From an uncultured Caulobacterales bacterium (GTDB taxonomy: Bacteria > Pseudomonadota > Alphaproteobacteria > Caulobacterales > Caulobacteraceae): DNA of 64,000 nt. The notes under the pieces are model-generated. The model ran no database searches. It saw nothing but the letters and a program-made list of their open reading frames with translations, and was not told the origin of the DNA. The position numbers and the translations under genes are program-made. The stretch covers positions 124,001 through 188,000 of the forward strand of contig CAIMFV010000010.1 of the NCBI GenBank assembly GCA_903840435.1. The letters run 5' to 3'. Shown piece after piece: positions 1 through 64,000 of the stretch (the stretch's first letter is position 1; each line of letters begins with the position of its first letter).

Positions 1-829
1 CCCAGGGATCGGACTGCAGTTGCTTCATGCCAAGCGAGATGCGTTGGGTGTCTGGGTTGATCTTGATGATCTGCACCTTCACCGTATCGCCCACCGCCAA
101 GACTTGGCTCGGATGGGAGACGCGCTTCCAGCTCATGTCGGTGACGTGCAACAGACCGTCAATGCCACCCAGATCGACAAAGGCGCCGTAGTCGGTGATG
201 TTCTTGACCACGCCGTCGCGGATTTCGCCTTCAGCCAATTGTGACACAAGCTCGGTGCGCTGCTCGGCGCGGGCCTCTTCCAGAATGGCGCGACGCGACA
301 CGACAATATTGCCACGCGGACGGTCCATTTTCAGAATGGCGAAGGGTTGTTCCTTGCCCATCAAGGGGCCGACATCGCGCACCGGCCGGATATCGACCTG
401 GCTGCCTGGCAAGAAGGCCGAGGCGCCGCCGAGGTCGACGGTGAAGCCGCCCTTGACCCGACCGACAATGGCGCCGATCACGGGCTCTTGGCGGGAATAG
501 ACGCCTTCCAGACGGGTCCAGGCTTCTTCGCGCTTGGCCTTTTCGCGGCTGATAACGGCTTCGCCGAGCGCATTTTCAACGCGCTCCAAATAGACTTCGA
601 CCGTGTCGCCAACCTTCGGAAGGGCCTTGCCTTCCATATTGACGAATTCCTTCATCGGCACGCGGCCTTCGGTCTTCAGACCGACGTCGATGACGACAAA
701 GTCCTTTTCGATCGCGACGACCAGGCCGTGAACCACGGCGCCTTCCATAATGTCGCGTCCACCAAAGGACTCATCAAGCAGGGCCGCAAAATCGTCGCGG
801 CTTGGATTTAGGCTGGCATCATCCGCCAT
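1..829 (-). CDS. rpsA: 30S ribosomal protein S1, N-terminal 276 residues (3' end outside window)
   Basis: Ribosomal protein S1 binds mRNA on the 30S subunit and helps initiation on structured or weak-SD messages. Reading the minus strand from the ATG at 829 gives [20 protein letters not shown], followed by S1-type OB-fold repeats ([30 protein letters not shown], then a second repeat around [28 protein letters not shown], and a third with [13 protein letters not shown]). The reading frame stays open to base 1, so the gene is cut by the window edge. It lies downstream of cmk on the same strand; the aroA-cmk-rpsA order is conserved in proteobacteria. Identification is secure; only the C-terminal part is missing. 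Confidence 0.95.
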
Positions 830-1027
830 AGGGGCTCCCATCGGGGTTTTTCAAAGGTTTCAGGGTCGTCCGAGCCTTCTGCGGTCGGACGAAAGGGGTT
901 TAGAGGGTATGACCGAAACGAAACCATTGCGCCGACCTCCCAAAAGGGGAGGGGCGTGAGGGCTTCGCCTGAATGGAAAATGCTCGCGGCCGTCTGATAA
1001 CATGCGCTTTGAGATTTGGTCCTCGGG
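830..1027 (-). other. cmk-rpsA intergenic / rpsA leader with two hairpins
   Basis: This 198-base stretch holds no gene. It contains two inverted repeats: CCTCCC-AAAA-GGGGAGG at 936-952 and CGTCCGA-N11-TCGGACG at 867-891. Neither is followed by a T-run on the minus strand, so they are not classical terminators. They lie in what would be the rpsA leader. S1 is known to autoregulate through structured leaders in enterobacteria; that role here is inference. Confidence 0.3.
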
Positions 1028-1684
1028 TCAAAAACCCTTGGCCAGCGCTGTATCGACAATGCGGCGGGCTGCATCGGCTGCCGCCTCTATAGACAAATGT
1101 GTGGTGTCGAGCAAGACCGCGTCGCTGGCGGGGGTTAGGGGCGCGTCAGCCCGACCGGAATCCCGTGCATCGCGGGCCAAAATATCGGCGAGCACCTGCT
1201 CATGGGTCAGGGCCTCGCCGCGGGCTTGATGTTGCAGATGGCGCCTGTGCGCCCGCACCTCAGGGGCTGCGGTGACAAAGAGTTTGGCGGGGGCAAAGGG
1301 GGCGATGACGGTGCCAATATCGCGACCGTCCAGCACCGCGCCACCGGGCTGTCGGGCGAAATCGGTTTGCAGACTGAGAAGGGCTGCCCGCACCTCAGGC
1401 AGGGCCGCGATGCGACTGGCCGTGGCGCCAACCTCGGCGGTGCGCAGCGCGTGCGCCTCGGCGGATAGGCCTTGCGGGTCGATCTCGCGCGCGGCCCGCG
1501 CCACCTCGCCGCCATGGGAAAGATCAAGCCCAAGCCGCAAGGCCCGCGCGGCGGCCGCCCGATAGAGAAGGCCCGTATCCAGATAGGGGAGAGAATATGC
1601 CGAGGCCAACCCTTCGGCGATGGTGCCCTTGCCCGACGCCGCCGGACCGTCGACAGCGATGACCAGCGCGCGATCACCAACCAT
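1028..1684 (-). CDS. cmk: Cytidylate kinase
   Basis: This enzyme phosphorylates CMP/dCMP to the diphosphate with ATP in the cytoplasm. The 218-residue protein begins [20 protein letters not shown], with a P-loop GPAASGKGT, followed by LDTGLLYRA and DGRDIGTVI, all typical of bacterial Cmk. Length is normal for the family. The ATG (1682-1684) overlaps the aroA stop codon by one base (TAATG), which suggests translational coupling with aroA upstream. rpsA follows downstream in the same direction. Confidence 0.96.
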   Translation of the reverse strand: MVGDRALVIAVDGPAASGKGTIAEGLASAYSLPYLDTGLLYRAAAARALRLGLDLSHGGEVARAAREIDPQGLSAEAHALRTAEVGATASRIAALPEVRAALLSLQTDFARQPGGAVLDGRDIGTVIAPFAPAKLFVTAAPEVRAHRRHLQHQARGEALTHEQVLADILARDARDSGRADAPLTPASDAVLLDTTHLSIEAAADAARRIVDTALAKGF

Positions 1685-3036
1685 TAGGAACGCGTCTCGG
1701 GCACGATGTCGGTCGCGCTGATTTCGGCGCCTAAGGATCCCATCAGCTGGGTGAAGCCGGGGAAGCTGGTGGCGATCATGCCCGGTTCATCAACCGTGAC
1801 AGGGGCCTGTGCGCCGAGCCCCAAGACCAGATGGGCCATGGCGATGCGATGATCGCCCCGGGTGACCACGGCAGCGCCCCCCCTGGGCGCAAGGCCTGTT
1901 CCGCGCACCACCATGCCCGCAGCCAGTTCTTCGGCTTCCACGCCGCAAGCGGTTAGACCCGCAACTGTCAGGGCGATCCGGTCGCTTTCCTTAACCCTGA
2001 GCTCGCCAATGCCATCCATCACCGTCTCGCCCGTGGCGAAGGCTGCGGCGACGGCCAGCACCGGATATTCATCAATCATTGAGGGCGCCCGATCCGGCGG
2101 CACGACAACGCCTCGCAAGGGGGAGTACCGCACCACCACATCGCCAACCGGCTCGCCACCTTCTGAGCGGGCCGCCTCGATCTTCAGGTCTGCCCCCATT
2201 TCAATCAGGGTTTGGAACAGGCCGGTGCGTAGCGGATTGAGCAAGACGCCTTCGATACGGATGGCCGATCCCGGCGTGACCAGGGCCGCGACAATGGGAA
2301 AGGCGGCTGAGGAGGGGTCACCGGGCACCTTGACCTCGGTCGCCGTCAGGGCTTGACCGCCCATCAGGCGGATATGGCGTCCATCGGCCTCATCTGAAAC
2401 GGCAACTGCCACACCAAAGGCGCGAAGCATCCGTTCTGTATGGTCGCGGGTCGGTTCGGGCTCGATCACCTCGGTCTGTCCGCGCGCCCCCAGACCGGCA
2501 AGCAGGATGGCGCTTTTCACCTGGGCCGAGGCCACCGGCAGCCGATAGGACATGCTGTGCAAGGGGGCGCCCTGCACGGTCAGAGGCAGCTTTTCCGCAT
2601 CAAACCTCGCCCCCATCTCCGCCAAGGGGCGCAAGACCCGGCCCATGGGCCGCGACCGCAAGGAGGTGTCGCCGTCAAACCGAACCTGAACGCCATGGCC
2701 CGCCGCCAAGCCCATTAAGAGCCGCACGCCTGTGCCGGAATTGCCGCAATCAACCTCAGCGTCGTTCAGCCGCACAGCGCCCTCAACCCGCCAGCGCCCG
2801 TCACCCAAACGGGCCACCGTCGCCCCCATGGCCTGCATGGCGCGGCCGGTCGCCAGCACATCGTCGCCCTCTAACAGCCCCTCAATCTCAGTTATGCCCT
2901 TGGCAATACCGCCCAAGATCAGCGCCCTGTGAGAGATGGACTTGTCGCCCGGCGCCTTGATGACGCCGTTCAGGGCTGAAGCGGGTTTTGCGGTCAAACC
3001 ATGGGGATCGGCGTGCGAAGTCACGAGGGCGCTCAT
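1684..3036 (-). CDS. aroA: 3-phosphoshikimate 1-carboxyvinyltransferase (EPSP synthase)
   Basis: EPSP synthase catalyses the sixth shikimate-pathway step, joining PEP to shikimate-3-phosphate. The chosen ATG at 3036 gives 450 residues starting [20 protein letters not shown]; an open frame extends farther upstream, but it overlaps the divergent TIGR02300 gene and has no family similarity. Family motifs are [15 protein letters not shown] near the start, [41 protein letters not shown] and [13 protein letters not shown]. The overall pattern resembles the alphaproteobacterial class II (CP4-like) branch. The loop reads N-S-G-T, with glycine where the glyphosate-tolerant CP4 enzyme has alanine, so tolerance is not predicted. 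It is coupled to cmk. Confidence 0.96.
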
Positions 3037-3216
3037 CAAACCAAGTCTTGCAGGGAAGGCCAGAAATCGGCGACGAAAGGGTTTGGTTTCCGCTTTTCGC
3101 TCCGAATAAGGTCTTTCGTTTTGACAGCGCCGCGGGCTCGTGGCAAGGGAGCCGCCGCCCTTTGCGCCACGCGCATTGGGATCCGGCAAAAAACCGATCG
3201 AACAGAAAGGTCCGCC

Positions 3217-3684
3217 TTGGCTAATCCAGAGCTCGGCGCCAAACAAATTTGCCCCAGTTGTGGGACGAAGTTTTACGACCTGACCCGTCGTCCGGCTGTC
3301 TGCCCCAAGTGCCAGACCGCCTTCGACCCTGAAGAAGCCGTGCGCACTCGCCGGGTTCGGGCGCGGAGCTCCGCGCCGGATTACGAGGCGGATGACGAGG
3401 CGGCGGAAAAGCCAGTGGTCGCGCCGGAAGTCGAGGGCTATGAGGACGAGGTCGATGATACGCCTGAAATCGATCAGGCGGCTGAGGTCGAGCCCTTGGA
3501 AGTCGACGACGACGGCAATGATGTGGTGGAGCCTGTGGCCGAACCCGATCTTGGTGTCGACTTCGAAGAAGTCGCCGCACTCGAAGACGATGCCGAGGAT
3601 GTGCCGTTCCTGGAGGACGAGGACGAAGACTTCCCCGACGACGACCTCGACGGATTGGCGCCAGAAGACGAGGAACCGATCTAA
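3217..3684 (+). CDS. TIGR02300 family / FYDLN-acid domain protein
   Basis: This 155-residue protein belongs to a conserved alphaproteobacterial family of unknown function. A TTG at 3217 is preferred: it follows a purine-rich AGAAAGG and gives [20 protein letters not shown], the conserved N-terminus with the FYDL motif. Two CxxC pairs (CPSC and CPKC) suggest a small zinc ribbon. The rest is an extremely acidic, low-complexity tail rich in Asp/Glu, as in the family. It is divergent from aroA and sits just upstream of tRNA-Ala. The function is not known; the acidic tail is compatible with binding a basic partner, which is only inference. Confidence 0.85.
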
Positions 3685-3812
3685 TCGCATCAACGGCGGA
3701 AAAGCGCGCGCCTGGGCTTGATCTTCGCAGTCGCCTGCAATAGTTTCCGCCGCCTTGCGGGGGCCTCCCTCGCACAACCCATTTCGCCTCGACAGGCTTT
3801 TGTTGAGCGCAT

Positions 3813-3888
3813 GGGGCTATAGCTCAGCTGGTAGAGCGCTTGAATGGCATTCAAGAGGTCAGCGGTTCGACTCCGCTTAGCTCCACCA
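3813..3888 (+). tRNA. tRNA-Ala (anticodon GGC)
   Basis: A 76-base cloverleaf can be folded by eye. The acceptor arm GGGGCTA pairs with TAGCTCC, allowing one G-U. The D arm is AGCTCAGCTGGTAGAGC. The anticodon stem CTTGA/TCAAG encloses loop ATGGCAT with anticodon GGC, and the T arm contains GGTTCGACTCC. The 3' CCA is encoded at 3886-3888. It marks the left edge of an accessory-looking stretch; I found no repeat of its 3' end within the window that would indicate an attachment site. Confidence 0.97.
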
Positions 3889-4046
3889 TTTCAATAGGTT
3901 AGAAAACCCCAGGTTCGGATGACGGGCCTGGGGTAAGTTTTTGGTCGCACGAACGGTTCGCAGCTGGCGCTGTCCATGCTTTCCGAGCCTCAGCGGGCGC
4001 CTGCTATGAGCTTGGCTTGAATGGGGCGTGCGGCGCGCTGATTTGG

Positions 4047-4367
4047 TTATCTTGCCTCTATGCGGAAGCGCGCCTGATAACTTGGCATGGTGGTTATCCC
4101 GCCCACCGGAAGCACCGGCCTTTGATCAAGGCGGCTGATAGAATAGGCTTTCAGCAGGCTGGCTAACAGGATTTGCGCCTCGGCCATGGCGAAGGCTGCG
4201 CCGATGCAGATGCGCGGTCCAAGGCCAAAGGGCATAAAGGGCCCGCCAGAGGTCCAGGGCGAGGCTTGGTTTTCAAAGCGCTCCGGCATAAAGGCATCGG
4301 GCGCCTGCCAATAGCCGCGATGCCGGTGAATGATCCATGGGCTGATCCACACCCGCGCGCCGGGCAT
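4047..4367 (-). pseudogene. Cytochrome P450 remnant (C-terminal fragment only)
   Basis: Only about 107 residues of a P450 remain. They include the PERF motif (residues 28-31) and the haem-binding loop FGLGPRICIGAAFA, with the axial cysteine at residue 54. A full P450 is near 400-450 residues. Upstream in the same frame only seven more codons are open before a stop at about 4389, and no I-helix or ExxR region is encoded nearby. It is therefore a truncated remnant rather than a working enzyme. The PERF/IGAAFAMAEAQ pattern differs from the intact CYP153-type gene at 8449, so it is not a duplicate of it. It sits close to tRNA-Ala. Confidence 0.8.
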
Positions 4368-4388
4368 GATCTGGCGGCATGACCCGCA

Positions 4389-4664
4389 TTATTTCGCGCA
4401 CGGCAGAACTTCGTATTCCCACTGCCATGATGAGTAGAGATATTCGCCGCCCCCTTCGCGATCCGTCAGCTTCGCCAGAATGCGGAAGCGGGTTCCGACC
4501 GGATAGTCCTTTCGTAGTTTCCGGCTACACTCGACATGGAGGGTGGTGGGGAACCGTTGTCCGGGGAGCGGTCTGACATGCACCTTTCCATGGAGTCCGC
4601 TGGTGCGACTCGGCAGGAAGCTTTCTACATCCACCCAATCATAGCCTTCGTCGTGTTTCGCCAT
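4389..4664 (-). CDS. Hypothetical protein, 91 aa
   Basis: This short protein starts at an ATG (4664) preceded by AAGGGCGG, a fair ribosome site. It is soluble, rich in charged and aromatic residues, with the stretch KDYPVGTRFRILAKLTDREG and a C-terminal YLYSSWQWEYEVL that look like beta strands of a small compact fold. No signal peptide or membrane segment is visible. I do not recognise a functional family. It ends where the P450 remnant's open frame begins, so both may belong to the same inserted or decayed block. Confidence 0.6.
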   Translation of the reverse strand: MAKHDEGYDWVDVESFLPSRTSGLHGKVHVRPLPGQRFPTTLHVECSRKLRKDYPVGTRFRILAKLTDREGGGEYLYSSWQWEYEVLPCAK

Positions 4665-5052
4665 TTCAGCCGCCCTTGCGCCTAAGGATCGATTCAGAGC
4701 TTGCGCGACCCTGTATCAAAAGTCCCCCAAAAATAGCCGCCCATAATCCCTTCTCCGCAAAGGATTCAGACCCTCGATTTTGGCTGTCTCAAATGCAGTT
4801 AGTTGAGTCACGCGGATCAACACCAATGGCACCAATAGTCGAGGCCCATCTTCGCCCTTGGTCACGCAGTTTGGGTGTTTTCCTTTAGAAGGCGCCGCGG
4901 CGCATCGCCACGGCCTTCGGCGTTCCAGCAGGTTTTGATCTTCCTATGGTCTTGACCCTTGGTTCACGCCCCAACCCGAACCAATAAATATCTATTTGAC
5001 ATATAACCATAAAGGTAATAAGTATTGCACACAGTAGATATGTGGATGCGCC
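4665..5052. other. 388-base intergenic region upstream of the Nudix operon
   Basis: No convincing gene: the only sizeable frame (4676-4888, plus strand) has no family likeness or ribosome site. The last 70 bases are markedly AT-rich and carry the promoter described separately. Confidence 0.5.
4988..5041 (+). promoter_or_regulatory. Predicted promoter with flanking inverted heptamers
   Basis: A perfect -35 hexamer TTGACA lies at 4996-5001, and a -10-like TAAGTA at 5019-5024 leaves a 17-base spacer. The heptamers ATATCTA (4988-4994) and TAGATAT (5035-5041) are inverted copies on either side of the promoter, 47 bases apart, possibly operator half-sites for the Nudix-type regulator encoded immediately downstream. 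The promoter match is good; the operator role is speculative. Confidence 0.5.
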
Positions 5053-5784
5053 ATGACCGAAGCTGATTTCCTCGACGGCTATGATCCTAACGCCTTTCCG
5101 CGCCCCTCGGTGGCGGTGGACCTTGTGCTGATGACCGTGAAGGAGGGGCGTCTGGCGGCCTTGCTACAGCAGCGCCCAAATCATCCGCACAAGGGCGACT
5201 GGGCGCTTCCTGGCGGGTTTGTTGGGATCGAGGAAAGCTTGGATGACGCGGCCAAGCGCCTGATGACAACTAAGGCGGGCTTGGATGAAGGCTGGATCGA
5301 GCAACTCTATAGCTTTGGCGAACCCAACCGCGATCCACGCATGCGGGTGATCTCCGTTGCCTATTTCGCCCTTCTACCGGCTGCCAAGTTCAATGCCACC
5401 TTGGCGCAAAGGCCAGATCTCGTGCTCGCGCCCTTGGAGGTCCCCTGGGCGGGTGAGGTCGGTGGCCAGGTTCTGGCCTTGGCGGAAACAGCTAGACCTC
5501 GGATTCTGGCTTTTGACCATGCTGAGATTTTAGGCCTCGCCGTCAAGCGCCTGCGCGGCAAGCTCGACTATTCGAAGATCGGCTTTGCGCTTCTCCCCGA
5601 GCGTTTCACCTTGGGTGAGTTGCAAGGTGTGCACGAAGCCATCTTAGGCACCGAATTCAACAAGCCCGCTTTTCGCCGTCGCATGTTGGACAGGGGCTGG
5701 ATCGCGGGAACGGGCGAGCGGCAAAGCGGCGCGGCGTTCCGTCCGGCTGAACTTTATCACCTGATTTCTAAGGAAAGGACCTGA
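5053..5784 (+). CDS. Nudix-domain transcriptional regulator, NrtR-like
   Basis: This 243-residue protein has an N-terminal Nudix fold (about residues 20-150) and a C-terminal winged-helix-like region (about 165-240, with FTLGELQGVHEAILG and FNKPAFRRRMLDRGWI). The Nudix box at 54-77 reads GGFVGIEESLDDAAKRLMTTKAGL-like but carries MTTK where a hydrolase has the metal-binding E-x-x-E-E core, so catalysis is probably lost. This matches the NrtR family, in which a degenerate ADP-ribose-binding Nudix domain controls DNA binding by the wing domain to regulate NAD genes. It heads an operon: the next gene starts two bases after its stop, and an NAD-kinase-like gene is third, which fits an NAD-linked regulon. 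Which ligand it senses is inference. Confidence 0.82.
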   Translation: MTEADFLDGYDPNAFPRPSVAVDLVLMTVKEGRLAALLQQRPNHPHKGDWALPGGFVGIEESLDDAAKRLMTTKAGLDEGWIEQLYSFGEPNRDPRMRVISVAYFALLPAAKFNATLAQRPDLVLAPLEVPWAGEVGGQVLALAETARPRILAFDHAEILGLAVKRLRGKLDYSKIGFALLPERFTLGELQGVHEAILGTEFNKPAFRRRMLDRGWIAGTGERQSGAAFRPAELYHLISKERT

Positions 5785-5786
5785 CC

Positions 5787-6773
5787 ATGGCGACCATTTC
5801 AAAATTTGGCCCCGTCGCGAGATTGCGCAGCGATGCGAGCCATCATGTAATCCGCTATCGCGGCGGCAAGATTCAACAGAGCGGCAGGGGTTTGGTCTTC
5901 TGGTTCCGTCCGGATGTGGCCAGCATTGTCGAATTGCCGATCGACGATCGAGAAACGACGCTGTTCATCAAAGGACGCAGCGCCGACTTCCAGTCCGTCA
6001 CGGTTCAAGGCGTGCTGACCTGGCGTGTGGCCAATCCCGAGCGCTTGGCCGACCGCATCGACTTTACCGTTGCCCTGAGCAATGGCCAATTGACCGGCCA
6101 GCCGATTGAGAAAATCGAAGCGCGGCTCTCTGGGCTCGCCAGTCAGGCGGCCTTGGACTATTTGGCGGGTGCCGACGTCCGCGCCTTGTTGGATGCGGGC
6201 GTTGAGCCTTTGCGTAAAGTGTTGGAATCGGCACTTTCCTCCAGCCCAATGCTGGAGGATCTCGGTATCGCCATCGGGGCTGTCGGCCTGCAAAACCTGG
6301 CACCCAGCAGTGAGCTGGAACGCGCGCTGCAAACGCCAACTTTCGAATCTCTGCAACAAAAGGCCGATCAAGCCACCTTCGAACGACGCGCCCTGGCGGT
6401 CGATAAGGAGCGCGCAATTGCTGAAAACGAGCTCGCCAATCGAGTCGAACTGGCGAGGCGGGAAAAGCAGCTTATCGCCGAGGACGCTGCGAACGCGCGA
6501 GATCGGGCCCAGGGGCTTGCAGAAGCCAGTCAAGTGCAAGCCGACGCCGAGGCCAACCGCATCCGGACGGTCGAAGGCGCCCGGGCTGAAGCCGAGTTGG
6601 CGCACATGGCAGTTTACAAGGACCTGCCGCCGCGAGTGCTCTTAGGCCTTGCCGCCCGGGAGTTCGCCAGCAACCTGAAATCCATCGAACACCTGAACGT
6701 GACGCCAGAGCTGGTCGCAAGCCTGGTCCGCGAGTTTGGCGCACGCGGCGGCCCCCTGTTGGATCGGAGGTGA
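5787..6773 (+). CDS. SPFH / Band 7 domain protein (stomatin-prohibitin-like)
   Basis: The 328-residue protein has an N-terminal SPFH-like beta domain (about 10-110: GRGLVFWFRPDVASIVELPIDDRE and SVTVQGVLTWRVANPERLADRI). A long charged helical region follows (about 190-280, rich in Ala/Glu/Arg: QKADQATFERRALAVDKERAIAENELANRVEL) that should form a coiled coil. There is no N-terminal membrane anchor, unlike classical stomatins. SPFH proteins assemble into rings or scaffolds at membranes. It lies between a Nudix-type regulator (2-base gap) and an NAD-kinase-like gene (6-base gap), so all three are almost certainly co-expressed. Its role with NAD enzymes is not established. Confidence 0.82.
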   Translation: MATISKFGPVARLRSDASHHVIRYRGGKIQQSGRGLVFWFRPDVASIVELPIDDRETTLFIKGRSADFQSVTVQGVLTWRVANPERLADRIDFTVALSNGQLTGQPIEKIEARLSGLASQAALDYLAGADVRALLDAGVEPLRKVLESALSSSPMLEDLGIAIGAVGLQNLAPSSELERALQTPTFESLQQKADQATFERRALAVDKERAIAENELANRVELARREKQLIAEDAANARDRAQGLAEASQVQADAEANRIRTVEGARAEAELAHMAVYKDLPPRVLLGLAAREFASNLKSIEHLNVTPELVASLVREFGARGGPLLDRR

Positions 6774-6779
6774 CCGACC

Positions 6780-7673
6780 ATGACAAGCGCCGCCCCCCGT
6801 GTGGTCTTTGTGGTTCGGGAAACCGATTATGAATTGCTGCTGGCGCGTCACGCCACGCGTCAGCAGACCCGGTTTTTTCTGCAAACGCGCGGGCAAGACC
6901 TGGATGCGCTAGAAGCCGCGCATGATCAGTTTCAGCAGGTGCTGCAAACCGCTCGCTCCACCGTGCCGACCGAATGGCGCCAAGCTTTGGTCAAACGTCA
7001 GGGCCTCGACCGGTTTTTGTTTGCCAAAGACGATGTCGTGGTCGCCATTGGTCAAGATGGCCTGATCGCCAATGTGGCCAAATACCTCGACGGCCAACCC
7101 GTGATCGGCATCAACTCCGCGCCGGAGCAGTTTGACGGTGTCTTGATGCAGGTTCCGCTTGCGTCTTTGGCCATCTCCTTCAAGGCCGCCATCTCCACAG
7201 ACCCAGACCTTGAGGTTCGCACCATGGCTGAAGCGCGGCTCGACAGCGGCGAACGGCTCTTCGCGTTGAATGAGGTCTTTATTGGTCACCGCAGCCACCA
7301 ATCCGCGCGTTATACGCTTGAAGCCGGCGACCGGACGGAAAGGCAAAGCTCCAGCGGCGTCATTGTCGCCACCGGCACCGGCGCCACAGGTTGGGCACGC
7401 TCCATCATGGAGGCGACAAACACGAAACTCCCCCTGTCCCCAACCGAACCGGCGCTGGGTTTCTTCGTCCGCGAGCCGTTTCCCAGTGTCGCAACCGGAA
7501 CTTCGCTCCGTTCAGGCAAGGTCGGCGCCGCAGCCTTAAGGATCCGATCCCAGATGAATGAGGGCGGCGTCATCTTCGCGGACGGCATCGAGCAGGACTA
7601 TTTGTCGTTTGATTGGGGCCGCGAACTGACCGTGGGGATTGCGGATCGAAGGCTTAGACTGGTCCGGGTCTGA
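6780..7673 (+). CDS. NAD kinase-like protein
   Basis: NAD kinases phosphorylate NAD(H) to NADP(H). The 297-residue protein carries the fold's landmarks: VVVAIGQDGLIAN (GQDG at 91-94, instead of the usual GGDG but with the aspartate kept), PVIGINSAPEQFDG, ALNEVFIG (Asn164-Glu165), and the glycine-rich ATGTGATGW around 197-204, equivalent to the family's TPTGSTAY. It lacks the GFL after the GIN motif. It is the last gene of the Nudix-SPFH-NADK operon. It could be a dedicated, regulated NAD kinase or a relative with altered substrate; GGDG to GQDG makes activity uncertain. The housekeeping NAD kinase is not in this window. Confidence 0.78.
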   Translation: MTSAAPRVVFVVRETDYELLLARHATRQQTRFFLQTRGQDLDALEAAHDQFQQVLQTARSTVPTEWRQALVKRQGLDRFLFAKDDVVVAIGQDGLIANVAKYLDGQPVIGINSAPEQFDGVLMQVPLASLAISFKAAISTDPDLEVRTMAEARLDSGERLFALNEVFIGHRSHQSARYTLEAGDRTERQSSSGVIVATGTGATGWARSIMEATNTKLPLSPTEPALGFFVREPFPSVATGTSLRSGKVGAAALRIRSQMNEGGVIFADGIEQDYLSFDWGRELTVGIADRRLRLVRV

Positions 7674-7862
7674 GATGGACGAAAAGCGTTCGCGAGCCTA
7701 ACATCTGGTGCCCGCCTGAACCTGCAGGCTTGGCCATTGCCCCCAAACGAGATTTGGCCCTTGAAATACTTCCTGTCGTCAGGGTGTTCTCCGGCTCCAG
7801 GCTTTCGCCGGAAAGGGTTCTCGAAGAATGCGCTGGCGGGCGGGTTTTGGGTAGGTCAAACC

Positions 7863-8270
7863 ATGCGAAACAGATGCGTTGTTCTCTGCGCCCTATTTAG
7901 TTTGATGCCTTCATCCGGGCTGCTCGCCGCAAGTCCAGCTGCGGCTCCCACGAATTGGGTGCAGGTAAAATCTACGGCCGCGCGCACAATTTACGTCGAT
8001 ACGAATTCGATAAAAGTCCGGGGTCATCTAAGGGATGTGTGGGAGAAGACCGTCGTGGCCGTAACCGATCCTAAGCAAGTCTCTGTGGAAATTGCGCGCT
8101 GGCGATATGATTGTACCCAAAGGCGGGCTGCCCTGCTTTACTCAGAGAGCCGCCTTAAAACTGGGGCCCTGGTCGATAGTGCAGACATCCCTGAAGCACA
8201 ACGCATTTGGGATGATGTTAGGCCCACGAGTGTATCGGCCGTGGTGATGACTATTGCCTGCGCCCGGTGA
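7863..8270 (+). CDS. Secreted surface-adhesin E-like protein
   Basis: Start chosen at the ATG at 7863, which gives a 135-residue protein with a normal signal peptide (MRNRCVVLCALFSLMPSSG then an Ala-rich cleavage region). Upstream codons in the same frame lack features of a gene. The mature part, NWVQVKSTAARTIYVDTNSI followed by the VWEKTVV and ARWRYDCTQRRAALL strands, fits the small Adhesin_E-type domain of unknown function found in periplasmic or surface proteins. Two cysteines near residues 81 and 133 could form a disulfide. It stands alone between the NADK-like gene and CYP153. Confidence 0.72.
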   Translation: MRNRCVVLCALFSLMPSSGLLAASPAAAPTNWVQVKSTAARTIYVDTNSIKVRGHLRDVWEKTVVAVTDPKQVSVEIARWRYDCTQRRAALLYSESRLKTGALVDSADIPEAQRIWDDVRPTSVSAVVMTIACAR

Positions 8271-8358
8271 TCTGAGGGCTGGCTGTCGCACACGCGGTTG
8301 CGAACCCAGCGGACCCTGCGCCCCGACAATCAAGACCAAGTGCCAAAGTTAAGGTCTA

Positions 8359-8436
8359 GCCAAACCTTGCCTCTGGCCAAACCTCACCTTTCGGGTTTAG
8401 TCTTTTGCAGAAAATAAAAGTACCCAGAAAATAAAA
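8359..8436 (+). promoter_or_regulatory. Two pairs of direct repeats, both with 17-base period, upstream of CYP153
   Basis: GCCAAACCT occurs at 8359-8367 and again at 8376-8384; CAGAAAATAAAA occurs at 8408-8419 and again at 8425-8436. Both pairs have exactly 17-base spacing. They lie directly before a GGGAGG ribosome site (8438-8443) and the ATG at 8449. This could be an activator-binding array for alkane-responsive expression, but no regulator gene is adjacent. Confidence 0.4.
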
Positions 8437-8448
8437 TGGGAGGCGAAG

Positions 8449-9705
8449 ATGGACGGCTTTGCGGCGGCTGACGGCCAAGAGCGCGGTAATCCTTGGGCGG
8501 AGCCTTTGGAGACCCTTGATCCCAGTCTTGCCGACCGGTTCGCAACCGGGGCCCATTACGCCTATTTCGAGCGCTTGCGGCGCGAGGACCCGGTCCACTA
8601 TACGCCCAAAAGCATGTTCGGACCCTTTTGGTCGATCACGCGCTTCGATGACATTGTTGCGGTCGAGACCAATCCGGCCGTCTTTTCCTCCAACCGCGAC
8701 ATCGTCATTGGCGACAATCCGGAAGGCTTTGCGCCACCGATGTTTATCGCCATGGACCCGCCAAAACACGATGTGCAGCGCAAGACCGCCACGCCAGCCG
8801 TGGCTCCGGCGCGGCTACAGGACTTGGAGCTGTTGATCCGCCAACGCGCCGCCACCATTCTCGACGCCCTGCCCATCGGCGAGACCTTTAATTGGGTCGA
8901 GCGGGTCTCGATTGAGTTGACCACCCAGATGTTGGCCACCTTGTTTGACTTTCCGTGGGAAGATCGCGCCCTGTTGCCCTACTGGTCGGATGTGACCACC
9001 ACGTCGGAAACCGTCGGGATTGCCGCCGATATGGCGGCCCGCGAGCGCATCCTTGGCGAGTGTCTCGCCTATTTCACCCGGCTGTGGCGCGAGCGGGCCG
9101 CACAGCCGCCAAGGTTTGATTTCATCTCCTTGTTGGCCCACGGCGAAGAGACCCGCGACATGGTCGACAGGCCAATGGAGTTCTTAGGCAATTTGATGCT
9201 GTTGATCGTTGGCGGCAATGACACGACCCGAAACTCGATCAGCGGTGGTGTGCTGGCGCTCAATCAATTTCCGCAAGAATATGCCAAGCTGAAGCGAAAT
9301 CCGGGCCTCATCTCCAGCATGGTGCCAGAGATCATTCGCTGGCAAACGCCGCTCGCCCATATGCGCCGCACCTGCACGCAAGATATCGCGTTTGGCGGCA
9401 AGCTGATCCGCAAGGGCGACCGGGTGGTGATGTGGTATGTGTCGGGCAATCGCGATGACAGCGTGATTGAAACGCCGGACCAATTCATCATCGATCGGGC
9501 GAGGCCGCGCCACCACCTCTCGTTTGGCTTTGGCATCCATCGCTGTATGGGCAATCGGGTGGCGGAACTGCAGCTGCGCATACTGTGGGAGGAGATCCTT
9601 GCGCGCTTCGACAATGTGGAGGTGATGGGGGAACCCGTCCGCGTCGCATCAAATTTTGTTCAGGGCTATACCGATCTTCCTGTGCGCCTGACGGCCAGGG
9701 CTTAG
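8449..9705 (+). CDS. Cytochrome P450, CYP153 family (terminal alkane hydroxylase type)
   Basis: CYP153 enzymes are soluble P450s that hydroxylate the terminal carbon of medium-chain alkanes or fatty acids. This 418-residue protein shows CYP153-typical blocks: SMFGPFWSITRFDDIVAVETN, FIAMDPPKHDVQRKT (99-113), the I-helix GGNDTTRNS (255-263), EIIRWQTPLAHMRRT, and the haem loop LSFGFGIHRCMGNR with axial Cys366. A GGGAGG site lies six bases before the ATG. The ferredoxin and ferredoxin reductase usually clustered with CYP153 are absent from this window, so electron supply must come from elsewhere. Direct repeats lie immediately upstream. Substrate range cannot be read from sequence. Confidence 0.92.
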   Translation: MDGFAAADGQERGNPWAEPLETLDPSLADRFATGAHYAYFERLRREDPVHYTPKSMFGPFWSITRFDDIVAVETNPAVFSSNRDIVIGDNPEGFAPPMFIAMDPPKHDVQRKTATPAVAPARLQDLELLIRQRAATILDALPIGETFNWVERVSIELTTQMLATLFDFPWEDRALLPYWSDVTTTSETVGIAADMAARERILGECLAYFTRLWRERAAQPPRFDFISLLAHGEETRDMVDRPMEFLGNLMLLIVGGNDTTRNSISGGVLALNQFPQEYAKLKRNPGLISSMVPEIIRWQTPLAHMRRTCTQDIAFGGKLIRKGDRVVMWYVSGNRDDSVIETPDQFIIDRARPRHHLSFGFGIHRCMGNRVAELQLRILWEEILARFDNVEVMGEPVRVASNFVQGYTDLPVRLTARA

Positions 9706-9844
9706 AGTCGGGGCGCGCCCTTGATAAAGTCTGCCAAAAAATTACAGGTTTAGCGGGTAAGTATGTTTGTCCAACTCGCCCATTCATAATCTATTTAAAC
9801 ATGAAATGGCAGTATTGGACCGGTTTAGAGGTTAGGAATCCCCT

Positions 9845-10192
9845 GTGATCCCGAAAACGCCCGGCGCAAAAGCCGAGTCCCGCAAGGTCGGCCGCAGCCG
9901 TGTGCTTATTGGTGGGAAAATTCTGCTGGAAAATCTCGGCATGTCGATGGACTGCCGGATGCGGGATCTGACCGATGAGGGCGCGCGGATTGTTTTGGCC
10001 CCGGGCATCCTGACACCAGATCGCTTTGAACTCATCAATCTGCGCGATGGCGTGTTTTATTCCTGCACGGTCATTTGGCGCGATCCGCCGCAGGTCGGGG
10101 TCAAATTTGATACCCGCCACGAACTCACCGGCGCAACCGACCCTCGCCTGGTGCGGATGCGGGCCCTGTGGATGAATATTGTCAATCGCTAA
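9845..10192 (+). CDS. PilZ domain protein
   Basis: This small 115-residue protein starts at GTG 9845. It has the PilZ-like pattern of an N-terminal arginine-rich stretch (ESRKVGRSRVLIGGKI) followed by MRDLTDEGARIVL, resembling the D-x-S-x-x-G core that binds c-di-GMP, and VGVKFD near the C-terminus. The serine of the consensus is threonine here, so nucleotide binding is uncertain. It is monocistronic between CYP153 and a VOC gene. A role as a c-di-GMP effector is family-based inference. Confidence 0.7.
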   Translation: MIPKTPGAKAESRKVGRSRVLIGGKILLENLGMSMDCRMRDLTDEGARIVLAPGILTPDRFELINLRDGVFYSCTVIWRDPPQVGVKFDTRHELTGATDPRLVRMRALWMNIVNR

Positions 10193-10271
10193 GCGACGGT
10201 GTTCCAGGACTTGCCCATCTTTGTGTTCATGATATGTTCAGGTCGCGGCAGGGTCCGCTACGGGAGGGGTC

Positions 10272-10640
10272 ATGATCGGTTATGTGACATTGGGAACCAA
10301 TGATTTGGCGCGCGGGGCAGCGTTTTATGATTCAATTGCGGAGGAACTGGGGGCACCGCGGATGATGGAGGGCGACGGCTTCATCGCGTGGGGTGAGCCA
10401 GGTGGCGCGCCGGGCATTGGCTTGACCAAACCGTTCGATGGCGCACCGGCAACGGTGGGAAATGGCGTCATGGTGGCGCTTTCGGCCAATTCCAAAGCCC
10501 AGGTCGACAAATTACACGCTATCGCACTTGCCCATGGTGGGACCTGCGAAGGGCCTCCGGGGCCGCGCGGCGACACCTTTTACGCCGCCTATTTCCGCGA
10601 TCCAGACGGCAACAAGCTGAACGCCTTTTTGATGACCTGA
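10272..10640 (+). CDS. VOC / glyoxalase-like protein
   Basis: A single-domain 122-residue vicinal-oxygen-chelate protein. It begins MIGYVTLGTNDLARGAAFYD (the usual first strand and helix) and ends GDTFYAAYFRDPDGNKLNAF, the conserved C-terminal YFRDPDGN signature. The ATG has GGGAGGGG a few bases upstream. Such proteins act as lyases, isomerases or resistance proteins; the substrate cannot be predicted. Confidence 0.88.
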   Translation: MIGYVTLGTNDLARGAAFYDSIAEELGAPRMMEGDGFIAWGEPGGAPGIGLTKPFDGAPATVGNGVMVALSANSKAQVDKLHAIALAHGGTCEGPPGPRGDTFYAAYFRDPDGNKLNAFLMT

Positions 10641-10738
10641 TTGGCGAGGTGGGGCCAGTGGTGAGCACCATTGGCCCGCTTCGGTGCTATTTTCAAGGCT
10701 TGGCGAATTTCGCATCGATCTAGCTTAAGCTCAGGCTT

Positions 10739-12160
10739 ATGACACCGGCGATGCGGATGAACCGAGACAATAGGGCAAAGATGGCAGGCGGAAGTCTCGC
10801 CTACCGGGTCGCGCGACCGGTGGTTTTGTTGGCGGGCCTTTTGGTTTTTGCCGTGAGGGTTGGCGCCGTCTGGGCAGACGAGGCACCGTCCGCAGTCGAG
10901 GCGGCCGACCGTGGAGGGGCGGGCGAAACCGTTGCGCTGCACGTGCAAGCCACCTTGATTGATCAGCTGGGGCTTGCTTTTCATTCTCCCTATCGAGGGC
11001 AAAATAGCCTTGATCCCGCAACGCGTGGCCGCGAGACCGCCGACCTGACGGTTTATGGAGGGGTGCGGCCTTGGGCAGGGGGAGAGATTTGGATCAATGC
11101 CGAAGTCGACCAAGGGTTTGGTCTGAGCAACACGCTTGGGCTGGCAGGGTTTCCGAGCGGCGAGGCCTATAAGGTTGGGCACAGCTATCCCTATGCCATG
11201 ATCCAGCGTTGGTTTCTGCGTCAAACCCTTGACCTAGGCGGGCAGCGCCAGACGCTGGAGCAGGACCAGAACCAACTCGCCGGGGGTCAAGCGGCCAACC
11301 GGCTGGTTCTTACAGTGGGCAAGATTTCGGTCGTCGATATTTTCGACACGAACAGCTTCGCCCATGATCCCCGGGGAGATTTTTTCAACTGGACAATTAT
11401 CGACGCGGGCACATTCGACTATGCGGCCAATTCTTGGGGCTATAGCTATGGCGGCGCCTTGGAGGCCTATTGGGGTGCTTGGACGGGGCGGGCGGGCGTT
11501 TATGCTATGTCGCGACAGCCGAACGGCGAGTCGCTCGATGCGAGTTTTCGAAAATTTCAATCGCTTCTGGAACTCGAGCGACGTTTCAGCGTCGCGGGTC
11601 AACCAGGTTCGGTAAAGCTAACCGGATTTCTCACCCGAGCGCCCATGAGCGTTTTTGCTGAGGCGCTGCGTCAGGGACAGTTACGCAACAGCACCCCGAA
11701 CCTGCTTGGCGCACTTCGATATCAGAGCCATTCCGGAGTCAGTTTAAACCTGCAACAAACCCTCACCCAAAGCCTCGGTGTTTTTGCGAGGATTGGCCTC
11801 GACGACGGCCATCAACAGTCCTACGAATTCGCTGACGTCGACCGAACCGCCAGTGTCGGCGCCACCTTGGCGGGTGACATCTGGGGTCGACCCCATGACA
11901 AGTTTGGGATTGCGAGTGTCGTCAACGGAATTTCCAAACCCTTCCAAACCTATCTTCAAGCTGGCGGCCTCGGCATTTTGATCGGCGATGGACGATTACC
12001 ACATCCCGGGGTGGAGGCGATTTCCGAGACCTATTACAGCCTTGGGCTCACCAAGGCGGTCATGGTCAGTTTCGATTATCAATTCGTCGAAAATCCCGCT
12101 TACAACCGCGACCGTGGGCCCGTTTCCATTCTTGGCCTCCGACTTCATCTGGGACTCTAG
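10739..12160 (+). CDS. Carbohydrate-selective porin, OprB-like
   Basis: The 473-residue outer-membrane protein has an N-terminal signal (hydrophobic VVLLAGLLVFAVRVGAVWA ending before DEAPS). Several ATGs are possible (10739, 10757, 10781); 10781 would give a more usual signal length. The body has OprB-type blocks: VVDIFDTNSFAHDPRGDFFN followed by WTIIDAGTFDYAANSWGYSY, alternating aromatic beta strands, and a C-terminal strand GLRLHLGL suited to barrel assembly. It should form a sugar-permeable pore. An outer-membrane protein gene follows after two bases, so they are probably co-expressed. Confidence 0.82.
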   Translation: MTPAMRMNRDNRAKMAGGSLAYRVARPVVLLAGLLVFAVRVGAVWADEAPSAVEAADRGGAGETVALHVQATLIDQLGLAFHSPYRGQNSLDPATRGRETADLTVYGGVRPWAGGEIWINAEVDQGFGLSNTLGLAGFPSGEAYKVGHSYPYAMIQRWFLRQTLDLGGQRQTLEQDQNQLAGGQAANRLVLTVGKISVVDIFDTNSFAHDPRGDFFNWTIIDAGTFDYAANSWGYSYGGALEAYWGAWTGRAGVYAMSRQPNGESLDASFRKFQSLLELERRFSVAGQPGSVKLTGFLTRAPMSVFAEALRQGQLRNSTPNLLGALRYQSHSGVSLNLQQTLTQSLGVFARIGLDDGHQQSYEFADVDRTASVGATLAGDIWGRPHDKFGIASVVNGISKPFQTYLQAGGLGILIGDGRLPHPGVEAISETYYSLGLTKAVMVSFDYQFVENPAYNRDRGPVSILGLRLHLGL

Positions 12161-12162
12161 TT

Positions 12163-12930
12163 TTGACGCGCACCTGTCTGATGCTTGCGGTTTTGGTTCC
12201 TTTCGTCAGCGCCCGCCCGGCTTCGGCAGCGCCGGAGGAGGTGCAGGTCTATACCAATGACATCAATGCGCCGGGACAGTTGGGGCTGGAATTGCATCTT
12301 AACCAGGTTTCGGCTGGCGATCCGGCGCCCGACCATATTGGAGGTGAATCCAGCCTCGGGCGCTACCGCCTGACCCCTGAATGGTCCTATTCCCTCAATG
12401 ACCAGATTGAGTTGGGTGCCTATCTGCCGCTGACCACCCTGGACCGACAAGGCGCCCTTCGCGCCGATGGCTATAAGGTCAGGATCAAGTGGCTGCCCGC
12501 GCATCCGGAAACAGGCTTTTACTACGGCCTGAATTACGAGGTTGGATGGGAGGATCGTCATCTCGACCAAAATCCTTGGAACAACGAAGTTAAGGTCATT
12601 GGCGGCTGGCAGAATGCTCGCTGGTTGATCGGCGGCAATGTCAATTTTGACTGGGCCCTGCGCGGCCCAGCGATAACGGCGCCTGAGGTCGAGCTTGACG
12701 CAAAGCTGGCGTTTAAACTCAGTCCGATGACGCAAATCGGCCTTGAGACCTATAATGGCGCAGGAAGCACGAAGGATTTTGGTCGCGTCAGCCGCAGCGT
12801 GCAGGCGACCTATCTCGCCCTCGACACCAAGCTCGGCCGGTGGGACCTAAATTTCGGTCTGGGCAAGGGATATGGAACCAACCCAGATCATCTGATCGTT
12901 AAAATGATCCTTGGCGTCCCGATTGGGTAG
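12163..12930 (+). CDS. Outer-membrane beta-barrel protein of unknown function
   Basis: The 255-residue protein starts at TTG 12163, two bases after the porin stop, giving a signal peptide MTRTCLMLAVLVPFVSARPA cleaved near Ala-Ala-Pro. An ATG at 12181 is an alternative but would leave a short n-region without a positive charge. The mature chain is a run of amphipathic beta strands with abundant Tyr/Trp and turns (GLELHLNQVS, YSLNDQIELGAYLPL, YYGLNYEVGWED), ending with MILGVPIG. It resembles uncharacterised transporter-like barrels. Close linkage to the OprB-like gene suggests a joint envelope role. Confidence 0.7.
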   Translation: MTRTCLMLAVLVPFVSARPASAAPEEVQVYTNDINAPGQLGLELHLNQVSAGDPAPDHIGGESSLGRYRLTPEWSYSLNDQIELGAYLPLTTLDRQGALRADGYKVRIKWLPAHPETGFYYGLNYEVGWEDRHLDQNPWNNEVKVIGGWQNARWLIGGNVNFDWALRGPAITAPEVELDAKLAFKLSPMTQIGLETYNGAGSTKDFGRVSRSVQATYLALDTKLGRWDLNFGLGKGYGTNPDHLIVKMILGVPIG

Positions 12931-12961
12931 GTCTCAAAGCGAAAGCCAAGTTGGAGCCTGC

Positions 12962-13699
12962 ATGACGGAAATGACCAGCCCCGCTCCTCTTGCCCGCACG
13001 GCCGTCATTGTCGGCGCATCCGGCGGCATAGGGGCCGCTCTGGTTCAGGCCGTGAGCGAGCGTGGCGAGGTCGAGCGCGTCTTTGCGCTCAGTCGTCGGC
13101 GGCCACTTGACCTTCCTCCCAAGGCCAGTTGGCTTTCGATTGACTTGGAGCGGGAAGCGACCATCGACGCCGCCGCTGCGGCCATAGGCGAGGCCGATCT
13201 TGTCATCGTCGCCACAGGCCTGTTGCAAGATCAGCGACAAGCCGTCGAGCGTAGCTATCGCGCCCTCACCACCGAGGCCATGGCGAGATCCTATCTGATC
13301 AACACAATTGGTCCAGCACTGGTGGCAAAGGCCTTCCTGCCGCGTTTGCCAAAAGATCGCCGCAGCGTGTTCGCCGTCCTCTCGGCCCGGGTAGGGTCGA
13401 TTTCCGACAATGGGCTTGGCGGCTGGCATAGTTACCGCGCCTCAAAGGCGGCGCTGAATATGATGGTGCGCACCCTCAGTATTGAGGTGCGGCGCGAACG
13501 CCCCTTGGCGCTGTGCGTGGCGCTTCATCCCGGAACCGTTGCAACGCCCCTTTCAGCGCCGTTTCAAAAGGGCGTTCCGACAGAAAAGCTCTTCCCACCT
13601 GAGCTTGCGGCCGAGCAGCTGTTGCGGGTTGTGGAAGGCCTGTCGCCGAGAGACTCAGGACGGTTTTTTGCTTGGGACGGCTCTGAGATCGCGCCCTAA
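12962..13699 (+). CDS. Short-chain dehydrogenase/reductase (SDR), C-factor-like
   Basis: An NAD(P)-dependent oxidoreductase of 245 residues, taking the ATG at 12962 (MTEMTSPAPLARTAVIVGAS). Features are the Rossmann motif GASGGIG, the catalytic serine region VLSARVGSI and YRASKAA (Tyr-x-x-x-Lys). The LHPGTVATPLSAPF ending is seen in C-factor-type SDRs. The frame is open farther upstream, overlapping the preceding gene, but it has no SDR similarity there. Substrate unknown. Confidence 0.9.
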   Translation: MTEMTSPAPLARTAVIVGASGGIGAALVQAVSERGEVERVFALSRRRPLDLPPKASWLSIDLEREATIDAAAAAIGEADLVIVATGLLQDQRQAVERSYRALTTEAMARSYLINTIGPALVAKAFLPRLPKDRRSVFAVLSARVGSISDNGLGGWHSYRASKAALNMMVRTLSIEVRRERPLALCVALHPGTVATPLSAPFQKGVPTEKLFPPELAAEQLLRVVEGLSPRDSGRFFAWDGSEIAP

Positions 13700-13825
13700 C
13701 GGCCTTCAGTGCTCAAGGGCCTCACCCGAAACGCGGGGCGGAACTTGCGGGCGGCGCGCCGCGTTCGCATATGCAAGCTCAGACAGAGGATCACCGCTCG
13801 CCAGACTAAGGGGGTGGAGGTCCGC

Positions 13826-13926
13826 GGGCAATTTCCGGCGAAGTGCAGGACGGTTCGTCGCGGAAAATGCTCTATTTATATAGAGTTATGAGCAAAACCC
13901 GATCCAAAGCGATCGGATTTGGTTCT
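13826..13926. repeat. 101 bp palindromic dispersed repeat, copy A
   Basis: About 84 of 101 positions match copy B at 27383-27483 in my hand alignment. It contains three inverted repeats: an imperfect long one (GCAATTTCCGGCGAA against TTCGTCGCGGAAAATGC), CTCTAT-TTAT-ATAGAG, and CCGATC-CAAAGC-GATCGG. It lies between the SDR and the Hsp20 gene. Such palindromic mosaic elements are common in alphaproteobacterial intergenic DNA. Confidence 0.85.
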
Positions 13927-13954
13927 CGGGGTCGCTTTTGATAAGGACACGCCC

Positions 13955-14377
13955 ATGACCACACGCGCCATCTTGTTCGACAGCCCGTTTCTGCTTGGCT
14001 TTGAGCATACACGTAATTTGATCGAGCGGGCGGCCAAGGCTGCCTCAGACAGCTATCCGCCCTATAATGTCGAACAGCTCAGCGACACACAGATTCGCAT
14101 CACCCTGGCCGTGGCGGGCTTTAGCCCCGATCAGTTGAGTGTGACCATCGAAGACACCCAGCTGATAATTAGCGGGCGGCGAGAGCCGGACGGGCGCGCG
14201 GATCAGGCCTATCTGCATCGCGGCATTGCAGCGCGCGGCTTCCTGCGACATTTCGTCTTGGCCGATGGCATGGAGGTCGAGGCCGCAACGCTGGAGCATG
14301 GCTTGCTGCATATCGATGTGGTGCGCGTCGAGCCGGAAAAGCAGGTTCGCCGCATCCCCATCCGCTCAGCCGGATAG
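13955..14377 (+). CDS. Small heat-shock protein, Hsp20/IbpA-like
   Basis: This ATP-independent holdase chaperone binds unfolding proteins. The 140-residue product (ATG at 13955, MTTRAILFDSPFLLGFEHT) has the IbpA-type N-terminus and an alpha-crystallin domain: YPPYNVEQLSDTQIRITLAV, AGFSPDQLSVTIEDTQLIIS, GRR, and AYLHRGIAARGFLRHFVLAD. The IbpA-style RxF is represented by GFLRHF. The leader contains dispersed repeat copy A. A heat-responsive RNA thermometer is possible in such leaders, but I could not identify a clear ROSE or fourU structure. Confidence 0.9.
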   Translation: MTTRAILFDSPFLLGFEHTRNLIERAAKAASDSYPPYNVEQLSDTQIRITLAVAGFSPDQLSVTIEDTQLIISGRREPDGRADQAYLHRGIAARGFLRHFVLADGMEVEAATLEHGLLHIDVVRVEPEKQVRRIPIRSAG

Positions 14378-14430
14378 TCGCGACCGGCGGATATAAATCC
14401 GATCGCGACCGGTCTTGAGAGCGGTCAAGA

Positions 14431-14476
14431 GTTTGTCCGGGAAAAGTGGAAACCAGCTTTTCCCGAAATAGCAAAC
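14431..14476. terminator. Palindrome between convergent hsp20 and infB
   Basis: CGGGAAAAG (14438-14446) pairs with CTTTTCCCG (14457-14465) around a 10-base loop, and an outer GTTTG/CAAAC pair extends it. It lies between two convergent genes and could serve as a bidirectional terminator. Its sequence also resembles palindromic repeats common in rhizobia, so it may be a mobile repeat unit used as a terminator. Confidence 0.55.
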
Positions 14477-14482
14477 AATCCC

Positions 14483-17400
14483 CTAGAGGCTGCGCTTAAT
14501 TGTCTCGAGGGTGAAGCACTCGATCTGGTCGCCCGGCTTAATGTCTTGGAAGTTGTGGAAGGCCATGCCGCATTCTTGGCCGGACTGAACTTCGTTCACT
14601 TCGTCCTTGAACCGCTTCAAGGTTTGCAAGACGCCCATTTCCTGGATCACCACATCGTCGCGGATGATCCGGACCTTGGCGCCCTTGCGCACCACGCCCT
14701 CGACCACCCGACAGCCTGCGACGCGACCGATCTTCGAAATATCGAAGGCTTGCAGCACCTCGGCATTGCCCAAGAAGGTTTCGCGTTGGATCGGCGCCAA
14801 CATGCCGGACATGACGCCCTTAATGTCGTCGATCAGATCATAGATCACCGCATAATAGCGGATTTCCACGCCCTCCCGTTCAGCCAGATCGCGGGCCTGC
14901 CGCGAGGCGCGGACATTGAAGCCGAGGATCGAGCAGTTTGCGCCCTTGGCGAGCAGAACGTCGCTTTCGGTAATGGCGCCTGCCGCAGAATGGATGATCC
15001 GTGCCCGGACTTCATCCGTGCCGAGCTTGTCGAGCGACGAGACAATGGCTTCCGCTGAGCCCTGAACGTCTGCCTTGATAATCAAGGGCAGCTCCGAGAG
15101 CTTTTTCGACTGCAGCTTGGCCATCATGTCGGCGAGGCTTGCGCCGGCGGCGACGGGGGAAACCGCCTTGTCGCGCTTCAAGCGTTCGCGATACTCGGTC
15201 AATTCCCGGGCCCGCGCTTCGTTTTCGACCACGGCGAAGGCCTCGCCTGGGTCGGGCGTCTGGTCGAGCCCCAAAACTTCAACCGGGGTCGAGGGGGGTG
15301 CTTCGGCGATCTGTTCATCCCGCTCATTAATCAGGGCGCGGACGCGGCCCCAGGCCGACCCGGCAACCACAATGTCACCGCGCTTCAAGGATCCGCGCTT
15401 GACCAGCACCGTCGCCACGGGACCCCGTCCACGATCCAGTTTCGATTCGATGACGACGCCTTCGGCAGAGCGATTGGGATTGGCCCGCAGGTCCATCACT
15501 TCGGACTGCAACAGGATCGATTCTAACAACAGGTCGAGACCGATCCGCTTGGTGGCCGACACCTCGACCATCTGGACGTCACCGCCGAGCGATTCGGCGA
15601 CGATCTCATGTTGCAACAGCTCGTTGACTACCCGCGTTGGGTCAGCGTCTGGCTTGTCGATCTTGTTGATGGCGACAATGATCGGCGCATTGGCGGCCTT
15701 GGCATGGTGGATGGCCTCAATGGTCTGCCGCATGACGCCGTCATCGGCCGCCACAACCAAGACGACAATGTCAGTGACATTGGCGCCGCGCATCCGCATG
15801 GACGAGAAGGCCGCGTGGCCTGGCGTATCGAGGAAGGTGACGCGCTCGCCGTCCGGCAGACGAACCTGATAGGCGCCGATATGCTGGGTAATGCCGCCAT
15901 GCTCGCCGGCCGCCACGTCCGAAGACCGGAGTGCGTCGAGCAATGAGGTCTTGCCGTGGTCGACATGGCCCATGACCGCCACAACCGGCGGACGTGGATC
16001 GGTGTCTTCGACGCGGTCCTCTTCGGAGATAAAGCCGGTCTCGACGTCGCTTTCGGAAACCCGCTTCACCGTGTGACCGAAGTCGGTGGCGATCAGCTCG
16101 GCCGTGTCTGCGTCGAGCACATCGTTCAAGGTCACCATGGCGCCTTGGCGCATCATGAACTTGATGATGTCGACGCTGCGCGTGGCCATCCGTTGCGCCA
16201 GATCTTGCACAGTGATCGCATCGGGAATGACCACTTCGCGAACAACCTTGGGGCCCTCCTGGCCACCAAGGCCGCGCGCCCGCTTTTCCCGTTCCCGTTC
16301 CCGGGCCCGACGCACGGACGCGAGGGAACGCATCCGATCATCCGACGCGTCATCTCCGGCCGCGACCTGGATGGTCAACCGACCTTCACGGCGCTTGGGT
16401 TCGCCTTTCAGGCGCGACACCGCCTTGGCAGGATCGGCCGCCTTCTTCGCGCCCGGTCCGCCCCGACGCCGCGCGCCGTCATCATCATCCAGCGCGCCAA
16501 TCGGGCGACGCTCACCCGCGCGGGGCGGTGCGGTACGGGCCGTCTTGGTGATTTCCGGCGTCGACGGCGCCATGGCGCCACCGCCTGAACGTGGCGGTCC
16601 GCCAGGACGCGGCCCGTTACGCGGCGCAAGCGCGGAGTAGCGGACAGTCTCGCCAGCAGCTGACCGGGGTCGGTCGCCATAGGCTTGGCCTTGACCCCCA
16701 CCAGCGGGCCGCGGTCCACGGGTGTCGCCTTGCGGGCGCGGGGCAAAATTTCCCTGCGGACGCGGGCCGCGATCCGGAGGTCCCCGATCATTGGAGCCGC
16801 GATCATTGGGTCCCCGATCATTGGCCCCCCGATCATTGGCCCCCCGATCATTGGGACGAGGTCCACGATCGGCATAGCTTGGCCCGCCTTCGCGACGGGG
16901 CGCCTCATAAACGCGGCCTTCCGGCGTGCGACCGTCATTGCGAGGGTCCTGGCGAGGCCCCCGAAGCCCAGAGTCGCGAGGTGAGGAATCGCGTGAGACC
17001 GGATCGCGAGAGGTGGGCTCGCGCGCGGGGGCTGGCCGCGGCTCAGATGTGACCGCCGGACGGGTAAGGGTCGGACGGGCCGGGGCCTCGGCGGCTGGCG
17101 CGCGGGCTTCCACCGGCGCTGGCGCGACCGGCTCGCTTGATGCGGGTGTCGTTACAGACGGTGCATCTGGGGCCTTGGCGGGCGTCTCCACCGCTGCCGC
17201 CGCAGGCGCGGCACGAACCGGCTCGGGTTCTGTCGGTTGCGGTGGGGGCTGGCGGCGGGCTTCCTCAGCCCGGCGAGCGTCGGACGCTGCGCGGGCGGCG
17301 TCGAGCGCCCTTTGGCGCGCGGCCAATTCACTTTGGCTCAGATTCAGGGTTGAGGCCGGCTGGGACGCCGGTTTGGCGACAGGCGCCGCAGGTTCTGGCC

Positions 17401-17659
17401 GTTGGGCGACCGGAGGCGTCAGCGGCGGCGGTGGCCGGCGGGCCTCAACGACGGGGCGTTCCCCTTCGCGGCGGCGCTTGGTTTCCACCACGACCGTCTT
17501 TGAGCGGCCATGGCTAAAGCTTTGACGCACCACGCCCGTATTCACCGCGCCCGTGCGCGGCTTTAGGGTCAAGGGTGCACGGCCTGTTCCACTCCCGCCG
17601 CCGGGGGTTGCATTGGATTGGCCGCCTTGGCCTTCATCAGTGTCGTTCGCGTCGCTCAT
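14483..17659 (-). CDS. infB: Translation initiation factor IF-2
   Basis: IF-2 is the GTPase that places initiator tRNA on the 30S subunit. The 1058-residue protein has a very long low-complexity N-terminal half (Pro/Ala/Arg/Asp-rich, to about residue 450). This is followed by the IF2N-like block [20 protein letters not shown], then the G domain from about residue 560 ([27 protein letters not shown]), and the C-terminal beta-barrel domains. The disordered part holds a five-copy NDRG-x repeat, described separately. It is the last gene of the rimP-nusA-ylxR-infB order conserved in bacteria. Confidence 0.97.
16781..16858 (-). repeat. 15 bp tandem repeat inside infB
   Basis: CGATCATTGG recurs at 16785, 16800, 16815, 16830 and 16845, an exact 15-base period. 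It encodes successive N-D-R-G-x pentapeptides in the disordered N-terminal region of IF-2. Being in multiples of three, copy-number changes would keep the frame. Confidence 0.9.
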
Positions 17660-17798
17660 CCGCTCGCTTTACTCATAGCCCCGCGGCCCAGATCAGGTCG
17701 AAGGGTCTTTCCAAGTTCAAAAAGGCTTATCTTCCGCCTCACAGCGGCCGAAAGCCCCATTCCCGCCTGATCCCGGCCATTCGCCGCGCGCAAGCCCC

Positions 17799-18461
17799 TT
17801 ATTCGTCCCCACCCCAGCTTGGCGGAACGAGAGGGCGAAAGCCGGATAGTCTTTTCAGCTCCCGCGCCCAGGATTCCGATCCGCGACCGGACCGAAGGCC
17901 GAGGTGTATCACATTTTCGAGCCCTAAGGCCAAACTCAATTCGTCGGACGAAAACAAGCCGACCCTCTGCGGGCGCCGATTATGGGCGCGTTGGCAAGCA
18001 AAGGCCGCCTGCCAAAGCTTCCGGCGGCCATCTTCGGCCCCGTCGCTCGCCTCAATCAACACGCCACACGCGCCGGAGCGTACCAGCCGATCTACCCCTT
18101 CAAACCCGATCACCAAATGGCCAGAACGGCGCAGCAACCCCAAACCCGACAAGACCCGCTCACGCAACAGATCGCTGATGCGATCCGCCAGATCCGGCGG
18201 GGCGACGACCTTGGCGCGCGCACCCCGCGAAAAGCCGCCACGGTTGGCCGCTTGCTCCACAGCCTCGCGGGTCGCCAAGACCCACAGGCCGCGTCCGCCG
18301 AGCTTGCGCGCCACATCCGGAACCACGGTACCGTCAGGACCAATAACGAAGCGGATCAGGTCCGCTTCGTCCGCCACTGCGCCCGAAACCAGATCGCGTC
18401 TCTGACGTGAGGCCTGGGCATGGGTCTTTGGCGGGTCCAAACTTGCAGACGAGCGGGTCAA
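17799..18461 (-). CDS. ylxR: YlxR-type (DUF448) nucleic-acid-binding protein
   Basis: The 220-residue protein has an N-terminal YlxR domain (about 18-95: RQRRDLVSGAVADEADLIRF, GRGLWVLATREAVEQA). A C-terminal L7Ae-like segment follows (about 110-180: GLLRRSGHLVIGFEGVDRLV, ACGVLIEASDGAEDGRRKL), the fused form usual in alphaproteobacteria. The start is a TTG at 18461, three bases past the nusA stop, fitting translational coupling. It sits between nusA and infB. The family binds RNA or nucleoid components; its exact role is unclear. Confidence 0.85.
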   Translation of the reverse strand: MTRSSASLDPPKTHAQASRQRRDLVSGAVADEADLIRFVIGPDGTVVPDVARKLGGRGLWVLATREAVEQAANRGGFSRGARAKVVAPPDLADRISDLLRERVLSGLGLLRRSGHLVIGFEGVDRLVRSGACGVLIEASDGAEDGRRKLWQAAFACQRAHNRRPQRVGLFSSDELSLALGLENVIHLGLRSGRGSESWARELKRLSGFRPLVPPSWGGDE

Positions 18462-18464
18462 GGC

Positions 18465-20090
18465 CTAGGCCTCCGCCGCCTCCTCGTCGGTCTCAGCCAA
18501 ATCAACGGCAGCTGGCTCCAGGTCAGCGGCGTCGATCCAGCCCGCCGCAACGCGGGCGCGCAGAATAATCTGCTCGGCGTCTTCAACCGAAAGGTGGAAG
18601 CTTTCGAGCGCGCCGGGTTGACGCACCCGCTCGCCTTCACGGGTTTCAAAGGCGCCGCGCAGTTCATCTGTGGCGAGGTCGGCGAGATCTTCGAGCGTTT
18701 TAACGCCCGCCTCACCCAAGGCGACTGCCATTTGCAAGCTGACCCCTTCGACAGAGAGCACGGCATCGTCAACCCCAAGCTCAACGCGCCGGGCGTCCAG
18801 CTCAGCGGCTTCACGCTCGAGCGCCTCGCGGGCCCGGGTCTGCAATTCGATTGCCGTGTCTTCGTCAAAGCCCTCGATGGAGGCAAGCTCGGCCTCATCA
18901 ACATAGGCCACGTCTTCGATGGCGGCAAAGCCCTCGGTGACCAAGAGTTGCGCCACCATTTCGTCAACGTCCAAGGCTTCTTGGAAGAGCTGGGTGCGTT
19001 CGGCGAATTCGCGTTGGCGGCGCTCGCTTTCTTGGCTTTCGGTGGTGATGTCGATTTGCCAGCCGGTCAGTTGCGAGGCGAGCCGAACATTTTGACCCCG
19101 GCGGCCGATGGCCAGGGACAATTGATCATCAGGCACAACCACCTCGACCCGACCGTCCTCTTCGTCCATCACCACCTTGGTGACTTCGGCCGGGGCGAGC
19201 GCATTGACGATGAAGGTGGCTTCGTCCGGGCTCCATTGAATAATGTCGATCTTCTCGCCCTGCAGCTCGGCCACCACGGCCTGGACGCGGCTGCCGCGCA
19301 TGCCGACGCAGGCCCCGACCGGATCAATGGAGCCGTCGTTTGACAAGACCGCCATCTTGGCGCGGCTGCCCGGGTCGCGCGCAACGGCGCGAATTTCGAT
19401 CACACCATCATAGACTTCCGGGACCTCTTGGGCGAACAGCTTGGCCATGAAGCCGCCATGGGCGCGGCTGAGCATAATCTGCGGCCCCTTCACCTCGCGG
19501 CGCACATCATAGATGTAGCAGCGGATGCGGTCGCCAATATTGAAGTTTTCGCGCGGGATAGACTGATCACGACGCATAATGCCTTCGCCGCGACCGAGAT
19601 CGACAACCACATTGCCGTACTCGACCCGCTTGACGGCGCCGTTGATTACTTCGCCAACGCGATCCTTGAACTCTTCATGTTGGCGCTCGCGCTCGGCTTC
19701 GCGCACCTTGTGGGTGACGACCTGGCGCGCCATTTGGGTCTGGACGCGACCAAATTCGAAGGGGGGAAGGACTTCCTCCAACACCTGGCCGACCTCGGCG
19801 CCACGCTCGCGACGCTTTGCATCGCTAAGGCGCATCATGCCGATCTGACCTTCGAGGTCCGCATCGTCTGGAACGACGGTAATGTAGCGCTTGAGCGTCA
19901 ACTCGCCGGTGGTCGGGTTGATGGCGGCGCGAATATCATGTTCGGCGCCATAGCGCGAGCGGGCGCCCTTGGTGATGGCGTCTTCGATGGCCTCGATGAC
20001 AATTTCCTTGTCGATCGACTTTTCCCGCGCCACTGCGTCGGCGATTTGCAGAAGCTCCAGGCGATTGGCGCTGATGCCGGTGAGGGCCAT
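18465..20090 (-). CDS. nusA: Transcription termination/antitermination factor NusA
   Basis: NusA binds RNA polymerase and controls pausing, termination and antitermination. The 541-residue protein begins MALTGISANRLELLQIADAV and has the N-terminal RNAP-binding domain, an S1 domain (about 135-200, with GRGEGIMRRDQSIPRENF), two KH domains (GMRGSRVQAVVAELQGEKID, AIGRRGQNVRLASQLTGW) and C-terminal acidic helix-hairpin repeats as in proteobacterial NusA. It begins two bases after the rimP stop. Confidence 0.96.
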   Translation of the reverse strand: MALTGISANRLELLQIADAVAREKSIDKEIVIEAIEDAITKGARSRYGAEHDIRAAINPTTGELTLKRYITVVPDDADLEGQIGMMRLSDAKRRERGAEVGQVLEEVLPPFEFGRVQTQMARQVVTHKVREAERERQHEEFKDRVGEVINGAVKRVEYGNVVVDLGRGEGIMRRDQSIPRENFNIGDRIRCYIYDVRREVKGPQIMLSRAHGGFMAKLFAQEVPEVYDGVIEIRAVARDPGSRAKMAVLSNDGSIDPVGACVGMRGSRVQAVVAELQGEKIDIIQWSPDEATFIVNALAPAEVTKVVMDEEDGRVEVVVPDDQLSLAIGRRGQNVRLASQLTGWQIDITTESQESERRQREFAERTQLFQEALDVDEMVAQLLVTEGFAAIEDVAYVDEAELASIEGFDEDTAIELQTRAREALEREAAELDARRVELGVDDAVLSVEGVSLQMAVALGEAGVKTLEDLADLATDELRGAFETREGERVRQPGALESFHLSVEDAEQIILRARVAAGWIDAADLEPAAVDLAETDEEAAEA

Positions 20091-20092
20091 GG

Positions 20093-20674
20093 TCAGGCCT
20101 CCTCCTCTGATGATTGAGATGGATGTTCAAGATCGTCCGCCTCGGCCGCTTCGGCCTCGGTCAGACGTTGCGCCCGGGTTTCGGCGCCCTTTTTCAAGAG
20201 CTCGTCCGTCAGGCTAAGTTTGGCGTCAGTTATCCAGGCAAAGGGAATGAGGGTGGTTTCGGTTTCGCCTTCAAGATCGATCATGACCGACGCCTCTTCG
20301 ACGCCGGCCAATTGACCCTTGAAGCGCTTGCGACCCTCGGCCAAGCGGTCCAGTTCGATCCGGGCCTCAAAGCCGCTATAGGTATCAAAGTCTTTCAGCC
20401 GGGTGAGCGGCCGGTCAACGCCCGGACTGGAAACCTCCAGCCGATAGTCCCCTGCAATGGGATCGGCCGCGTCCAGCACCTCACCCACGGCCCGCGACAG
20501 GCGGACGCAATCTTCCACGGCCATATCGCCATCGGGGCGCTCGGCCATGATTTGCAAGGTCCGCCGCCCGACGCCGCCCATCATCCGCAGCCGCACGATC
20601 TCATAGCCCGCCGCAAGGGCGACCTCGTCGAGCAGCTCCAGGAGTCGGCGATCTTCTGGCGTCTTGCCGCGCAC
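20093..20674 (-). CDS. rimP: Ribosome maturation factor RimP
   Basis: RimP assists 30S maturation. A GTG start at 20674 is chosen because GGAGGA lies about 5-10 bases upstream and it gives the usual N-terminus [20 protein letters not shown]. The open frame extends to a TTG at 20749, but those codons precede the Shine-Dalgarno. The 193-residue protein contains [39 protein letters not shown], and [18 protein letters not shown], all RimP hallmarks. It is the first gene of the operon with nusA, ylxR and infB. Confidence 0.94.
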
Positions 20675-20805
20675 CCGCGGTCCTCCAAAAAAAGCAACAA
20701 AAAAGCGGCCGACCCGGAGGCCGCCGCTCGAAAGTCCCATCCGAGACAAACGATCGATGTTGCACAGGTCTTAGCCCAGTCTGCGACGAATGGAAAGAAT
20801 TTTCC

Positions 20806-21438
20806 TCACGCCTCGTCGTTGAACAGGGCTTCGGCTTGGCTAGCTGAGGAAATGGAGACGGCCAGATCGCTCACAAGGCCGTTTTCGATCGAATAGCACC
20901 AGCCATGTACGGTCAAATCCCGACCGGTGCTCCAGGCCGCCAAGACAAAAGGATTGGAGGCGACGTTGCGTACCTGACGTACCACATTCAGCTCGCACAA
21001 TCGGTCAAACCTTGCCTTGTCGCTTGGCAGGGCTGCGAGTTCGACATGTCTTTCCTTGGCAAGATACCGGATGGGGCTCAGCCAATGGTCGATCAGCCCG
21101 TGTTGCGCCGGATCGGTGGCGGCCGCCACGCCGCCGCAGCCATAGTGGCCGACAACCAAAATATGGCGAACCTTCAAGACCTCGACGGCATATTGCAAGA
21201 CCGACAAATAGTTGGCGTCCTGCGGCGGGGCGAGGTTGGCGACATTGCGGTGGACAAACAGCTCGCCAGGATCAAGGCCGACAATCTCATTTGCCGGCAC
21301 GCGGCTGTCGGAGCAGCCGATCCACAGATAGGACGGCGATTGCTGGCGCACCAGACGGGAGAAGAAGTCCGGGTCGGCTTCAGTTTTTCCAAGCGCCCAT
21401 TGTCGGTTTTTGGCGATCAGGTCGTCGACATCGCTCAT
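20806..21438 (-). CDS. Beta-class carbonic anhydrase
   Basis: The enzyme interconverts CO2 and bicarbonate. The 210-residue protein (ATG at 21438, MSDVDDLIAKNRQWALGKTE) has the zinc and dyad residues of the beta class: IGCSDSRVPANEI (Cys, Asp, Arg) and VVGHYGCGGV (His and Cys). It is the last gene of a three-gene minus-strand run; its start lies 7 bases downstream of the isomerase stop. The link between carbonic anhydrase and the ring-cleavage genes is unclear. Confidence 0.93.
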   Translation of the reverse strand: MSDVDDLIAKNRQWALGKTEADPDFFSRLVRQQSPSYLWIGCSDSRVPANEIVGLDPGELFVHRNVANLAPPQDANYLSVLQYAVEVLKVRHILVVGHYGCGGVAAATDPAQHGLIDHWLSPIRYLAKERHVELAALPSDKARFDRLCELNVVRQVRNVASNPFVLAAWSTGRDLTVHGWCYSIENGLVSDLAVSISSASQAEALFNDEA

Positions 21439-21445
21439 GGGAGGC

Positions 21446-22081
21446 TCACAGGTCTCGATCCGGTTGCCGGTCCGGGTGGGCCGCAGCAACGGCTGGCAAG
21501 GCGTTTAACTGGGCCGCGACCGCAACCACATGGGGAAAGGCTGAGATATCAACCTCAAACCGTTCCGCCGAATAGACCTGCGGCACAAGATAGCAGTCGG
21601 CCAAGCTTGGCCGGTCGCCAAAGGCGAAGCCCCGGCCATGCACACTGATGCGACTTTCTAACGCCGCAAAACCCGACACCATCCAGCGGCGCGCCCAGGC
21701 CTTGACCCTGTCCTCGTCCGCCGCCAAATCGCCCCGCAAAGCCTTTAAAACGCGCAAATTATTCAGCGGTTGCATGTCGCAGCCAATAATGGCCGCCATG
21801 GCGCGCACTTCGGCCCGATCGGCGGGCGAGGCCGGCAAAAGCGGTGGTTCGGGATGGCGCTCTTCCAACCATTCGAGAATAGCTGGGCTTTGGCTCAAGA
21901 TGCCATCTTCGGTTTCCAAGGCCGGCACGAGCCCTAAGGGGTTGAGCGCCCGATAGGCCGCCTCATTCTGTACGCCGGTGCGGATGTCGACCGGGACAAT
22001 CTCATAGGCTAGGCCCTTGAGGTTCAGGGCGATGCGGGTGCGATAACTGGCGCCCGAGCGCCAAAAGGCATGGAGCTTCAT
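21446..22081 (-). CDS. maiA: Maleylacetoacetate or maleylpyruvate isomerase (zeta-class GST)
   Basis: This GSH-dependent cis-trans isomerase is 211 residues. It begins MKLHAFWRSGASYRTRIALN, with the zeta-class S-x-x-S-x-R-x-R-I-A-L catalytic signature, followed by NPLGLVPALETEDG and SQSPAILEWLEERHP (GSH-binding). The C-terminal helical domain includes CDMQPLNNLRVLK. It pairs with the upstream FAH-family hydrolase, as expected for successive steps either in tyrosine/homogentisate breakdown or in gentisate breakdown (nagL-like). No dioxygenase gene is nearby to decide. Confidence 0.88.
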   Translation of the reverse strand: MKLHAFWRSGASYRTRIALNLKGLAYEIVPVDIRTGVQNEAAYRALNPLGLVPALETEDGILSQSPAILEWLEERHPEPPLLPASPADRAEVRAMAAIIGCDMQPLNNLRVLKALRGDLAADEDRVKAWARRWMVSGFAALESRISVHGRGFAFGDRPSLADCYLVPQVYSAERFEVDISAFPHVVAVAAQLNALPAVAAAHPDRQPDRDL

Positions 22082-22111
22082 CTGGTTAAGCCCTTTCGCG
22101 CCAAGTGCATC

Positions 22112-22807
22112 TCACGCCGCCGCGGTGGGGGCCAAGCTAAAGGTCACCCCGCCAACGCCCTCGACTGCGCCGGTGACCTGATCGCCGGGCTGCAAACGCC
22201 CCACACCTTCGGGTGTGCCGGTAAAAATCAAGTCTCCCGCCTCAAGCCGCCAAAGCCGCGACGCCTCGCTGATGATTTCGGCCACCGACCAGATCATATC
22301 GGTGAGCTTGGCGTCTTGACGAACCGACCCATTGACCGAGAGCGAAATCGCGCCCGAAGGTGGCGCGCCGGCCCAGGGTTTGATCGGGCTGAGCGGAGCC
22401 GACTGGTCAAAGCCCTTGGCTGATTCCCAAGGTTGGCCCTTATCCTTGGCGGCGGCTTGCAAATCCCGACGGGTCAGATCGACGCCGACTGCAAAACCAA
22501 ACACATGATCGAGGGCCTGATCCCGCGCAATATCGACCCCACCCTGGCGCAGGGCGATCACCAGCTCGATCTCGTGGTGCAGATTTTCCGTTGCCCGCGG
22601 AAAGGCAATTTGCGCGCCCGAGGCGACAACGGCGTCTGACGGCTTGGCGAAAAAGAACGGCGGCTCGCGGTCATCGCCGCCCATTTCGGCCCGGTGGGCG
22701 GCATAGTTCCGCCCGACGCAATAGATCCTGCGAACCGGGAAGCGCGCCTCGGTTCCAAGCACGGCAAGGCTGACCGGCGGGGGTGGGGAAAAGACATATT
22801 CGGACAT
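22112..22807 (-). CDS. Fumarylacetoacetate/fumarylpyruvate hydrolase family protein
   Basis: The 231-residue protein (ATG at 22807, MSEYVFSPPPPVSLAVLGTE) belongs to the short FAH family: RIYCVGRNYAAHRAEMG, PPFFFAKPSDAVV, HHEIELVIAL (metal-binding Glu pair), KGFDQSAPLSPI and LIFTGTPEGVGRLQPGD. The short form is closest to fumarylpyruvate hydrolase (NagK-like) or acylpyruvase types, so with the adjacent isomerase a gentisate route is slightly favoured over homogentisate. It is divergent from the ABC ATPase gene. Confidence 0.85.
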   Translation of the reverse strand: MSEYVFSPPPPVSLAVLGTEARFPVRRIYCVGRNYAAHRAEMGGDDREPPFFFAKPSDAVVASGAQIAFPRATENLHHEIELVIALRQGGVDIARDQALDHVFGFAVGVDLTRRDLQAAAKDKGQPWESAKGFDQSAPLSPIKPWAGAPPSGAISLSVNGSVRQDAKLTDMIWSVAEIISEASRLWRLEAGDLIFTGTPEGVGRLQPGDQVTGAVEGVGGVTFSLAPTAAA

Positions 22808-22916
22808 GGCGCGCCTTTTCAACCTTCAGAACATGACGAGAGGTTCACTTGCATCAGGCGAAACTTCGACGCAACGTCGAAAACGGCCCAAGAGATGCGG
22901 AGGCACGGAGACCGGT

Positions 22917-23795
22917 ATGCTTGAAATCGACGAGTTGAGCCATGTTTATCCGAATGGCGTTCGCGCCCTCGATCGCGTGACCTTGTCGATCAAGCCCGGC
23001 ATGTTTGGGCTGCTCGGCCCCAATGGCGCGGGCAAGTCCACCCTTATGCGCTGCATCGCCACCTTGCAGACGCCGACCTCTGGCGCCCTGCGCTTCGATG
23101 GCGTGGAAGCACTCACCGACCCGCAGGCCATCCGCCGCCGCCTTGGCTATTTGCCGCAGGATTTCGGCGTTTATCCCCGGGTCAGCGCCTATGACATGCT
23201 TGACCATATGGCCATCCTCAAAGGCCTTGCGGACCCGAAGGCCCGTCGGGCCGAGGTTGAGCGGTTGTTGGATCAGGTCAATCTGTGGGCGGTGCGCAAA
23301 AAGGCCCTGTCCGGCTATTCCGGCGGCATGCGGCAAAGATTTGGCGTCGCACAAGCCTTGTTGGGCCAGCCGTCCTTGATCGTTGTCGACGAGCCGACTG
23401 CGGGCCTCGATCCGGAAGAGCGCAACCGCTTTCTCGACCTCTTGGCGGGCATTGGCGATAAGGTAGTGGTGATCCTCTCGACCCATATTGTCGAGGATGT
23501 TTCCGACCTCTGCTCGGCCGTGGCGATATTGGCGGGCGGTCGCATTTTGCGGCAAGGCGCGCCGGGCGAGTTGGTGCGGGAGCTTGATGGCCGCCTCTGG
23601 ACCCGTCCGATTGCGCGCGACGAGCTCGAGCCGTTAAAGACCCACCATCAGGTGATCTCGACCCGCCTCTCGGCCGGGCGAACCATCGTCCATGTGCTGG
23701 CCGAAGATGCGCCGGGGCCGGACTTTGCCCCCCATTCGGGCTCCTTGGCGGATGTCTATTTCTCCGCCCTGGCCCAAGCCCGTCGCGCCGCTTAA
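22917..23795 (+). CDS. ABC transporter ATP-binding protein
   Basis: The 292-residue ATPase (ATG at 22917, MLEIDELSHVYPNGVRALDR) shows Walker A GPNGAGKST, Q-loop GYLPQDFGVYP, signature YSGGMRQRFG, Walker B LIVVDEPTAGLD and H-loop ILSTHIVED. It is of the CcmA/multidrug export type. The next gene, 15 bases downstream, encodes an ABC-2 permease fused to an M1 peptidase, its obvious partner. Confidence 0.92.
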   Translation: MLEIDELSHVYPNGVRALDRVTLSIKPGMFGLLGPNGAGKSTLMRCIATLQTPTSGALRFDGVEALTDPQAIRRRLGYLPQDFGVYPRVSAYDMLDHMAILKGLADPKARRAEVERLLDQVNLWAVRKKALSGYSGGMRQRFGVAQALLGQPSLIVVDEPTAGLDPEERNRFLDLLAGIGDKVVVILSTHIVEDVSDLCSAVAILAGGRILRQGAPGELVRELDGRLWTRPIARDELEPLKTHHQVISTRLSAGRTIVHVLAEDAPGPDFAPHSGSLADVYFSALAQARRAA

Positions 23796-23810
23796 TCCGG
23801 GATTTTGCAG

Positions 23811-26800
23811 ATGTTGTGGAAAATCGCCGGGTTTGAATACCGGTATCAGGTGCGGACCCCAGCCTTTTGGGTCTCATGCGGGCTGTTTTTTATCTTCGCC
23901 TTTCTCACCTTGGCCATCGACCAGATTCATGTCGGCGGCGACAACGGCAATATCCACCGCAACGCGCCCTATAGCCTGGCCAGCATCGCCTTATCCTTTG
24001 GCCTGTTCTTCATGTTCGCCTCGACAGGCATGGCGGCGGCGACCGTTGCGCGCGATGATGAAACAGGCTTTGGGCCAATCCTTCGGTCGACGCCGGTCCA
24101 GCGGTTGGAGTTTCTTTATGGACGGGGCCTTGGCGCCTTCGCCGCCGTGGTCACGGCCTTTCTCTCGGTGCCGCTTGGCATGGCGCTTGGCGCGGCGGCA
24201 CCTTGGCTCGATCATGAGGTGATCGGACCCTTTCGGCCTGGTGACTACCTGGCCGCCACATTCGGCTTGGCCTTGCCGCTGCTTTTCTTGACCTTTTCGT
24301 TGTTCTTCGCACTCGCCGCGGCGACCCGCTCAATGATCTCGACCTATATTGGCATGATCGGGCTTTTGGTCGCCTGGACGGTGGCCAATGCGCTGACCGA
24401 CAAGCCCGAATGGGAGCATTTTATGGCGCTCGCCGAACCCTTTGGTTTGGGCGCCTTTTCCTATGTGACCAAGTATTGGACCGTGCTGGAGAAAAACACC
24501 CTGGCGCCGCCGCTCGGGGGAGTGATGCTGGTCCATAGCTTGATTTGGACCCCGGTAGCCGTCGGGCTCTGGGCGGTGGCGGGGATTGTGTTTCGCTTCG
24601 AGACTAAACCGGTAAAGCCCGCCAAGGCCGAGCAGGCCTTGGTCGCGGATGCGCGGAAATCCCAGCCCACGCTTCAGCTTAAGCCCCCGTCACCTGCAAC
24701 CGTCTTTTGGGCGCAGATGGTGGCCCGCACCCGGCTTGATCTGGCTCAGGTGTTCAAAAGCCCGGCCTTTTTCATTCTGTTGGGGCTCGGCGCGCTCAAT
24801 GCCGGTGCAGGACTGTGGTTCTCCAATGGCCCTTACGAGACCGACGTCTACCCCGTCACCCGCCGGGTCATCGCCACCTTGCAAGGCGCCTTTACCTTCA
24901 TTCCGATTCTGGTTGCGGTTTTCTACGCCGGTGAATTGGTCTGGAAGGAAAGGGAGCGGCGCACCGACGAACTGATCGATTCGACACCTGCCCCAGATGT
25001 CGTGTTCGCCGCTCCGAAAATTCTCGCCATCAGTCTGGTTTTGATCATCATTTTGACTGTGGGGGCGCTCATCGGCGTCGGCGTACAGCTGGCCAAGGGT
25101 TGGACCGATCTGCAGCTTCGTGATTATTTTAGCTGGTACATCGCGCCGAGCGCCTTGCTCGCCATCCAGATCGCCATTCTAGCGGTATTTGTCCAAGCGC
25201 TCGCGCCGTCAAAATATGTCGGCTTTGGCATCATGCTGGTGTGGTTTGTGTTTTCGTTGGTCGCCAGAAGCCTGCATTTCGAGGACCACCTCTATCGCTA
25301 TGCCACCTCGCCTGCGGTCCCCTTGTCAGACATGAATGGCGAAGGCCACTTTGGCGCGGCGCGAGGGTGGTTTCAGGCCTATTGGAGCTTGATCGCCCTG
25401 ATCCTGGCGGGCTTGACCTATGGGCTCTGGCGACGCGGTCGCGATGCAGCCTTGCGGCCGCGCCTGCGGCGTTTGCCGCGACGATTGCGCAGTGCGACAG
25501 GGCTTGGGCTTGTGGGCTTGGCCGTCATGGCGGCGGGCGTCGGCGGCTTCATTTTTTATAATACGCACCATCTCAACACCTACCGCACGGACTATGACGC
25601 AGAGGTTTGGTTGGCGGGTTATGAGAAGACCCTGCTGCCGTTCGAAAAGACGCCGCAGCCGAAAATTACCGATGTGCGTTTAGCTGTCGACCTTTACCCG
25701 AGCGCTCAGCGCGCCGTGGCCCACGGCGTGTTCCGCATGCAAAACCGCACCGGCCAACCCTTGCGCGAGGTCCATCTTCGCTTTGCCCAAGACGTCAAGG
25801 TGGTCAGCCTTTCGGTTGAAGGCGCGCGACCAAAACAGACCTTTGATCGGTTCAACTATCGGATCTTTGCCTTTGACACCCCCCTGTCACCGGGCGAGAC
25901 CCGCAGCCTGTCCTTTGAAGTCGAGCGCGGCCAGCGCGGCTTTCGCAATGATGACAATGGTTGGACCCGTGTCTATGACAATGGGACCTTCCTCGATTCC
26001 GGCGACATCACGCCGTCCCTCGGCATAGGCCGCGAGGGCCTGTTGCAAGACCGGGCGATCCGGCGAAAACACGGGCTTCCCGACGCCTTGCGCCCGGCCA
26101 AGCTGGAGGATGAGGGTGCGCGGGGCTTCAACCTGCTGGGCAAGGATGCCGACTGGGTCAATGCCGATATTACGGTCTCGACCACAGCCGACCAGACGCC
26201 GATGGCGCCGGGCTATAAGGTCAGTGATCAGACCCTTGGCGGACGGCGCATCGCCGAGTTCCGCACCGAGGCGCCGATTCTCAAATTCTTTTCCATCCAG
26301 TCGGCGCGCTATGCCGAGCGGGCCGAGACCTATAAGGGCATCGACCTGCATATCTTTTATCATCCCGACCATGGTTGGAATGTCGATCGGATGATCAAGG
26401 CCTTGAAGGTCGGGCTCGACTATGACCAGGCCAATTTTAGCCCCTATCAGTTCCGGCAGGTGCGGATTTTAGAATTCCCCGGCTATGCCGATTTCGCCCA
26501 GTCTTTTGCCAACACCATTCCCTATTCAGAAAATCTTGGCTGGATCTTCGATAGCCGCGATCCCGAAAAGATTGACATGGTGACCTATGTCACCGCCCAT
26601 GAATTGGGCCATCAATGGTGGGCACACCAGGTGATCGGTGCGGATCTGCAAGGCGCGTCGATGTTGGACGAAACTCTCGCGCAATATTCCGCCCTGATGG
26701 CCATGGAAAAGCTCTATGGCCACAATCAGATCCGCAAATTCCTGAAGTTTGAGCTTGATCGCTATTTGCGCGCCCGCGGCGGCGATCTGGTGGAGGAAGA

Positions 26801-27383
26801 GCCGCTCAATCGCGTCGAAAACCAAGCCTATATCCATTACCGCAAAGGCTCTTTGATCATGTACCGGCTGAAAGAGGAGTTGGGCGAGGCCCGGGTCAAC
26901 GCCGCCTTGCGCACCTTCCTGCACGACTTTGCGTTCAAGGGTCCACCCTATCCAACGACGCGGGACCTGATTGCCGATTTCCGCGCCCAGGCCCGGCCAG
27001 ACCAGCAGAACCTGATCACCGATCTGTTCGAGAAGATCACCCTCTATGATCTGAAAGCCATCAGCGCCAAGACGCGGCACCAGAAGGACGGCGCCTACGC
27101 CACCGATTTCACCTTCGAGGCGCACAAGCTCTATGCCGACGGCAAGGGTTTAGAGACCGAAAAGCCGCTCAACGATACGGTCGATCTCGGCCTTTTCCGC
27201 AAGGAGCCTGGGAGCCCAGGCTTTGGCGATGCCGACGTCTTGTCTCTACGTCGCTATCCGATCCATTCGGGCCGCCAAACCATCACCTTGGTTTCGGCGA
27301 CGAAGCCTGCCCATGCGGGGGTCGACCCTTATGCGATTTTGATCGACCGGAAAACCGACGACAATCTCGTCGCCGTGCACTAG
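23811..27383 (+). CDS. ABC-2 permease fused to M1-family metallopeptidase
   Basis: This 1190-residue membrane protein has an N-terminal ABC-2 permease half (about 1-590) with two sets of hydrophobic helices, for example FWVSCGLFFIFAFLTLAIDQ near the start and LGLVGLAVMAAGVGGFIFY near 570-590. A periplasmic or extracytoplasmic aminopeptidase N-like half follows (about 600-1190). The zinc site is HELGHQWW (His930, Glu931, His934) with the third ligand in DETLAQY (Glu954, one residue more distant than usual). The ATP-binding partner is immediately upstream. Such fusions occur in other proteobacteria, but their substrate is unknown; coupled peptide trimming and transport is inference. The ATG at 23811 is chosen over an in-frame TTG two codons earlier. 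Confidence 0.88.
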   Translation: MLWKIAGFEYRYQVRTPAFWVSCGLFFIFAFLTLAIDQIHVGGDNGNIHRNAPYSLASIALSFGLFFMFASTGMAAATVARDDETGFGPILRSTPVQRLEFLYGRGLGAFAAVVTAFLSVPLGMALGAAAPWLDHEVIGPFRPGDYLAATFGLALPLLFLTFSLFFALAAATRSMISTYIGMIGLLVAWTVANALTDKPEWEHFMALAEPFGLGAFSYVTKYWTVLEKNTLAPPLGGVMLVHSLIWTPVAVGLWAVAGIVFRFETKPVKPAKAEQALVADARKSQPTLQLKPPSPATVFWAQMVARTRLDLAQVFKSPAFFILLGLGALNAGAGLWFSNGPYETDVYPVTRRVIATLQGAFTFIPILVAVFYAGELVWKERERRTDELIDSTPAPDVVFAAPKILAISLVLIIILTVGALIGVGVQLAKGWTDLQLRDYFSWYIAPSALLAIQIAILAVFVQALAPSKYVGFGIMLVWFVFSLVARSLHFEDHLYRYATSPAVPLSDMNGEGHFGAARGWFQAYWSLIALILAGLTYGLWRRGRDAALRPRLRRLPRRLRSATGLGLVGLAVMAAGVGGFIFYNTHHLNTYRTDYDAEVWLAGYEKTLLPFEKTPQPKITDVRLAVDLYPSAQRAVAHGVFRMQNRTGQPLREVHLRFAQDVKVVSLSVEGARPKQTFDRFNYRIFAFDTPLSPGETRSLSFEVERGQRGFRNDDNGWTRVYDNGTFLDSGDITPSLGIGREGLLQDRAIRRKHGLPDALRPAKLEDEGARGFNLLGKDADWVNADITVSTTADQTPMAPGYKVSDQTLGGRRIAEFRTEAPILKFFSIQSARYAERAETYKGIDLHIFYHPDHGWNVDRMIKALKVGLDYDQANFSPYQFRQVRILEFPGYADFAQSFANTIPYSENLGWIFDSRDPEKIDMVTYVTAHELGHQWWAHQVIGADLQGASMLDETLAQYSALMAMEKLYGHNQIRKFLKFELDRYLRARGGDLVEEEPLNRVENQAYIHYRKGSLIMYRLKEELGEARVNAALRTFLHDFAFKGPPYPTTRDLIADFRAQARPDQQNLITDLFEKITLYDLKAISAKTRHQKDGAYATDFTFEAHKLYADGKGLETEKPLNDTVDLGLFRKEPGSPGFGDADVLSLRRYPIHSGRQTITLVSATKPAHAGVDPYAILIDRKTDDNLVAVH

Positions 27384-27483
27384 GGCATTTTCCGACGAAG
27401 TGGAGGCCGGTTCGTCGCAGAAAATGCCCCCTTTATATAGGGTTGTGAGCAAATTCCGATCCAATAAGATCGGATTTTGCTCT
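27383..27483. repeat. 101 bp palindromic dispersed repeat, copy B
   Basis: This is the second copy of the element at 13826-13926, in the same orientation and of exactly the same length. It begins at the last base of the permease-peptidase stop codon and carries hairpins GCATTTTCCGACGAA against TTCGTCGCAGAAAATGC and TCCGATC-CAATAA-GATCGGA, which could also terminate transcription. Confidence 0.85.
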
Positions 27484-27603
27484 AGGCACCGGGGCATAGC
27501 CCCCAAACCCCCGGTATTTTGCCTCCCGAATCAGTTTGGGTGAGCGGTGCTGCACGCGCCGTGTCCGGACTGTGTAAAGGGGCGCGACTCAAGCCTTGCC
27601 TTA

Positions 27604-27651
27604 GTGTTAAATAACACGGTTAACAACCGCCTTTCGAAAGGTTTTGTTAAC
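27604..27651. promoter_or_regulatory. Adjacent palindromes upstream of nrdA
   Basis: GTGTTA-AA-TAACAC spans 27604-27617. Immediately after it, GTTAACAA (27619-27626) and TTGTTAAC (27644-27651) flank a central CCTTTC/GAAAGG dyad. Both are AT-rich dyads in GC-rich DNA, typical of operators. The spacing of TTAA words (9 bases) does not match the CtrA consensus (7). Confidence 0.45.
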
Positions 27652-27704
27652 GAAAAAGTCGCGATCAAGGCGTTTCAGACCGTTGACGAAACCGGGGGGT
27701 TTGA

Positions 27705-27751
27705 GCACCATATATCGGGCTTGGGGACGACCCGCCTACTAGATGTATGAT
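27705..27751 (+). promoter_or_regulatory. Possible tandem NrdR boxes
   Basis: GCACCATATATCGGGC (27705-27720) and CTACTAGATGTATGAT (27736-27751) resemble degenerate NrdR boxes (consensus near ACACTATATATAGTGT). Their centres lie 31 bases apart, three helical turns, as is normal for paired NrdR sites before ribonucleotide reductase genes. The second is a weak match. Confidence 0.4.
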
Positions 27752-27815
27752 TTGAAGCGGCAAGAGGCCGCTTTTGGGCGGTTTGTCGATTCGATTGGAT
27801 TTGGGGTTTTTGCGA

Positions 27816-29684
27816 ATGTCTGCAACTGAAGCTTTGAAGGTTTCCGACACCCCCAAGGCGCGCAAGGGTAAACCCGCTATGCGTGCCGAGCGACCCCAGC
27901 TGACGCTGGTAAAATCGGTGCAGATCGACCGGTCGCGCGATGCCCGTTTGACCGATTTCGGCAAGACCACCTTGGAGGACCGCTACCTCCTGCCCGGCGA
28001 GAGCTATCAAGACATGTTCGCCCGCGTGGCGACGGCCTTTGCCGATGACGCCGATCACGCCCAGCGCATCTATGACTATATTTCCAATCTGTGGTTCATG
28101 CCTGCCACGCCGGTTTTGTCGAATGGCGGCGCGGATCGCGGACTGCCGATTTCGTGCTTCCTCAATTCGGTCCCAGATAGCCTAGATGGCATTGTCGGCA
28201 CCTGGAACGAGAATGTCTTTCTGGCGGCAAACGGTGGCGGTATCGGCACCTATTGGGGCGGCGTTCGCTCGATTGGCGAAAAGGTCAAAGGGGCTGGCCA
28301 AACCTCTGGCATCATCCCCTTTATTCGGGTCATGGACAGCCTGACCCTCGCCATTAGCCAAGGCTCGTTGCGGCGCGGCTCAGCGGCGGTCTATCTCGAT
28401 GTCCACCACCCCGAGATCGAAGAATTTCTCGAGATTCGGAAGCCGTCTGGCGATTTCAACCGCAAGTCGCTCAACCTGCACCACGGCATCTCCATCACCG
28501 ACGAATTCATGGAGGCGGTCCGCGACGGTGAAAAATTCGCCATGCGGTCGCCAAAGACCGGCGAGCCTGTCCGCTATGTCGATGCCAGGTCGCTGTGGCA
28601 GAAGATTTTGGAAATCCGCCTGCAAACCGGCGAGCCCTATCTGATCTTCTCCGACACGGTGAACCGGGCCCTGCCGACCCACCAGAAGGACCTAGGCCTT
28701 AAGGTTCGCCAGTCCAATCTCTGCTCCGAGATCATGCTGCCAACCGGCGTCGACCATCTGGGCCGCGACCGCACGGCGGTGTGTTGCCTGTCCTCGGTCA
28801 ATGCCGAGACCTTCCTCGAATGGCGCGATCACCCCACCTTTGTCGAAGACGTCTGCCGTTTCCTCGACAATGTGTTGCAGGACTTTATCGACCGGGCGCC
28901 GGAAGAGATGGACCCGGCCATCTATGCGGCCATGCGCGAGCGGTCGGTCGGGCTTGGCCTGATGGGTTTCCACTCCTTCCTCCAAGGCCAAAACACCCCG
29001 TTTGAGAGCGCGCTGGCCAAGTCGTGGAACCGCCGCATTTTCAAACATCTGCGTCGCGAGGCCGACAAGGCGAGCCGCCTCCTGGCTGAAGAGCGTGGCC
29101 CTTGCCCAGACGCGGCCGAGCGCGGCGTGATGGAGCGCTTCAGCCATAAGCTGGCCATTGCCCCCACCGCTTCCATCTCGATCATTTGCGGTGGCACGAG
29201 CGCGGGCATTGAGCCGATCCCGGCCAATATCTATACCCACAAGACCCTGTCCGGCTCCTTCGCCGTCAAGAACGCCTATCTGGAGACGGTACTTGAGGCC
29301 AAGGGCAAGAATACCGACGCGGTGTGGAACGCCATCCTCGAAAATGAGGGTTCGGTGCAAGGGCTCGACTTCTTGACTCAGGACGAGAAGGACATCTTCA
29401 AAACCGCCTTCGAAATCGATCAGCGCTGGATCATTGATTTGGCCGCCGACCGCACGCCAGACATTTGTCAGTCGCAATCCCTCAATCTGTTCCTGGCGGG
29501 GGATGTGGACAAGTGGGACCTGCACATGCTGCACTGGACGGCGTGGGAGCGCGGCGTCAAGTCGCTCTATTATTTGCGCTCCAAGTCGGTTCAACGCGCC
29601 GCCTTTGCTGGCTCCGACACCGCCCAGGTGGCGGCCATCCATGGCGCACGCACCGACTATGAAGAATGTCTCGCCTGTCAGTAG
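27816..29684 (+). CDS. nrdA: Ribonucleoside-diphosphate reductase alpha subunit (class I)
   Basis: This subunit reduces ribonucleotides to deoxyribonucleotides for DNA synthesis. The 622-residue protein (ATG at 27816, MSATEALKVSDTPKARKG) has redox Cys114 in PISCFLNS, the catalytic NLCSE with Cys303, Cys323/324 in AVCCLSS, and a C-terminal Cys pair in YEECLACQ that relays reducing power. No N-terminal ATP-cone is present, so the usual dATP activity switch is absent from this subunit. nrdB lies 147 bases downstream in the same direction. The upstream region holds likely NrdR boxes. Confidence 0.95.
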   Translation: MSATEALKVSDTPKARKGKPAMRAERPQLTLVKSVQIDRSRDARLTDFGKTTLEDRYLLPGESYQDMFARVATAFADDADHAQRIYDYISNLWFMPATPVLSNGGADRGLPISCFLNSVPDSLDGIVGTWNENVFLAANGGGIGTYWGGVRSIGEKVKGAGQTSGIIPFIRVMDSLTLAISQGSLRRGSAAVYLDVHHPEIEEFLEIRKPSGDFNRKSLNLHHGISITDEFMEAVRDGEKFAMRSPKTGEPVRYVDARSLWQKILEIRLQTGEPYLIFSDTVNRALPTHQKDLGLKVRQSNLCSEIMLPTGVDHLGRDRTAVCCLSSVNAETFLEWRDHPTFVEDVCRFLDNVLQDFIDRAPEEMDPAIYAAMRERSVGLGLMGFHSFLQGQNTPFESALAKSWNRRIFKHLRREADKASRLLAEERGPCPDAAERGVMERFSHKLAIAPTASISIICGGTSAGIEPIPANIYTHKTLSGSFAVKNAYLETVLEAKGKNTDAVWNAILENEGSVQGLDFLTQDEKDIFKTAFEIDQRWIIDLAADRTPDICQSQSLNLFLAGDVDKWDLHMLHWTAWERGVKSLYYLRSKSVQRAAFAGSDTAQVAAIHGARTDYEECLACQ

Positions 29685-29831
29685 GGAGGCGGAAACTATC
29701 CCCAGACCTCCTATATGTTGTGGGCTGATGAAAAGAACCCACTAGACTTAGAGGCTGGATCGTCCATCCTCAGGTCAGATTGTCGACCTTTAGCGTTGTC
29801 ACTTCAGCGCCGCACGCACCAGGGCAAGCCC

Positions 29832-30884
29832 ATGACCGTCAAGAGCCTCATCCAACCGAATAAGCCTGGACTTCTGACGCCGTCATTCGCGTACAAACCG
29901 TTCCGCTATCCTTGGGCCTATGATTTTTGGAAAAAGCAGCAACAGGTCCACTGGATCCCGGAAGAGGTTCCCTTGGGCGAAGACTGCAAGGATTGGGCAA
30001 GCAAGCTGACGGACGGCGAGCGCAATCTCTTGACGCAGATTTTCCGCTTCTTCACCCAGTCCGATGTCGAGGTGAACGACAACTATATGGAGCGCTATAG
30101 CCGCGTCTTCAAACCGACTGAAGTGAAGATGATGCTGTCGGCCTTCTCCAATATGGAGACCATTCACATTGCCGCCTATGCGCTCCTGTTGGAGACCATC
30201 GGCATGCCAGAAACCGAGTTCACCGCCTTCCTCGACTATGAGGCCATGCGCTCGAAGCACGACTATATGCAGACCTTTGGCGTCGAGAACGAAGCTGACA
30301 TCTTACGCACCCTGGCCATGTTCGGCGCCTTCACCGAAGGCCTGCAACTGTTCGCCTCCTTCGCCATGCTGCTCAACTTCCCACGCTTCAATAAGATGAA
30401 GGGCATGGGCCAGATCGTCAGCTGGAGCGTTCGCGACGAAAGCCTGCACTGTGAAGGGATGATCAAACTCTATCACGCCTTTGCCAAGGAAACCGGCGCC
30501 CTGTCCAAGTCGGTGGCTGAGGACATTGTCGAAAACTGCCGCACGGTGGTCGGCCTTGAGGACTGCTTTATCGATCTCGCCTTCGAGGCGGGAGAAGTGC
30601 AGGGCATGACGCCGGAAGACATCAAGGCCTATATTCGCTTCATCGCCAATTGGCGCCTGCGCCAGCTTGACCTGCCCGAGCTCTTCTCAGGCGTGAAGGA
30701 AAACCCCTTGCCGTGGTTGCAGTCCATGGTGTCTGGCGTTGAGCACGCCAACTTCTTTGAAGCCCGCGCCACCGAATATTCAAAGGCGGCGACCCGCGGT
30801 CAATGGCAAGGCGACGATGGCGTCTGGGCCAATTTTGACAGCCTGATGCAGCGCCGGGAAACCTCGCCAGAATTGGTCGAGTAG
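29832..30884 (+). CDS. nrdB: Ribonucleoside-diphosphate reductase beta subunit (class I)
   Basis: This subunit houses the diiron/tyrosyl radical cofactor. The 350-residue protein starts at ATG 29832 (MTVKSLIQPNKPGLLTPSFA). Metal ligands are visible in FTQSDVEVNDNY, METIH, FTEGLQ and RDESLHCEGM, and the radical tyrosine is in HIAAYALLLETIG. An in-frame upstream extension to 29715 lacks similarity. No ATP-cone is fused here either, so the NrdAB pair lacks a recognisable activity switch. Confidence 0.95.
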   Translation: MTVKSLIQPNKPGLLTPSFAYKPFRYPWAYDFWKKQQQVHWIPEEVPLGEDCKDWASKLTDGERNLLTQIFRFFTQSDVEVNDNYMERYSRVFKPTEVKMMLSAFSNMETIHIAAYALLLETIGMPETEFTAFLDYEAMRSKHDYMQTFGVENEADILRTLAMFGAFTEGLQLFASFAMLLNFPRFNKMKGMGQIVSWSVRDESLHCEGMIKLYHAFAKETGALSKSVAEDIVENCRTVVGLEDCFIDLAFEAGEVQGMTPEDIKAYIRFIANWRLRQLDLPELFSGVKENPLPWLQSMVSGVEHANFFEARATEYSKAATRGQWQGDDGVWANFDSLMQRRETSPELVE

Positions 30885-30893
30885 GCCCCCTTT

Positions 30894-30919
30894 AGGCTAG
30901 GCTTTGCCGAGCCTAGCCT
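30894..30919. terminator. Hairpin between convergent nrdB and rcdA
   Basis: A perfect 10-base stem, AGGCTAGGCT / AGCCTAGCCT, encloses a six-base loop (TTGCCG). It overlaps the rcdA stop codon (30913-30915). T-runs on either side are weak, so termination is likely but not certain. Confidence 0.5.
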
Positions 30920-31440
30920 TCGCCACCGTGAAACGCCGTGCGCAGCCGCTCAAATTGCGACAGCACCGGATGGGCGGTCAAATCGGCATTGGCGCTTTCA
31001 TAGACCTTTTCATCCAACCGGCGGATGCGTTCAAAAAGCCGCTCCGAGCGTTCGGCAAGCTCGGTCAAGCCTTGCGGCAGACCCAGTTCATCAAGTCCAG
31101 CAGGCGGCGTGGTTGGGGGGGCCTTGCTCGCCACCCGATAGCGCGGATCACAGGCTTCCGACGGCGTCATGTCGCCCTCGCGCACGGCGCGTTGGACCAA
31201 AAGCCAAGATGCCACCTGCATCAGCCGCGTGGTCAGGCGCATGCTCTCGCCTGCATATGCCAGAGCCGCATTGCGGCTCAAAAGCTTGGATTGTTGCCGA
31301 CCGGGCCCGTCCAGATAGGTGGCGGCGGCCTCAACCAATTCCATACCTTCGCGAAAGGTCCGGTCAAAAAGCTCGGACGCAGTAAAATCACGCACCCGCT
31401 CGGAACGGTCGGGTTGGGCGGCCGGGAGATCATGCGACAC
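30913..31440 (-). CDS. rcdA: DUF1465 family protein, RcdA-like (regulator of CtrA degradation)
   Basis: RcdA is an adaptor that helps ClpXP degrade the master regulator CtrA in Caulobacter. The 175-residue protein starts at GTG 31440 with AAGGA upstream. It contains the family's SELFDRTFREGMELVEAAA, TYLDGPGRQQSKLLSRNAAL and AYAGESMRLTTRLMQVASWL blocks, forming the three-helix bundle. DUF1465 is also found outside Caulobacter, so the CtrA role is by homology. gcrA lies 3.5 kb away, which supports a Caulobacter-type cell-cycle circuit. Confidence 0.85.
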   Translation of the reverse strand: MSHDLPAAQPDRSERVRDFTASELFDRTFREGMELVEAAATYLDGPGRQQSKLLSRNAALAYAGESMRLTTRLMQVASWLLVQRAVREGDMTPSEACDPRYRVASKAPPTTPPAGLDELGLPQGLTELAERSERLFERIRRLDEKVYESANADLTAHPVLSQFERLRTAFHGGEG

Positions 31441-31560
31441 GGTGTTGTCCTTCTCGATGGATAGGCCGTGGTCGGATCCGCTCTCCTTCGGCTCCGGACT
31501 GGACGGTGACTAGAGTTCTTTGCGGTGATTGCAACTGTCGTGCCACTTTTCCGCCTGCGC

Positions 31561-31773
31561 CTAATCCGAATCGGGACGAAAGGCGAAAAGGGCCTCGGCC
31601 GCCGCCCGACTGGCTGACTTTTTGGCCGCCGCCGCCTTGCACCTCGCGATTTCGCCCGACAATACCTCGATCCGTTCGGCCAAATCCTCAAGCGAAAAAA
31701 GGTCGAGATCCTCACGCACAGCCTCGAGCAGCAGTTTCCCGCGACCCAAACGCACGCCAGCGGGTTCGTCCAT
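31561..31773 (-). CDS. DUF1192 family small protein
   Basis: The 70-residue protein begins MDEPAGVRLGRGKLLLEAVR at ATG 31773, with the strong ribosome site AGGAGG a few bases upstream. It contains the DUF1192 pattern DLDLFSLEDLAERIEVLSGE, a single amphipathic helix likely to form a coiled coil. It lies 120 bases upstream of rcdA on the same strand and is divergent from the quinone oxidoreductase gene. Function unknown. The longer reading frame that continues upstream is not the gene. Confidence 0.82.
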   Translation of the reverse strand: MDEPAGVRLGRGKLLLEAVREDLDLFSLEDLAERIEVLSGEIARCKAAAAKKSASRAAAEALFAFRPDSD

Positions 31774-31930
31774 TGCTCTCCTCCTTTGCATGGCCGTGTC
31801 GCGCATCGACTTGCCAAACCGACTGAGACGCGCGAAGCGACATATGACGTCAATCCGCGTTTCGCGTCTAGCCAGCCGCCTTAGAGCAGCGGTCGCAAAG
31901 GCGCGAGGTCGCGTTTCACCGCAGGTCCAC

Positions 31931-32938
31931 ATGTCGCAGTCAAAGTTTTCGTCCCTTCCGACCCAGATGCGGGCTATCGCCGTGACCGACGGCAAGGGGC
32001 CAGCCTCCGCGCTGCATCTGGTCGATTCCCTAACCCCAAGCCCCGGACCCGGCGAGGTGGTGGTCAAGGTCGCGGCAGCGGGGGTCAACCGGCCAGATAT
32101 TCTCCAGCGGCTTGGCTTCTATCCGCCGCCACCGGGCGCGCCCGAAACCCTAGGCCTTGAGATTGCGGGTGAGATTGCCGCTTTGGGGGAAGGCGTGACC
32201 GGTTGGCGCCTGGGCGACCGGGTGGCAGCGCTTTTGGGCGGCGGCGGCTATGCCGAATATGCGCGGGTCGATGCACGCCATCTCCTGCCGATCCCTGAGG
32301 GATTAGGCTTTGTCGCAGCCGCGGCCTTGCCTGAGACGCTTTTCACGGTTTTTGCCAATGTCTTCGAACTGGGGCGGCTCACCGCGGGCGAGACCTTGTT
32401 GGTGCACGGCGCGACCAGCGGCATTGGCGTGGCGGCAATCCAGATGGCTAAGGCCGCGGGTGCACGGGTCATCGCCACGGCGCGAGGGCCCGAAAAGGCT
32501 GAGCAGGCAAAAGCCATGGGTGCTGATATCGCCATCGATTCCCGCGCCGGAGACTTTGCACCGCAAGTCATCGCGGCCGGGGGCTGCGACGTCATTTTGG
32601 ACATGGTCGGCGGCGAGATGGCCAGCCGGGGTCTGCAAACCCTAAACCCCTGTGGCAGGTTGGTCTTCATCGCCTTCCAAGGCGGCGCCACCGCTGAATT
32701 TGACATTTCGCGCATTATGCGGCTCGGCCTGACCATTTCCGGCTCGACACTTCGGCCGCGCTCTGCCGATGAGAAGGCGCGGTTGACGCGCGCGATCGCG
32801 GCGCAAATCTGGCCCTGGGTGGCTGAAGGTCGCGTTCGGGCCATTATTGAGCGGACCTTCCCCTTGGCGGAAGCGGGCCTTGCCCATGCGGCGCTGGAAG
32901 CGGGCGCCCATCTTGGTAAGATCGTTTTGGAGGTCTGA
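31931..32938 (+). CDS. NAD(P)H quinone oxidoreductase, PIG3/zeta-crystallin family
   Basis: This medium-chain oxidoreductase, 335 residues, lacks the catalytic zinc ligands of alcohol dehydrogenases. Start chosen at ATG 31931 (MSQSKFSSLPTQMRAIAVTD); a second ATG (MRAIAV) is possible. Motifs are VKVAAAGVNRPDILQRLGFY, ETLGLEIAGEIAALGEGV, and the NADPH-binding LLVHGATSGIGVAAIQMAKA. It is immediately followed by murI after four bases, so the two are co-transcribed. Confidence 0.9.
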   Translation: MSQSKFSSLPTQMRAIAVTDGKGPASALHLVDSLTPSPGPGEVVVKVAAAGVNRPDILQRLGFYPPPPGAPETLGLEIAGEIAALGEGVTGWRLGDRVAALLGGGGYAEYARVDARHLLPIPEGLGFVAAAALPETLFTVFANVFELGRLTAGETLLVHGATSGIGVAAIQMAKAAGARVIATARGPEKAEQAKAMGADIAIDSRAGDFAPQVIAAGGCDVILDMVGGEMASRGLQTLNPCGRLVFIAFQGGATAEFDISRIMRLGLTISGSTLRPRSADEKARLTRAIAAQIWPWVAEGRVRAIIERTFPLAEAGLAHAALEAGAHLGKIVLEV

Positions 32939-32942
32939 GCCC

Positions 32943-33824
32943 GTGGCCATCGGTGTTTTTGATTCCGGCGTCGGCGGCCTCAGCGTCCATCGCGCCCTGA
33001 CCGAGGCTTTGCCACAAGCCGACTTTCTCTTTCTCGCCGATCAGGCCCATGTGCCCTATGGCGGCAGGCCTGGGGAGGAGATTGTCGCGCTCACGCGCAA
33101 TGGCTGCGAGATCCTGTTTCAAAACGGCGCCGACCTGGTCATCTTGGCCTGCAATACGGCCTCGGCCATAGCGCTCCGACGGCTGCAGCAGACCTGGATC
33201 CCCGATGTGCGCCGCCGCCTGGGTCGCCCGGTTAATGTGCTCGGCATTATTGTGCCCACCATCGAGGCGGCAACCGGCCTTCCCTGGGAGCATGAGGCCG
33301 AACGTCGCGGCGGGCGCATTGAAAAGCTTGACGTCATCGGCGTCTTTTCGACACCGGGCACGGCGGCGAGCCGGGTCTATGAGATTGAAATCGACAAGCG
33401 GCGCCAGGATGTGGCCGTCTTCTCTGAGCCCTGCCCCGATCTGGCCCGCTTGATCGAGGAAGCGGCCCCCCGGGCGCGTCTAGAGGCCGAGGTTAAGGGC
33501 CATGTGGCCGCCTTGAGCCGCAGAATCGGTCGCGCGCCCGACCGCGCGATTTTGGGCTGCACCCATTATGCCATTATCGACGATTTGTTCCAGGCGGCCC
33601 TGCCAAGGGCCACGCCGCTGATCCACCAGCCGAAGGCCGTCGCTGATAGTCTTAGCCTCTATCTAGCGCGCCACCCTGAACTGAACCCTGGCCATAGCGG
33701 GCGGCGCGACTTCTACACCACCGGCTCACCCGGCCCTGCCACACCGCTGCTGACGGCCTTTTGGGGCGGGCCCTTGGCCTTCGCCGCTTGTCCCGTCAAC
33801 TCTTCAGCCGCCAACCGCTTTTGA
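32943..33824 (+). CDS. murI: Glutamate racemase
   Basis: MurI makes D-glutamate for peptidoglycan. The 293-residue protein starts with GTG 32943 (GVFDSGVGGLSVHRAL). Both catalytic cysteines are visible, in ILACNTASAIAL and LGCTHYAII; ADQAHVPYGGRP is also conserved. Its 3' end overlaps the convergent permease gene by 29 bases. The last 40 residues are less conserved. Confidence 0.93.
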   Translation: MAIGVFDSGVGGLSVHRALTEALPQADFLFLADQAHVPYGGRPGEEIVALTRNGCEILFQNGADLVILACNTASAIALRRLQQTWIPDVRRRLGRPVNVLGIIVPTIEAATGLPWEHEAERRGGRIEKLDVIGVFSTPGTAASRVYEIEIDKRRQDVAVFSEPCPDLARLIEEAAPRARLEAEVKGHVAALSRRIGRAPDRAILGCTHYAIIDDLFQAALPRATPLIHQPKAVADSLSLYLARHPELNPGHSGRRDFYTTGSPGPATPLLTAFWGGPLAFAACPVNSSAANRF

Positions 33825-34659
33825 ACAACAGCCAAGATGTCACGCCAAGCCCGCTGGTCAGAAGGGTGACAAAGACCGCGCCGATGGCCAGATTTCCGTC
33901 AGCATGGCCTGTGAAGCCGAAGCGGAACCCATCAATCACGTAGAAGAACGGGTTGAAGCGGGCAATGTCGCGGAACGGCTCGGGCAGAGCGGTGATGCTG
34001 TAAAAGGTGCCGGACAGAAAGGTCAGCGGCCCGACAATAAAGGTCGTGATCGCCGCCAAATGATCGAACTTCTCTGCCCACAGACCTGTGACCACCCCGA
34101 CAAACCCCATCAGGAGGGACGAGGCCACAGCATAGAAGAGGATGGCTGGGACCGAGGCGATGCCAAAATGGGCAAAAGGCCAGACCGATGCAGCGGTGAC
34201 GAGGCCGACCACGACGCCGCGCGTCGCCGCACCGAGTGAGAATGCCGCCGCCTGTTCAAACGGTGACAGGGGCGGGGTGAGAAAGTCGGGCGCCGTCCCC
34301 ATGATCTTGGCCTGGATAAGGGACGAGGAGGAATTGGCGAAAGCGTTTTGCAAGATCGCCATCATGATCAGGCCCGGCGCGACAAAATTGGCAAATGGCA
34401 CGCCGTCTACCAAGGGCCGTGCCTTGCCCATCGCGACGACGAAAATCATCATATAGAGCAGGGTCTGCACCACCGGACCGGCGATGGTTTGCAAGCCGAC
34501 CTTCCAGAACCGCCGCACTTCCTTGCCATAAAGGGTGATCAGGCCCGTCCAATTAACGCCCGCATAGTGGCGCGGGCGGGGCGGCGAGGTGGCCAATTGG
34601 CGCGCCCGTAAATCCTGCAAGACAGGCGGCGTGGCCGGGGGGGAGAGCGTCTCAGTCAT
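33796..34659 (-). CDS. ABC-2 type transporter permease
   Basis: The 287-residue integral membrane protein (ATG at 34659, MTETLSPPATPPVLQDLRAR) has about six hydrophobic helices, including VVQTLLYMMIFVVAMG, FLSGTFYSITALPEPFRDIA and FVTLLTSGLGVTSWLLF, typical of YadH/NodJ-type permeases. No ATPase gene is adjacent, so its partner must be elsewhere. It is convergent with murI and divergent from gcrA. Confidence 0.85.
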   Translation of the reverse strand: MTETLSPPATPPVLQDLRARQLATSPPRPRHYAGVNWTGLITLYGKEVRRFWKVGLQTIAGPVVQTLLYMMIFVVAMGKARPLVDGVPFANFVAPGLIMMAILQNAFANSSSSLIQAKIMGTAPDFLTPPLSPFEQAAAFSLGAATRGVVVGLVTAASVWPFAHFGIASVPAILFYAVASSLLMGFVGVVTGLWAEKFDHLAAITTFIVGPLTFLSGTFYSITALPEPFRDIARFNPFFYVIDGFRFGFTGHADGNLAIGAVFVTLLTSGLGVTSWLLFKSGWRLKS

Positions 34660-34741
34660 AGGCCTCAAGTGCCCCTTTCGCGCCGGAACTGCAAGCCTTG
34701 CAGGCGCCATGTCCGCACCATTTGGCGAATCGCCGGAAAAA

Positions 34742-34862
34742 GAATCAAGATTTAGTTTCTGTGGATGACCATCGGGGCGCCTATTGTGTCTTTTTCAACT
34801 CGCGTTACGATATCTAGCGGTTTGGAGCAGTGAAATGTCTTCCAGACACTAAATGTTGAATC
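34742..34862 (+). promoter_or_regulatory. gcrA upstream region with two GANTC sites and a DnaA-like box
   Basis: GAATC (a CcrM methylation site, GANTC) occurs at 34742-34746 and 34858-34862. TGTGGATGA at 34760-34768 matches the DnaA box complement TGTGGATAA at 8 of 9 bases. In Caulobacter the gcrA promoter is linked to DnaA and CcrM control; the same use here is inference. Confidence 0.4.
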
Positions 34863-34900
34863 GTCGTGGGCGACAGACGAAACAAAAAGGGGTGTAACGC

Positions 34901-35434
34901 ATGGAGACGGTGGCAGGCTGGACCGAGGATCGGGTGGCGACGCTGAAAAAGCTCTGGTTGGATGGCCTGAGCGCCAGCCAGATCGCCCGGCAATTGGGCG
35001 GCGTGACGCGCAATGCCGTGATTGGCAAGGTGCACCGTTTGGGCCTTTCCGGCCGCGCGGCCCCGTCACAACCGGCTAGGCCCGTCTTTAAAACACCCCG
35101 TCCCGCCCGCCCCGTGGCAACCGCCCCCGCCGTCCCCATTCGCCGGATTGAGGCCGCCCCCAGCCCGTCCGGCCCCGTGGCGCCCACCCTGCCGACCACG
35201 CTTTACCGTCGTGAAGAGCCAGGCTCGGCGACCGTGCTAACGCTCGGCGCCCATATGTGCAAATGGCCGATTGGCGATCCGTCCAGCGATGAGTTTAGTT
35301 TCTGCGGACGCCGCACGGGCGAGGAGGGCCCCTATTGCATCGAGCACGCCCGCATCGCCTACCAACCGCAACAGAAAAAGGCCAAGCGCAACGATGGCGC
35401 TGAACTGGCCCGCTCGCTTCGCCGGTATATCTGA
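34901..35434 (+). CDS. gcrA: Cell-cycle regulator GcrA
   Basis: GcrA works with sigma-70 RNA polymerase at methylated GANTC sites to time S-phase genes. The 177-residue protein begins METVAGWTEDRVATLKKLWL and continues with the DNA-binding helix-turn-helix GLSASQIARQLGGVTRNAVI and GKVHRLGLSG, the GcrA hallmark. A Pro-rich linker leads to a C-terminal domain with LGAHMCKWPIGDPSSDEFSF and the cysteine block CGRRTGEEGPYCIEHARIAY, as in the RNAP-binding domain. A GGGGTG ribosome site lies upstream. Confidence 0.95.
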   Translation: METVAGWTEDRVATLKKLWLDGLSASQIARQLGGVTRNAVIGKVHRLGLSGRAAPSQPARPVFKTPRPARPVATAPAVPIRRIEAAPSPSGPVAPTLPTTLYRREEPGSATVLTLGAHMCKWPIGDPSSDEFSFCGRRTGEEGPYCIEHARIAYQPQQKKAKRNDGAELARSLRRYI

Positions 35435-35490
35435 CGCCCATCAGATCCCGCTCGGATCGTCCCACCCGATCCCAGCGGCCATCCGGCCCC

Positions 35491-35531
35491 AGGCCGGTCG
35501 CTCGCCAAAGTGCTGCGACCGGCCTTTTTTT
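35491..35531 (+). terminator. Rho-independent terminator of gcrA
   Basis: Perfect 11-base stem AGGCCGGTCGC / GCGACCGGCCT with a 13-base loop, followed by seven T residues, 57 bases after the gcrA stop. Confidence 0.92.
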
Positions 35532-35573
35532 GTGAGTAGCGTCCCCCAAATGCGCGCCTCCCCGGTCAAGCGC

Positions 35574-36053
35574 TTATTTCTGCGGGGCTGAAATCGTCAC
35601 CCAGTTTCCCGCCCGGCGGTCGGACTTGTCTTTCACGGGCGTGGTTTCGTTGGCGATTAAAAGCCAGCGGCCTTGTCTGAGTTCGAAAACATCCATCCAG
35701 CTATAGAGGCCGCTGGCGTCTTGCCCATCAATATGAAGATCATCTTCGTTCTCGCCCTGCACAATGGCCATCGCACCGACGACGCGAATGTCAAAAGGCG
35801 AATATTTGAACGTGGTGGTGGTCAATCGTGGATTGGCGACAGATTTTAACCAGTTCGCCTTTGTGTCCGGCTGGGACGTGCCGGAATAACTTGAAAAATC
35901 ATCGGCGAAAATCTGATCTATCAAGGCTGGATCGTGAGTCAGATAGGCGCGCCCGATATTGTATTCCTCTTGGGTGAGGATTTGCGCCACGGTCTCGGCC
36001 TCAGCTGTGGACGCAGCCAAGCTGAGCAGTATCACGCATAAGGCTTTCAGCAT
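35574..36053 (-). CDS. Secreted NTF2-like (SnoaL/DUF4440-type) protein
   Basis: The 159-residue protein has a signal peptide (MLKALCVILLSLAASTAEA). The mature part has NTF2-fold features: EEYNIGRAYLTHDPALIDQI, FADDFSSYSG, MAIVQGENEDDL and YSWMDVFELRQGRWLLIANE, which is the typical final strand pair. Members act as small-molecule binders or isomerases; a function cannot be assigned. It stands alone. Confidence 0.78.
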   Translation of the reverse strand: MLKALCVILLSLAASTAEAETVAQILTQEEYNIGRAYLTHDPALIDQIFADDFSSYSGTSQPDTKANWLKSVANPRLTTTTFKYSPFDIRVVGAMAIVQGENEDDLHIDGQDASGLYSWMDVFELRQGRWLLIANETTPVKDKSDRRAGNWVTISAPQK

Positions 36054-36167
36054 CGACGCTCCCCCTCTTGCTCAAGGCCTCATCTTAGCAAAAGGATCAT
36101 GGTATTTTTCCGGCGGCGCGGCGCCCGCCGCGCGCCAGCCGATCACCGGCAAAGCCCATTCCCCAAA

Positions 36168-36198
36168 GAAAAAGCCTCCGCGACGGGGTCGGGAGGCT
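36168..36198 (-). terminator. Terminator downstream of rpmE
   Basis: On the minus strand AGCCTCC (36192-36198) pairs with GGAGGCT (36173-36179) and is followed by a T-rich run (TTTTCTTT), 38 bases past the rpmE stop. Confidence 0.85.
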
Positions 36199-36235
36199 GA
36201 TCTTGGTGTGGGCTTTAGAGGGAGGGCGCGAACGC

Positions 36236-36463
36236 CTACTTCTTGCCGGTAAAGCCCGCAAACTTGGCGTTGAAGCGCGAGACGCGACCGCCGCGATCGA
36301 GCAAATGCTGGGCGCCGCCAGTCCAAGCCGGATGGGTTCGGGGATCAATATCGAGATTGATCGTCGCGCCTTCCTTGCCGTAGGTGGAGCGCGTGCGATA
36401 GGAGGTGCCGTCAGTCATGGTGACGGTGATAAAGTGGTAGTCGGGGTGGGTGTCTGATTTCAT
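36236..36463 (-). CDS. rpmE: 50S ribosomal protein L31
   Basis: The 75-residue protein starts at ATG 36463 ([20 protein letters not shown]), with [20 protein letters not shown] followed by WTGG, and [12 protein letters not shown] at the end, all L31 hallmarks. It lacks the Cys pairs of the zinc form, as in many alphaproteobacteria. A longer open frame upstream is not part of the gene. It is followed by a clear terminator and is divergent from the ABC exporter. Confidence 0.95.
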
Positions 36464-36661
36464 GGCGGGTCCAACCGACGTGAGGCGCAAAATCGCTGAA
36501 GAAAGCGCTTTCGCGGGAATGGCGAAGGCCCGCCGGGTAAAGGGCGGGCCGAACAGAGCGAGGCGTCTACACGAAAGAATGAGATGCGGCAAGGGCGCAT
36601 GCGCGATCTTTGCCCTGTCTGGCCGCGCTCTGCGATATAGGAATGCAAAAATGGAGTTATC

Positions 36662-38494
36662 ATGACGGTTGCGGGACCCGAAGTCTCTGAGGCGGTTGGA
36701 AGACCGAGCGCTGGCGCACTCTTGGCGGCGGAGATCCAATCCACCCGGCAAAAACGCGCCAAGTCGAAAAATGTGCGCGCCTTGGCGGGCCTCTTTCCCT
36801 TGGTGCTCGCCCATGGTCGGCTGACCTTGTCGGCGAGCGCGGCTTTGATTGCCTCGACCAGCCTGACGCTTGCCCTCCCCGGCGTCTTGCGACTGGCCAT
36901 TGATCATGGCTTTCAGCCAGCAGATTTCGCCCTAACGCTCAGCGTCGCCTTGTCCTTGGCGGCGGCTACGGCACTGCGGCTCTATTGCGTCACGCGGCTT
37001 GGCGAACGGGTGGTGGCGGACCTGCGGACCCGGCTCTACGCCCATGTGTTGAAGCTCGACCAGGCCTGGTTCTTAACCATTCAAACCGGCGAAGTTTTAT
37101 CGCGCATGACCGCCGATATGGCCATTGTCGAATCCATGGCGGGCGTGTCCTTGTCCATCGCAGCGCGCAATCTCCTCAATCTGATTGGGGCGCTGGTATT
37201 GATCTCGGTGGTGTCGCCGAAATTGACCCTGGGCGTTGTGGCCATTGTGCCGGTGGTGCTCTTGCCCCTGTTCATCGTTGGGCGGCGGGTGCGGAAGCTC
37301 TCTGTGACGGCCCAGGATCGGTTCGCCGATGCGGTGGCCTATGCGGGCGAAAGCCTCGACCAGTTGGAGACGGTCCAGGCCTTTGGGCGTGAGGACCATG
37401 CCGCCGCTCGGTTTAAGGCGGCGGTGGAGGCGGCGTTTTCGGCCTCGCTCTCCCGGCTGACGGCCCGGTCGGTGATGACGGTCTTGGTCATGGCCCTCGT
37501 CTTTACCGGCATTGCCGCCGTGTTGTGGATCGGCGTCGGGGCAGTGAAATCGGGCGAGATCACCAATGGCGCGCTGCTGCAATTCCTCATCCTGGCGGTC
37601 TTGGCGGCTGGCTCGGTCGGCGCGCTTGGCGAGGTTTGGGGCGAGGTGCAAAAGGCGTCTGGTGCCATGTCGCGCATCCAAGACTTGATGGCGGCCCGTC
37701 CCAATATTGCCGCGCCCGCCGATCCTGTCCCCTTGCCGGTTCCCGCGCGCGGCGGCGTGCAGTTTGAAAATGTCAGCTTTGCCTATCCGGGGCGGCCGGA
37801 CATGCCCGCGCTCAATCAGTTTTCGCTGCATGTGGCGCCGGGCGAGCGGGTGGCGCTGGTTGGGCCGTCGGGTGCGGGCAAGAGCACCGTGTTTCGGCTG
37901 TTGTTGCGCTTTTATGATCCGACCTCGGGCGCGGTCTTAATCGATGGCGTCGATCTGCGCGACGCCGACCCCGAAGACGTGCGGGCGCGCATGGCGGTGG
38001 TGGCCCAAGATGCGGCGCTGTTTTCCGGATCGCCCTCTGACAATATCCGCTTTGGAAGGGCCGAGGCGTCCTTGGCCGAGGTGCGCAGCGCCGCCGACGC
38101 CGCCAATGCCACAGGCTTTATCTCCGCCCTGCCGCTTGGCTTTGAGCATCCGATTGGCGAGCGCGGGCGCACCCTGTCGGGCGGCCAACGTCAAAGGATC
38201 GCCATTGCCAGAGCCTTGGTGCGCGGTGCGCCGATCCTGTTGCTCGACGAGGCGACCAGCGCGCTCGACGCCGAAAGCGAGCGGCTGGTGCAAGACGCTC
38301 TCGACCGTGCCATGGGCGACCGTACCACCCTGGTCATCGCCCATCGGCTGGCCACTGTTCAATCGGCGGACCGTATCGTGGTCATGGATCAGGGACAGGT
38401 GGTCGAGGAAGGGCGCCATGCCGAGCTGATCGCCAAGGGCGGCCTCTATGCCCGTCTGGCCAAGCTGCAATTTGGCGTCGAGGGCCACGGGTGA
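36662..38494 (+). CDS. ABC transporter, fused membrane and ATPase domains (MsbA/exporter type)
   Basis: The 610-residue half-transporter has an N-terminal six-helix membrane domain (about 40-340; [40 protein letters not shown]) and a C-terminal ATPase (about 360-610). The ATPase has Walker [10 protein letters not shown], signature [16 protein letters not shown], Walker [13 protein letters not shown] and H-loop IAHRLATV. It should work as a homodimer exporting lipids or drugs. Its TGA overlaps the GTG start of folC (GTGA), so the pair is translationally coupled. Confidence 0.92.
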
Positions 38495-39804
38495 GCGACA
38501 TCCTCCTGCCCCATGATGCGGCACTGGAACGGCTGAAGGCGCTGCACCCCAAGAAGATCGACCTCTCGCTTGGCCGAATGGCGCGGCTCTGCGCGGCGCT
38601 GGGCGCGCCAGAGCAGCGTTTAGCCCCGGTCGTGCATGTGGCGGGTACCAATGGCAAGGGCTCGACCCTGGCCTTCCTGCGCGCCATGGCTGAGGCGGAA
38701 GGCCTTAAGGCCCATGTCTTCATCTCGCCCCATCTGGTGCGCTTCGCCGAGCGGATACGTCTCGCCGGGCAGCTGATCTCGGAAGCGGCCCTGGCGGATC
38801 TCTTGGCCCGGGTCGAAGCCGTCAATGCCGGGGCGCCGATCACGTTTTTTGAGGTGACAGCGGCGGCGGCGCTCCTTGCCTTTGCGCAAACGCCTGCAGA
38901 TCTCTGTCTGGTCGAGGTGGGTCTTGGCGGTCGCTTCGACGCCACCAATATCCTGCCAGTCCCAGCGGTTGCCGCCATTGCGCCTGTCGACCTCGATCAC
39001 AAGGAATTTCTTGGCGACGATCTGGCGACCATCGCCCGCGAAAAGGCCGGAATTCTCAAGCCCGGCGGCTTGGGCGTCATCGGCCGGCAAAGCTCGGTAG
39101 CGCTTGAGGTCATCGAGGCTGAGGCGGAGCGGGTTGGCGCGCGCCTGATCGTCATGGGTCGTGATTTCGACGCCTGGCCCGAGCGCGGGCGCATGGTGTT
39201 TCAGGATGAGCGGGGACTGTTGGACTTGCCGCCTCCCAGCCTTCTCGGCGTGCACCAGATTGATAATGCTGGACTGGCGCTGGCCGTCGCGCGTGCGCTC
39301 CCCTCCCCACAGATTGGCGAGACGGCGCAAGCGCAAGGCATTGCCACCACCAGCTGGCCTGCGAGGATGCAACGCCTGACCAAGGGACCCTTGGGGGCCC
39401 TTGTCGCACAGCGGGGCGCAGATCTCTGGCTTGACGGTGGCCACAACCCCCATGCGGCGCGCGCGCTTGCCGAGACCTTGCAACTCGCCGCCGACGGCCG
39501 TCCCCTGGTGGTGATTTTAGGCCTGCTCGCCAATAAGGAGGCCAAGGGCGTGCTGGCGCCCCTCATCGCCGTCAATCCGCGTCTCATCCTCACCCGGTTT
39601 CGCGCCGAGGCGGCGGCAAGGCCGGAAGATCTCGCCGAGCTTGCCCTGGATCTGGGCCTTGCGCCTGAGATTTCCGCCGATGTGTCGGAAGCTGTCCAGA
39701 TGGCCTGTCAGGGCGGCGGTCCACCCCCTAAGATCTTGATTTGCGGCTCGCTCTATCTGGCGGGCGAGGTGCTTAACCTGTCGCGCGAGACCTGGCCGGA
39801 TTAG
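38491..39804 (+). CDS. folC: Bifunctional folylpolyglutamate synthase/dihydrofolate synthase
   Basis: FolC makes dihydrofolate and extends the polyglutamate tail. The 437-residue protein starts with GTG 38491 and has the Mur-ligase-type P-loop VAGTNGKGSTLAFLRAMAEA, EVGLGGRFDATNI, APVDLDHKEFLGDDLATIAR and KAGILKPG, and WLDGGHNPHAARALAETLQL. It overlaps the ABC exporter stop by four bases. Confidence 0.94.
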   Translation: MSDILLPHDAALERLKALHPKKIDLSLGRMARLCAALGAPEQRLAPVVHVAGTNGKGSTLAFLRAMAEAEGLKAHVFISPHLVRFAERIRLAGQLISEAALADLLARVEAVNAGAPITFFEVTAAAALLAFAQTPADLCLVEVGLGGRFDATNILPVPAVAAIAPVDLDHKEFLGDDLATIAREKAGILKPGGLGVIGRQSSVALEVIEAEAERVGARLIVMGRDFDAWPERGRMVFQDERGLLDLPPPSLLGVHQIDNAGLALAVARALPSPQIGETAQAQGIATTSWPARMQRLTKGPLGALVAQRGADLWLDGGHNPHAARALAETLQLAADGRPLVVILGLLANKEAKGVLAPLIAVNPRLILTRFRAEAAARPEDLAELALDLGLAPEISADVSEAVQMACQGGGPPPKILICGSLYLAGEVLNLSRETWPD

Positions 39805-39905
39805 GCCGCGTGCGCGAACCTCCGCTGTCGGCAAAGGCTGCACGCCATGGAGTTATCCGCGGAGCTGTGTGGATGTGGTCGTGCACCCACAGGGTGCAGT
39901 GTCAC

Positions 39906-40568
39906 CTAATCCTGGGCGAGGCCGAGCTTTTGCCGGATAAGGGGATAGGTTTCGCGGGCTTCGCAGGCGCAGCCTTCTAAATGGCCGTCCGCCGCCTGCC
40001 AGATCAAGGTGGGATAGGCAAAGCTGACGCCGTTTTCGGCCAGAAGCGGGCGTAGCGTCTCCACCAAGACGCGGCCCTTTTCGACCAGGGCGGCGCGGTC
40101 TGGGTCTGTGTCGGCGTTTGGCAGCCCTGCCGCCGTCCAGGCGTCCACGGGCATGCCTGTCCAGGTCTCAAAGGTCTTCCAGTCGCGCTTGGCCCACAGC
40201 TCAGCCGAGCCAGAGCGCTCAGGCAGGGTAGAGCGCTGACGGCGCGTGACCACAATGACGCGTGGGCTCAAGCCGCCCTTGGCGAGCTTTGGAAACTCTT
40301 CCTGTTCAAAGCGGATGCAGTCCGGGCAGGAGCGAAACGAGACCATATAGACAAAGCGCTCGTTTTTCGGATTGGGCGACACCCAGCCCGCGCCTTCCAA
40401 GGCCGCCTTGATTTTGTCCTCATCAATCAAAAGCTTGTGGATGCCGCCATTGGGCAGACTCGGTGCTTCGTCTGACTGGGCATAGCGCACGCTTGCCAAG
40501 GAGAGGGCCGCGACAGCGCTGGTGACCAGGGCGGCGAACAGCAGGGGTCTTTGGGGACGGCGGAGCAT
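39906..40568 (-). CDS. Periplasmic thioredoxin-like protein with CPDC motif
   Basis: The 220-residue protein (ATG at 40568, MLRRPQRPLLFAALVTSAVA) has a signal peptide. The mature domain contains FVYMVSFRSCPDCIRFEQEE, a thioredoxin-fold active site C-x-x-C, and YPTLIWQAADGHLEGCACEA near the C-terminus with the cis-Pro region and two more cysteines. It resembles DsbC-like disulfide oxidoreductases, but substrate and role are not known. It follows sdhB on the same strand, starting 28 bases after its stop. Confidence 0.78.
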   Translation of the reverse strand: MLRRPQRPLLFAALVTSAVAALSLASVRYAQSDEAPSLPNGGIHKLLIDEDKIKAALEGAGWVSPNPKNERFVYMVSFRSCPDCIRFEQEEFPKLAKGGLSPRVIVVTRRQRSTLPERSGSAELWAKRDWKTFETWTGMPVDAWTAAGLPNADTDPDRAALVEKGRVLVETLRPLLAENGVSFAYPTLIWQAADGHLEGCACEARETYPLIRQKLGLAQD

Positions 40569-40596
40569 AGTCCTTCTCCTCAAATGCGGGGGCGGG

Positions 40597-41379
40597 TCAA
40601 ACGACCCGTTCAACCAGCATGCGTTTGATGCCTGCAATGGCCTTGGCCGGGTTCAATCCCTTGGGGCAAACCTGGGCGCAGTTCATAATGGTGTGGCAGC
40701 GATAGAGTTTGAACGGGTCTTCGAGATCGTCAAGCCGGGCCCCTGTCGCCTCATCGCGGCTGTCGACCAACCAACGATAGGCCTGCAAAAGTGCCGCCGG
40801 CCCAAGATACTTGTCGCCATTCCACCAATAGCTCGGGCACGAGGTCGAGCAACAGGCGCACAGGATACACTCATAGAGGCCATCGAGCTTGGCACGATCC
40901 TGCGGCGCCTGTCCCCACTCGGTTTGCGGTGTGGGGGTGTCGGTTTGAAGCCAGGGCTCAATCGAGGCATATTGGGCGAAGAACAGCGTCAGGTCCGGCA
41001 CCAGGTCCTTGACCACAGGCATGTGGGGCAGGGGCGATATCTGCACCGCTTCGCCGGGAACCTCATCCCAGGCATGGGTGCAGGCCAAGGTGTTGCGCCC
41101 GCCAATATTCATCGCACAGGAGCCGCACACCCCTTCGCGACACGAGCGCCGAAAGGCAAGCGTCGGGTCCATGGTGTTTTTAATGTGCAACAGGGCGTCC
41201 AGCACCATGGGGCCGCATTGATCGACGGCCACCTCATAGGTATCCCAGCGCGGATTGGCCGAGGTCTCTGGATCATAGCGATAGACCTTGAAGGTCTTGA
41301 CGGTCTTGGCGCCAGCGGGGACGGGGAAGTGCTTGCCCTTGCCGACCTTGGAATTACGCGGAAGCGTGAATTGAACCAT
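40597..41379 (-). CDS. sdhB: Succinate dehydrogenase iron-sulfur subunit
   Basis: The 260-residue subunit carries electrons from FAD to quinone in complex II. It has the 2Fe-2S ligands in [20 protein letters not shown] and the 4Fe-4S and 3Fe-4S sets [17 protein letters not shown] and [16 protein letters not shown]. It is the last gene of the sdhCDAB order, following sdhA by 12 bases. Confidence 0.97.
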
Positions 41380-41391
41380 GGGATTAGAGCC

Positions 41392-43179
41392 TCAATAGAC
41401 CCGCGCCTTGGGCGCAATATAGGCGATCTCGTTGGTCATGGTGTAGGCGTGCACAGGCCGGTAATCGATGGAGACCTTGCCGGTCGGCGCATCGATCCAA
41501 GCGAGCGTATGCTTCATCCAGTCCTTGTCATTGCGGTCCTTGAAGTCTTCGCGGGCATGGGCGCCGCGACTTTCTTCCCGATTGGCGGCGGAATTGACCG
41601 TTACGGCGGCTTGGCCAATCAGATTGTCGAACTCCAAGGTTTCCATCAGATCTGTGTTCCAGATCAGGCCGCGATCCGAAACCTTCACATCGCCAAGCTG
41701 GCTATAGACGGCCGCGATCCGGGCGACGCCATTATCCAGCGTCTCCTTGGTGCGGAAGACGGCCACGTCTTCTTGCATGGCGCGCTGCATTTCGAGCCGC
41801 AGGCGCGCCGTCGGCTGGCCGCCATCGGCGTGGCGTAAGCGATCAAAGCGGGCCAGATGGCTGTCGGTCCATCCGGCCTTGGCCTCTTCAGGCTTACCGC
41901 CCTTTTCAACGATTTCTGCCGCCCGAAGTCCCGCCGCCCGACCAAACACCACAAGATCGGTCAGGGAGTTCGAGCCCAGACGGTTGGCGCCATGCACCGA
42001 GACGCAGGCCGCTTCGCCCACCGCCATCAGCCCGGGCACAACCTTGTCTGGGTCGCCGCCTGCCTTGGTCAGCACCTCGCCGTGATAATTGGTCGGGATG
42101 CCGCCCATATTATAGTGGACGGTCGGCAGGACGGGGATGGGCTGGCGGGTGACGTCGACGCCGGCGAAAATCTTCGCCGATTCCGAAATGCCGGGCAGCC
42201 GCTCATGCAAGATCTTTGGATCCAGATGGTCGAGGTGCAGGTTGATGTGGTCCTTATTGGGACCAACGCCGCGCCCTTCGCGAATTTCCACCGTCATGGC
42301 GCGCGACACCACGTCGCGGCTGGCCAGATCCTTGGCCGAGGGCGCATAGCGCTCCATAAAGCGCTCGCCTTCCGAATTGGTCAGATAGCCGCCTTCGCCG
42401 CGCGCGCCTTCGGTGATCAGACAGCCCGCCCCATAGATGCCCGTGGGGTGGAACTGGACAAACTCCATGTCCTGCAGGGGAAGCCCTGCGCGCAGCACCA
42501 TGGCATTGCCGTCGCCGGTGCAGGTATGGGCCGAGGTGCAGGAGAAATAGGCCCGACCATAGCCGCCAGTGGCCAGGATGACCAGCTTGGCGCTGAAGCG
42601 ATGCAAGGTGCCATCGTCGAGCTTCCAGGCGGTGACGCCCTTGCAGGCCCCGTCGTCCATGATCAGGTCAAGGGCGAAATACTCGATGAAAAACTCCACC
42701 GAGTGACGCAAGGACTGGCCATAGAGGGTGTGCAAAATCGCGTGGCCGGTGCGGTCGGCGGCGGCGCAGGTGCGTTGGATCGGCCCTTCACCATAGTTCT
42801 TGGTCATGCCGCCAAAGGCGCGTTGATAGATGCGGCCCTCGTCCGTGCGGGAAAAGGGCACACCCCAGTGTTCCAGCTCATAGACTGCGTCCGGCGCGTT
42901 GCGGCACAGATATTCAATCGCGTCCTGATCGCCGAGCCAGTCCGACCCCTTGACCGTGTCATACATATGCCAGCGCCAGTCATCCTGGCTCATATTGCCA
43001 AGGCTGGCTGAAATGCCGCCCTGGGCCGCCACAGTATGGCTGCGGGTTGGAAAGACTTTCGAGACGCAGGCCGTTTTGAGGCCCGCCTGGGCGCAACCCA
43101 AGGCCGCGCGGAGGCCGGAGCCCCCGGCCCCTACCACCACTACATCAAACGCATGATCGACGAAGGCGTATGAAGCCAT
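41392..43179 (-). CDS. sdhA: Succinate dehydrogenase flavoprotein subunit
   Basis: The catalytic FAD subunit, 595 residues (ATG at 43179, [20 protein letters not shown]). Landmarks are the FAD-binding [20 protein letters not shown], the flavin-linked histidine in SHTVAAQGG, the active-site [20 protein letters not shown], and the C-terminal region with [20 protein letters not shown]. An upstream extension of the frame overlaps sdhD and is not used. Confidence 0.97.
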
Positions 43180-43199
43180 AGGCGTGACCGTCCAGACTG

Positions 43200-43607
43200 T
43201 CAGTGATGAGCCGCGCCGAACGCGACCCAGAGAATGGCGAAAGACGAAAGCGCCCAACCGAGCCAGCAAATGGCGCTGTTGAGCATCAGGGCGAGGACCT
43301 TGGTGGCGGGGACCTCAAGATAGTCTTCGATCACCACGCGCAACCCCGCCTTCATATGGGCGAATGAGGCGCCCATTAACAGGAGCGCCAGAAGGGCGTT
43401 GAGCGGGTGGCGGAGTGCAAGCGCTGCCGTATCATAACCGAGGGGCGCCACCTTGATCGCCCCATAGACGGCCCACAGGCTCAAGGGGACAAGGGCGATG
43501 CCAGACAGGCGCTCAAAAATAAAATCCGACACGCCATGGTGGGCGGCGCCGAGGCCCCGTGCGCGGCTCAAAGCGGTGCGATAATTGGCGTTGGCCTTGC
43601 CGCTCAT
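43200..43607 (-). CDS. sdhD: Succinate dehydrogenase membrane anchor subunit
   Basis: The 135-residue subunit (ATG at 43607, [20 protein letters not shown]) has three hydrophobic helices. [20 protein letters not shown] contains the quinone/haem-region pattern and [16 protein letters not shown] holds the haem-ligand histidine. Its ATG overlaps the sdhC stop by four bases (ATGA). Confidence 0.92.
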
Positions 43608-44023
43608 GACAGACCTCCCGTCCGCCAGGCGATAAACCAAACCATCAGGCTGGCGACGATGGCAAAGGCCATGGCGGCGACGGCGGTGAGGCTTGCCATG
43701 CGCGGTGAAAACCCAAGTCCAACGTCAAAGGCAAGATGGCGAAGGCCAGCCGCCAGATGGTAAAAAACCGAAAAGGTGATGCCGAACAGGGCGATCTTAC
43801 CAAGCGGCGATCCCAAAAGCGCCACATAGGGATTAAACAGGTCTGGCCCAATCATCAGGGTCGTGAACCACAGGGTCGCCGCAAGCGCGCCGCCATAAAG
43901 GGCAATGCCAGTGGCGCGGGTGAGAATGGAAGCGGCCATGGTCACATGCCATCGCCAGACCTGCATATGGGGCGACAGGGGCCGCGCCCGCGCTGCCGTT
44001 CCCTTCAATCCCGCTTCCGCCAT
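43604..44023 (-). CDS. sdhC: Succinate dehydrogenase cytochrome b556 subunit
   Basis: The 139-residue anchor (ATG at 44023, MAEAGLKGTAARARPLSPHM) shows RPLSPHMQVWRWHVTMAASI with the family S-x-x-x-R-x-T-G pattern (LTRATGIALYGG) and the haem histidine in YHLAAGLRHLAFD. It is first in sdhCDAB. The 261 bases before it and hisE hold no gene, only presumed promoter. Confidence 0.93.
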   Translation of the reverse strand: MAEAGLKGTAARARPLSPHMQVWRWHVTMAASILTRATGIALYGGALAATLWFTTLMIGPDLFNPYVALLGSPLGKIALFGITFSVFYHLAAGLRHLAFDVGLGFSPRMASLTAVAAMAFAIVASLMVWFIAWRTGGLS

Positions 44024-44284
44024 CCGCCAAACACCTCTGTCACACCGCCTGTAAAAGGCCTGTACGTCATTTCGCTCAAAACGGTTGCCCCGCAAGGGCG
44101 TCCCGCTCGCAACGGGCCCTCTAGAGCCGGGCGGACTTTTAGCCCCACCCTGTTCCCTGTCAACGAAAAGCCCTAACGGAAGATGACCAACCTGCCAAAG
44201 CCCGCTTTGCCAAACCCTCCAAAGGTCGAAGTGTTGGCGAGGCGCGTCGCTTTCAAGGTCTCTGCACCTTAATTTATCACCTCG

Positions 44285-44629
44285 TCAGGGCTCACGCGGT
44301 CGGGCGGCCTTTTCCTGCAAACCCGACACACCCTCACGCGCGGCCAAGACCTGGGCGACGTCGCCTAAGGAGACCTCCCGCCCTGCCAGAAGGGCAATCA
44401 GGTGGTAGATGAGGTCGGCGGCTTCGCGGGTCAGGGCGTCTTTGTCCTCGCTCAAGGCGGCGATCACCGTCTCCACCGCTTCCTCGCCAAGCTTTTTAGC
44501 CGCCAATTTTGGATCGGCGAGCAGTCTCGCGGTGTAGGAGTGGCTGGGATCGCCACCGCGCCGCGCGGCAATGGTCGCCTCAAGGCGGGCCGTGACCTCG
44601 GCAAATGAACCTTGAGTCCCGTGGGTCAT
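44285..44629 (-). CDS. hisE: Phosphoribosyl-ATP pyrophosphatase
   Basis: HisE catalyses the second histidine step. The 114-residue protein (ATG at 44629) has the MazG-like helices: SYTARLLADPKLAAKKLGEE and AVETVIAALSEDKDALTREA ADLIYHLIALL, with the metal-binding E-x-x-E and E-x-x-D. It is the last gene of the hisBHAFE block, 13 bases after hisF. The longer frame upstream is not used. Confidence 0.93.
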   Translation of the reverse strand: MTHGTQGSFAEVTARLEATIAARRGGDPSHSYTARLLADPKLAAKKLGEEAVETVIAALSEDKDALTREAADLIYHLIALLAGREVSLGDVAQVLAAREGVSGLQEKAARPREP

Positions 44630-44642
44630 CGCCGCTCCTTGC

Positions 44643-45410
44643 TCACGCCTGCAACCGCACCGGCACGCCTGCGGCTGCCAGGGCAAGTTTGGCCTCGCCA
44701 AGGGTGATCTCGCCAAAATGGAAGATGGAAGCGGCGAGCACCGCGTCGGCCCCCCCTTGTAATACCGCCTCGACCAGATGCTCCACCTTGCCCGCTCCAC
44801 CTGAGGCAATCACCGGCACACTGACATGGCGGGTCATGGCGGCCAGCAGGGCAAGATCATAGCCCGTTTTTGCCCCATCGCGATCCATTGAGGTCAGCAG
44901 AATTTCACCCGCCCCCTTGGAAACCGCCAAGGCGGCATAGTCGAGTGCGTCGCGCGTGGTCTCGCGGCGTCCCCCATAGGTATAGACCGCCCAGCCCTCG
45001 CCAGCCTCGCGCCGCTTAACATCGATGGCCACAACAACACATTGGGTTCCAAAAGCGTCGGCCAGTCTGGCGATCAGGTCAGGGTCTTCCGCCGCCGCTG
45101 TATTGACCGAGACCTTGTCCGCGCCCGCCCGTAAGAGGCGTCGGGCATCTTCCACCGAGCGGACGCCCCCCCCTACCGACAGGGGCATGAAACAGGCTTC
45201 TGCCGTGCGGGCCACCACGTCCAAAATCGCACCGCGCTGGTCTGACGAGGCGGTGATGTCGAGAAACATCAATTCGTCGGCTCCCGCCGCGTCATAGGCT
45301 TTCGCTTGCTCAACCGGATCGCCAGCATCGCGCAAGGCAACGAAATTGACGCCTTTGACGACGCGGCCGTCCTTGACATCAAGGCAGGGAATGACGCGGG
45401 TCTTGATCAC
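44643..45410 (-). CDS. hisF: Imidazole glycerol phosphate synthase, cyclase subunit
   Basis: HisF is the (beta-alpha)8 cyclase that uses ammonia made by HisH. The 255-residue protein takes the GTG at 45410 ([20 protein letters not shown], with catalytic Asp near 11). Other motifs are [20 protein letters not shown] and [17 protein letters not shown] (catalytic Asp). It lies ten bases after hisA. Confidence 0.95.
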
Positions 45411-45420
45411 GGGCGCGATC

Positions 45421-46170
45421 CTAGCTCGCAGAGCGCGTCGGGAGGGTCCGGCGGGCCAGGTGCAGGGCTTCTGCTGGCGAAATCGCGTGGGTATAGAGCG
45501 CCTTGCCCAAGACGACGCCCGCAATCGGCGCGCCTTCGCGGCTTTTTAAGGCTCGGATGTCCTCAAGGGAGGACACGCCGCCAGAGGCGATTACCGGAAT
45601 ACCGACGGCATCGGCAACCTGACCGATGGCTTCAATATTGACCCCCGAAAGCGCCCCGTCCCGGTCGATATCGGTGACGATGAGTGCGCAAACCCCCGCA
45701 TCCTCGAAGCGTCGGCCAAGATCAACCGCTGTCAGGTCTGAGGTCTCGACCCAGCCCTGCACCGCCACCTTGCCATCGCGGCAATCCACGGCCACGGCCA
45801 CCTGTTCGGGAAAGGCCGCGGCGGCCCGGCGGACCAGATCGGGGTCCAAAACGGCGGCAGTGCCCAAGATCACCCGGCTGACGCCCGCTTCAAGCCAGCC
45901 CTCCACCTGGGCCAGGGTGCGGACCCCGCCCCCAAGCTGTACCGGGATCGGCGCGACGCGTAAGATGGCGTTGACGGCTTCGGCATTGGTCGCGCGGCCC
46001 TCAATGGCGCCGTCGAGATCAACCACGTGCACCCATTGGAAGCCGTCGCGAGCAAAGCGCGCCGCTTGATCGGCGGGATCATTATTGAACACGGTGGCGG
46101 CATCCATGTCGCCGCGCAACAGCCGCACGCACTTGCCGCCTTTGAGGTCGATGGCTGGATAAAGGATCAT
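45421..46170 (-). CDS. hisA: ProFAR isomerase (HisA)
   Basis: The 249-residue (beta-alpha)8 isomerase begins at ATG 46170 ([20 protein letters not shown]), which overlaps the hisH stop as ATGA. A GTG three codons earlier is less likely. Motifs are [38 protein letters not shown] and [17 protein letters not shown] (catalytic Asp). Confidence 0.95.
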
Positions 46171-46814
46171 GGCCGCCACTCCAGGAAGCGTTCGATCAGG
46201 GCGAGGCCCGCCCCTTGGCTCTTCTCAGGATGGAATTGCACGCCCGCCACATTGTCCTTGGCAATCATCGCGGCGAAGCGTCCGCCATGGTCGGTTTCGG
46301 CGGCCACATGGTCTAGGTGTTGTGGAAAGACGGCGAAGGAATGGGTGAAATACATGGCTTCAGCCGTTCCCATGCCCTTTGTCAGGGGGTGAGGCCCGAG
46401 CGGCGTGACATCATTCCAGCCCATATGGGGAATCTTGGCCTGACGCGGGTCCTGTGGTTGAAGTTTGCGGGTATCGCCTGGAATCCAACCAAGACCTTTC
46501 GTCTCGCCAAACTCAAGCCCTCGGTCGGTCAGGAGCTGCATGCCGACGCAAATGCCGAGGAATGCGGCGCCTCGCCCTTTCACCGCATGGGTTAAGGCCT
46601 CAATCAAGCCATTACGGGCGCTAAGCGCCTCCATACAGGCCCGAAAGGCGCCAACGCCCGGCAACACAATCGAATCGGCGGCGGCGACAAAGTCGGGGTC
46701 TGAGGTTGCGCGAATATCCCGCCGCCGGTTCAGGGCACTCGCCGCCGCCCACAGGGCTTTTTCCGCCGAAGGCAGATTGCCAGACCCATAGTCAATGAGG
46801 GCGACGGTACGCAT
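46167..46814 (-). CDS. hisH: Imidazole glycerol phosphate synthase, glutamine amidotransferase subunit
   Basis: The 215-residue class-I glutaminase subunit has the GSGN motif (IDYGSGNLPSAEKALWAA), the nucleophile in AFLGICVGMQLLTDRGLEFG, and the His-x-Glu dyad in VAGVQFHPEKSQGAGL. It is 5 bases after hisB and overlaps hisA by four. Confidence 0.95.
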   Translation of the reverse strand: MRTVALIDYGSGNLPSAEKALWAAASALNRRRDIRATSDPDFVAAADSIVLPGVGAFRACMEALSARNGLIEALTHAVKGRGAAFLGICVGMQLLTDRGLEFGETKGLGWIPGDTRKLQPQDPRQAKIPHMGWNDVTPLGPHPLTKGMGTAEAMYFTHSFAVFPQHLDHVAAETDHGGRFAAMIAKDNVAGVQFHPEKSQGAGLALIERFLEWRP

Positions 46815-46819
46815 GGCGA

Positions 46820-47452
46820 CTAGAGGACACCCTTGGTGGAGGCCGCTTGGCCAAGCGTTTTCGGGTCGATTTCACTGGCTTCGCGCAAGGCCCGCCCCAG
46901 CGCCTTGAACCCGCTTTCGGCAATATGGTGGTTGTTCTCGCCATAGAGGGTTTCGAGATGCACGCAGGCCCCGGCGTTTTGCGCAAAGGCCTGATGAAAT
47001 TCCTTGAACAGCTCGGTGTCGAAATCGCCGAGCTTGTCGCGGCTGAAAGTCGTGCGCCAAACAAGGTATGGACGGTTGCACAGGTCCACGGCACAGCGGG
47101 TCAGGGTTTCGTCCATTGGGATGGTCGCACAGCCGAACCGGCGCAGGCCCTTATAGCCCGGTAGGGCGGCGGCAAAAGCTTGGCCGAGCACAATGCCGAC
47201 ATCCTCGACCGTGTGATGCATGTCGATATGGAGATCGCCCGAGGCGGTGAGCTCGAGGTCGAAGCCGCCGTGTCTGGCGAAGCTATCAAGCATATGATCG
47301 AAAAAGCCGATCCCGGTCGTGATACGCGTGCGACCGACGCCGTCGATTTTCAACCGCGCCTCGATGGCGGTTTCCTTGGTTTTGCGGACAATGTGGCCTT
47401 CGCGATGGCCTTCGCTTTCGGGCGATGGCGCGCGCAGTTCGTCTCCGGTCAT
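46820..47452 (-). CDS. hisB: Imidazoleglycerol-phosphate dehydratase
   Basis: The 210-residue monofunctional dehydratase (no phosphatase domain) has the metal sites GIGFFDHMLDSFARHGGFDL, DLHIDMHHTVEDVGIVLGQA and HIAESGFKALGRALREA. It is first of the hisBHAFE operon, 31 bases after the PfkB kinase stop on the same strand. Confidence 0.95.
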   Translation of the reverse strand: MTGDELRAPSPESEGHREGHIVRKTKETAIEARLKIDGVGRTRITTGIGFFDHMLDSFARHGGFDLELTASGDLHIDMHHTVEDVGIVLGQAFAAALPGYKGLRRFGCATIPMDETLTRCAVDLCNRPYLVWRTTFSRDKLGDFDTELFKEFHQAFAQNAGACVHLETLYGENNHHIAESGFKALGRALREASEIDPKTLGQAASTKGVL

Positions 47453-47483
47453 GTGCGGCCTTCCTTAAAACCTCGTCCGCGGG

Positions 47484-48476
47484 TCACAAAAGTCCCCCCT
47501 GTTGTGCGAGCGCTTTTAGCGAGGTCTGGGGTCTTGGGCCATAGTGTTGAATAACCTCAGCGGCAGCGAGCGCGCCTAACCGGCCAGAGACGGCGGCGGA
47601 AAGCCCGCGCGCCAAACCAAACATCACCCCAGCCGCATATTGGTCGCCTGCGCCGGTGGTATCGACCACATGATCGACCTTGGCGGCCGGAATAAGCTCC
47701 ACGGCGCCATCGGACAGGATAACCGAGCCTTTTTCGCCACGCGTGACACAGGCCATGCGGGTGCGCGCGCCCAGGCTGGCGGCGGCGGCGTCGAAATCGT
47801 CGGTTTGAAACAGCGCCGTCACCTCGGCCTCATTGGCAAAGACGATATCGATCTCGCTGTCGATAAAGGCGAGCAGTCCCGCCCGGTGCCGTTCGACCAC
47901 GAAGGCATCAGAAAGGGTGATGGCGATTTTCCGACCGGCGTCACGGCCAAGTTGGGCCGCCTTGGCAAAGGCGAGGCGGGCCGGTGGCGGGTCGAACAGA
48001 TAGCCTTCCAGATAGAGGATGGCGGCGCTTTTGCACACGGCGGGATCGATGTCATCGACGGTTAGGCGGTCTGCGGCGCCCAGACAGGTGCACATGGTCC
48101 GCTGACCATCTTCCGTGACATTGACAAGGCACCTTCCCGTTCCGGGGCCATTCTTCAAAGCTGGTCCGTCGAAATGCACGCCCTGGGCGGTGATGTCATG
48201 GCGAAACACCTTGCCTAACAGATCGTCCGCCACCTTGCCCAAAAAGGCCGCCTGCCCGCCGAAGCTCGCCACGCCCGCCACCGTATTGGCCGCCGAACCG
48301 CCCGAGGTTTCTACCCCTGCGGCCATGGCTGCATAAAGGGCTGCCGAGCTTGCGTCATCGACCAGGGTCATTGCCCCCTTGGCGATCCTGTGGGTGGCCA
48401 AAAAGGCGTCGTCAGCCGGCGCGATAACGTCGACAAGGGCGTTGCCGACAGCGGCGACATCGAAACGGGCAGGCAT
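47484..48476 (-). CDS. PfkB-family carbohydrate/adenosine kinase
   Basis: The 330-residue ribokinase-fold enzyme has the PfkB signatures GGSAANTVAGVASFGGQAAF and VDTTGAGDQYAAGVMFGLAR (catalytic Asp in GAGD). The N-terminal DVAAVGNALVDVIAPADDAF and the mid-region YLEGYLFDPPPARLAF resemble alphaproteobacterial adenosine kinases. The substrate is not proven. It is upstream of hisB. Confidence 0.88.
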   Translation of the reverse strand: MPARFDVAAVGNALVDVIAPADDAFLATHRIAKGAMTLVDDASSAALYAAMAAGVETSGGSAANTVAGVASFGGQAAFLGKVADDLLGKVFRHDITAQGVHFDGPALKNGPGTGRCLVNVTEDGQRTMCTCLGAADRLTVDDIDPAVCKSAAILYLEGYLFDPPPARLAFAKAAQLGRDAGRKIAITLSDAFVVERHRAGLLAFIDSEIDIVFANEAEVTALFQTDDFDAAAASLGARTRMACVTRGEKGSVILSDGAVELIPAAKVDHVVDTTGAGDQYAAGVMFGLARGLSAAVSGRLGALAAAEVIQHYGPRPQTSLKALAQQGGLL

Positions 48477-48614
48477 GTCAGAAAGCTCATCTTCAGAGGA
48501 GGGGGGCGCGCCAGATGGGTAGGCCCCAGCGGCGGCGGAGTATAGTCAGGCTTGCCTTGAGAGCAATCAAAAGGGCAAGAACGGCTTTCGCTTTCGTACG
48601 GAAAGAGGTTTCCC

Positions 48615-49475
48615 GTGTCGCGCCGTCGCCTCGCCCTGCTCACCCCGGACCCGCAAGACCCGCTCTATGCGACGCGCATTCGCCCGCCGGAGGCCGATTA
48701 TCGCCTGCTGTTTGAACGCCTCAATGTCGAGGTGGTCGCCCATCCGTGGGTGCACGGCGCGCCGCGCGACGTCGACGGCGCCTTGGCAAGCCTCGCTTGG
48801 GGTTATCATTTCAAGCTTGCGGCCTTCACGCAAATGCTCGCCACCTGGCCCGGCGACATTCCGCTTGCCAATCCGCCGTCCGTGCTCGTCTGGAATGCAC
48901 GCAAGACCTATCTGGCGGAACTGAACGCGCAAGGGGTCGCCACCATCCCTACCCTCACACCGGAAGAGACCGACGCGGCGCTGATCCGTGAAGCCTTTGA
49001 GGCGTTTGGAGCGGAGGAATTGGTGATTAAGCCGCTGGTCTCAGCGGGATCGCACGAAACCTTTCGCCTGGCGCGCGGGGACATCTATTCGGGTCCGACG
49101 CGGGGTCGGATGGTCCAGCCCCTCCTGACAGCGGTCGCCGAAGAGGGCGAGCTGTCGCTCTTCTATTTTGGCGGTGTTTTTAGTCACGCCGTGGTCAAGC
49201 GCGCAGCTCACGGCGATTTTCGCGTCCAACCGCAGTTCGGCGCCGAGATCACCACCTGGACGCCCTCACACGAGGCGACCGCTTTGGCCGAAGCTGTGCT
49301 CGCCGCTGCGCCCAAGGGGATCATCTATGCGCGGATCGATCTCTTACGTGACCAAAAGGGCGAGCTTCGGCTCATGGAGCTCGAAGCCATCGAACCTGAC
49401 CTCTATTTCGCCCACGCGCCCGATGGCGGCGCCCAGTTCGGCGCGGCGGTCTTAGCCGCGTTTGGCTGGGCCTAA
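48615..49475 (+). CDS. ATP-grasp domain protein, glutathione-synthetase-like
   Basis: The 286-residue protein begins at GTG 48615 (SRRRLALLTPDPQDPLYATR). ATP-grasp traits are the central LVIKPLVSAGSHETFRLARG (ATP-binding lysine), GRMVQPLLTAVAEEGELSLF and ARIDLLRDQKGELRLMELEA (metal-binding Asp and Glu pattern). It ligates a carboxylate to an amine or thiol, but the substrate is unknown. No neighbour gives a clue. Confidence 0.82.
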   Translation: MSRRRLALLTPDPQDPLYATRIRPPEADYRLLFERLNVEVVAHPWVHGAPRDVDGALASLAWGYHFKLAAFTQMLATWPGDIPLANPPSVLVWNARKTYLAELNAQGVATIPTLTPEETDAALIREAFEAFGAEELVIKPLVSAGSHETFRLARGDIYSGPTRGRMVQPLLTAVAEEGELSLFYFGGVFSHAVVKRAAHGDFRVQPQFGAEITTWTPSHEATALAEAVLAAAPKGIIYARIDLLRDQKGELRLMELEAIEPDLYFAHAPDGGAQFGAAVLAAFGWA

Positions 49476-49677
49476 CCCGATAGGCTTCGCGCTTCTGCGG
49501 TGTTGTACCGGTCGGGGCGTGGCTCGTGTCGAGAGCGCCCCCTAAAGGACCCAAAGTCGACACGCGACAAATTGTCCGCATCAAATCTTTGATCTTGCCC
49601 AATGGCGTCCGGTTCCGCTCGATAGACTGACACTGCTCGTCGGTTCGGGCATCGACACAGCCTGGGACGCGCCTGAC

Positions 49678-50607
49678 GTGACAGCCAAGATTGTGACGGC
49701 GGCTTTCGAAGGGGTGGAGGCGCGGCGGGTCGATGTCGAGGTGCAGATCAGCTCCGGCGTCGTCGCCTTCATCATTGTTGGATTGGCCGACAAGGCGGTG
49801 GCGGAAAGCCGGGAGCGGGTGCGCGCCGCCTTTGCGGGATTGGGTTTGGCCCTGCCTGCCAAGCGCCTGGTGGTCAATCTTGCCCCCGCCGATCTGCCGA
49901 AAGAGGGCTCCCATTATGATCTGCCCATTGCGCTTGGCCTGATGGCCGCCATGGGCGTCGCGCCGCCTGAGGCCTTGGAGGGGTGGTTGGCCTTTGGCGA
50001 GCTCAGCCTGGACGGCCGCATCGCGCCAGCGGTCGGTGCGCTCCCCGCCGCAATCGCCGCCCGCGCCATGGGCCTTGGACTGATCTGCGCCGAGGCGAGC
50101 GGCCCTGAGGCGGCCTGGGCGGGGGAGACCCCCATCCTGGCCCCGCGCTCGTTGATCGCCCTGATCAATCATTTTCGCGGCACTCAGATTCTCACGCCGC
50201 CCCAGCCTGGACCCGCACTCGACGGAACCGGCGGTCCTGACCTCGCTGACGTCAAGGGCCAGGATCAGGCGCGCAGGGCGTTAGAGATTGCCGCAGCCGG
50301 GGGCCATAATCTGTTATTTTGCGGCCCGCCGGGCTCGGGAAAATCCATGCTGGCCAGCCGCGTGCCCGGGCTCTTGCCGCCCTTATCGACGAAGGAACTG
50401 TTAGAAACCTCAATGGTACATTCCATGGCGGGCTTAATCGCCAAGGGGGCGCTGACCCGACGCCGCCCGTTTCGCGCGCCCCACCACTCCGCCAGCATGG
50501 CCGCCCTGGTCGGCGGCGGCTCAAAGGCAAAACCGGGTGAGGTGTCTTTGGCCCATAATGGCGTGTTGTTTTTGGATGAGTTGCCGGAATTCACCGGCAT
50601 TATGTAG
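49678..50607 (+). pseudogene. comM: comM (yifB) 5' fragment, interrupted by transposon
   Basis: ComM/YifB is an AAA+ Mg-chelatase-like helicase that helps branch migration in natural transformation. This fragment (GTG 49678) has 309 codons, the last few from the transposon. The N-terminal ComM domain ([40 protein letters not shown]) is complete, as are Walker [10 protein letters not shown] and Walker [10 protein letters not shown]. It then runs three codons (Gly-Ile-Met) into the left terminal repeat, where TAG at 50605-50607 stops it. The genuine comM sequence ends at 50594. Joined to 55778-56393 it gives 510 residues, a normal ComM length. Confidence 0.93.
50587..50594. repeat. 8 bp target-site duplication, left
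   Basis: GAATTCAC, identical to 55770-55777, directly abuts the left inverted repeat. Eight base pairs is the duplication length known for the IS1595 family. Confidence 0.92.
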
Positions 50608-50618
50608 CAAACACACCA
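50595..50618 (+). repeat. Left terminal inverted repeat
   Basis: CGGCATTATGTAGCAAAC followed by ACACCA. Compared with the right repeat it differs only at base 19 (A versus T). It contains the stop codon that ends the comM fragment. Confidence 0.92.
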
Positions 50619-50663
50619 ATCGGACTCTTCTTCTTTTTGGAGGTCCGGGGGTATTTTTGAGGA

Positions 50664-51137
50664 ATGGAAAGACCGAACACAGTCTCGGGGCTGGTTGCAA
50701 AGCGCGACGAGCTTGTGAAGTACCGCGAGCGCCTGGAAGCCGATATAAGGGCGCTCGTCTGCGATATCGATCACTTAGAAGCGGCGATTCGCATCTTTGA
50801 TCCGGAGGACACGCCAGAGGCCCGTATGCGTTATGCCGCATTGCACCGCGCGCCAAAAGGCCAATCAACGCGATTCATACTTTCCAGCCTCCGGGAGGCG
50901 TCTGGGCCTTTGACGTCGCGTCAACTTGCGGACCTTTGGTGCGTGGATCGTGGGCTCGTCGCCAAACCCTCTACAGTATCGATGCTTCGCAAGCGAATGG
51001 GAGCGACACTCAAGGTGCTTCACAACAAAGGCGTTGTTCAACAGAGCGGATATATCGACGGCTGGATTGGCTGGTGTTTGCCGTCGCCGGATGTAGCGAG
51101 CACACGGTCAGCCTTACCGCACATTGGGGTGAGATGA
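50664..51137 (+). CDS. Hypothetical coiled-coil/HTH-like protein in transposon
   Basis: The 157-residue protein begins MERPNTVSGLVAKRDELVKY. Residues about 8-50 form an amphipathic coiled coil (RERLEADIRALVCDIDHLEA then AIRIFDPED). Residues about 70-140 are helical with a winged-helix look (STRFILSSLREASGPLTSRQ LADLWCV, VSMLRKRMGATLKVLHNKGV VQQ). I recall this protein type as common in alphaproteobacterial mobile DNA, without a known function. Its position next to the left repeat suggests a transposition or regulatory accessory. It converges on aqpS with a 24-base overlap. Confidence 0.7.
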   Translation: MERPNTVSGLVAKRDELVKYRERLEADIRALVCDIDHLEAAIRIFDPEDTPEARMRYAALHRAPKGQSTRFILSSLREASGPLTSRQLADLWCVDRGLVAKPSTVSMLRKRMGATLKVLHNKGVVQQSGYIDGWIGWCLPSPDVASTRSALPHIGVR

Positions 51138-51866
51138 TCCATTTGGCCCGGCGCTCTTGCGTTCAGTCCTTAATAACCAACCGAAGACCCCGACCGCTGC
51201 AATCGCTCCCATAATCTGGGCGGTGACAAAGCCCAGCACCGACGAAGGGGCGATACCTGCGAACGTATTGGAGAGACTTCGCGCGACGGTCACAGCGGGA
51301 TTTGCGAAAGACGTTGACGCCGTAAACCAGTAGGCCGATGTGATGTAGAGACCGACCGCATTAGGAGTGAAGTTAGCTTTGAACTGAACGCATCCGAGTA
51401 TGGTCCCCAAGAGACCGAATGTTGCGACAAATTCAGAAAACATTTGCGGCGCACCGTCGCGGACTTTCGTTGAGACTTGTAAGATGTGTTCTCCGAACAT
51501 GGCATGCGCAATATAGACCCCCAGGACAGCGCCGATGACCTGGGCGCCAACGAACAGAAACGCCAGTTTGGCTCGTATTTCTCCCCGCACCAGGAAGGCC
51601 AATGTGACGGCAGGATTGAAGTGCGCACCGGAGATAGAACCAAAAATGGTTATCAACACGACCAGCGCGGCGCCTGTGGATATCGTATTGCCTAGGAGCG
51701 CCACGGCGATATTTCCGCCGCAAAGGCGATCTCCCATGATGCCCGACCCGACGACGACGGCCAACAGCATCGCCGTCCCCAAACCTTCAGCGACCAATTG
51801 TTTGGCTAGACTGAATGTGCTTGATCGCGCCTCGATATCGGGCGCTGTTTCTTCCAGAGGTGTCAT
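51114..51866 (-). CDS. aqpS: Aquaporin-type channel of an arsenic operon (AqpS-like)
   Basis: The 250-residue MIP channel has six hydrophobic helices and both NPA motifs, SGAHFNPAVTLAFL (84-86) and TSFANPAVTVARSL (189-191). In Sinorhizobium, AqpS lets arsenite made by ArsC leave the cell, replacing a pump; the same is expected here because arsC lies directly upstream with a TGATG overlap. No Acr3 or ArsB pump gene is present in the element. An orthodox aquaporin role cannot be excluded. Confidence 0.85.
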   Translation of the reverse strand: MTPLEETAPDIEARSSTFSLAKQLVAEGLGTAMLLAVVVGSGIMGDRLCGGNIAVALLGNTISTGAALVVLITIFGSISGAHFNPAVTLAFLVRGEIRAKLAFLFVGAQVIGAVLGVYIAHAMFGEHILQVSTKVRDGAPQMFSEFVATFGLLGTILGCVQFKANFTPNAVGLYITSAYWFTASTSFANPAVTVARSLSNTFAGIAPSSVLGFVTAQIMGAIAAVGVFGWLLRTERKSAGPNGSSHPNVR

Positions 51867-52393
51867 CAGGCCGTTCCCGGCGCGTCTTTGGTGCTGCCAA
51901 TGTCGTCCATCCGGGCCTTTAGAGATTGTCGGCTCAATGACGCGATTGGCAAGCTCGCGAAAATGCCGATCCGATTGTTCAAAAACCGATATGTGTCCGC
52001 GAACGCGAGGGCGATGGCCGCATCAGAACCTTCAACGGAGGCCGGGTCAGGCAGTCCCCAATGAGAGGAGATGGGCTGGCCCGGCCAGATTGGGCAAATC
52101 TCACCCGCTGCTGTGTCACAGACGGTAATAACAAAATCGAGCTCAGGCGCTCCGGCGGAAGCGAACTCATCCCACGGCTTAGAGCGAAAGGCGCCGGTGT
52201 CGTAACCGAGGCTCGCCAACAACTTAAGGGCCTGGGGGTGAACCTCGCCCTTGGGATGTGACCCGGCTGAATAAGCGGCGAACTTACCTTGGCCGACCCT
52301 GTTCATGATCGCTTCCGCCAAGATCGAGCGAGCGGAATTTCCCGTGCAAAGGAAGAGGATATTGAACGGCTTGGGAACATCCAGGGTCGTCAT
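51866..52393 (-). CDS. arsC: Arsenate reductase, low-molecular-weight phosphatase type
   Basis: The 175-residue enzyme reduces arsenate to arsenite. The ATG at 52393 (MTTLDVPKPFNILFLCTGNS) overlaps the arsR stop (ATGA), so it is preferred to the upstream ATG in the same frame. The catalytic P-loop C-x5-R is CTGNSAR (16-22), with FVITVCDTAAGEICPIWPGQ supplying further cysteines and the DPA-like acid loop in GLPDPASVEG. It is coupled to arsR before it and aqpS after it. Confidence 0.9.
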   Translation of the reverse strand: MTTLDVPKPFNILFLCTGNSARSILAEAIMNRVGQGKFAAYSAGSHPKGEVHPQALKLLASLGYDTGAFRSKPWDEFASAGAPELDFVITVCDTAAGEICPIWPGQPISSHWGLPDPASVEGSDAAIALAFADTYRFLNNRIGIFASLPIASLSRQSLKARMDDIGSTKDAPGTA

Positions 52394-52764
52394 GATTTCA
52401 TTTCCTCGTATTCCGCCGCGTCGCTCGCGCAACAAGTGGCTCGGGTTGCAACGTCCATCAAAGGTACACAGATGTCTGGCTCGCCATTGCAGCAGTCCGC
52501 CAACAGGAAGGCGAGTAACTCGCGCATTCGCCCAAAGTTCGCGCTGTAAAGGATCATCCGGCCGTCCCGCCGTCGGGTGATAAGTCCCGCGTGGCTGAGC
52601 ACGTTTAGATTGGCGGTGAGTGTGCTCGGGGGAGATGATAAGGCGCCTGCGATATCACCAGCCTTCACTCCGCGAGGACCGGCACGAACCAGCAATCGAA
52701 AGATGGCAAGCCGTCCTTCGAGGCCGAGCAAAGAGAGGACATTAGCGGCTTCGTTGATTTCCAT
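52390..52764 (-). CDS. arsR: ArsR-family arsenic-responsive repressor
   Basis: The 124-residue winged-helix repressor (MEINEAANVLSLLGLEGRLA, with PSTLTANLNVLSHAGLITRR as recognition region) lacks the ELCVCDL metal motif of plasmid ArsR. Instead it has C-terminal cysteines 91, 92 and 99 plus 111 and 112, similar to C-terminal-site ArsR types (AfArsR-like). Overlapping arsR-arsC-aqpS start and stop codons imply one autoregulated message. Confidence 0.9.
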   Translation of the reverse strand: MEINEAANVLSLLGLEGRLAIFRLLVRAGPRGVKAGDIAGALSSPPSTLTANLNVLSHAGLITRRRDGRMILYSANFGRMRELLAFLLADCCNGEPDICVPLMDVATRATCCASDAAEYEEMKS

Positions 52765-52927
52765 AATTCTACAATACTCGAAATTTGGATAACTTAGTAG
52801 GCGGGATTCGTGACAGTTTTATGGACCTGCGTGTGAGCGCGCTCGCCGGGTTCGAGCCGGTCCGTCATTCCCCGTCCAATCCAAGTCGCCAGCGTGCTAT
52901 GGAAGGATGCTCGCCGTCACAGTACGC

Positions 52928-53926
52928 CTAGGCTGCACTTCTGTCTGCGCGCTGCCAATAGCCCTTCCACGCACGGCTAACAGGGTGTCCCAGCGCCGCG
53001 CCCATGGCGTCAAGATACTGCCCGCCATTGGACAGGCGACGTCGATCCTCGCGCCAAGCCATTTCGAGGGCGTAGGCGTTCAGGTACTTGCCAGCGATAT
53101 GGTGGTGGACGCCAATTTCGGCGCGACGAATGCGCGAGAAGAAACTTTCGGCCATGTTGGTGCAGGCGTCATGGGTAGAGTAGGCCTCAGAGTGATTGAT
53201 CCGCTTGGTCAAAAACTTGGCCGATAGGACATCCCAGTGGTTCGCCTCGTCGGCAAAAACCGTAGAGCCCGGCTTTATTCTTTCAGCCACGACGGGCGTT
53301 CCAGCCGCCTCGGTGCGGGCCACAAAGGGCAAGCACTGGCCGTTCCGCTCGCGCATGACCACGACCACCTGGCGCTTGCCGTTTTGGTGCAGCGCCAACC
53401 TGCGGTCAATCCTGTGTTCCTTACGGTTCGCGGGCTTCACGTATCCGCCGAAATAGGCGCCATCGACTTCAACCTCACCATCGATCTCGACTTGAGATTG
53501 CTCGTGGGCCATGGCCTCGCGGATCTTATGAGCGAGCACGAAGGCGGTCTTGTATTGGACATCAAGGTCCCGAGAAAGTTGCAACGCGGGATATCCTTTT
53601 GCACCATTCACGAAAATCGCGATGGCGGCGAGAATGTCCCGGATTGGCAATTTGCGGCTGGCGAAGATCGTCCCACTCGTCACGCTGAACTGAGCGTGGC
53701 AGGCCTTGCACTTGAAAATCTTGCGCGTGGTGATCTCGTACGCCGCCGCACACCCGCAACGCGTGCAGACAGGTTCTCCGCCGGTCGCAGCCCAGCGGAT
53801 GGACTTAAAGACCGCGTGCGCCTCGTCGTCGCAAAGGCGGATGACCTTCGCCAACGATAGGCTGCGGGCTTTCGCCGAAAGGAGGAAGTGCTGGGCCAAA
53901 AACCACACATGCGTTATATTAAGCAC
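52928..53926 (-). CDS. IS1595-family transposase (ISXO2-like)
   Basis: The 332-residue transposase has an N-terminal zinc ribbon (CTRCG and CKACH, about 55-80) and a catalytic domain with EVDGAYFGGYVKPANRKEHR, VFADEANHWDVL and NMAESFFSRIRRAEI, giving the D-D-N/E-type triad of this family, plus a basic C-terminal tail. The start may lie a few codons downstream of the first ATG. It is in the same direction as the ars genes, and the terminal repeats lie far outside it. Confidence 0.9.
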   Translation of the reverse strand: MLNITHVWFLAQHFLLSAKARSLSLAKVIRLCDDEAHAVFKSIRWAATGGEPVCTRCGCAAAYEITTRKIFKCKACHAQFSVTSGTIFASRKLPIRDILAAIAIFVNGAKGYPALQLSRDLDVQYKTAFVLAHKIREAMAHEQSQVEIDGEVEVDGAYFGGYVKPANRKEHRIDRRLALHQNGKRQVVVVMRERNGQCLPFVARTEAAGTPVVAERIKPGSTVFADEANHWDVLSAKFLTKRINHSEAYSTHDACTNMAESFFSRIRRAEIGVHHHIAGKYLNAYALEMAWREDRRRLSNGGQYLDAMGAALGHPVSRAWKGYWQRADRSAA

Positions 53927-54009
53927 GAATATGTTAGGTTTTCACTCGGGTCTTGGCAAGAGCAAAACCAACGGATATGTTGCTTTTCTTTCGGAAACGA
54001 GGGGAATCG

Positions 54010-54237
54010 ATGGCAGCGGCAAGCGACGAATGGTCTGAACAGGCTAAGCGTCACCTCAAGGCGACCTTAAAACGCCACGGTGTAGGCTATGCCGAACTCG
54101 GAAAGCGGCTCACGGATATGGGCTTGCCCGAAAATGATTCCTCAATTGCGATGAAAATCAATCGAGGAGCGTTTCCTGCATGGTGGCTATTCGCGGTAAT
54201 GCGTGCAATTGGCGCTCATACGTTGCATTTGGGCTAA
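54010..54237 (+). CDS. DUF6471-like small protein adjacent to transposase
   Basis: The 75-residue protein starts at ATG 54010, where GAGGGGA lies upstream; an in-frame ATG at 53953 is possible. The sequence WSEQAKRHLKATLKRHGVGY continues AELGKRLTDMGLPENDSSIA MKINRG and AFPAWWLFAVMRAIGAHTLH, a small helix-turn-helix-like pattern matching my recollection of DUF6471. It is divergent from the transposase, so it may regulate it. Confidence 0.68.
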   Translation: MAAASDEWSEQAKRHLKATLKRHGVGYAELGKRLTDMGLPENDSSIAMKINRGAFPAWWLFAVMRAIGAHTLHLG

Positions 54238-54670
54238 TCGCTGACTGCGGATCTTACGCCCACTCAGCTCGTACGCTCAAATTGTACAAGTTATCGCAGT
54301 AGCAGTCAGGACTTCCTCACTGTATCTCGATCTCAAATCAGGGTTTAGATACACTACACGCCTAGGGCTATCGTGCGAAAGGTAAGCAACATGCAGGCGG
54401 TGATAGCGGTGACAATTCGGGCAAGGAATTCAATTAATATAGACCAAATATGGCGCGCGATTACCTGAGAGCGACCTGATTAATGGCGAGTTGTACCAAA
54501 CAGATGTCAAAGGATGACAAACAAATTTTAGAACGCAGGTCGTCGGGGTCGGCTTAGAACTGGGATTCCCTTTCTAATGCATGATTACAACGGGTGTGAA
54601 CAAGATGCGTCTTCATGCTATCGAATAAAAGTGCATCAGATCGATTGAATAACGACAGATAGGTCACGTT
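54238..54670. other. 433-base AT-rich non-coding stretch in transposon
   Basis: No open frame with a ribosome site or family likeness. It has an inverted repeat TGTATCT-N19-AGATACA near 54320-54352. Base composition is clearly less GC-rich than the chromosome, so it probably arrived with the following gene as foreign DNA. Confidence 0.5.
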
Positions 54671-55618
54671 ATGACAATTTATAAAAACGTTAAAATGCGG
54701 TTCGCATTCACGTTAATCGCTCTTCTATTTTTATACGTTCCCTTTATCACCAGCTTAGCAGATCAATTTTCAAATCAAATTCAGGAGCAATATAACACAA
54801 CCAAAAGCCATAAACCCAACAATCCAATGGATATACCTCGCAGTTCGATTGATGCCGCTAGATACACTTGCGTTCAAGCATACACTCACTACGATCCCAA
54901 GGAGCAAGAAGGGAAGAACACCTGGGTCCCGCTTTGTGAGGCAATAGCCAGCGAAGCAGGTGCGTCCGCTTCCGAACGATCCTTTTACATGAGTTTCTTC
55001 GTCGGAATACTGCTTCTTGGGAACCTCTGGCTCGGACAAAAAGACTCGGAAACTGGAAAGATCGCCGCCGACCATGCTCGACGAAGCGCCGAAGCTTCCG
55101 AATTTACCACTAGGGCTTGGGTTCAGATCGTTGAGGAACATAAAGCAAGGTTTGCATTCGATGCTGATCCCTGGAATGGTGGAAGAGCCACGATCTGTAT
55201 CAAGTGCAAAAATTTGGGTGCCACGCCGGCCATCAACCACCACGTCACCGCCAAAGTGGTGAAACTCAATGACGTGTCCGAAAGCTATAATATTATTACC
55301 GAAGCGCTCGATGAAGTTTTGGTTGAAAGAGAAAGTATTTTTCCAAAGAGTCGGCGGCGTTATTTGATTGATATTGAGATACCCGGATTCTACATTAGTC
55401 CCAACAATATTGACAATATTGGCATTTTGATTGTCTCCAAATATAGTATAATTTCTGGCCTGGGCACAGACGAAATAAAAAAGACTCCTGAATTGTTCAA
55501 GATTCAATTTCCGGTTAGCCAATTCGTTGTAAAGAACGGCGTGCTCCATCTCAGTAACCTTGTGAATTGCACGCTGCGGCTGGAACGTGTGTCCTGCCCT
55601 GACTTGATTCCCACTTAG
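54671..55618 (+). CDS. Hypothetical membrane protein, AT-rich passenger gene
   Basis: The 315-residue product begins MTIYKNVKMRFAFTLIALLF, an N-terminal transmembrane helix (about 9-28). A mainly extracytoplasmic loop (about 30-115) with two cysteines follows, then a second helix (FYMSFFVGILLLGNLWLG, about 103-120). The remainder is a cytosolic beta-rich domain with TICIKCKNLGATPAINHHVT, a pattern seen in many uncharacterised bacterial membrane proteins. Codons are AT-rich compared with neighbours. A 316-codon frame lies opposite, but only this strand gives plausible domain structure. Function unknown. Confidence 0.65.
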   Translation: MTIYKNVKMRFAFTLIALLFLYVPFITSLADQFSNQIQEQYNTTKSHKPNNPMDIPRSSIDAARYTCVQAYTHYDPKEQEGKNTWVPLCEAIASEAGASASERSFYMSFFVGILLLGNLWLGQKDSETGKIAADHARRSAEASEFTTRAWVQIVEEHKARFAFDADPWNGGRATICIKCKNLGATPAINHHVTAKVVKLNDVSESYNIITEALDEVLVERESIFPKSRRRYLIDIEIPGFYISPNNIDNIGILIVSKYSIISGLGTDEIKKTPELFKIQFPVSQFVVKNGVLHLSNLVNCTLRLERVSCPDLIPT

Positions 55619-55719
55619 GTCAGTTGACACCCAGCTTGTGGCCAACTGCATCACAAGCGCAAACAGAACTCCCAGAAATCCGGTCATCGACCGCTCCTCT
55701 CTAAGAGCGGCATCGGGCA

Positions 55720-55755
55720 AAACTCACCACGGGAGCTCGCTCCCGTGGTGAGTTT
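55720..55755. repeat. Perfect hairpin at right end of transposon
   Basis: AAACTCACCACGGGAG pairs with CTCCCGTGGTGAGTTT across a four-base loop, 16 perfect pairs. Its right arm overlaps the inner part of the right terminal repeat. The left end has no equivalent. Confidence 0.85.
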
Positions 55756-55769
55756 GCTACATAATGCCG
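55746..55769 (-). repeat. Right terminal inverted repeat
   Basis: The inward-read sequence is CGGCATTATGTAGCAAAC then TCACCA, 23 of 24 identical to the left repeat. The outward ATG at 55764 is in frame with the comM 3' fragment. Confidence 0.92.
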
Positions 55770-56393
55770 GAATTCACGCCACAGGCCTTGGACAGTTTAC
55801 GTCAACCGCTGGAGACCGGCGAGGTGGTGGTGGCGCGGGCCAACGCCCATCTGCGCTATCCGGCGCGGGTGCAGGTGGTGGGGGCGATGAACCCCTGTCG
55901 GTGTGGCCATGGCGGACTGGGGCGCGGTTATTGCGGCAAGGCGCCGCGCTGCCAAAAGGACTATCAGGGCAGGCTTTCCGGACCATTTTTGGATCGGATC
56001 GACCTGCATGTCGATGTTCCCGCTGTCTCTCCGGGCGATCTCGCTGACGCCGCCTCGGGCGAACCGTCGGCGGTGGTGGCGGCGCGGGTGGCGCTGGCGC
56101 GCGAGCGGCAAGAGGCCAGGGGCGAGGCGCTGGGCTTGCCGTCGCATGCGGCGCTGAATTCGCGTCTGGACGGCCGCGCGCTCGAGGCCGCTGCCGCGCT
56201 CGACCCGGCCGGAAAGGCCCTGCTCGATCAGGCGGCGCGGCGCGGGGGTTTGACGGCCAGGGGCTGGACCCGGACCCTTCGGCTGGCGCGCACCATTGCC
56301 GATCTAGAGGGTGCAGAAACGATCAAACGCCCCCACCTTGCCGAGGCCCTGATTTATCGCCGGCTTGATGCCGAACCCCGTGATGCATCTTAA
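55764..56393 (+). pseudogene. comM: comM (yifB) 3' fragment
   Basis: This fragment encodes the ComM part after Walker B: QALDSLRQPLETGEVVVARA, GAMNPCRCGHGG, the sensor/arginine-finger region FLDRIDLHVDVPAVSP and the C-terminal helices ARTIADLEGAETIKRPHLAE ALIYRRL. Chromosomal sequence begins at 55778. The in-frame ATG at 55764 comes from the transposon terminus, so a 209-residue product could be made, but without the ATP-binding P-loop it cannot be an active helicase. Confidence 0.93.
55770..55777. repeat. 8 bp target-site duplication, right
   Basis: GAATTCAC, the second copy of the duplicated target, immediately after the right terminal repeat. Confidence 0.92.
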
Positions 56394-56460
56394 CCCTTTG
56401 GAAAGCCTAAGGTCCTGCGGCTTTAGCCGGATGTAAACGCCGTTGCGCTAGGGTGAAGAC

Positions 56461-58110
56461 ATGGTGCAACCTTCCGCTCATCCTTCCATCGATCCGCCGG
56501 TCCTGTCCGAATCGCAGGGGCTTTTGGCGCGTGCAGGCGCCCTCGCGACCTTAAGCCACGAGATCAGAACGCCCTTGAACGGGGTTCTCGGCATGACCGG
56601 CCTCCTGGAAGAAACCGAGCTCGACGACACCCAAAGGGCCTATCTGGCCGCCCTCCGCGCGAGCGGCGAGCATCTTCTGACCCTGGTCAATGATATTTTG
56701 GACCTGGCCAAGCTGGAATCTGGACGGGTGGAGTTGGAACCCGCCCGCGTGGATCTGGAAAACCTGTTGCAAGGTGTGGCGGAACTTTTGGCCCCCCGCG
56801 CCCAAGCGTCGGATGTCGAGATTGCCTGGTCGGTCGCCAATGGCGCCGCCTCGGTCCTGGCCGATGATGGCCGCTTGCGGCAGGTCTTGTTCAATTTGGC
56901 GGGCAATGCCGTCAAGATGACGGCGCAATATCGCACCGAGCATGCTGGCGACGGAAGCGCGCGCGGCGGGGTCCTCATTCACGGCAAAACCACCGCATTG
57001 GCTGATGGGCGCGTGCGGTTGCGGCTGTCAGTGCGAGATTCAGGCCCTGGCGTCTCCGAAGCTGCCAAGGCGCGAATTTTTGAGGAATTCACCCAAGAGG
57101 CGGCAGGCGTTCGCGCCGGCGGTGCTGGCCTTGGTCTTGCCATTGTGCGCCGAATTGCCGAAGCCATGGGCGCGCGTCTCGGTGTCGACAATTTGCGTCA
57201 CTCTGAAGCTGATTATTGGGGCGCCGAATTTTGGATAGAGGCGGAAATTCCCGCCGCTGAGGCAGGCCCCACTCAGTCCTTGCCCTTGAAGGGCAAGACC
57301 CTGGCGGTAATCTCTGAAAGTCCCGTGGTTCGTGAAGGGGCCTTGGCGCAAATTCGGGCTTCGGGCGCCCGGGCGATTCTGACCAGCGGCTTTGCCGCTG
57401 TCGATCCCACCTATGACGCCATCTTGCTCGATCCCGCGCCCGGCGCGCCCCCGCCACGCCCCCCGAAAAGCCCACCGACCTTCGTCCTCTTAGCGCCGGA
57501 AGAGCGTGGACGGATCGAGGCGTTCCGCGAGGCAGGCTATAGCGGGTACCTGATCAAACCCTTGCGCCGCGCCTCAATCGTGGCAAGGCTCGAGGCCTCC
57601 TTAGGGCGTGCGCCCTTTGCCGATGAGGCCGAACGAACAGAACCTGCGCCACGGGTCAGTGGTGAGGATGAACGCGACGTGCTAGCGCGGCCGGGCGAGG
57701 GCTTGCGGGTGCTTTTGGTGGAAGACAACGCCGTCAACGCCCTCTTGGCGCGGGCGCTCCTCGTGCGCGCCGGTGCTGTGGTTGAGCGCGCCGCCACCGG
57801 CGAAGAGGCGGTCGATGCCGCTCTGACCGCGCCCTATGATCTTATCTTGATGGATGTGCGCATGCCAGGCATGAACGGCATGGAGGCGACCCGGTGTTTG
57901 CGCGCCAAGGGCCTGAAGACGCCGATTGTCGCCCTAACCGCCAACGCCTTTGAGGATGACCGTCGCCATTGTCTCGAGGCGGGCATGAATGACTTCTTGA
58001 CCAAGCCTATCGCACCCTTGGCGTTAAATCGGTTGATTGCCGGTCTGGCGCGCGACGAAGCCGGGGCCGGGAAAAAGCGCCAGCAGGGGCTCGCCCGCGC
58101 CGCGACCTGA
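56461..58110 (+). CDS. Soluble hybrid histidine kinase with two receiver domains
   Basis: The 549-residue protein has no membrane segments. Domains in order are HisKA with phosphoacceptor His33 (LATLSHEIRTPLNGVLGMTG), HATPase (about 135-270, with GPGVSEAAKARIFEEF and GAGLGLAIVRRI), a degenerate receiver (about 280-395, GKTLAVISESPVVREGALAQ, ending SGYLIKPLRRASIVARLEAS), and a canonical receiver (about 415-535, VLLVEDNAVNALLA, Asp465 in MDVRMPGMNG, and the FLTKPI lysine). It probably feeds an unlinked histidine phosphotransferase. It is 67 bases after comM. Confidence 0.9.
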   Translation: MVQPSAHPSIDPPVLSESQGLLARAGALATLSHEIRTPLNGVLGMTGLLEETELDDTQRAYLAALRASGEHLLTLVNDILDLAKLESGRVELEPARVDLENLLQGVAELLAPRAQASDVEIAWSVANGAASVLADDGRLRQVLFNLAGNAVKMTAQYRTEHAGDGSARGGVLIHGKTTALADGRVRLRLSVRDSGPGVSEAAKARIFEEFTQEAAGVRAGGAGLGLAIVRRIAEAMGARLGVDNLRHSEADYWGAEFWIEAEIPAAEAGPTQSLPLKGKTLAVISESPVVREGALAQIRASGARAILTSGFAAVDPTYDAILLDPAPGAPPPRPPKSPPTFVLLAPEERGRIEAFREAGYSGYLIKPLRRASIVARLEASLGRAPFADEAERTEPAPRVSGEDERDVLARPGEGLRVLLVEDNAVNALLARALLVRAGAVVERAATGEEAVDAALTAPYDLILMDVRMPGMNGMEATRCLRAKGLKTPIVALTANAFEDDRRHCLEAGMNDFLTKPIAPLALNRLIAGLARDEAGAGKKRQQGLARAAT

Positions 58111-58217
58111 CGGGACTTACCAGAAGCATTTGTGTTTTTTGTCTTGGAGAGGTAGCCACCGTTTGTGCCGGTGTCGCCCACGGGCGCGCCTGGACCTTCA
58201 GCGGAGTCCCTCAAGAC

Positions 58218-59546
58218 ATGGCCACGCCTCGGTTTGGAACACGGCTCTTTGCTGTGCTGGCGGCCTTGCGACGCCCAAAGGTTGCGGCCATGGCCGGACT
58301 TGGCTTTTCGTCTGGTCTGCCGTTTCTCTTGACCAGCAACACCTTGGGGTTCTGGCTGCGCGAAGGCCATGTCAGCCTCACCGCTATTGGCTTCGCCTCC
58401 TGGGTCAGCCTCGCCTATGGGTTCAAATTCTTGTGGGCGCCGATCCTTGACCGGGTTGATGCGCCAGGACTTGGCCGATTTGGCCGCCGCCGCGGTTGGA
58501 TGATCCTATCGCAAGCCGTGGTGGCGATTGGCTTGCTGGCCATGGGCGGCATTGGCCCGACCGGGGGGCTGCCGCTCTTGGCGGCGGCGGCTGTCCTCGT
58601 TGCATTTGCCTCGGCCAGCCAGGATATCAATGTTGATGCATGGCGCATTGAGATCGCATCCGATCCTGAAGAATTAGGGCTTTTGACCTCGGCCTATCAA
58701 CTTGGCTATCGCGTCGCCCTCCTCATCGCCGATGCGGGCATATTGATCTTAGCCGATTTCAGCGGCTGGTCGCTGGCCTATGGCGCCATGGCTGTGCTGA
58801 TGGGAATTGGCCTTCTGGCGAGCTTTTCGGCCACGGAGCCCAGGCGCGCGGTGCGGCCCGAAGCGGAAACCTCGCTGATGACCCCGCGCGGGCTGATCGA
58901 TGCGGTTGTCGGGCCCTTTATCGCTTTTTTCCGCCAGCATGGGGTGTTTGCCATCCTGCTCCTGACCACCATCACGTTGTACCATCTACCTGACTATCTG
59001 CGCGGCCCGATCACCAATCCGTTTTATAAAGATATTGGACTTTCCAAGACCCTGGTCGGCGAGGTGCGCGGCTCTATCGGTTTGGCCAGTATCATCTTGG
59101 GTATCTTCTTGGGCGGCGTCTCGGCGTTGCGTTGGGGGCACGGCCCGACCTTGATCATAGGGGCAGTGATCCAACCGCTGGCCATCGCGCTTTTTGCCCT
59201 TTTGGCCTGGCAAGGCGCTGATCTCTTGCGCTTTCAGATCATCATGGTGCTTGACGATTTTGCGATTGGCTATTCGGGCGTCGCACTCGTCGCCTATATG
59301 TCGAGCCTGACCACCTTGGGCTACACCGCCACCCAATATGCGCTTCTGTCGTCAGCCCTCAGCTGGACCGGAAAATCGGTAAAGGGATTTTCCGGCCTCG
59401 CGATTGACCTGTTGCACAATGGGCGCAGCCTGAATGACGCCTATGCGCTTTTCTATCTCGGCGCGGCGGCCCTCGGAATACCTGCTGTCATCCTATGTCT
59501 TGTGCTCGCCGCGCGATTGCGGCGTGAGCGCCTGAAGGCGGCGTGA
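58218..59546 (+). CDS. ampG: AmpG-family MFS transporter (muropeptide permease)
   Basis: AmpG imports anhydromuropeptides for cell-wall recycling. The 442-residue protein has about 12-14 helices and the family motifs GFSSGLPFLLTSNTLGFWL, KFLWAPILDRVDAPGLG, RRRGWMILSQAV and ASASQDINVDAWRIEI. Other MFS subfamilies share some of these, but the set favours AmpG. It stands alone, convergent with maeB. Confidence 0.88.
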   Translation: MATPRFGTRLFAVLAALRRPKVAAMAGLGFSSGLPFLLTSNTLGFWLREGHVSLTAIGFASWVSLAYGFKFLWAPILDRVDAPGLGRFGRRRGWMILSQAVVAIGLLAMGGIGPTGGLPLLAAAAVLVAFASASQDINVDAWRIEIASDPEELGLLTSAYQLGYRVALLIADAGILILADFSGWSLAYGAMAVLMGIGLLASFSATEPRRAVRPEAETSLMTPRGLIDAVVGPFIAFFRQHGVFAILLLTTITLYHLPDYLRGPITNPFYKDIGLSKTLVGEVRGSIGLASIILGIFLGGVSALRWGHGPTLIIGAVIQPLAIALFALLAWQGADLLRFQIIMVLDDFAIGYSGVALVAYMSSLTTLGYTATQYALLSSALSWTGKSVKGFSGLAIDLLHNGRSLNDAYALFYLGAAALGIPAVILCLVLAARLRRERLKAA

Positions 59547-59559
59547 CCCTCACCGCGAT

Positions 59560-61845
59560 CTAGTCCGGCGACATGCTGGTCCGCACGTCAAAGGCCGCCA
59601 GGATGGCCATATTGAGGATGGAGCTGACCGAGGCCGATAGGCTGCAAATCTGCACCGGCTTGGACAGGCCCAACAGGATCGGCCCGACCACCGATGCCCC
59701 GCCAAGGGCTTGGATCAGTTTGGTCGAGATCGAGGCCGAGTGGATGGCAGGCATGATCAGCACATTGGCGTCGCCGGTCAGCCGCTGGAACGGATGGTTG
59801 CGCCGCGCTTCGGCATTGAGGGCGAGGTCCGGGGGAATTTCACCTTCATACTCGAAATCGATATCGCTGCGCGCATCCATCATGGCCACCGCTTGGCGCA
59901 CCTTTTCACCGCGCGCGCCTTGTGGATTGCCAAAGGTCGAATAGGACAAAAACGCCACGCGCGGTTCGTGGCCAAGCCGCCGCGCCGCATGGGCGGCTTC
60001 AATGGCGATTTCGACCAAGGTTTGGGGCTCGGGCAGTTCAGAGACGGTGGTGTCGGCAATGAAAAGGGTGCGACCTTGGGCCAAGACAACGCTCATGCCC
60101 ATAACGCGGGTTTCAGGCGCCGGGTCGATGACGCGCAACACTTCCTCCAAGGCCTGATCGAAGTTGCGGGTGACGCCGGTGACCATGCCGTCAGCATGGC
60201 CGAGCGCCACCATCGAGGCGCCGAAGGAATTGCGATCCTGATTGATCAACCTTTGCACGTCGCGCTTCAGATAGCCGTGACGTTGCAGGCGGTTATAAAG
60301 AAACTCGACATATTCGTCATTGCGCGATGACAGCCGTGCATTGACGATTTCGAGATCGGCTTCAGCCGGGTTGAGGCCGAGATCGGCCATATTGCGCAAG
60401 ATCAGCTCTTCGCGGCCACACAGTACGGCCCGGCCAAAGCCTTGGCTTTGGAAAGCGTAGGCGGCGCGAATGACGCTCGCCTCTTCGCCTTCAGCAAAGA
60501 CAATGCGCTTCTTCGGTCCGCCTTGCACGGCGGTTGACAGGTTTTGCAGGAAGCCTGCCGAGGGGTCGAGCCGTCGCGCCAAGCTGGCGCGATAGGCGGC
60601 CATGTCGGCAATGGGGCGCCGCGCGACGCCGGTGTCCATGGCGGCCTTGGCGACGAAGGGGGGAATATACCAGATCAGCCGCGGGTCGAACGGTGTGGGG
60701 ATAATATAGTCAGGCCCAAACTTCAGGCGCATGCCCTTATAGGCAGCCGCCACCTCGTCGGGCACATCCTCGCGCGCTAATTGGGCCAGGGCCTGAGCGC
60801 AGGCGATCTTCATTTCATTATTGACCCGTCTGGCCCGCACATCGAGCGCGCCTCGGAAAATATAGGGAAAGCCGAGGACATTATTGACCTGATTGGGATA
60901 GTCGGAGCGGCCCGTGGCCATGATGGCGTCAGGGCGCACTGTGTGAACCTCTTCCGGCGTAATCTCAGGGTCGGGATTGGCCATGGCAAAGATTATAGGA
61001 TTGGGCGCCATGGTGGCGATCAGTTCGGGCGTAAAGGCGCCCTTGGCAGAAAGGCCGAGCAGAACGTCGGCGCCCGCCACCGCCTCAGCCAGGGTGCGCT
61101 TATCGGTCACGACAGCATGGGCGCTCTTCCACTGGTTCATTCCGTCGGTACGCCCCTGATAGAGCACACCTTTGGAGTCGCAGGCGATGCAGTTTTCCGC
61201 TCGCACACCCATGGCTTTGATCAGTTCAAGGGTGGCGATGCCTGCCGCGCCTGGACCATTGAGCACCACCTTGACGGTTGCAAGGTCGCGACCGGTGATG
61301 GCGCAGGCATTGATCAGGCCTGCGGCTGAAATGATCGCTGTGCCATGCTGATCATCGTGAAAGACCGGTATATCGAGCAATTCTTGCAGCTCGGTCTCGA
61401 TGCGAAAACATTCCGGGCTCTTAATGTCTTCCAGATTGATGCCGCCAAAGGTGACGCCAATATTTTTGACAACTGTAATGATCTCATCCGGGTCCTTGGA
61501 CGACAGTTCGATATCGATGGAATCGACATCGGCAAAGCGCTTGAACAAGACGCTCTTGCCTTCCATCACCGGCTTCGACGCCAAGGCTCCAAGATCGCCA
61601 AGCCCCAAGATCGCGGTGCCATTGGAGATGACGGCGACGAGATTTCCCTTCGACGTATAGTCATAGGCAGCGTCTGGATCGGCAGCGATGGCATGAACCG
61701 GCGCGGCCACGCCTGGGGAATAGGCGAGGCTCAAATCGCGCTGGGTGGCCATCGGCTTGGTCGGGACGACAGCGATCTTGCCTGGACGCGGGAAGCGGTG
61801 AAAGTCCAGCGCTTCTTGGTCGGTCGTCGGGGGTTCTGCGGACAT
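59560..61845 (-). CDS. maeB: NADP-dependent malic enzyme with phosphotransacetylase-like domain
   Basis: The enzyme decarboxylates malate to pyruvate and makes NADPH. The 761-residue protein has a malic-enzyme domain (about 1-430: YSPGVAAPVHAIAADPDAAY, FHDDQHGTAIISAAGLINAC, the nucleotide site LNGPGAAGIATLELIKAMGV) and a C-terminal phosphotransacetylase-like domain (about 440-761, VMGMSVVLAQGRTLFIADTT, VGPILLGLSKPVQI). This two-domain architecture is normal for the proteobacterial MaeB group, in which the PTA-like part is thought to bind acetyl-CoA as regulator. Confidence 0.95.
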   Translation of the reverse strand: MSAEPPTTDQEALDFHRFPRPGKIAVVPTKPMATQRDLSLAYSPGVAAPVHAIAADPDAAYDYTSKGNLVAVISNGTAILGLGDLGALASKPVMEGKSVLFKRFADVDSIDIELSSKDPDEIITVVKNIGVTFGGINLEDIKSPECFRIETELQELLDIPVFHDDQHGTAIISAAGLINACAITGRDLATVKVVLNGPGAAGIATLELIKAMGVRAENCIACDSKGVLYQGRTDGMNQWKSAHAVVTDKRTLAEAVAGADVLLGLSAKGAFTPELIATMAPNPIIFAMANPDPEITPEEVHTVRPDAIMATGRSDYPNQVNNVLGFPYIFRGALDVRARRVNNEMKIACAQALAQLAREDVPDEVAAAYKGMRLKFGPDYIIPTPFDPRLIWYIPPFVAKAAMDTGVARRPIADMAAYRASLARRLDPSAGFLQNLSTAVQGGPKKRIVFAEGEEASVIRAAYAFQSQGFGRAVLCGREELILRNMADLGLNPAEADLEIVNARLSSRNDEYVEFLYNRLQRHGYLKRDVQRLINQDRNSFGASMVALGHADGMVTGVTRNFDQALEEVLRVIDPAPETRVMGMSVVLAQGRTLFIADTTVSELPEPQTLVEIAIEAAHAARRLGHEPRVAFLSYSTFGNPQGARGEKVRQAVAMMDARSDIDFEYEGEIPPDLALNAEARRNHPFQRLTGDANVLIMPAIHSASISTKLIQALGGASVVGPILLGLSKPVQICSLSASVSSILNMAILAAFDVRTSMSPD

Positions 61846-61941
61846 CAGGTTTCCGTTGCGTCAAAAAGGGGAGCGGCCCGAATTGAGACTAGACGCTTGC
61901 ACAGGGCGCGACAATGCCGCGCCGCTTGGCAGCTGGGCAGG

Positions 61942-62724
61942 TTAATGAATGAGCTTGGCCCGAAGCCTCGCCTTGGCGTCTCGGTCGACGCCCAGCGCAC
62001 GGTCAAGATAGGCGTCTAGCGCGCCGTGGCCAGCATCGATCTCGGCAAAGGCGGCTAAGAGATAGTCAGGCTGCACGCCCAGAAAGGCGAGCACCGCCTC
62101 AAGGCTTGGCCGTTTGCCGGTCAGATTGGCCAGATTGTCCTGGCTTTCCGGCGCGCGCGCTTCCAGTCGTCCGGCCTGATTGGTCAACAGATAGTCGGCC
62201 ATTATGTCGTCCTCGTGCACGCCAAGCACACGATGGGTGAGCGCCGCCAAAAGCCCGGTTCTATCCTTTCCAGCTGCGCAGTGGATGACGAGGGGCCCAT
62301 CGGCTTCGGCCAGAGCCCGGAAATAGCGGCGGAAGAGATCAAGGTGGCGCGGCTCGAACGGCAAGCGGCGATATTCTTCGATCATAAAGGCCTTGACGCT
62401 TTCCGGTGTCAGATCGGTGGTGGCGACGAAATTGACGTGCGGGGCAAGTCCCACATCGCCAATGTCATTGTCGATCACCGTGGCCGCAAAGCCCCGGGGA
62501 CGGCGCGAGACGTCGCGTTCCCGCTCGCTCTTTCGCCGCAGATCGACCACCACCTTGACATCGAGACTGGCCAGTCGGCGAAGATCAGCCTCGGTCGCCT
62601 TGGCGTGGTGGGCGGATCGGTACAGCACCCCTTCGACCAGACGGCCGCCATGGCGGGTCTCATAGCCGCCATAGTCTCGGAAATTGTCCACGCCCTCAAA
62701 GGCGAGAATGCGCGTCTGGCTCAT
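61942..62724 (-). CDS. Tyrosine-protein phosphatase family protein
   Basis: The 260-residue protein begins MSQTRILAFEGVDNFRDYGG (the N-terminal signature of this atypical phosphatase group, Y_phosphatase3) and has the catalytic loop VIHCAAGKDRTGLLAALTHR (C-x5-R). It could act on phosphotyrosine, phosphoinositides or another phosphoester. It lies 53 bases downstream of amn on the same strand. Confidence 0.88.
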   Translation of the reverse strand: MSQTRILAFEGVDNFRDYGGYETRHGGRLVEGVLYRSAHHAKATEADLRRLASLDVKVVVDLRRKSERERDVSRRPRGFAATVIDNDIGDVGLAPHVNFVATTDLTPESVKAFMIEEYRRLPFEPRHLDLFRRYFRALAEADGPLVIHCAAGKDRTGLLAALTHRVLGVHEDDIMADYLLTNQAGRLEARAPESQDNLANLTGKRPSLEAVLAFLGVQPDYLLAAFAEIDAGHGALDAYLDRALGVDRDAKARLRAKLIH

Positions 62725-62777
62725 GATCCTCGTCTTTACGCGATACCTGTCGAAATCGCAGCCAAATTCGGCGTGTC

Positions 62778-64000
62778 CTATCGGAATGGCGGCTCATCAA
62801 AGGCGCGCAATTTTCGGCTGTGCAAGGCAGACCCCTCGCGATGCAGCAGGGTCATGGTCTTGATGCCGATGCGCAAATGTTGGCTAATTGCCTGTTCGTA
62901 GAAGCGATTGGCCTGTCCAGGAAGTTTCAACTCGCCGTGCAGCGGCTTGTCGGAGACACACAACAAAGTGCCGTAGGGCACTCTGAACCGGTAGCCTTGC
63001 GCCGCAATGGTGGCGCTTTCCATATCGATGGCCACCGCACGCGATTGGTTGAATCTGAGGGCCGAGGCCGTATAGCGCAACTCCCAGTTTCGGTCATCAG
63101 TGGTGACGACCGTCCCTGTGCGCAGACGCCGCTTCAGCACCTCGCCCGCTTCTCCGGTTATCCGTTCGGCGGCCTGAAATAAGGCGAGCTGCACCTCGGC
63201 AATGGCGGGAATGGGGATTTCCGGCGGCAGGGCGGCGTCCAGCACATGGTCGTCGCGCAGATAGGCGTGGGCGAGCACATAGTCGCCAATGGTCTGGCTG
63301 GGCCTAAGCCCGCCGCAATGGCCAATCATCAGCCAGGCTTCTGGACGCAGCACCGCCAGGTGGTCGGTGATGGTCTTGGCGTTGGAGGGGCCGACGCCAA
63401 TATTAACAAGGCTAATCCCGCGACCATCCTCGGCAATCAGGTGATAAGCAGGCATCTGGTGGCGTCGCCACGGGGCCTCAGCAATCTTTGTTTCCGCATC
63501 CGGCGTCTTAGCGTCGACCATGACCCCGCCCGGACAGGAGAGGTGCGTGTAGCGCCCGCCTTTGCGAATCTCAGCCAGCGCCAGGGTGACAAATTCATCC
63601 ATATAGCGGTGGTAGTTGGTGAACAGCACATAGGGCTGCACGTGCTCTGCCGGCCCGCCCGTATAGTGCTTCAGGCGGGCCAGGCTGAAGTCGACTCGCA
63701 AGGCGTCAAACAGCGCGAGCGGCGCGTCGCCGTCCACGCCAAGCTCCAGTAATCCATCGGCAGTTTCATCACCGATGACCACCAATTGCGTCGTCGGAAA
63801 CCATTTGGCCAGATCCGCCGAGGCCGCCCGGTCGAGGTCCAAGCCTTGGGCGCCATCAAGCACATAGGGATAGGGAATTTCCTGGGTTGAGGGCCGCACC
63901 TCAATTTCGACGCCATAGTCTTGGATCAACAGATCCAACTGTTCGACCAGATAGGGGCGAAACAGCGCCGGGCGGGTCAGGGTGGAACGATAGACGCCGG
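62778..64000 (-). CDS. amn: AMP nucleosidase (N-terminus outside window)
   Basis: Amn splits AMP to adenine and ribose-5-phosphate. Reading from the window edge gives GVYRSTLTRPALFRPYLVEQ, followed by the N-terminal regulatory domain and the C-terminal phosphorylase-like catalytic domain (VNIGVGPSNAKTITDHLAVL, MIGHCGGLRPSQTIGDYVLA, AIDMESATIAAQGYRFRVPY). The frame is open to base 64000, so the gene continues beyond. About 407 codons are present. The start is not in the window. Confidence 0.94.
   Translation of the reverse strand, partial: GVYRSTLTRPALFRPYLVEQLDLLIQDYGVEIEVRPSTQEIPYPYVLDGAQGLDLDRAASADLAKWFPTTQLVVIGDETADGLLELGVDGDAPLALFDALRVDFSLARLKHYTGGPAEHVQPYVLFTNYHRYMDEFVTLALAEIRKGGRYTHLSCPGGVMVDAKTPDAETKIAEAPWRRHQMPAYHLIAEDGRGISLVNIGVGPSNAKTITDHLAVLRPEAWLMIGHCGGLRPSQTIGDYVLAHAYLRDDHVLDAALPPEIPIPAIAEVQLALFQAAERITGEAGEVLKRRLRTGTVVTTDDRNWELRYTASALRFNQSRAVAIDMESATIAAQGYRFRVPYGTLLCVSDKPLHGELKLPGQANRFYEQAISQHLRIGIKTMTLLHREGSALHSRKLRAFDEPPFR

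What the first reader, a model, noticed from the sequence alone, without database searches (positions are those of the whole stretch)
4988..7673. Candidate NAD-linked system: degenerate Nudix regulator, SPFH scaffold, NAD-kinase-like enzyme
The three genes have gaps of 2 and 6 bases behind one strong promoter. The first resembles NrtR, which senses ADP-ribose-type ligands; the third is NAD-kinase-like with GQDG replacing GGDG; the middle is a membrane-scaffold-type protein without a membrane anchor. The combination suggests local control of NAD/NADP at membranes or a stress or phage response using NAD signals. I know of no described function.
Basis: partly seen in the sequence, partly recalled or inferred. 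Interest (0 to 1): 0.66.

Follow-up and report, generated by a model that had tools for sequence, protein, structure and literature searches.

The report
Mobile NAD-control module: regulator, scaffold, kinase
Three adjacent genes form a compact, horizontally moving module, found in at least two and probably six bacterial phyla, that pairs an altered NAD-kinase-type enzyme with a ring- or cage-forming type of scaffold protein under regulators of NAD supply; all searched carriers already have an ordinary NAD kinase, and I found no description of the module.

Summary
The three ORFs are real, with gaps of 2 and 6 bases. They belong to a conserved unit. Independent searches with the kinase and with the SPFH protein hit exactly the same 12 of 398 genomes of the phylum. 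In 92 of 92 fetched homologous loci with enough upstream sequence, an SPFH gene precedes the kinase gene, and 73 of 92 also carry NrtR. The kinase is a divergent NAD-kinase fold, closest to human mitochondrial NADK2. It keeps the catalytic Asp and the N-E/D motif, with GQDG replacing GGDG in 67 of 68 members. All 12 searched host genomes have a separate NAD kinase. The NAD link is strong: same-operon neighbours include nadCA+nadB, NadM+NAMPT, PncA, PncB and NADAR/ADP-ribosylglycohydrolase, and two promoters carry exact NadQ operators. The SPFH protein lacks a membrane anchor but has the HflK/C-like long-helix architecture. The cassette is mobile: plasmids, a Tn7-like element, and here an extra segment 3' of tRNA-Ala absent from a sister genome. 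Phage defence is not generally supported, and 'strong promoter' was not confirmed. Most likely it is an inducible accessory pyridine-nucleotide kinase held by an SPFH oligomer under an ADP-ribose-responsive repressor. The substrate and the role of GQDG are untested.

The parts
3813..3888 (+). tRNA-Ala(GGC); synteny with the sister genome ends at its 3' end
3889..13153 (.). variable segment that carries the cassette (9.3 kb here, 2.0 kb in sister genome G147)
   Evidence: no attachment repeat found
4996..5001 (+). TTGACA, probable -35 element, 57 bp before the first ATG as in most alphaproteobacterial relatives
   Evidence: no good -10
5002..5020 (+). imperfect dyad TATAACC-ATAAA-GGTAATA, candidate NrtR operator
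   Evidence: sequence; the corresponding region is conserved in relatives; inference
5037..5045 (+). second candidate half-site GATATGTGG (relatives: GGATATATGG)
   Evidence: inference
5053..5784 (+). NrtR-family regulator with degenerate Nudix domain and winged helix
5787..6773 (+). soluble SPFH/Band-7 protein with a ~100-residue helix, no membrane segment
6780..7673 (+). NADK2-like kinase with GQDG motif

Best explanation
It is a self-contained, horizontally spread NAD(P)-homeostasis module. Gene 1 is an NrtR-type autorepressor that reads an NAD breakdown product (ADP-ribose or a relative) and controls the operon from dyads in its promoter. Gene 3 is an accessory kinase of the NADK2 type that phosphorylates NAD(H), or a close pyridine nucleotide, when the operon is released. 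Gene 2 is a soluble SPFH protein that oligomerises into a ring or cage and holds, clusters or gates the kinase. Shown: gene content, co-conservation, predicted fold, retained catalytic residues, NAD-regulon context, a separate housekeeping NADK. Inferred: ligand of the repressor, substrate, SPFH oligomer, physical SPFH-kinase contact.
For: Same 12 of 398 genomes found by kinase and by SPFH searches. 92/92 loci have SPFH upstream of the kinase and 73/92 carry NrtR, 55 on the same strand and 18 divergent. Kinase and SPFH distance matrices correlate at r=0.93 over 61 loci (permutation maximum 0.27). Operon partners: nadC-nadA fusion + nadB (L087), NadM/Nudix-like + NAMPT (L109), PncA + PncB (L021), PncB (L040, L041, L045, L056), DUF4291-NADAR-ARG (L022, L114), ARG between the two genes (L058), all on the same strand. 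Exact NadQ operators (consensus from PMC5343134) in 2 promoters, 0.0 expected. Actinobacterial dyad in 14 promoters, 0.01 expected. Kinase model pLDDT 95, best PDB match human NADK2, E 1e-20. D93, N164, E/D165, S191-G193, G199, G201 and W205 kept in 68 homologues. Separate NADK in own genome and 11/11 carriers. NrtR proteins elsewhere are released from DNA by ADP-ribose (PMC6800001).
Against: GQDG departs from the GGDG motif of NAD kinases, so activity or phosphoryl donor may have changed. No biochemical data. NAD or ADP-ribose genes sit near only 13 of about 100 loci; most other neighbours are unrelated. SPFH oligomerisation and SPFH-kinase contact are inferred from architecture and linkage only. 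Distance-matrix correlation also reflects shared descent.
Confidence: 0.55

Rival explanations
1. The kinase has left NAD: it phosphorylates another NAD-derived molecule (ADP-ribose, NMN or nicotinamide riboside), or uses another phosphoryl donor, so the module removes or signals with an NAD breakdown product.
For: GQDG is fixed in 67/68 members while the rest of the active site is kept; ADP-ribosylglycohydrolase, NADAR and DUF4291 partners; repressor family senses ADP-ribose (PMC6800001).
Against: Most other partners make NAD (nadA/B/C, NAMPT, PncA, PncB); closest solved fold is a true NAD kinase.
Confidence: 0.22
2. The module is an anti-phage or stress-defence system that acts on NAD pools during infection.
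For: Patchy distribution, plasmids, a Tn7-like element with DUF4007/cysteine-desulfurase cargo, extra segment next to a tRNA gene.
Against: No PADLOC match; flanking genes of 38 loci show no repeated defence family beyond generic helicase and ATPase hits; recurrent partners are biosynthetic; no toxic domain.
Confidence: 0.1
3. The kinase-like protein is a catalytically dead NAD(P) sensor that regulates the SPFH assembly.
For: Altered GGDG motif; constant pairing with a scaffold-type protein.
Against: Catalytic Asp, N-E/D motif and many pocket residues are invariant in 68 sequences, as expected for an enzyme.
Confidence: 0.1

Closest known systems
NrtR regulons of NAD metabolism (Rodionov 2008, cited via PMC6800001)
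   Same: Nudix-winged-helix repressor next to its target operon with dyads in the promoter; targets linked to NAD
   Different: Here the main targets are an SPFH protein and a GQDG kinase. No held paper pairs SPFH with NrtR or with NAD kinase; the founding NrtR paper was not held
Human mitochondrial NAD kinase NADK2 (PDB 7r4m, 7n29)
   Same: Closest solved fold; catalytic Asp and NE motif shared
   Different: 22-23% identity, GQDG instead of GGDG, 297 aa, fixed SPFH partner
HflK/C, stomatin, prohibitin, flotillin and vault SPFH assemblies
   Same: SPFH domain plus long helix
   Different: No membrane anchor in the window's protein; the linked partner is a kinase, not a protease or NfeD protein
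ARG-centred Nudix/WYL-regulated systems (PMC9503650)
   Same: Nudix-HTH regulator; ARG in some loci (L022, L058, L114; farther off in L108), NADAR in L022 and L114
   Different: The paper names no SPFH protein or NAD kinase; ARG is occasional here, SPFH-kinase is the core

Membership tests
NrtR transcription factors | Nudix-like N-domain fused to NrtR winged helix | tested here: met
   PF21906 1.5e-20 and PF00293 2.3e-10
NrtR transcription factors | NCBIfam NtrR equivalog cut-off (400 bits) | tested here: not met
   167.9 bits: same broad family, different subgroup
NrtR transcription factors | Release from DNA by ADP-ribose | not testable with these tools
   needs gel shift
NAD kinase (PF01513) | Pfam gathering score | tested here: not met
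   19.9 vs 25.5 bits
NAD kinase (PF01513) | NAD-kinase fold | tested here: met
   Foldseek to 7r4m, E 9.9e-21, TMq 0.72
NAD kinase (PF01513) | GGDG motif | tested here: not met
   GQDG in 67/68, GPDG in 1/68; catalytic D kept in 68/68
NAD kinase (PF01513) | N-E motif | tested here: met
   N164 in 68/68, E165 in 61 and D in 7
NAD kinase (PF01513) | Phosphorylates NAD(H) | not testable with these tools
   assay needed
SPFH/Band 7 | Band_7 domain followed by a long helix | tested here: met
   PF01145 4e-10; helix 175-277 in model
SPFH/Band 7 | Membrane anchor (typical, not universal) | tested here: not met
   max 19-residue hydropathy 1.14
SPFH/Band 7 | Ring or cage oligomer | not testable with these tools
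   inferred from architecture
Anti-phage defence system | Match to a known defence protein model | tested here: not met
   0 PADLOC hits
Anti-phage defence system | Residence in defence islands | tested here: inconclusive
   scattered generic hits in 112 neighbours; one Tn7-like locus

The most novel reading that the evidence does not exclude
The soluble SPFH protein forms a vault- or dome-like cage around a new kinase subclass whose GQDG loop gives it a new phosphoryl donor or a new NAD-derived substrate, so that bacteria make or store a distinct phosphorylated pyridine nucleotide inside a protein compartment switched on by ADP-ribose.
Probability: 0.15. Interest if true: 0.88.

Novelty: new variant of a known kind. 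Interest (0 to 1): 0.64.

Why it matters
NADP formation is normally assigned to one housekeeping kinase per bacterium. A second, inducible, mobile kinase tied to a scaffold protein, found in hundreds of genomes and annotated as 'hypothetical protein' or 'sugar kinase', would add a regulated branch to NAD(P) metabolism. It would also give a bacterial SPFH protein a defined enzyme client, which makes the open question of what soluble SPFH proteins do directly testable.

Tried and rejected
Chance adjacency: rejected. Sole NADK of the genome: rejected, a separate one lies on another contig. Phage gene cluster: no match in 50,697 phage records; two hits in viral contigs, of which L114 lies at a contig edge and has the same neighbours as bacterial L022. 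Integrated element with attachment repeats at tRNA-Ala: none found. Regulon search with a promoter pattern in the own genome gave nothing, but the pattern spacing was mis-set, so it does not count. The first single-sequence scan of genome contigs failed; the alignment scan worked. E. coli genomes: no near match with the Providencia copy. Literature: no paper pairing SPFH with NAD kinase or NrtR was found.

Full report
Observation. The window holds three + strand ORFs at 5053-5784, 5787-6773 and 6780-7673 with gaps of 2 and 6 bases. Pfam names an NrtR winged helix with a Nudix domain, a Band_7 domain, and a sub-threshold NAD_kinase match. The Nudix box reads RLMTTK where catalytic Nudix proteins have RExxEE. 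The claimed strong promoter is only half there: TTGACA at 4996-5001 but no acceptable -10.

Co-conservation. A homology search with the kinase over 398 genomes of the phylum found 12 carriers; an independent search with the SPFH protein found exactly the same 12, each time at the same locus. The cassette is absent from the other genomes of the same family in that sample, including a congener. Translated search of plasmids found 68 records, including Streptomyces, Rhizobium, Roseomonas and Providencia. Over 92 loci with at least 2.2 kb upstream of the kinase, an SPFH gene is found in 92 and NrtR is near in 73 (55 same strand, 18 divergent); the SPFH gene is the next gene upstream except in L058, where an ADP-ribosylglycohydrolase lies between. 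The core is therefore the SPFH-kinase pair; the regulator is exchangeable. The 80 loci are the closest ones, so these fractions describe the near family.

NAD context. Where recurrent extra genes share the operon they are NAD genes: a NadC-NadA fusion and NadB (L087), a Nudix protein taken as NadM/Nudix and NAMPT (L109), PncA and PncB (L021), PncB (L040, L041, L045, L056), DUF4291-NADAR-ADP-ribosylglycohydrolase (L022, L114), or an ADP-ribosylglycohydrolase between the two genes (L058). 13 of about 100 loci have such genes nearby, all on the same strand. Two Methylobacterium promoters (L049, L057) carry an exact copy of the NadQ operator consensus ATRCTCannntGAGYAT, published as an NAD-synthesis operator in PMC5343134, against 0.0 expected in shuffles; L057 has no NrtR beside it. 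Actinobacterial promoters share TATCGTC-N5-GACGA dyads in 14 cases against 0.01 expected, including loci without adjacent NrtR. Alphaproteobacterial promoters share TTGACATAT at about 57 bp before the ATG.

The kinase. The AlphaFold model has pLDDT 95 and matches human mitochondrial NADK2 best (7r4m, E 9.9e-21); the profile also hits NADK2 first (9.7e-22). D93, N164, E/D165, S191-G193, G199, G201, W205, R231, E232 and D268-G269-x-E271-x-D273 are fixed or nearly so in 68 homologues; GQDG holds in 67 of 68. One scan pattern contained GQDG, so that figure is partly conditioned, but the 12 relatives from plain homology all have it. The own genome and 11 of 11 carriers have a separate NAD kinase, so this is an accessory enzyme. 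From general knowledge, changes in the GGDG loop of the related phosphofructokinases switch ATP to pyrophosphate; that analogy suggests, but does not show, a donor change here.

The SPFH protein. The model has the SPFH fold plus a helix of about 100 residues (175-277), pLDDT 89.6, nearest to HflK/C and stomatin, with vault protein further down the list. There is no hydrophobic anchor. Oligomer and kinase contact are inference. Kinase and SPFH distances correlate at r=0.93, as expected for a pair inherited together.

Mobility. Synteny with congener G147 stops at the 3' end of tRNA-Ala (3888) and resumes at 13154; the congener has 2.0 kb there and this genome 9.3 kb. No attachment repeats were found. 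Elsewhere the cassette sits in a Tn7-like element next to TniQ and on plasmids.

Mechanism. Best reading: NrtR represses the operon until ADP-ribose or a related NAD product rises, as measured for other NrtR proteins (PMC6800001). The kinase then phosphorylates NAD(H) or a close relative while held by an SPFH oligomer. Rivals are a changed substrate or donor, a dead sensor, and phage defence. The last has little support: no PADLOC match and no repeated defence family among 112 flanking genes beyond generic helicase and ATPase hits.

Novelty. Each part belongs to a known superfamily, but I found no paper that pairs SPFH with an NAD-kinase-like enzyme or with NrtR. The founding NrtR paper was not held, so an earlier mention cannot be excluded.

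Noticed in passing
L139 5980-6924, L140 6001-6432, L141 6094-8924, L142 53-478: The unnamed ORF beside tetR(H)-tet(H) on resistance plasmids is this kinase or its 3' remnant; the permafrost Acinetobacter lwoffii plasmid pALWED1.1 still has the whole NrtR-SPFH-kinase cassette next to tet(H), which suggests that the two spread together.
   Followed up: partly
L113 637-7536: A 257 kb IMG/VR viral contig carries a Nudix/NrtR-like gene, an isochorismatase (PncA-like), ClpP, DUF3228, SPFH, the kinase and a weak NAPRTase match, possibly a phage NAD-salvage cluster.
   Followed up: partly
window 4047-4367: A 106-residue C-terminal cytochrome P450 fragment lies between tRNA-Ala and the cassette, probably a remnant of rearrangement in this variable segment.
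   Followed up: no
L117 7270-8286: The genome has a second NrtR-type protein, away from the cassette.
   Followed up: no
L019 2485-14999: Tn7-like element (TnsA, Mu-type transposase, TniB, TniQ) with the cassette, followed by a cysteine desulfurase and DUF4007, which look like defence cargo.
   Followed up: partly
L085, L091, L092, L103, L105-L108, L110, L111, L019, L065: NrtR proteins of these mostly actinobacterial loci keep an intact catalytic Nudix box (RExxEE), unlike the alphaproteobacterial ones.
   Followed up: no
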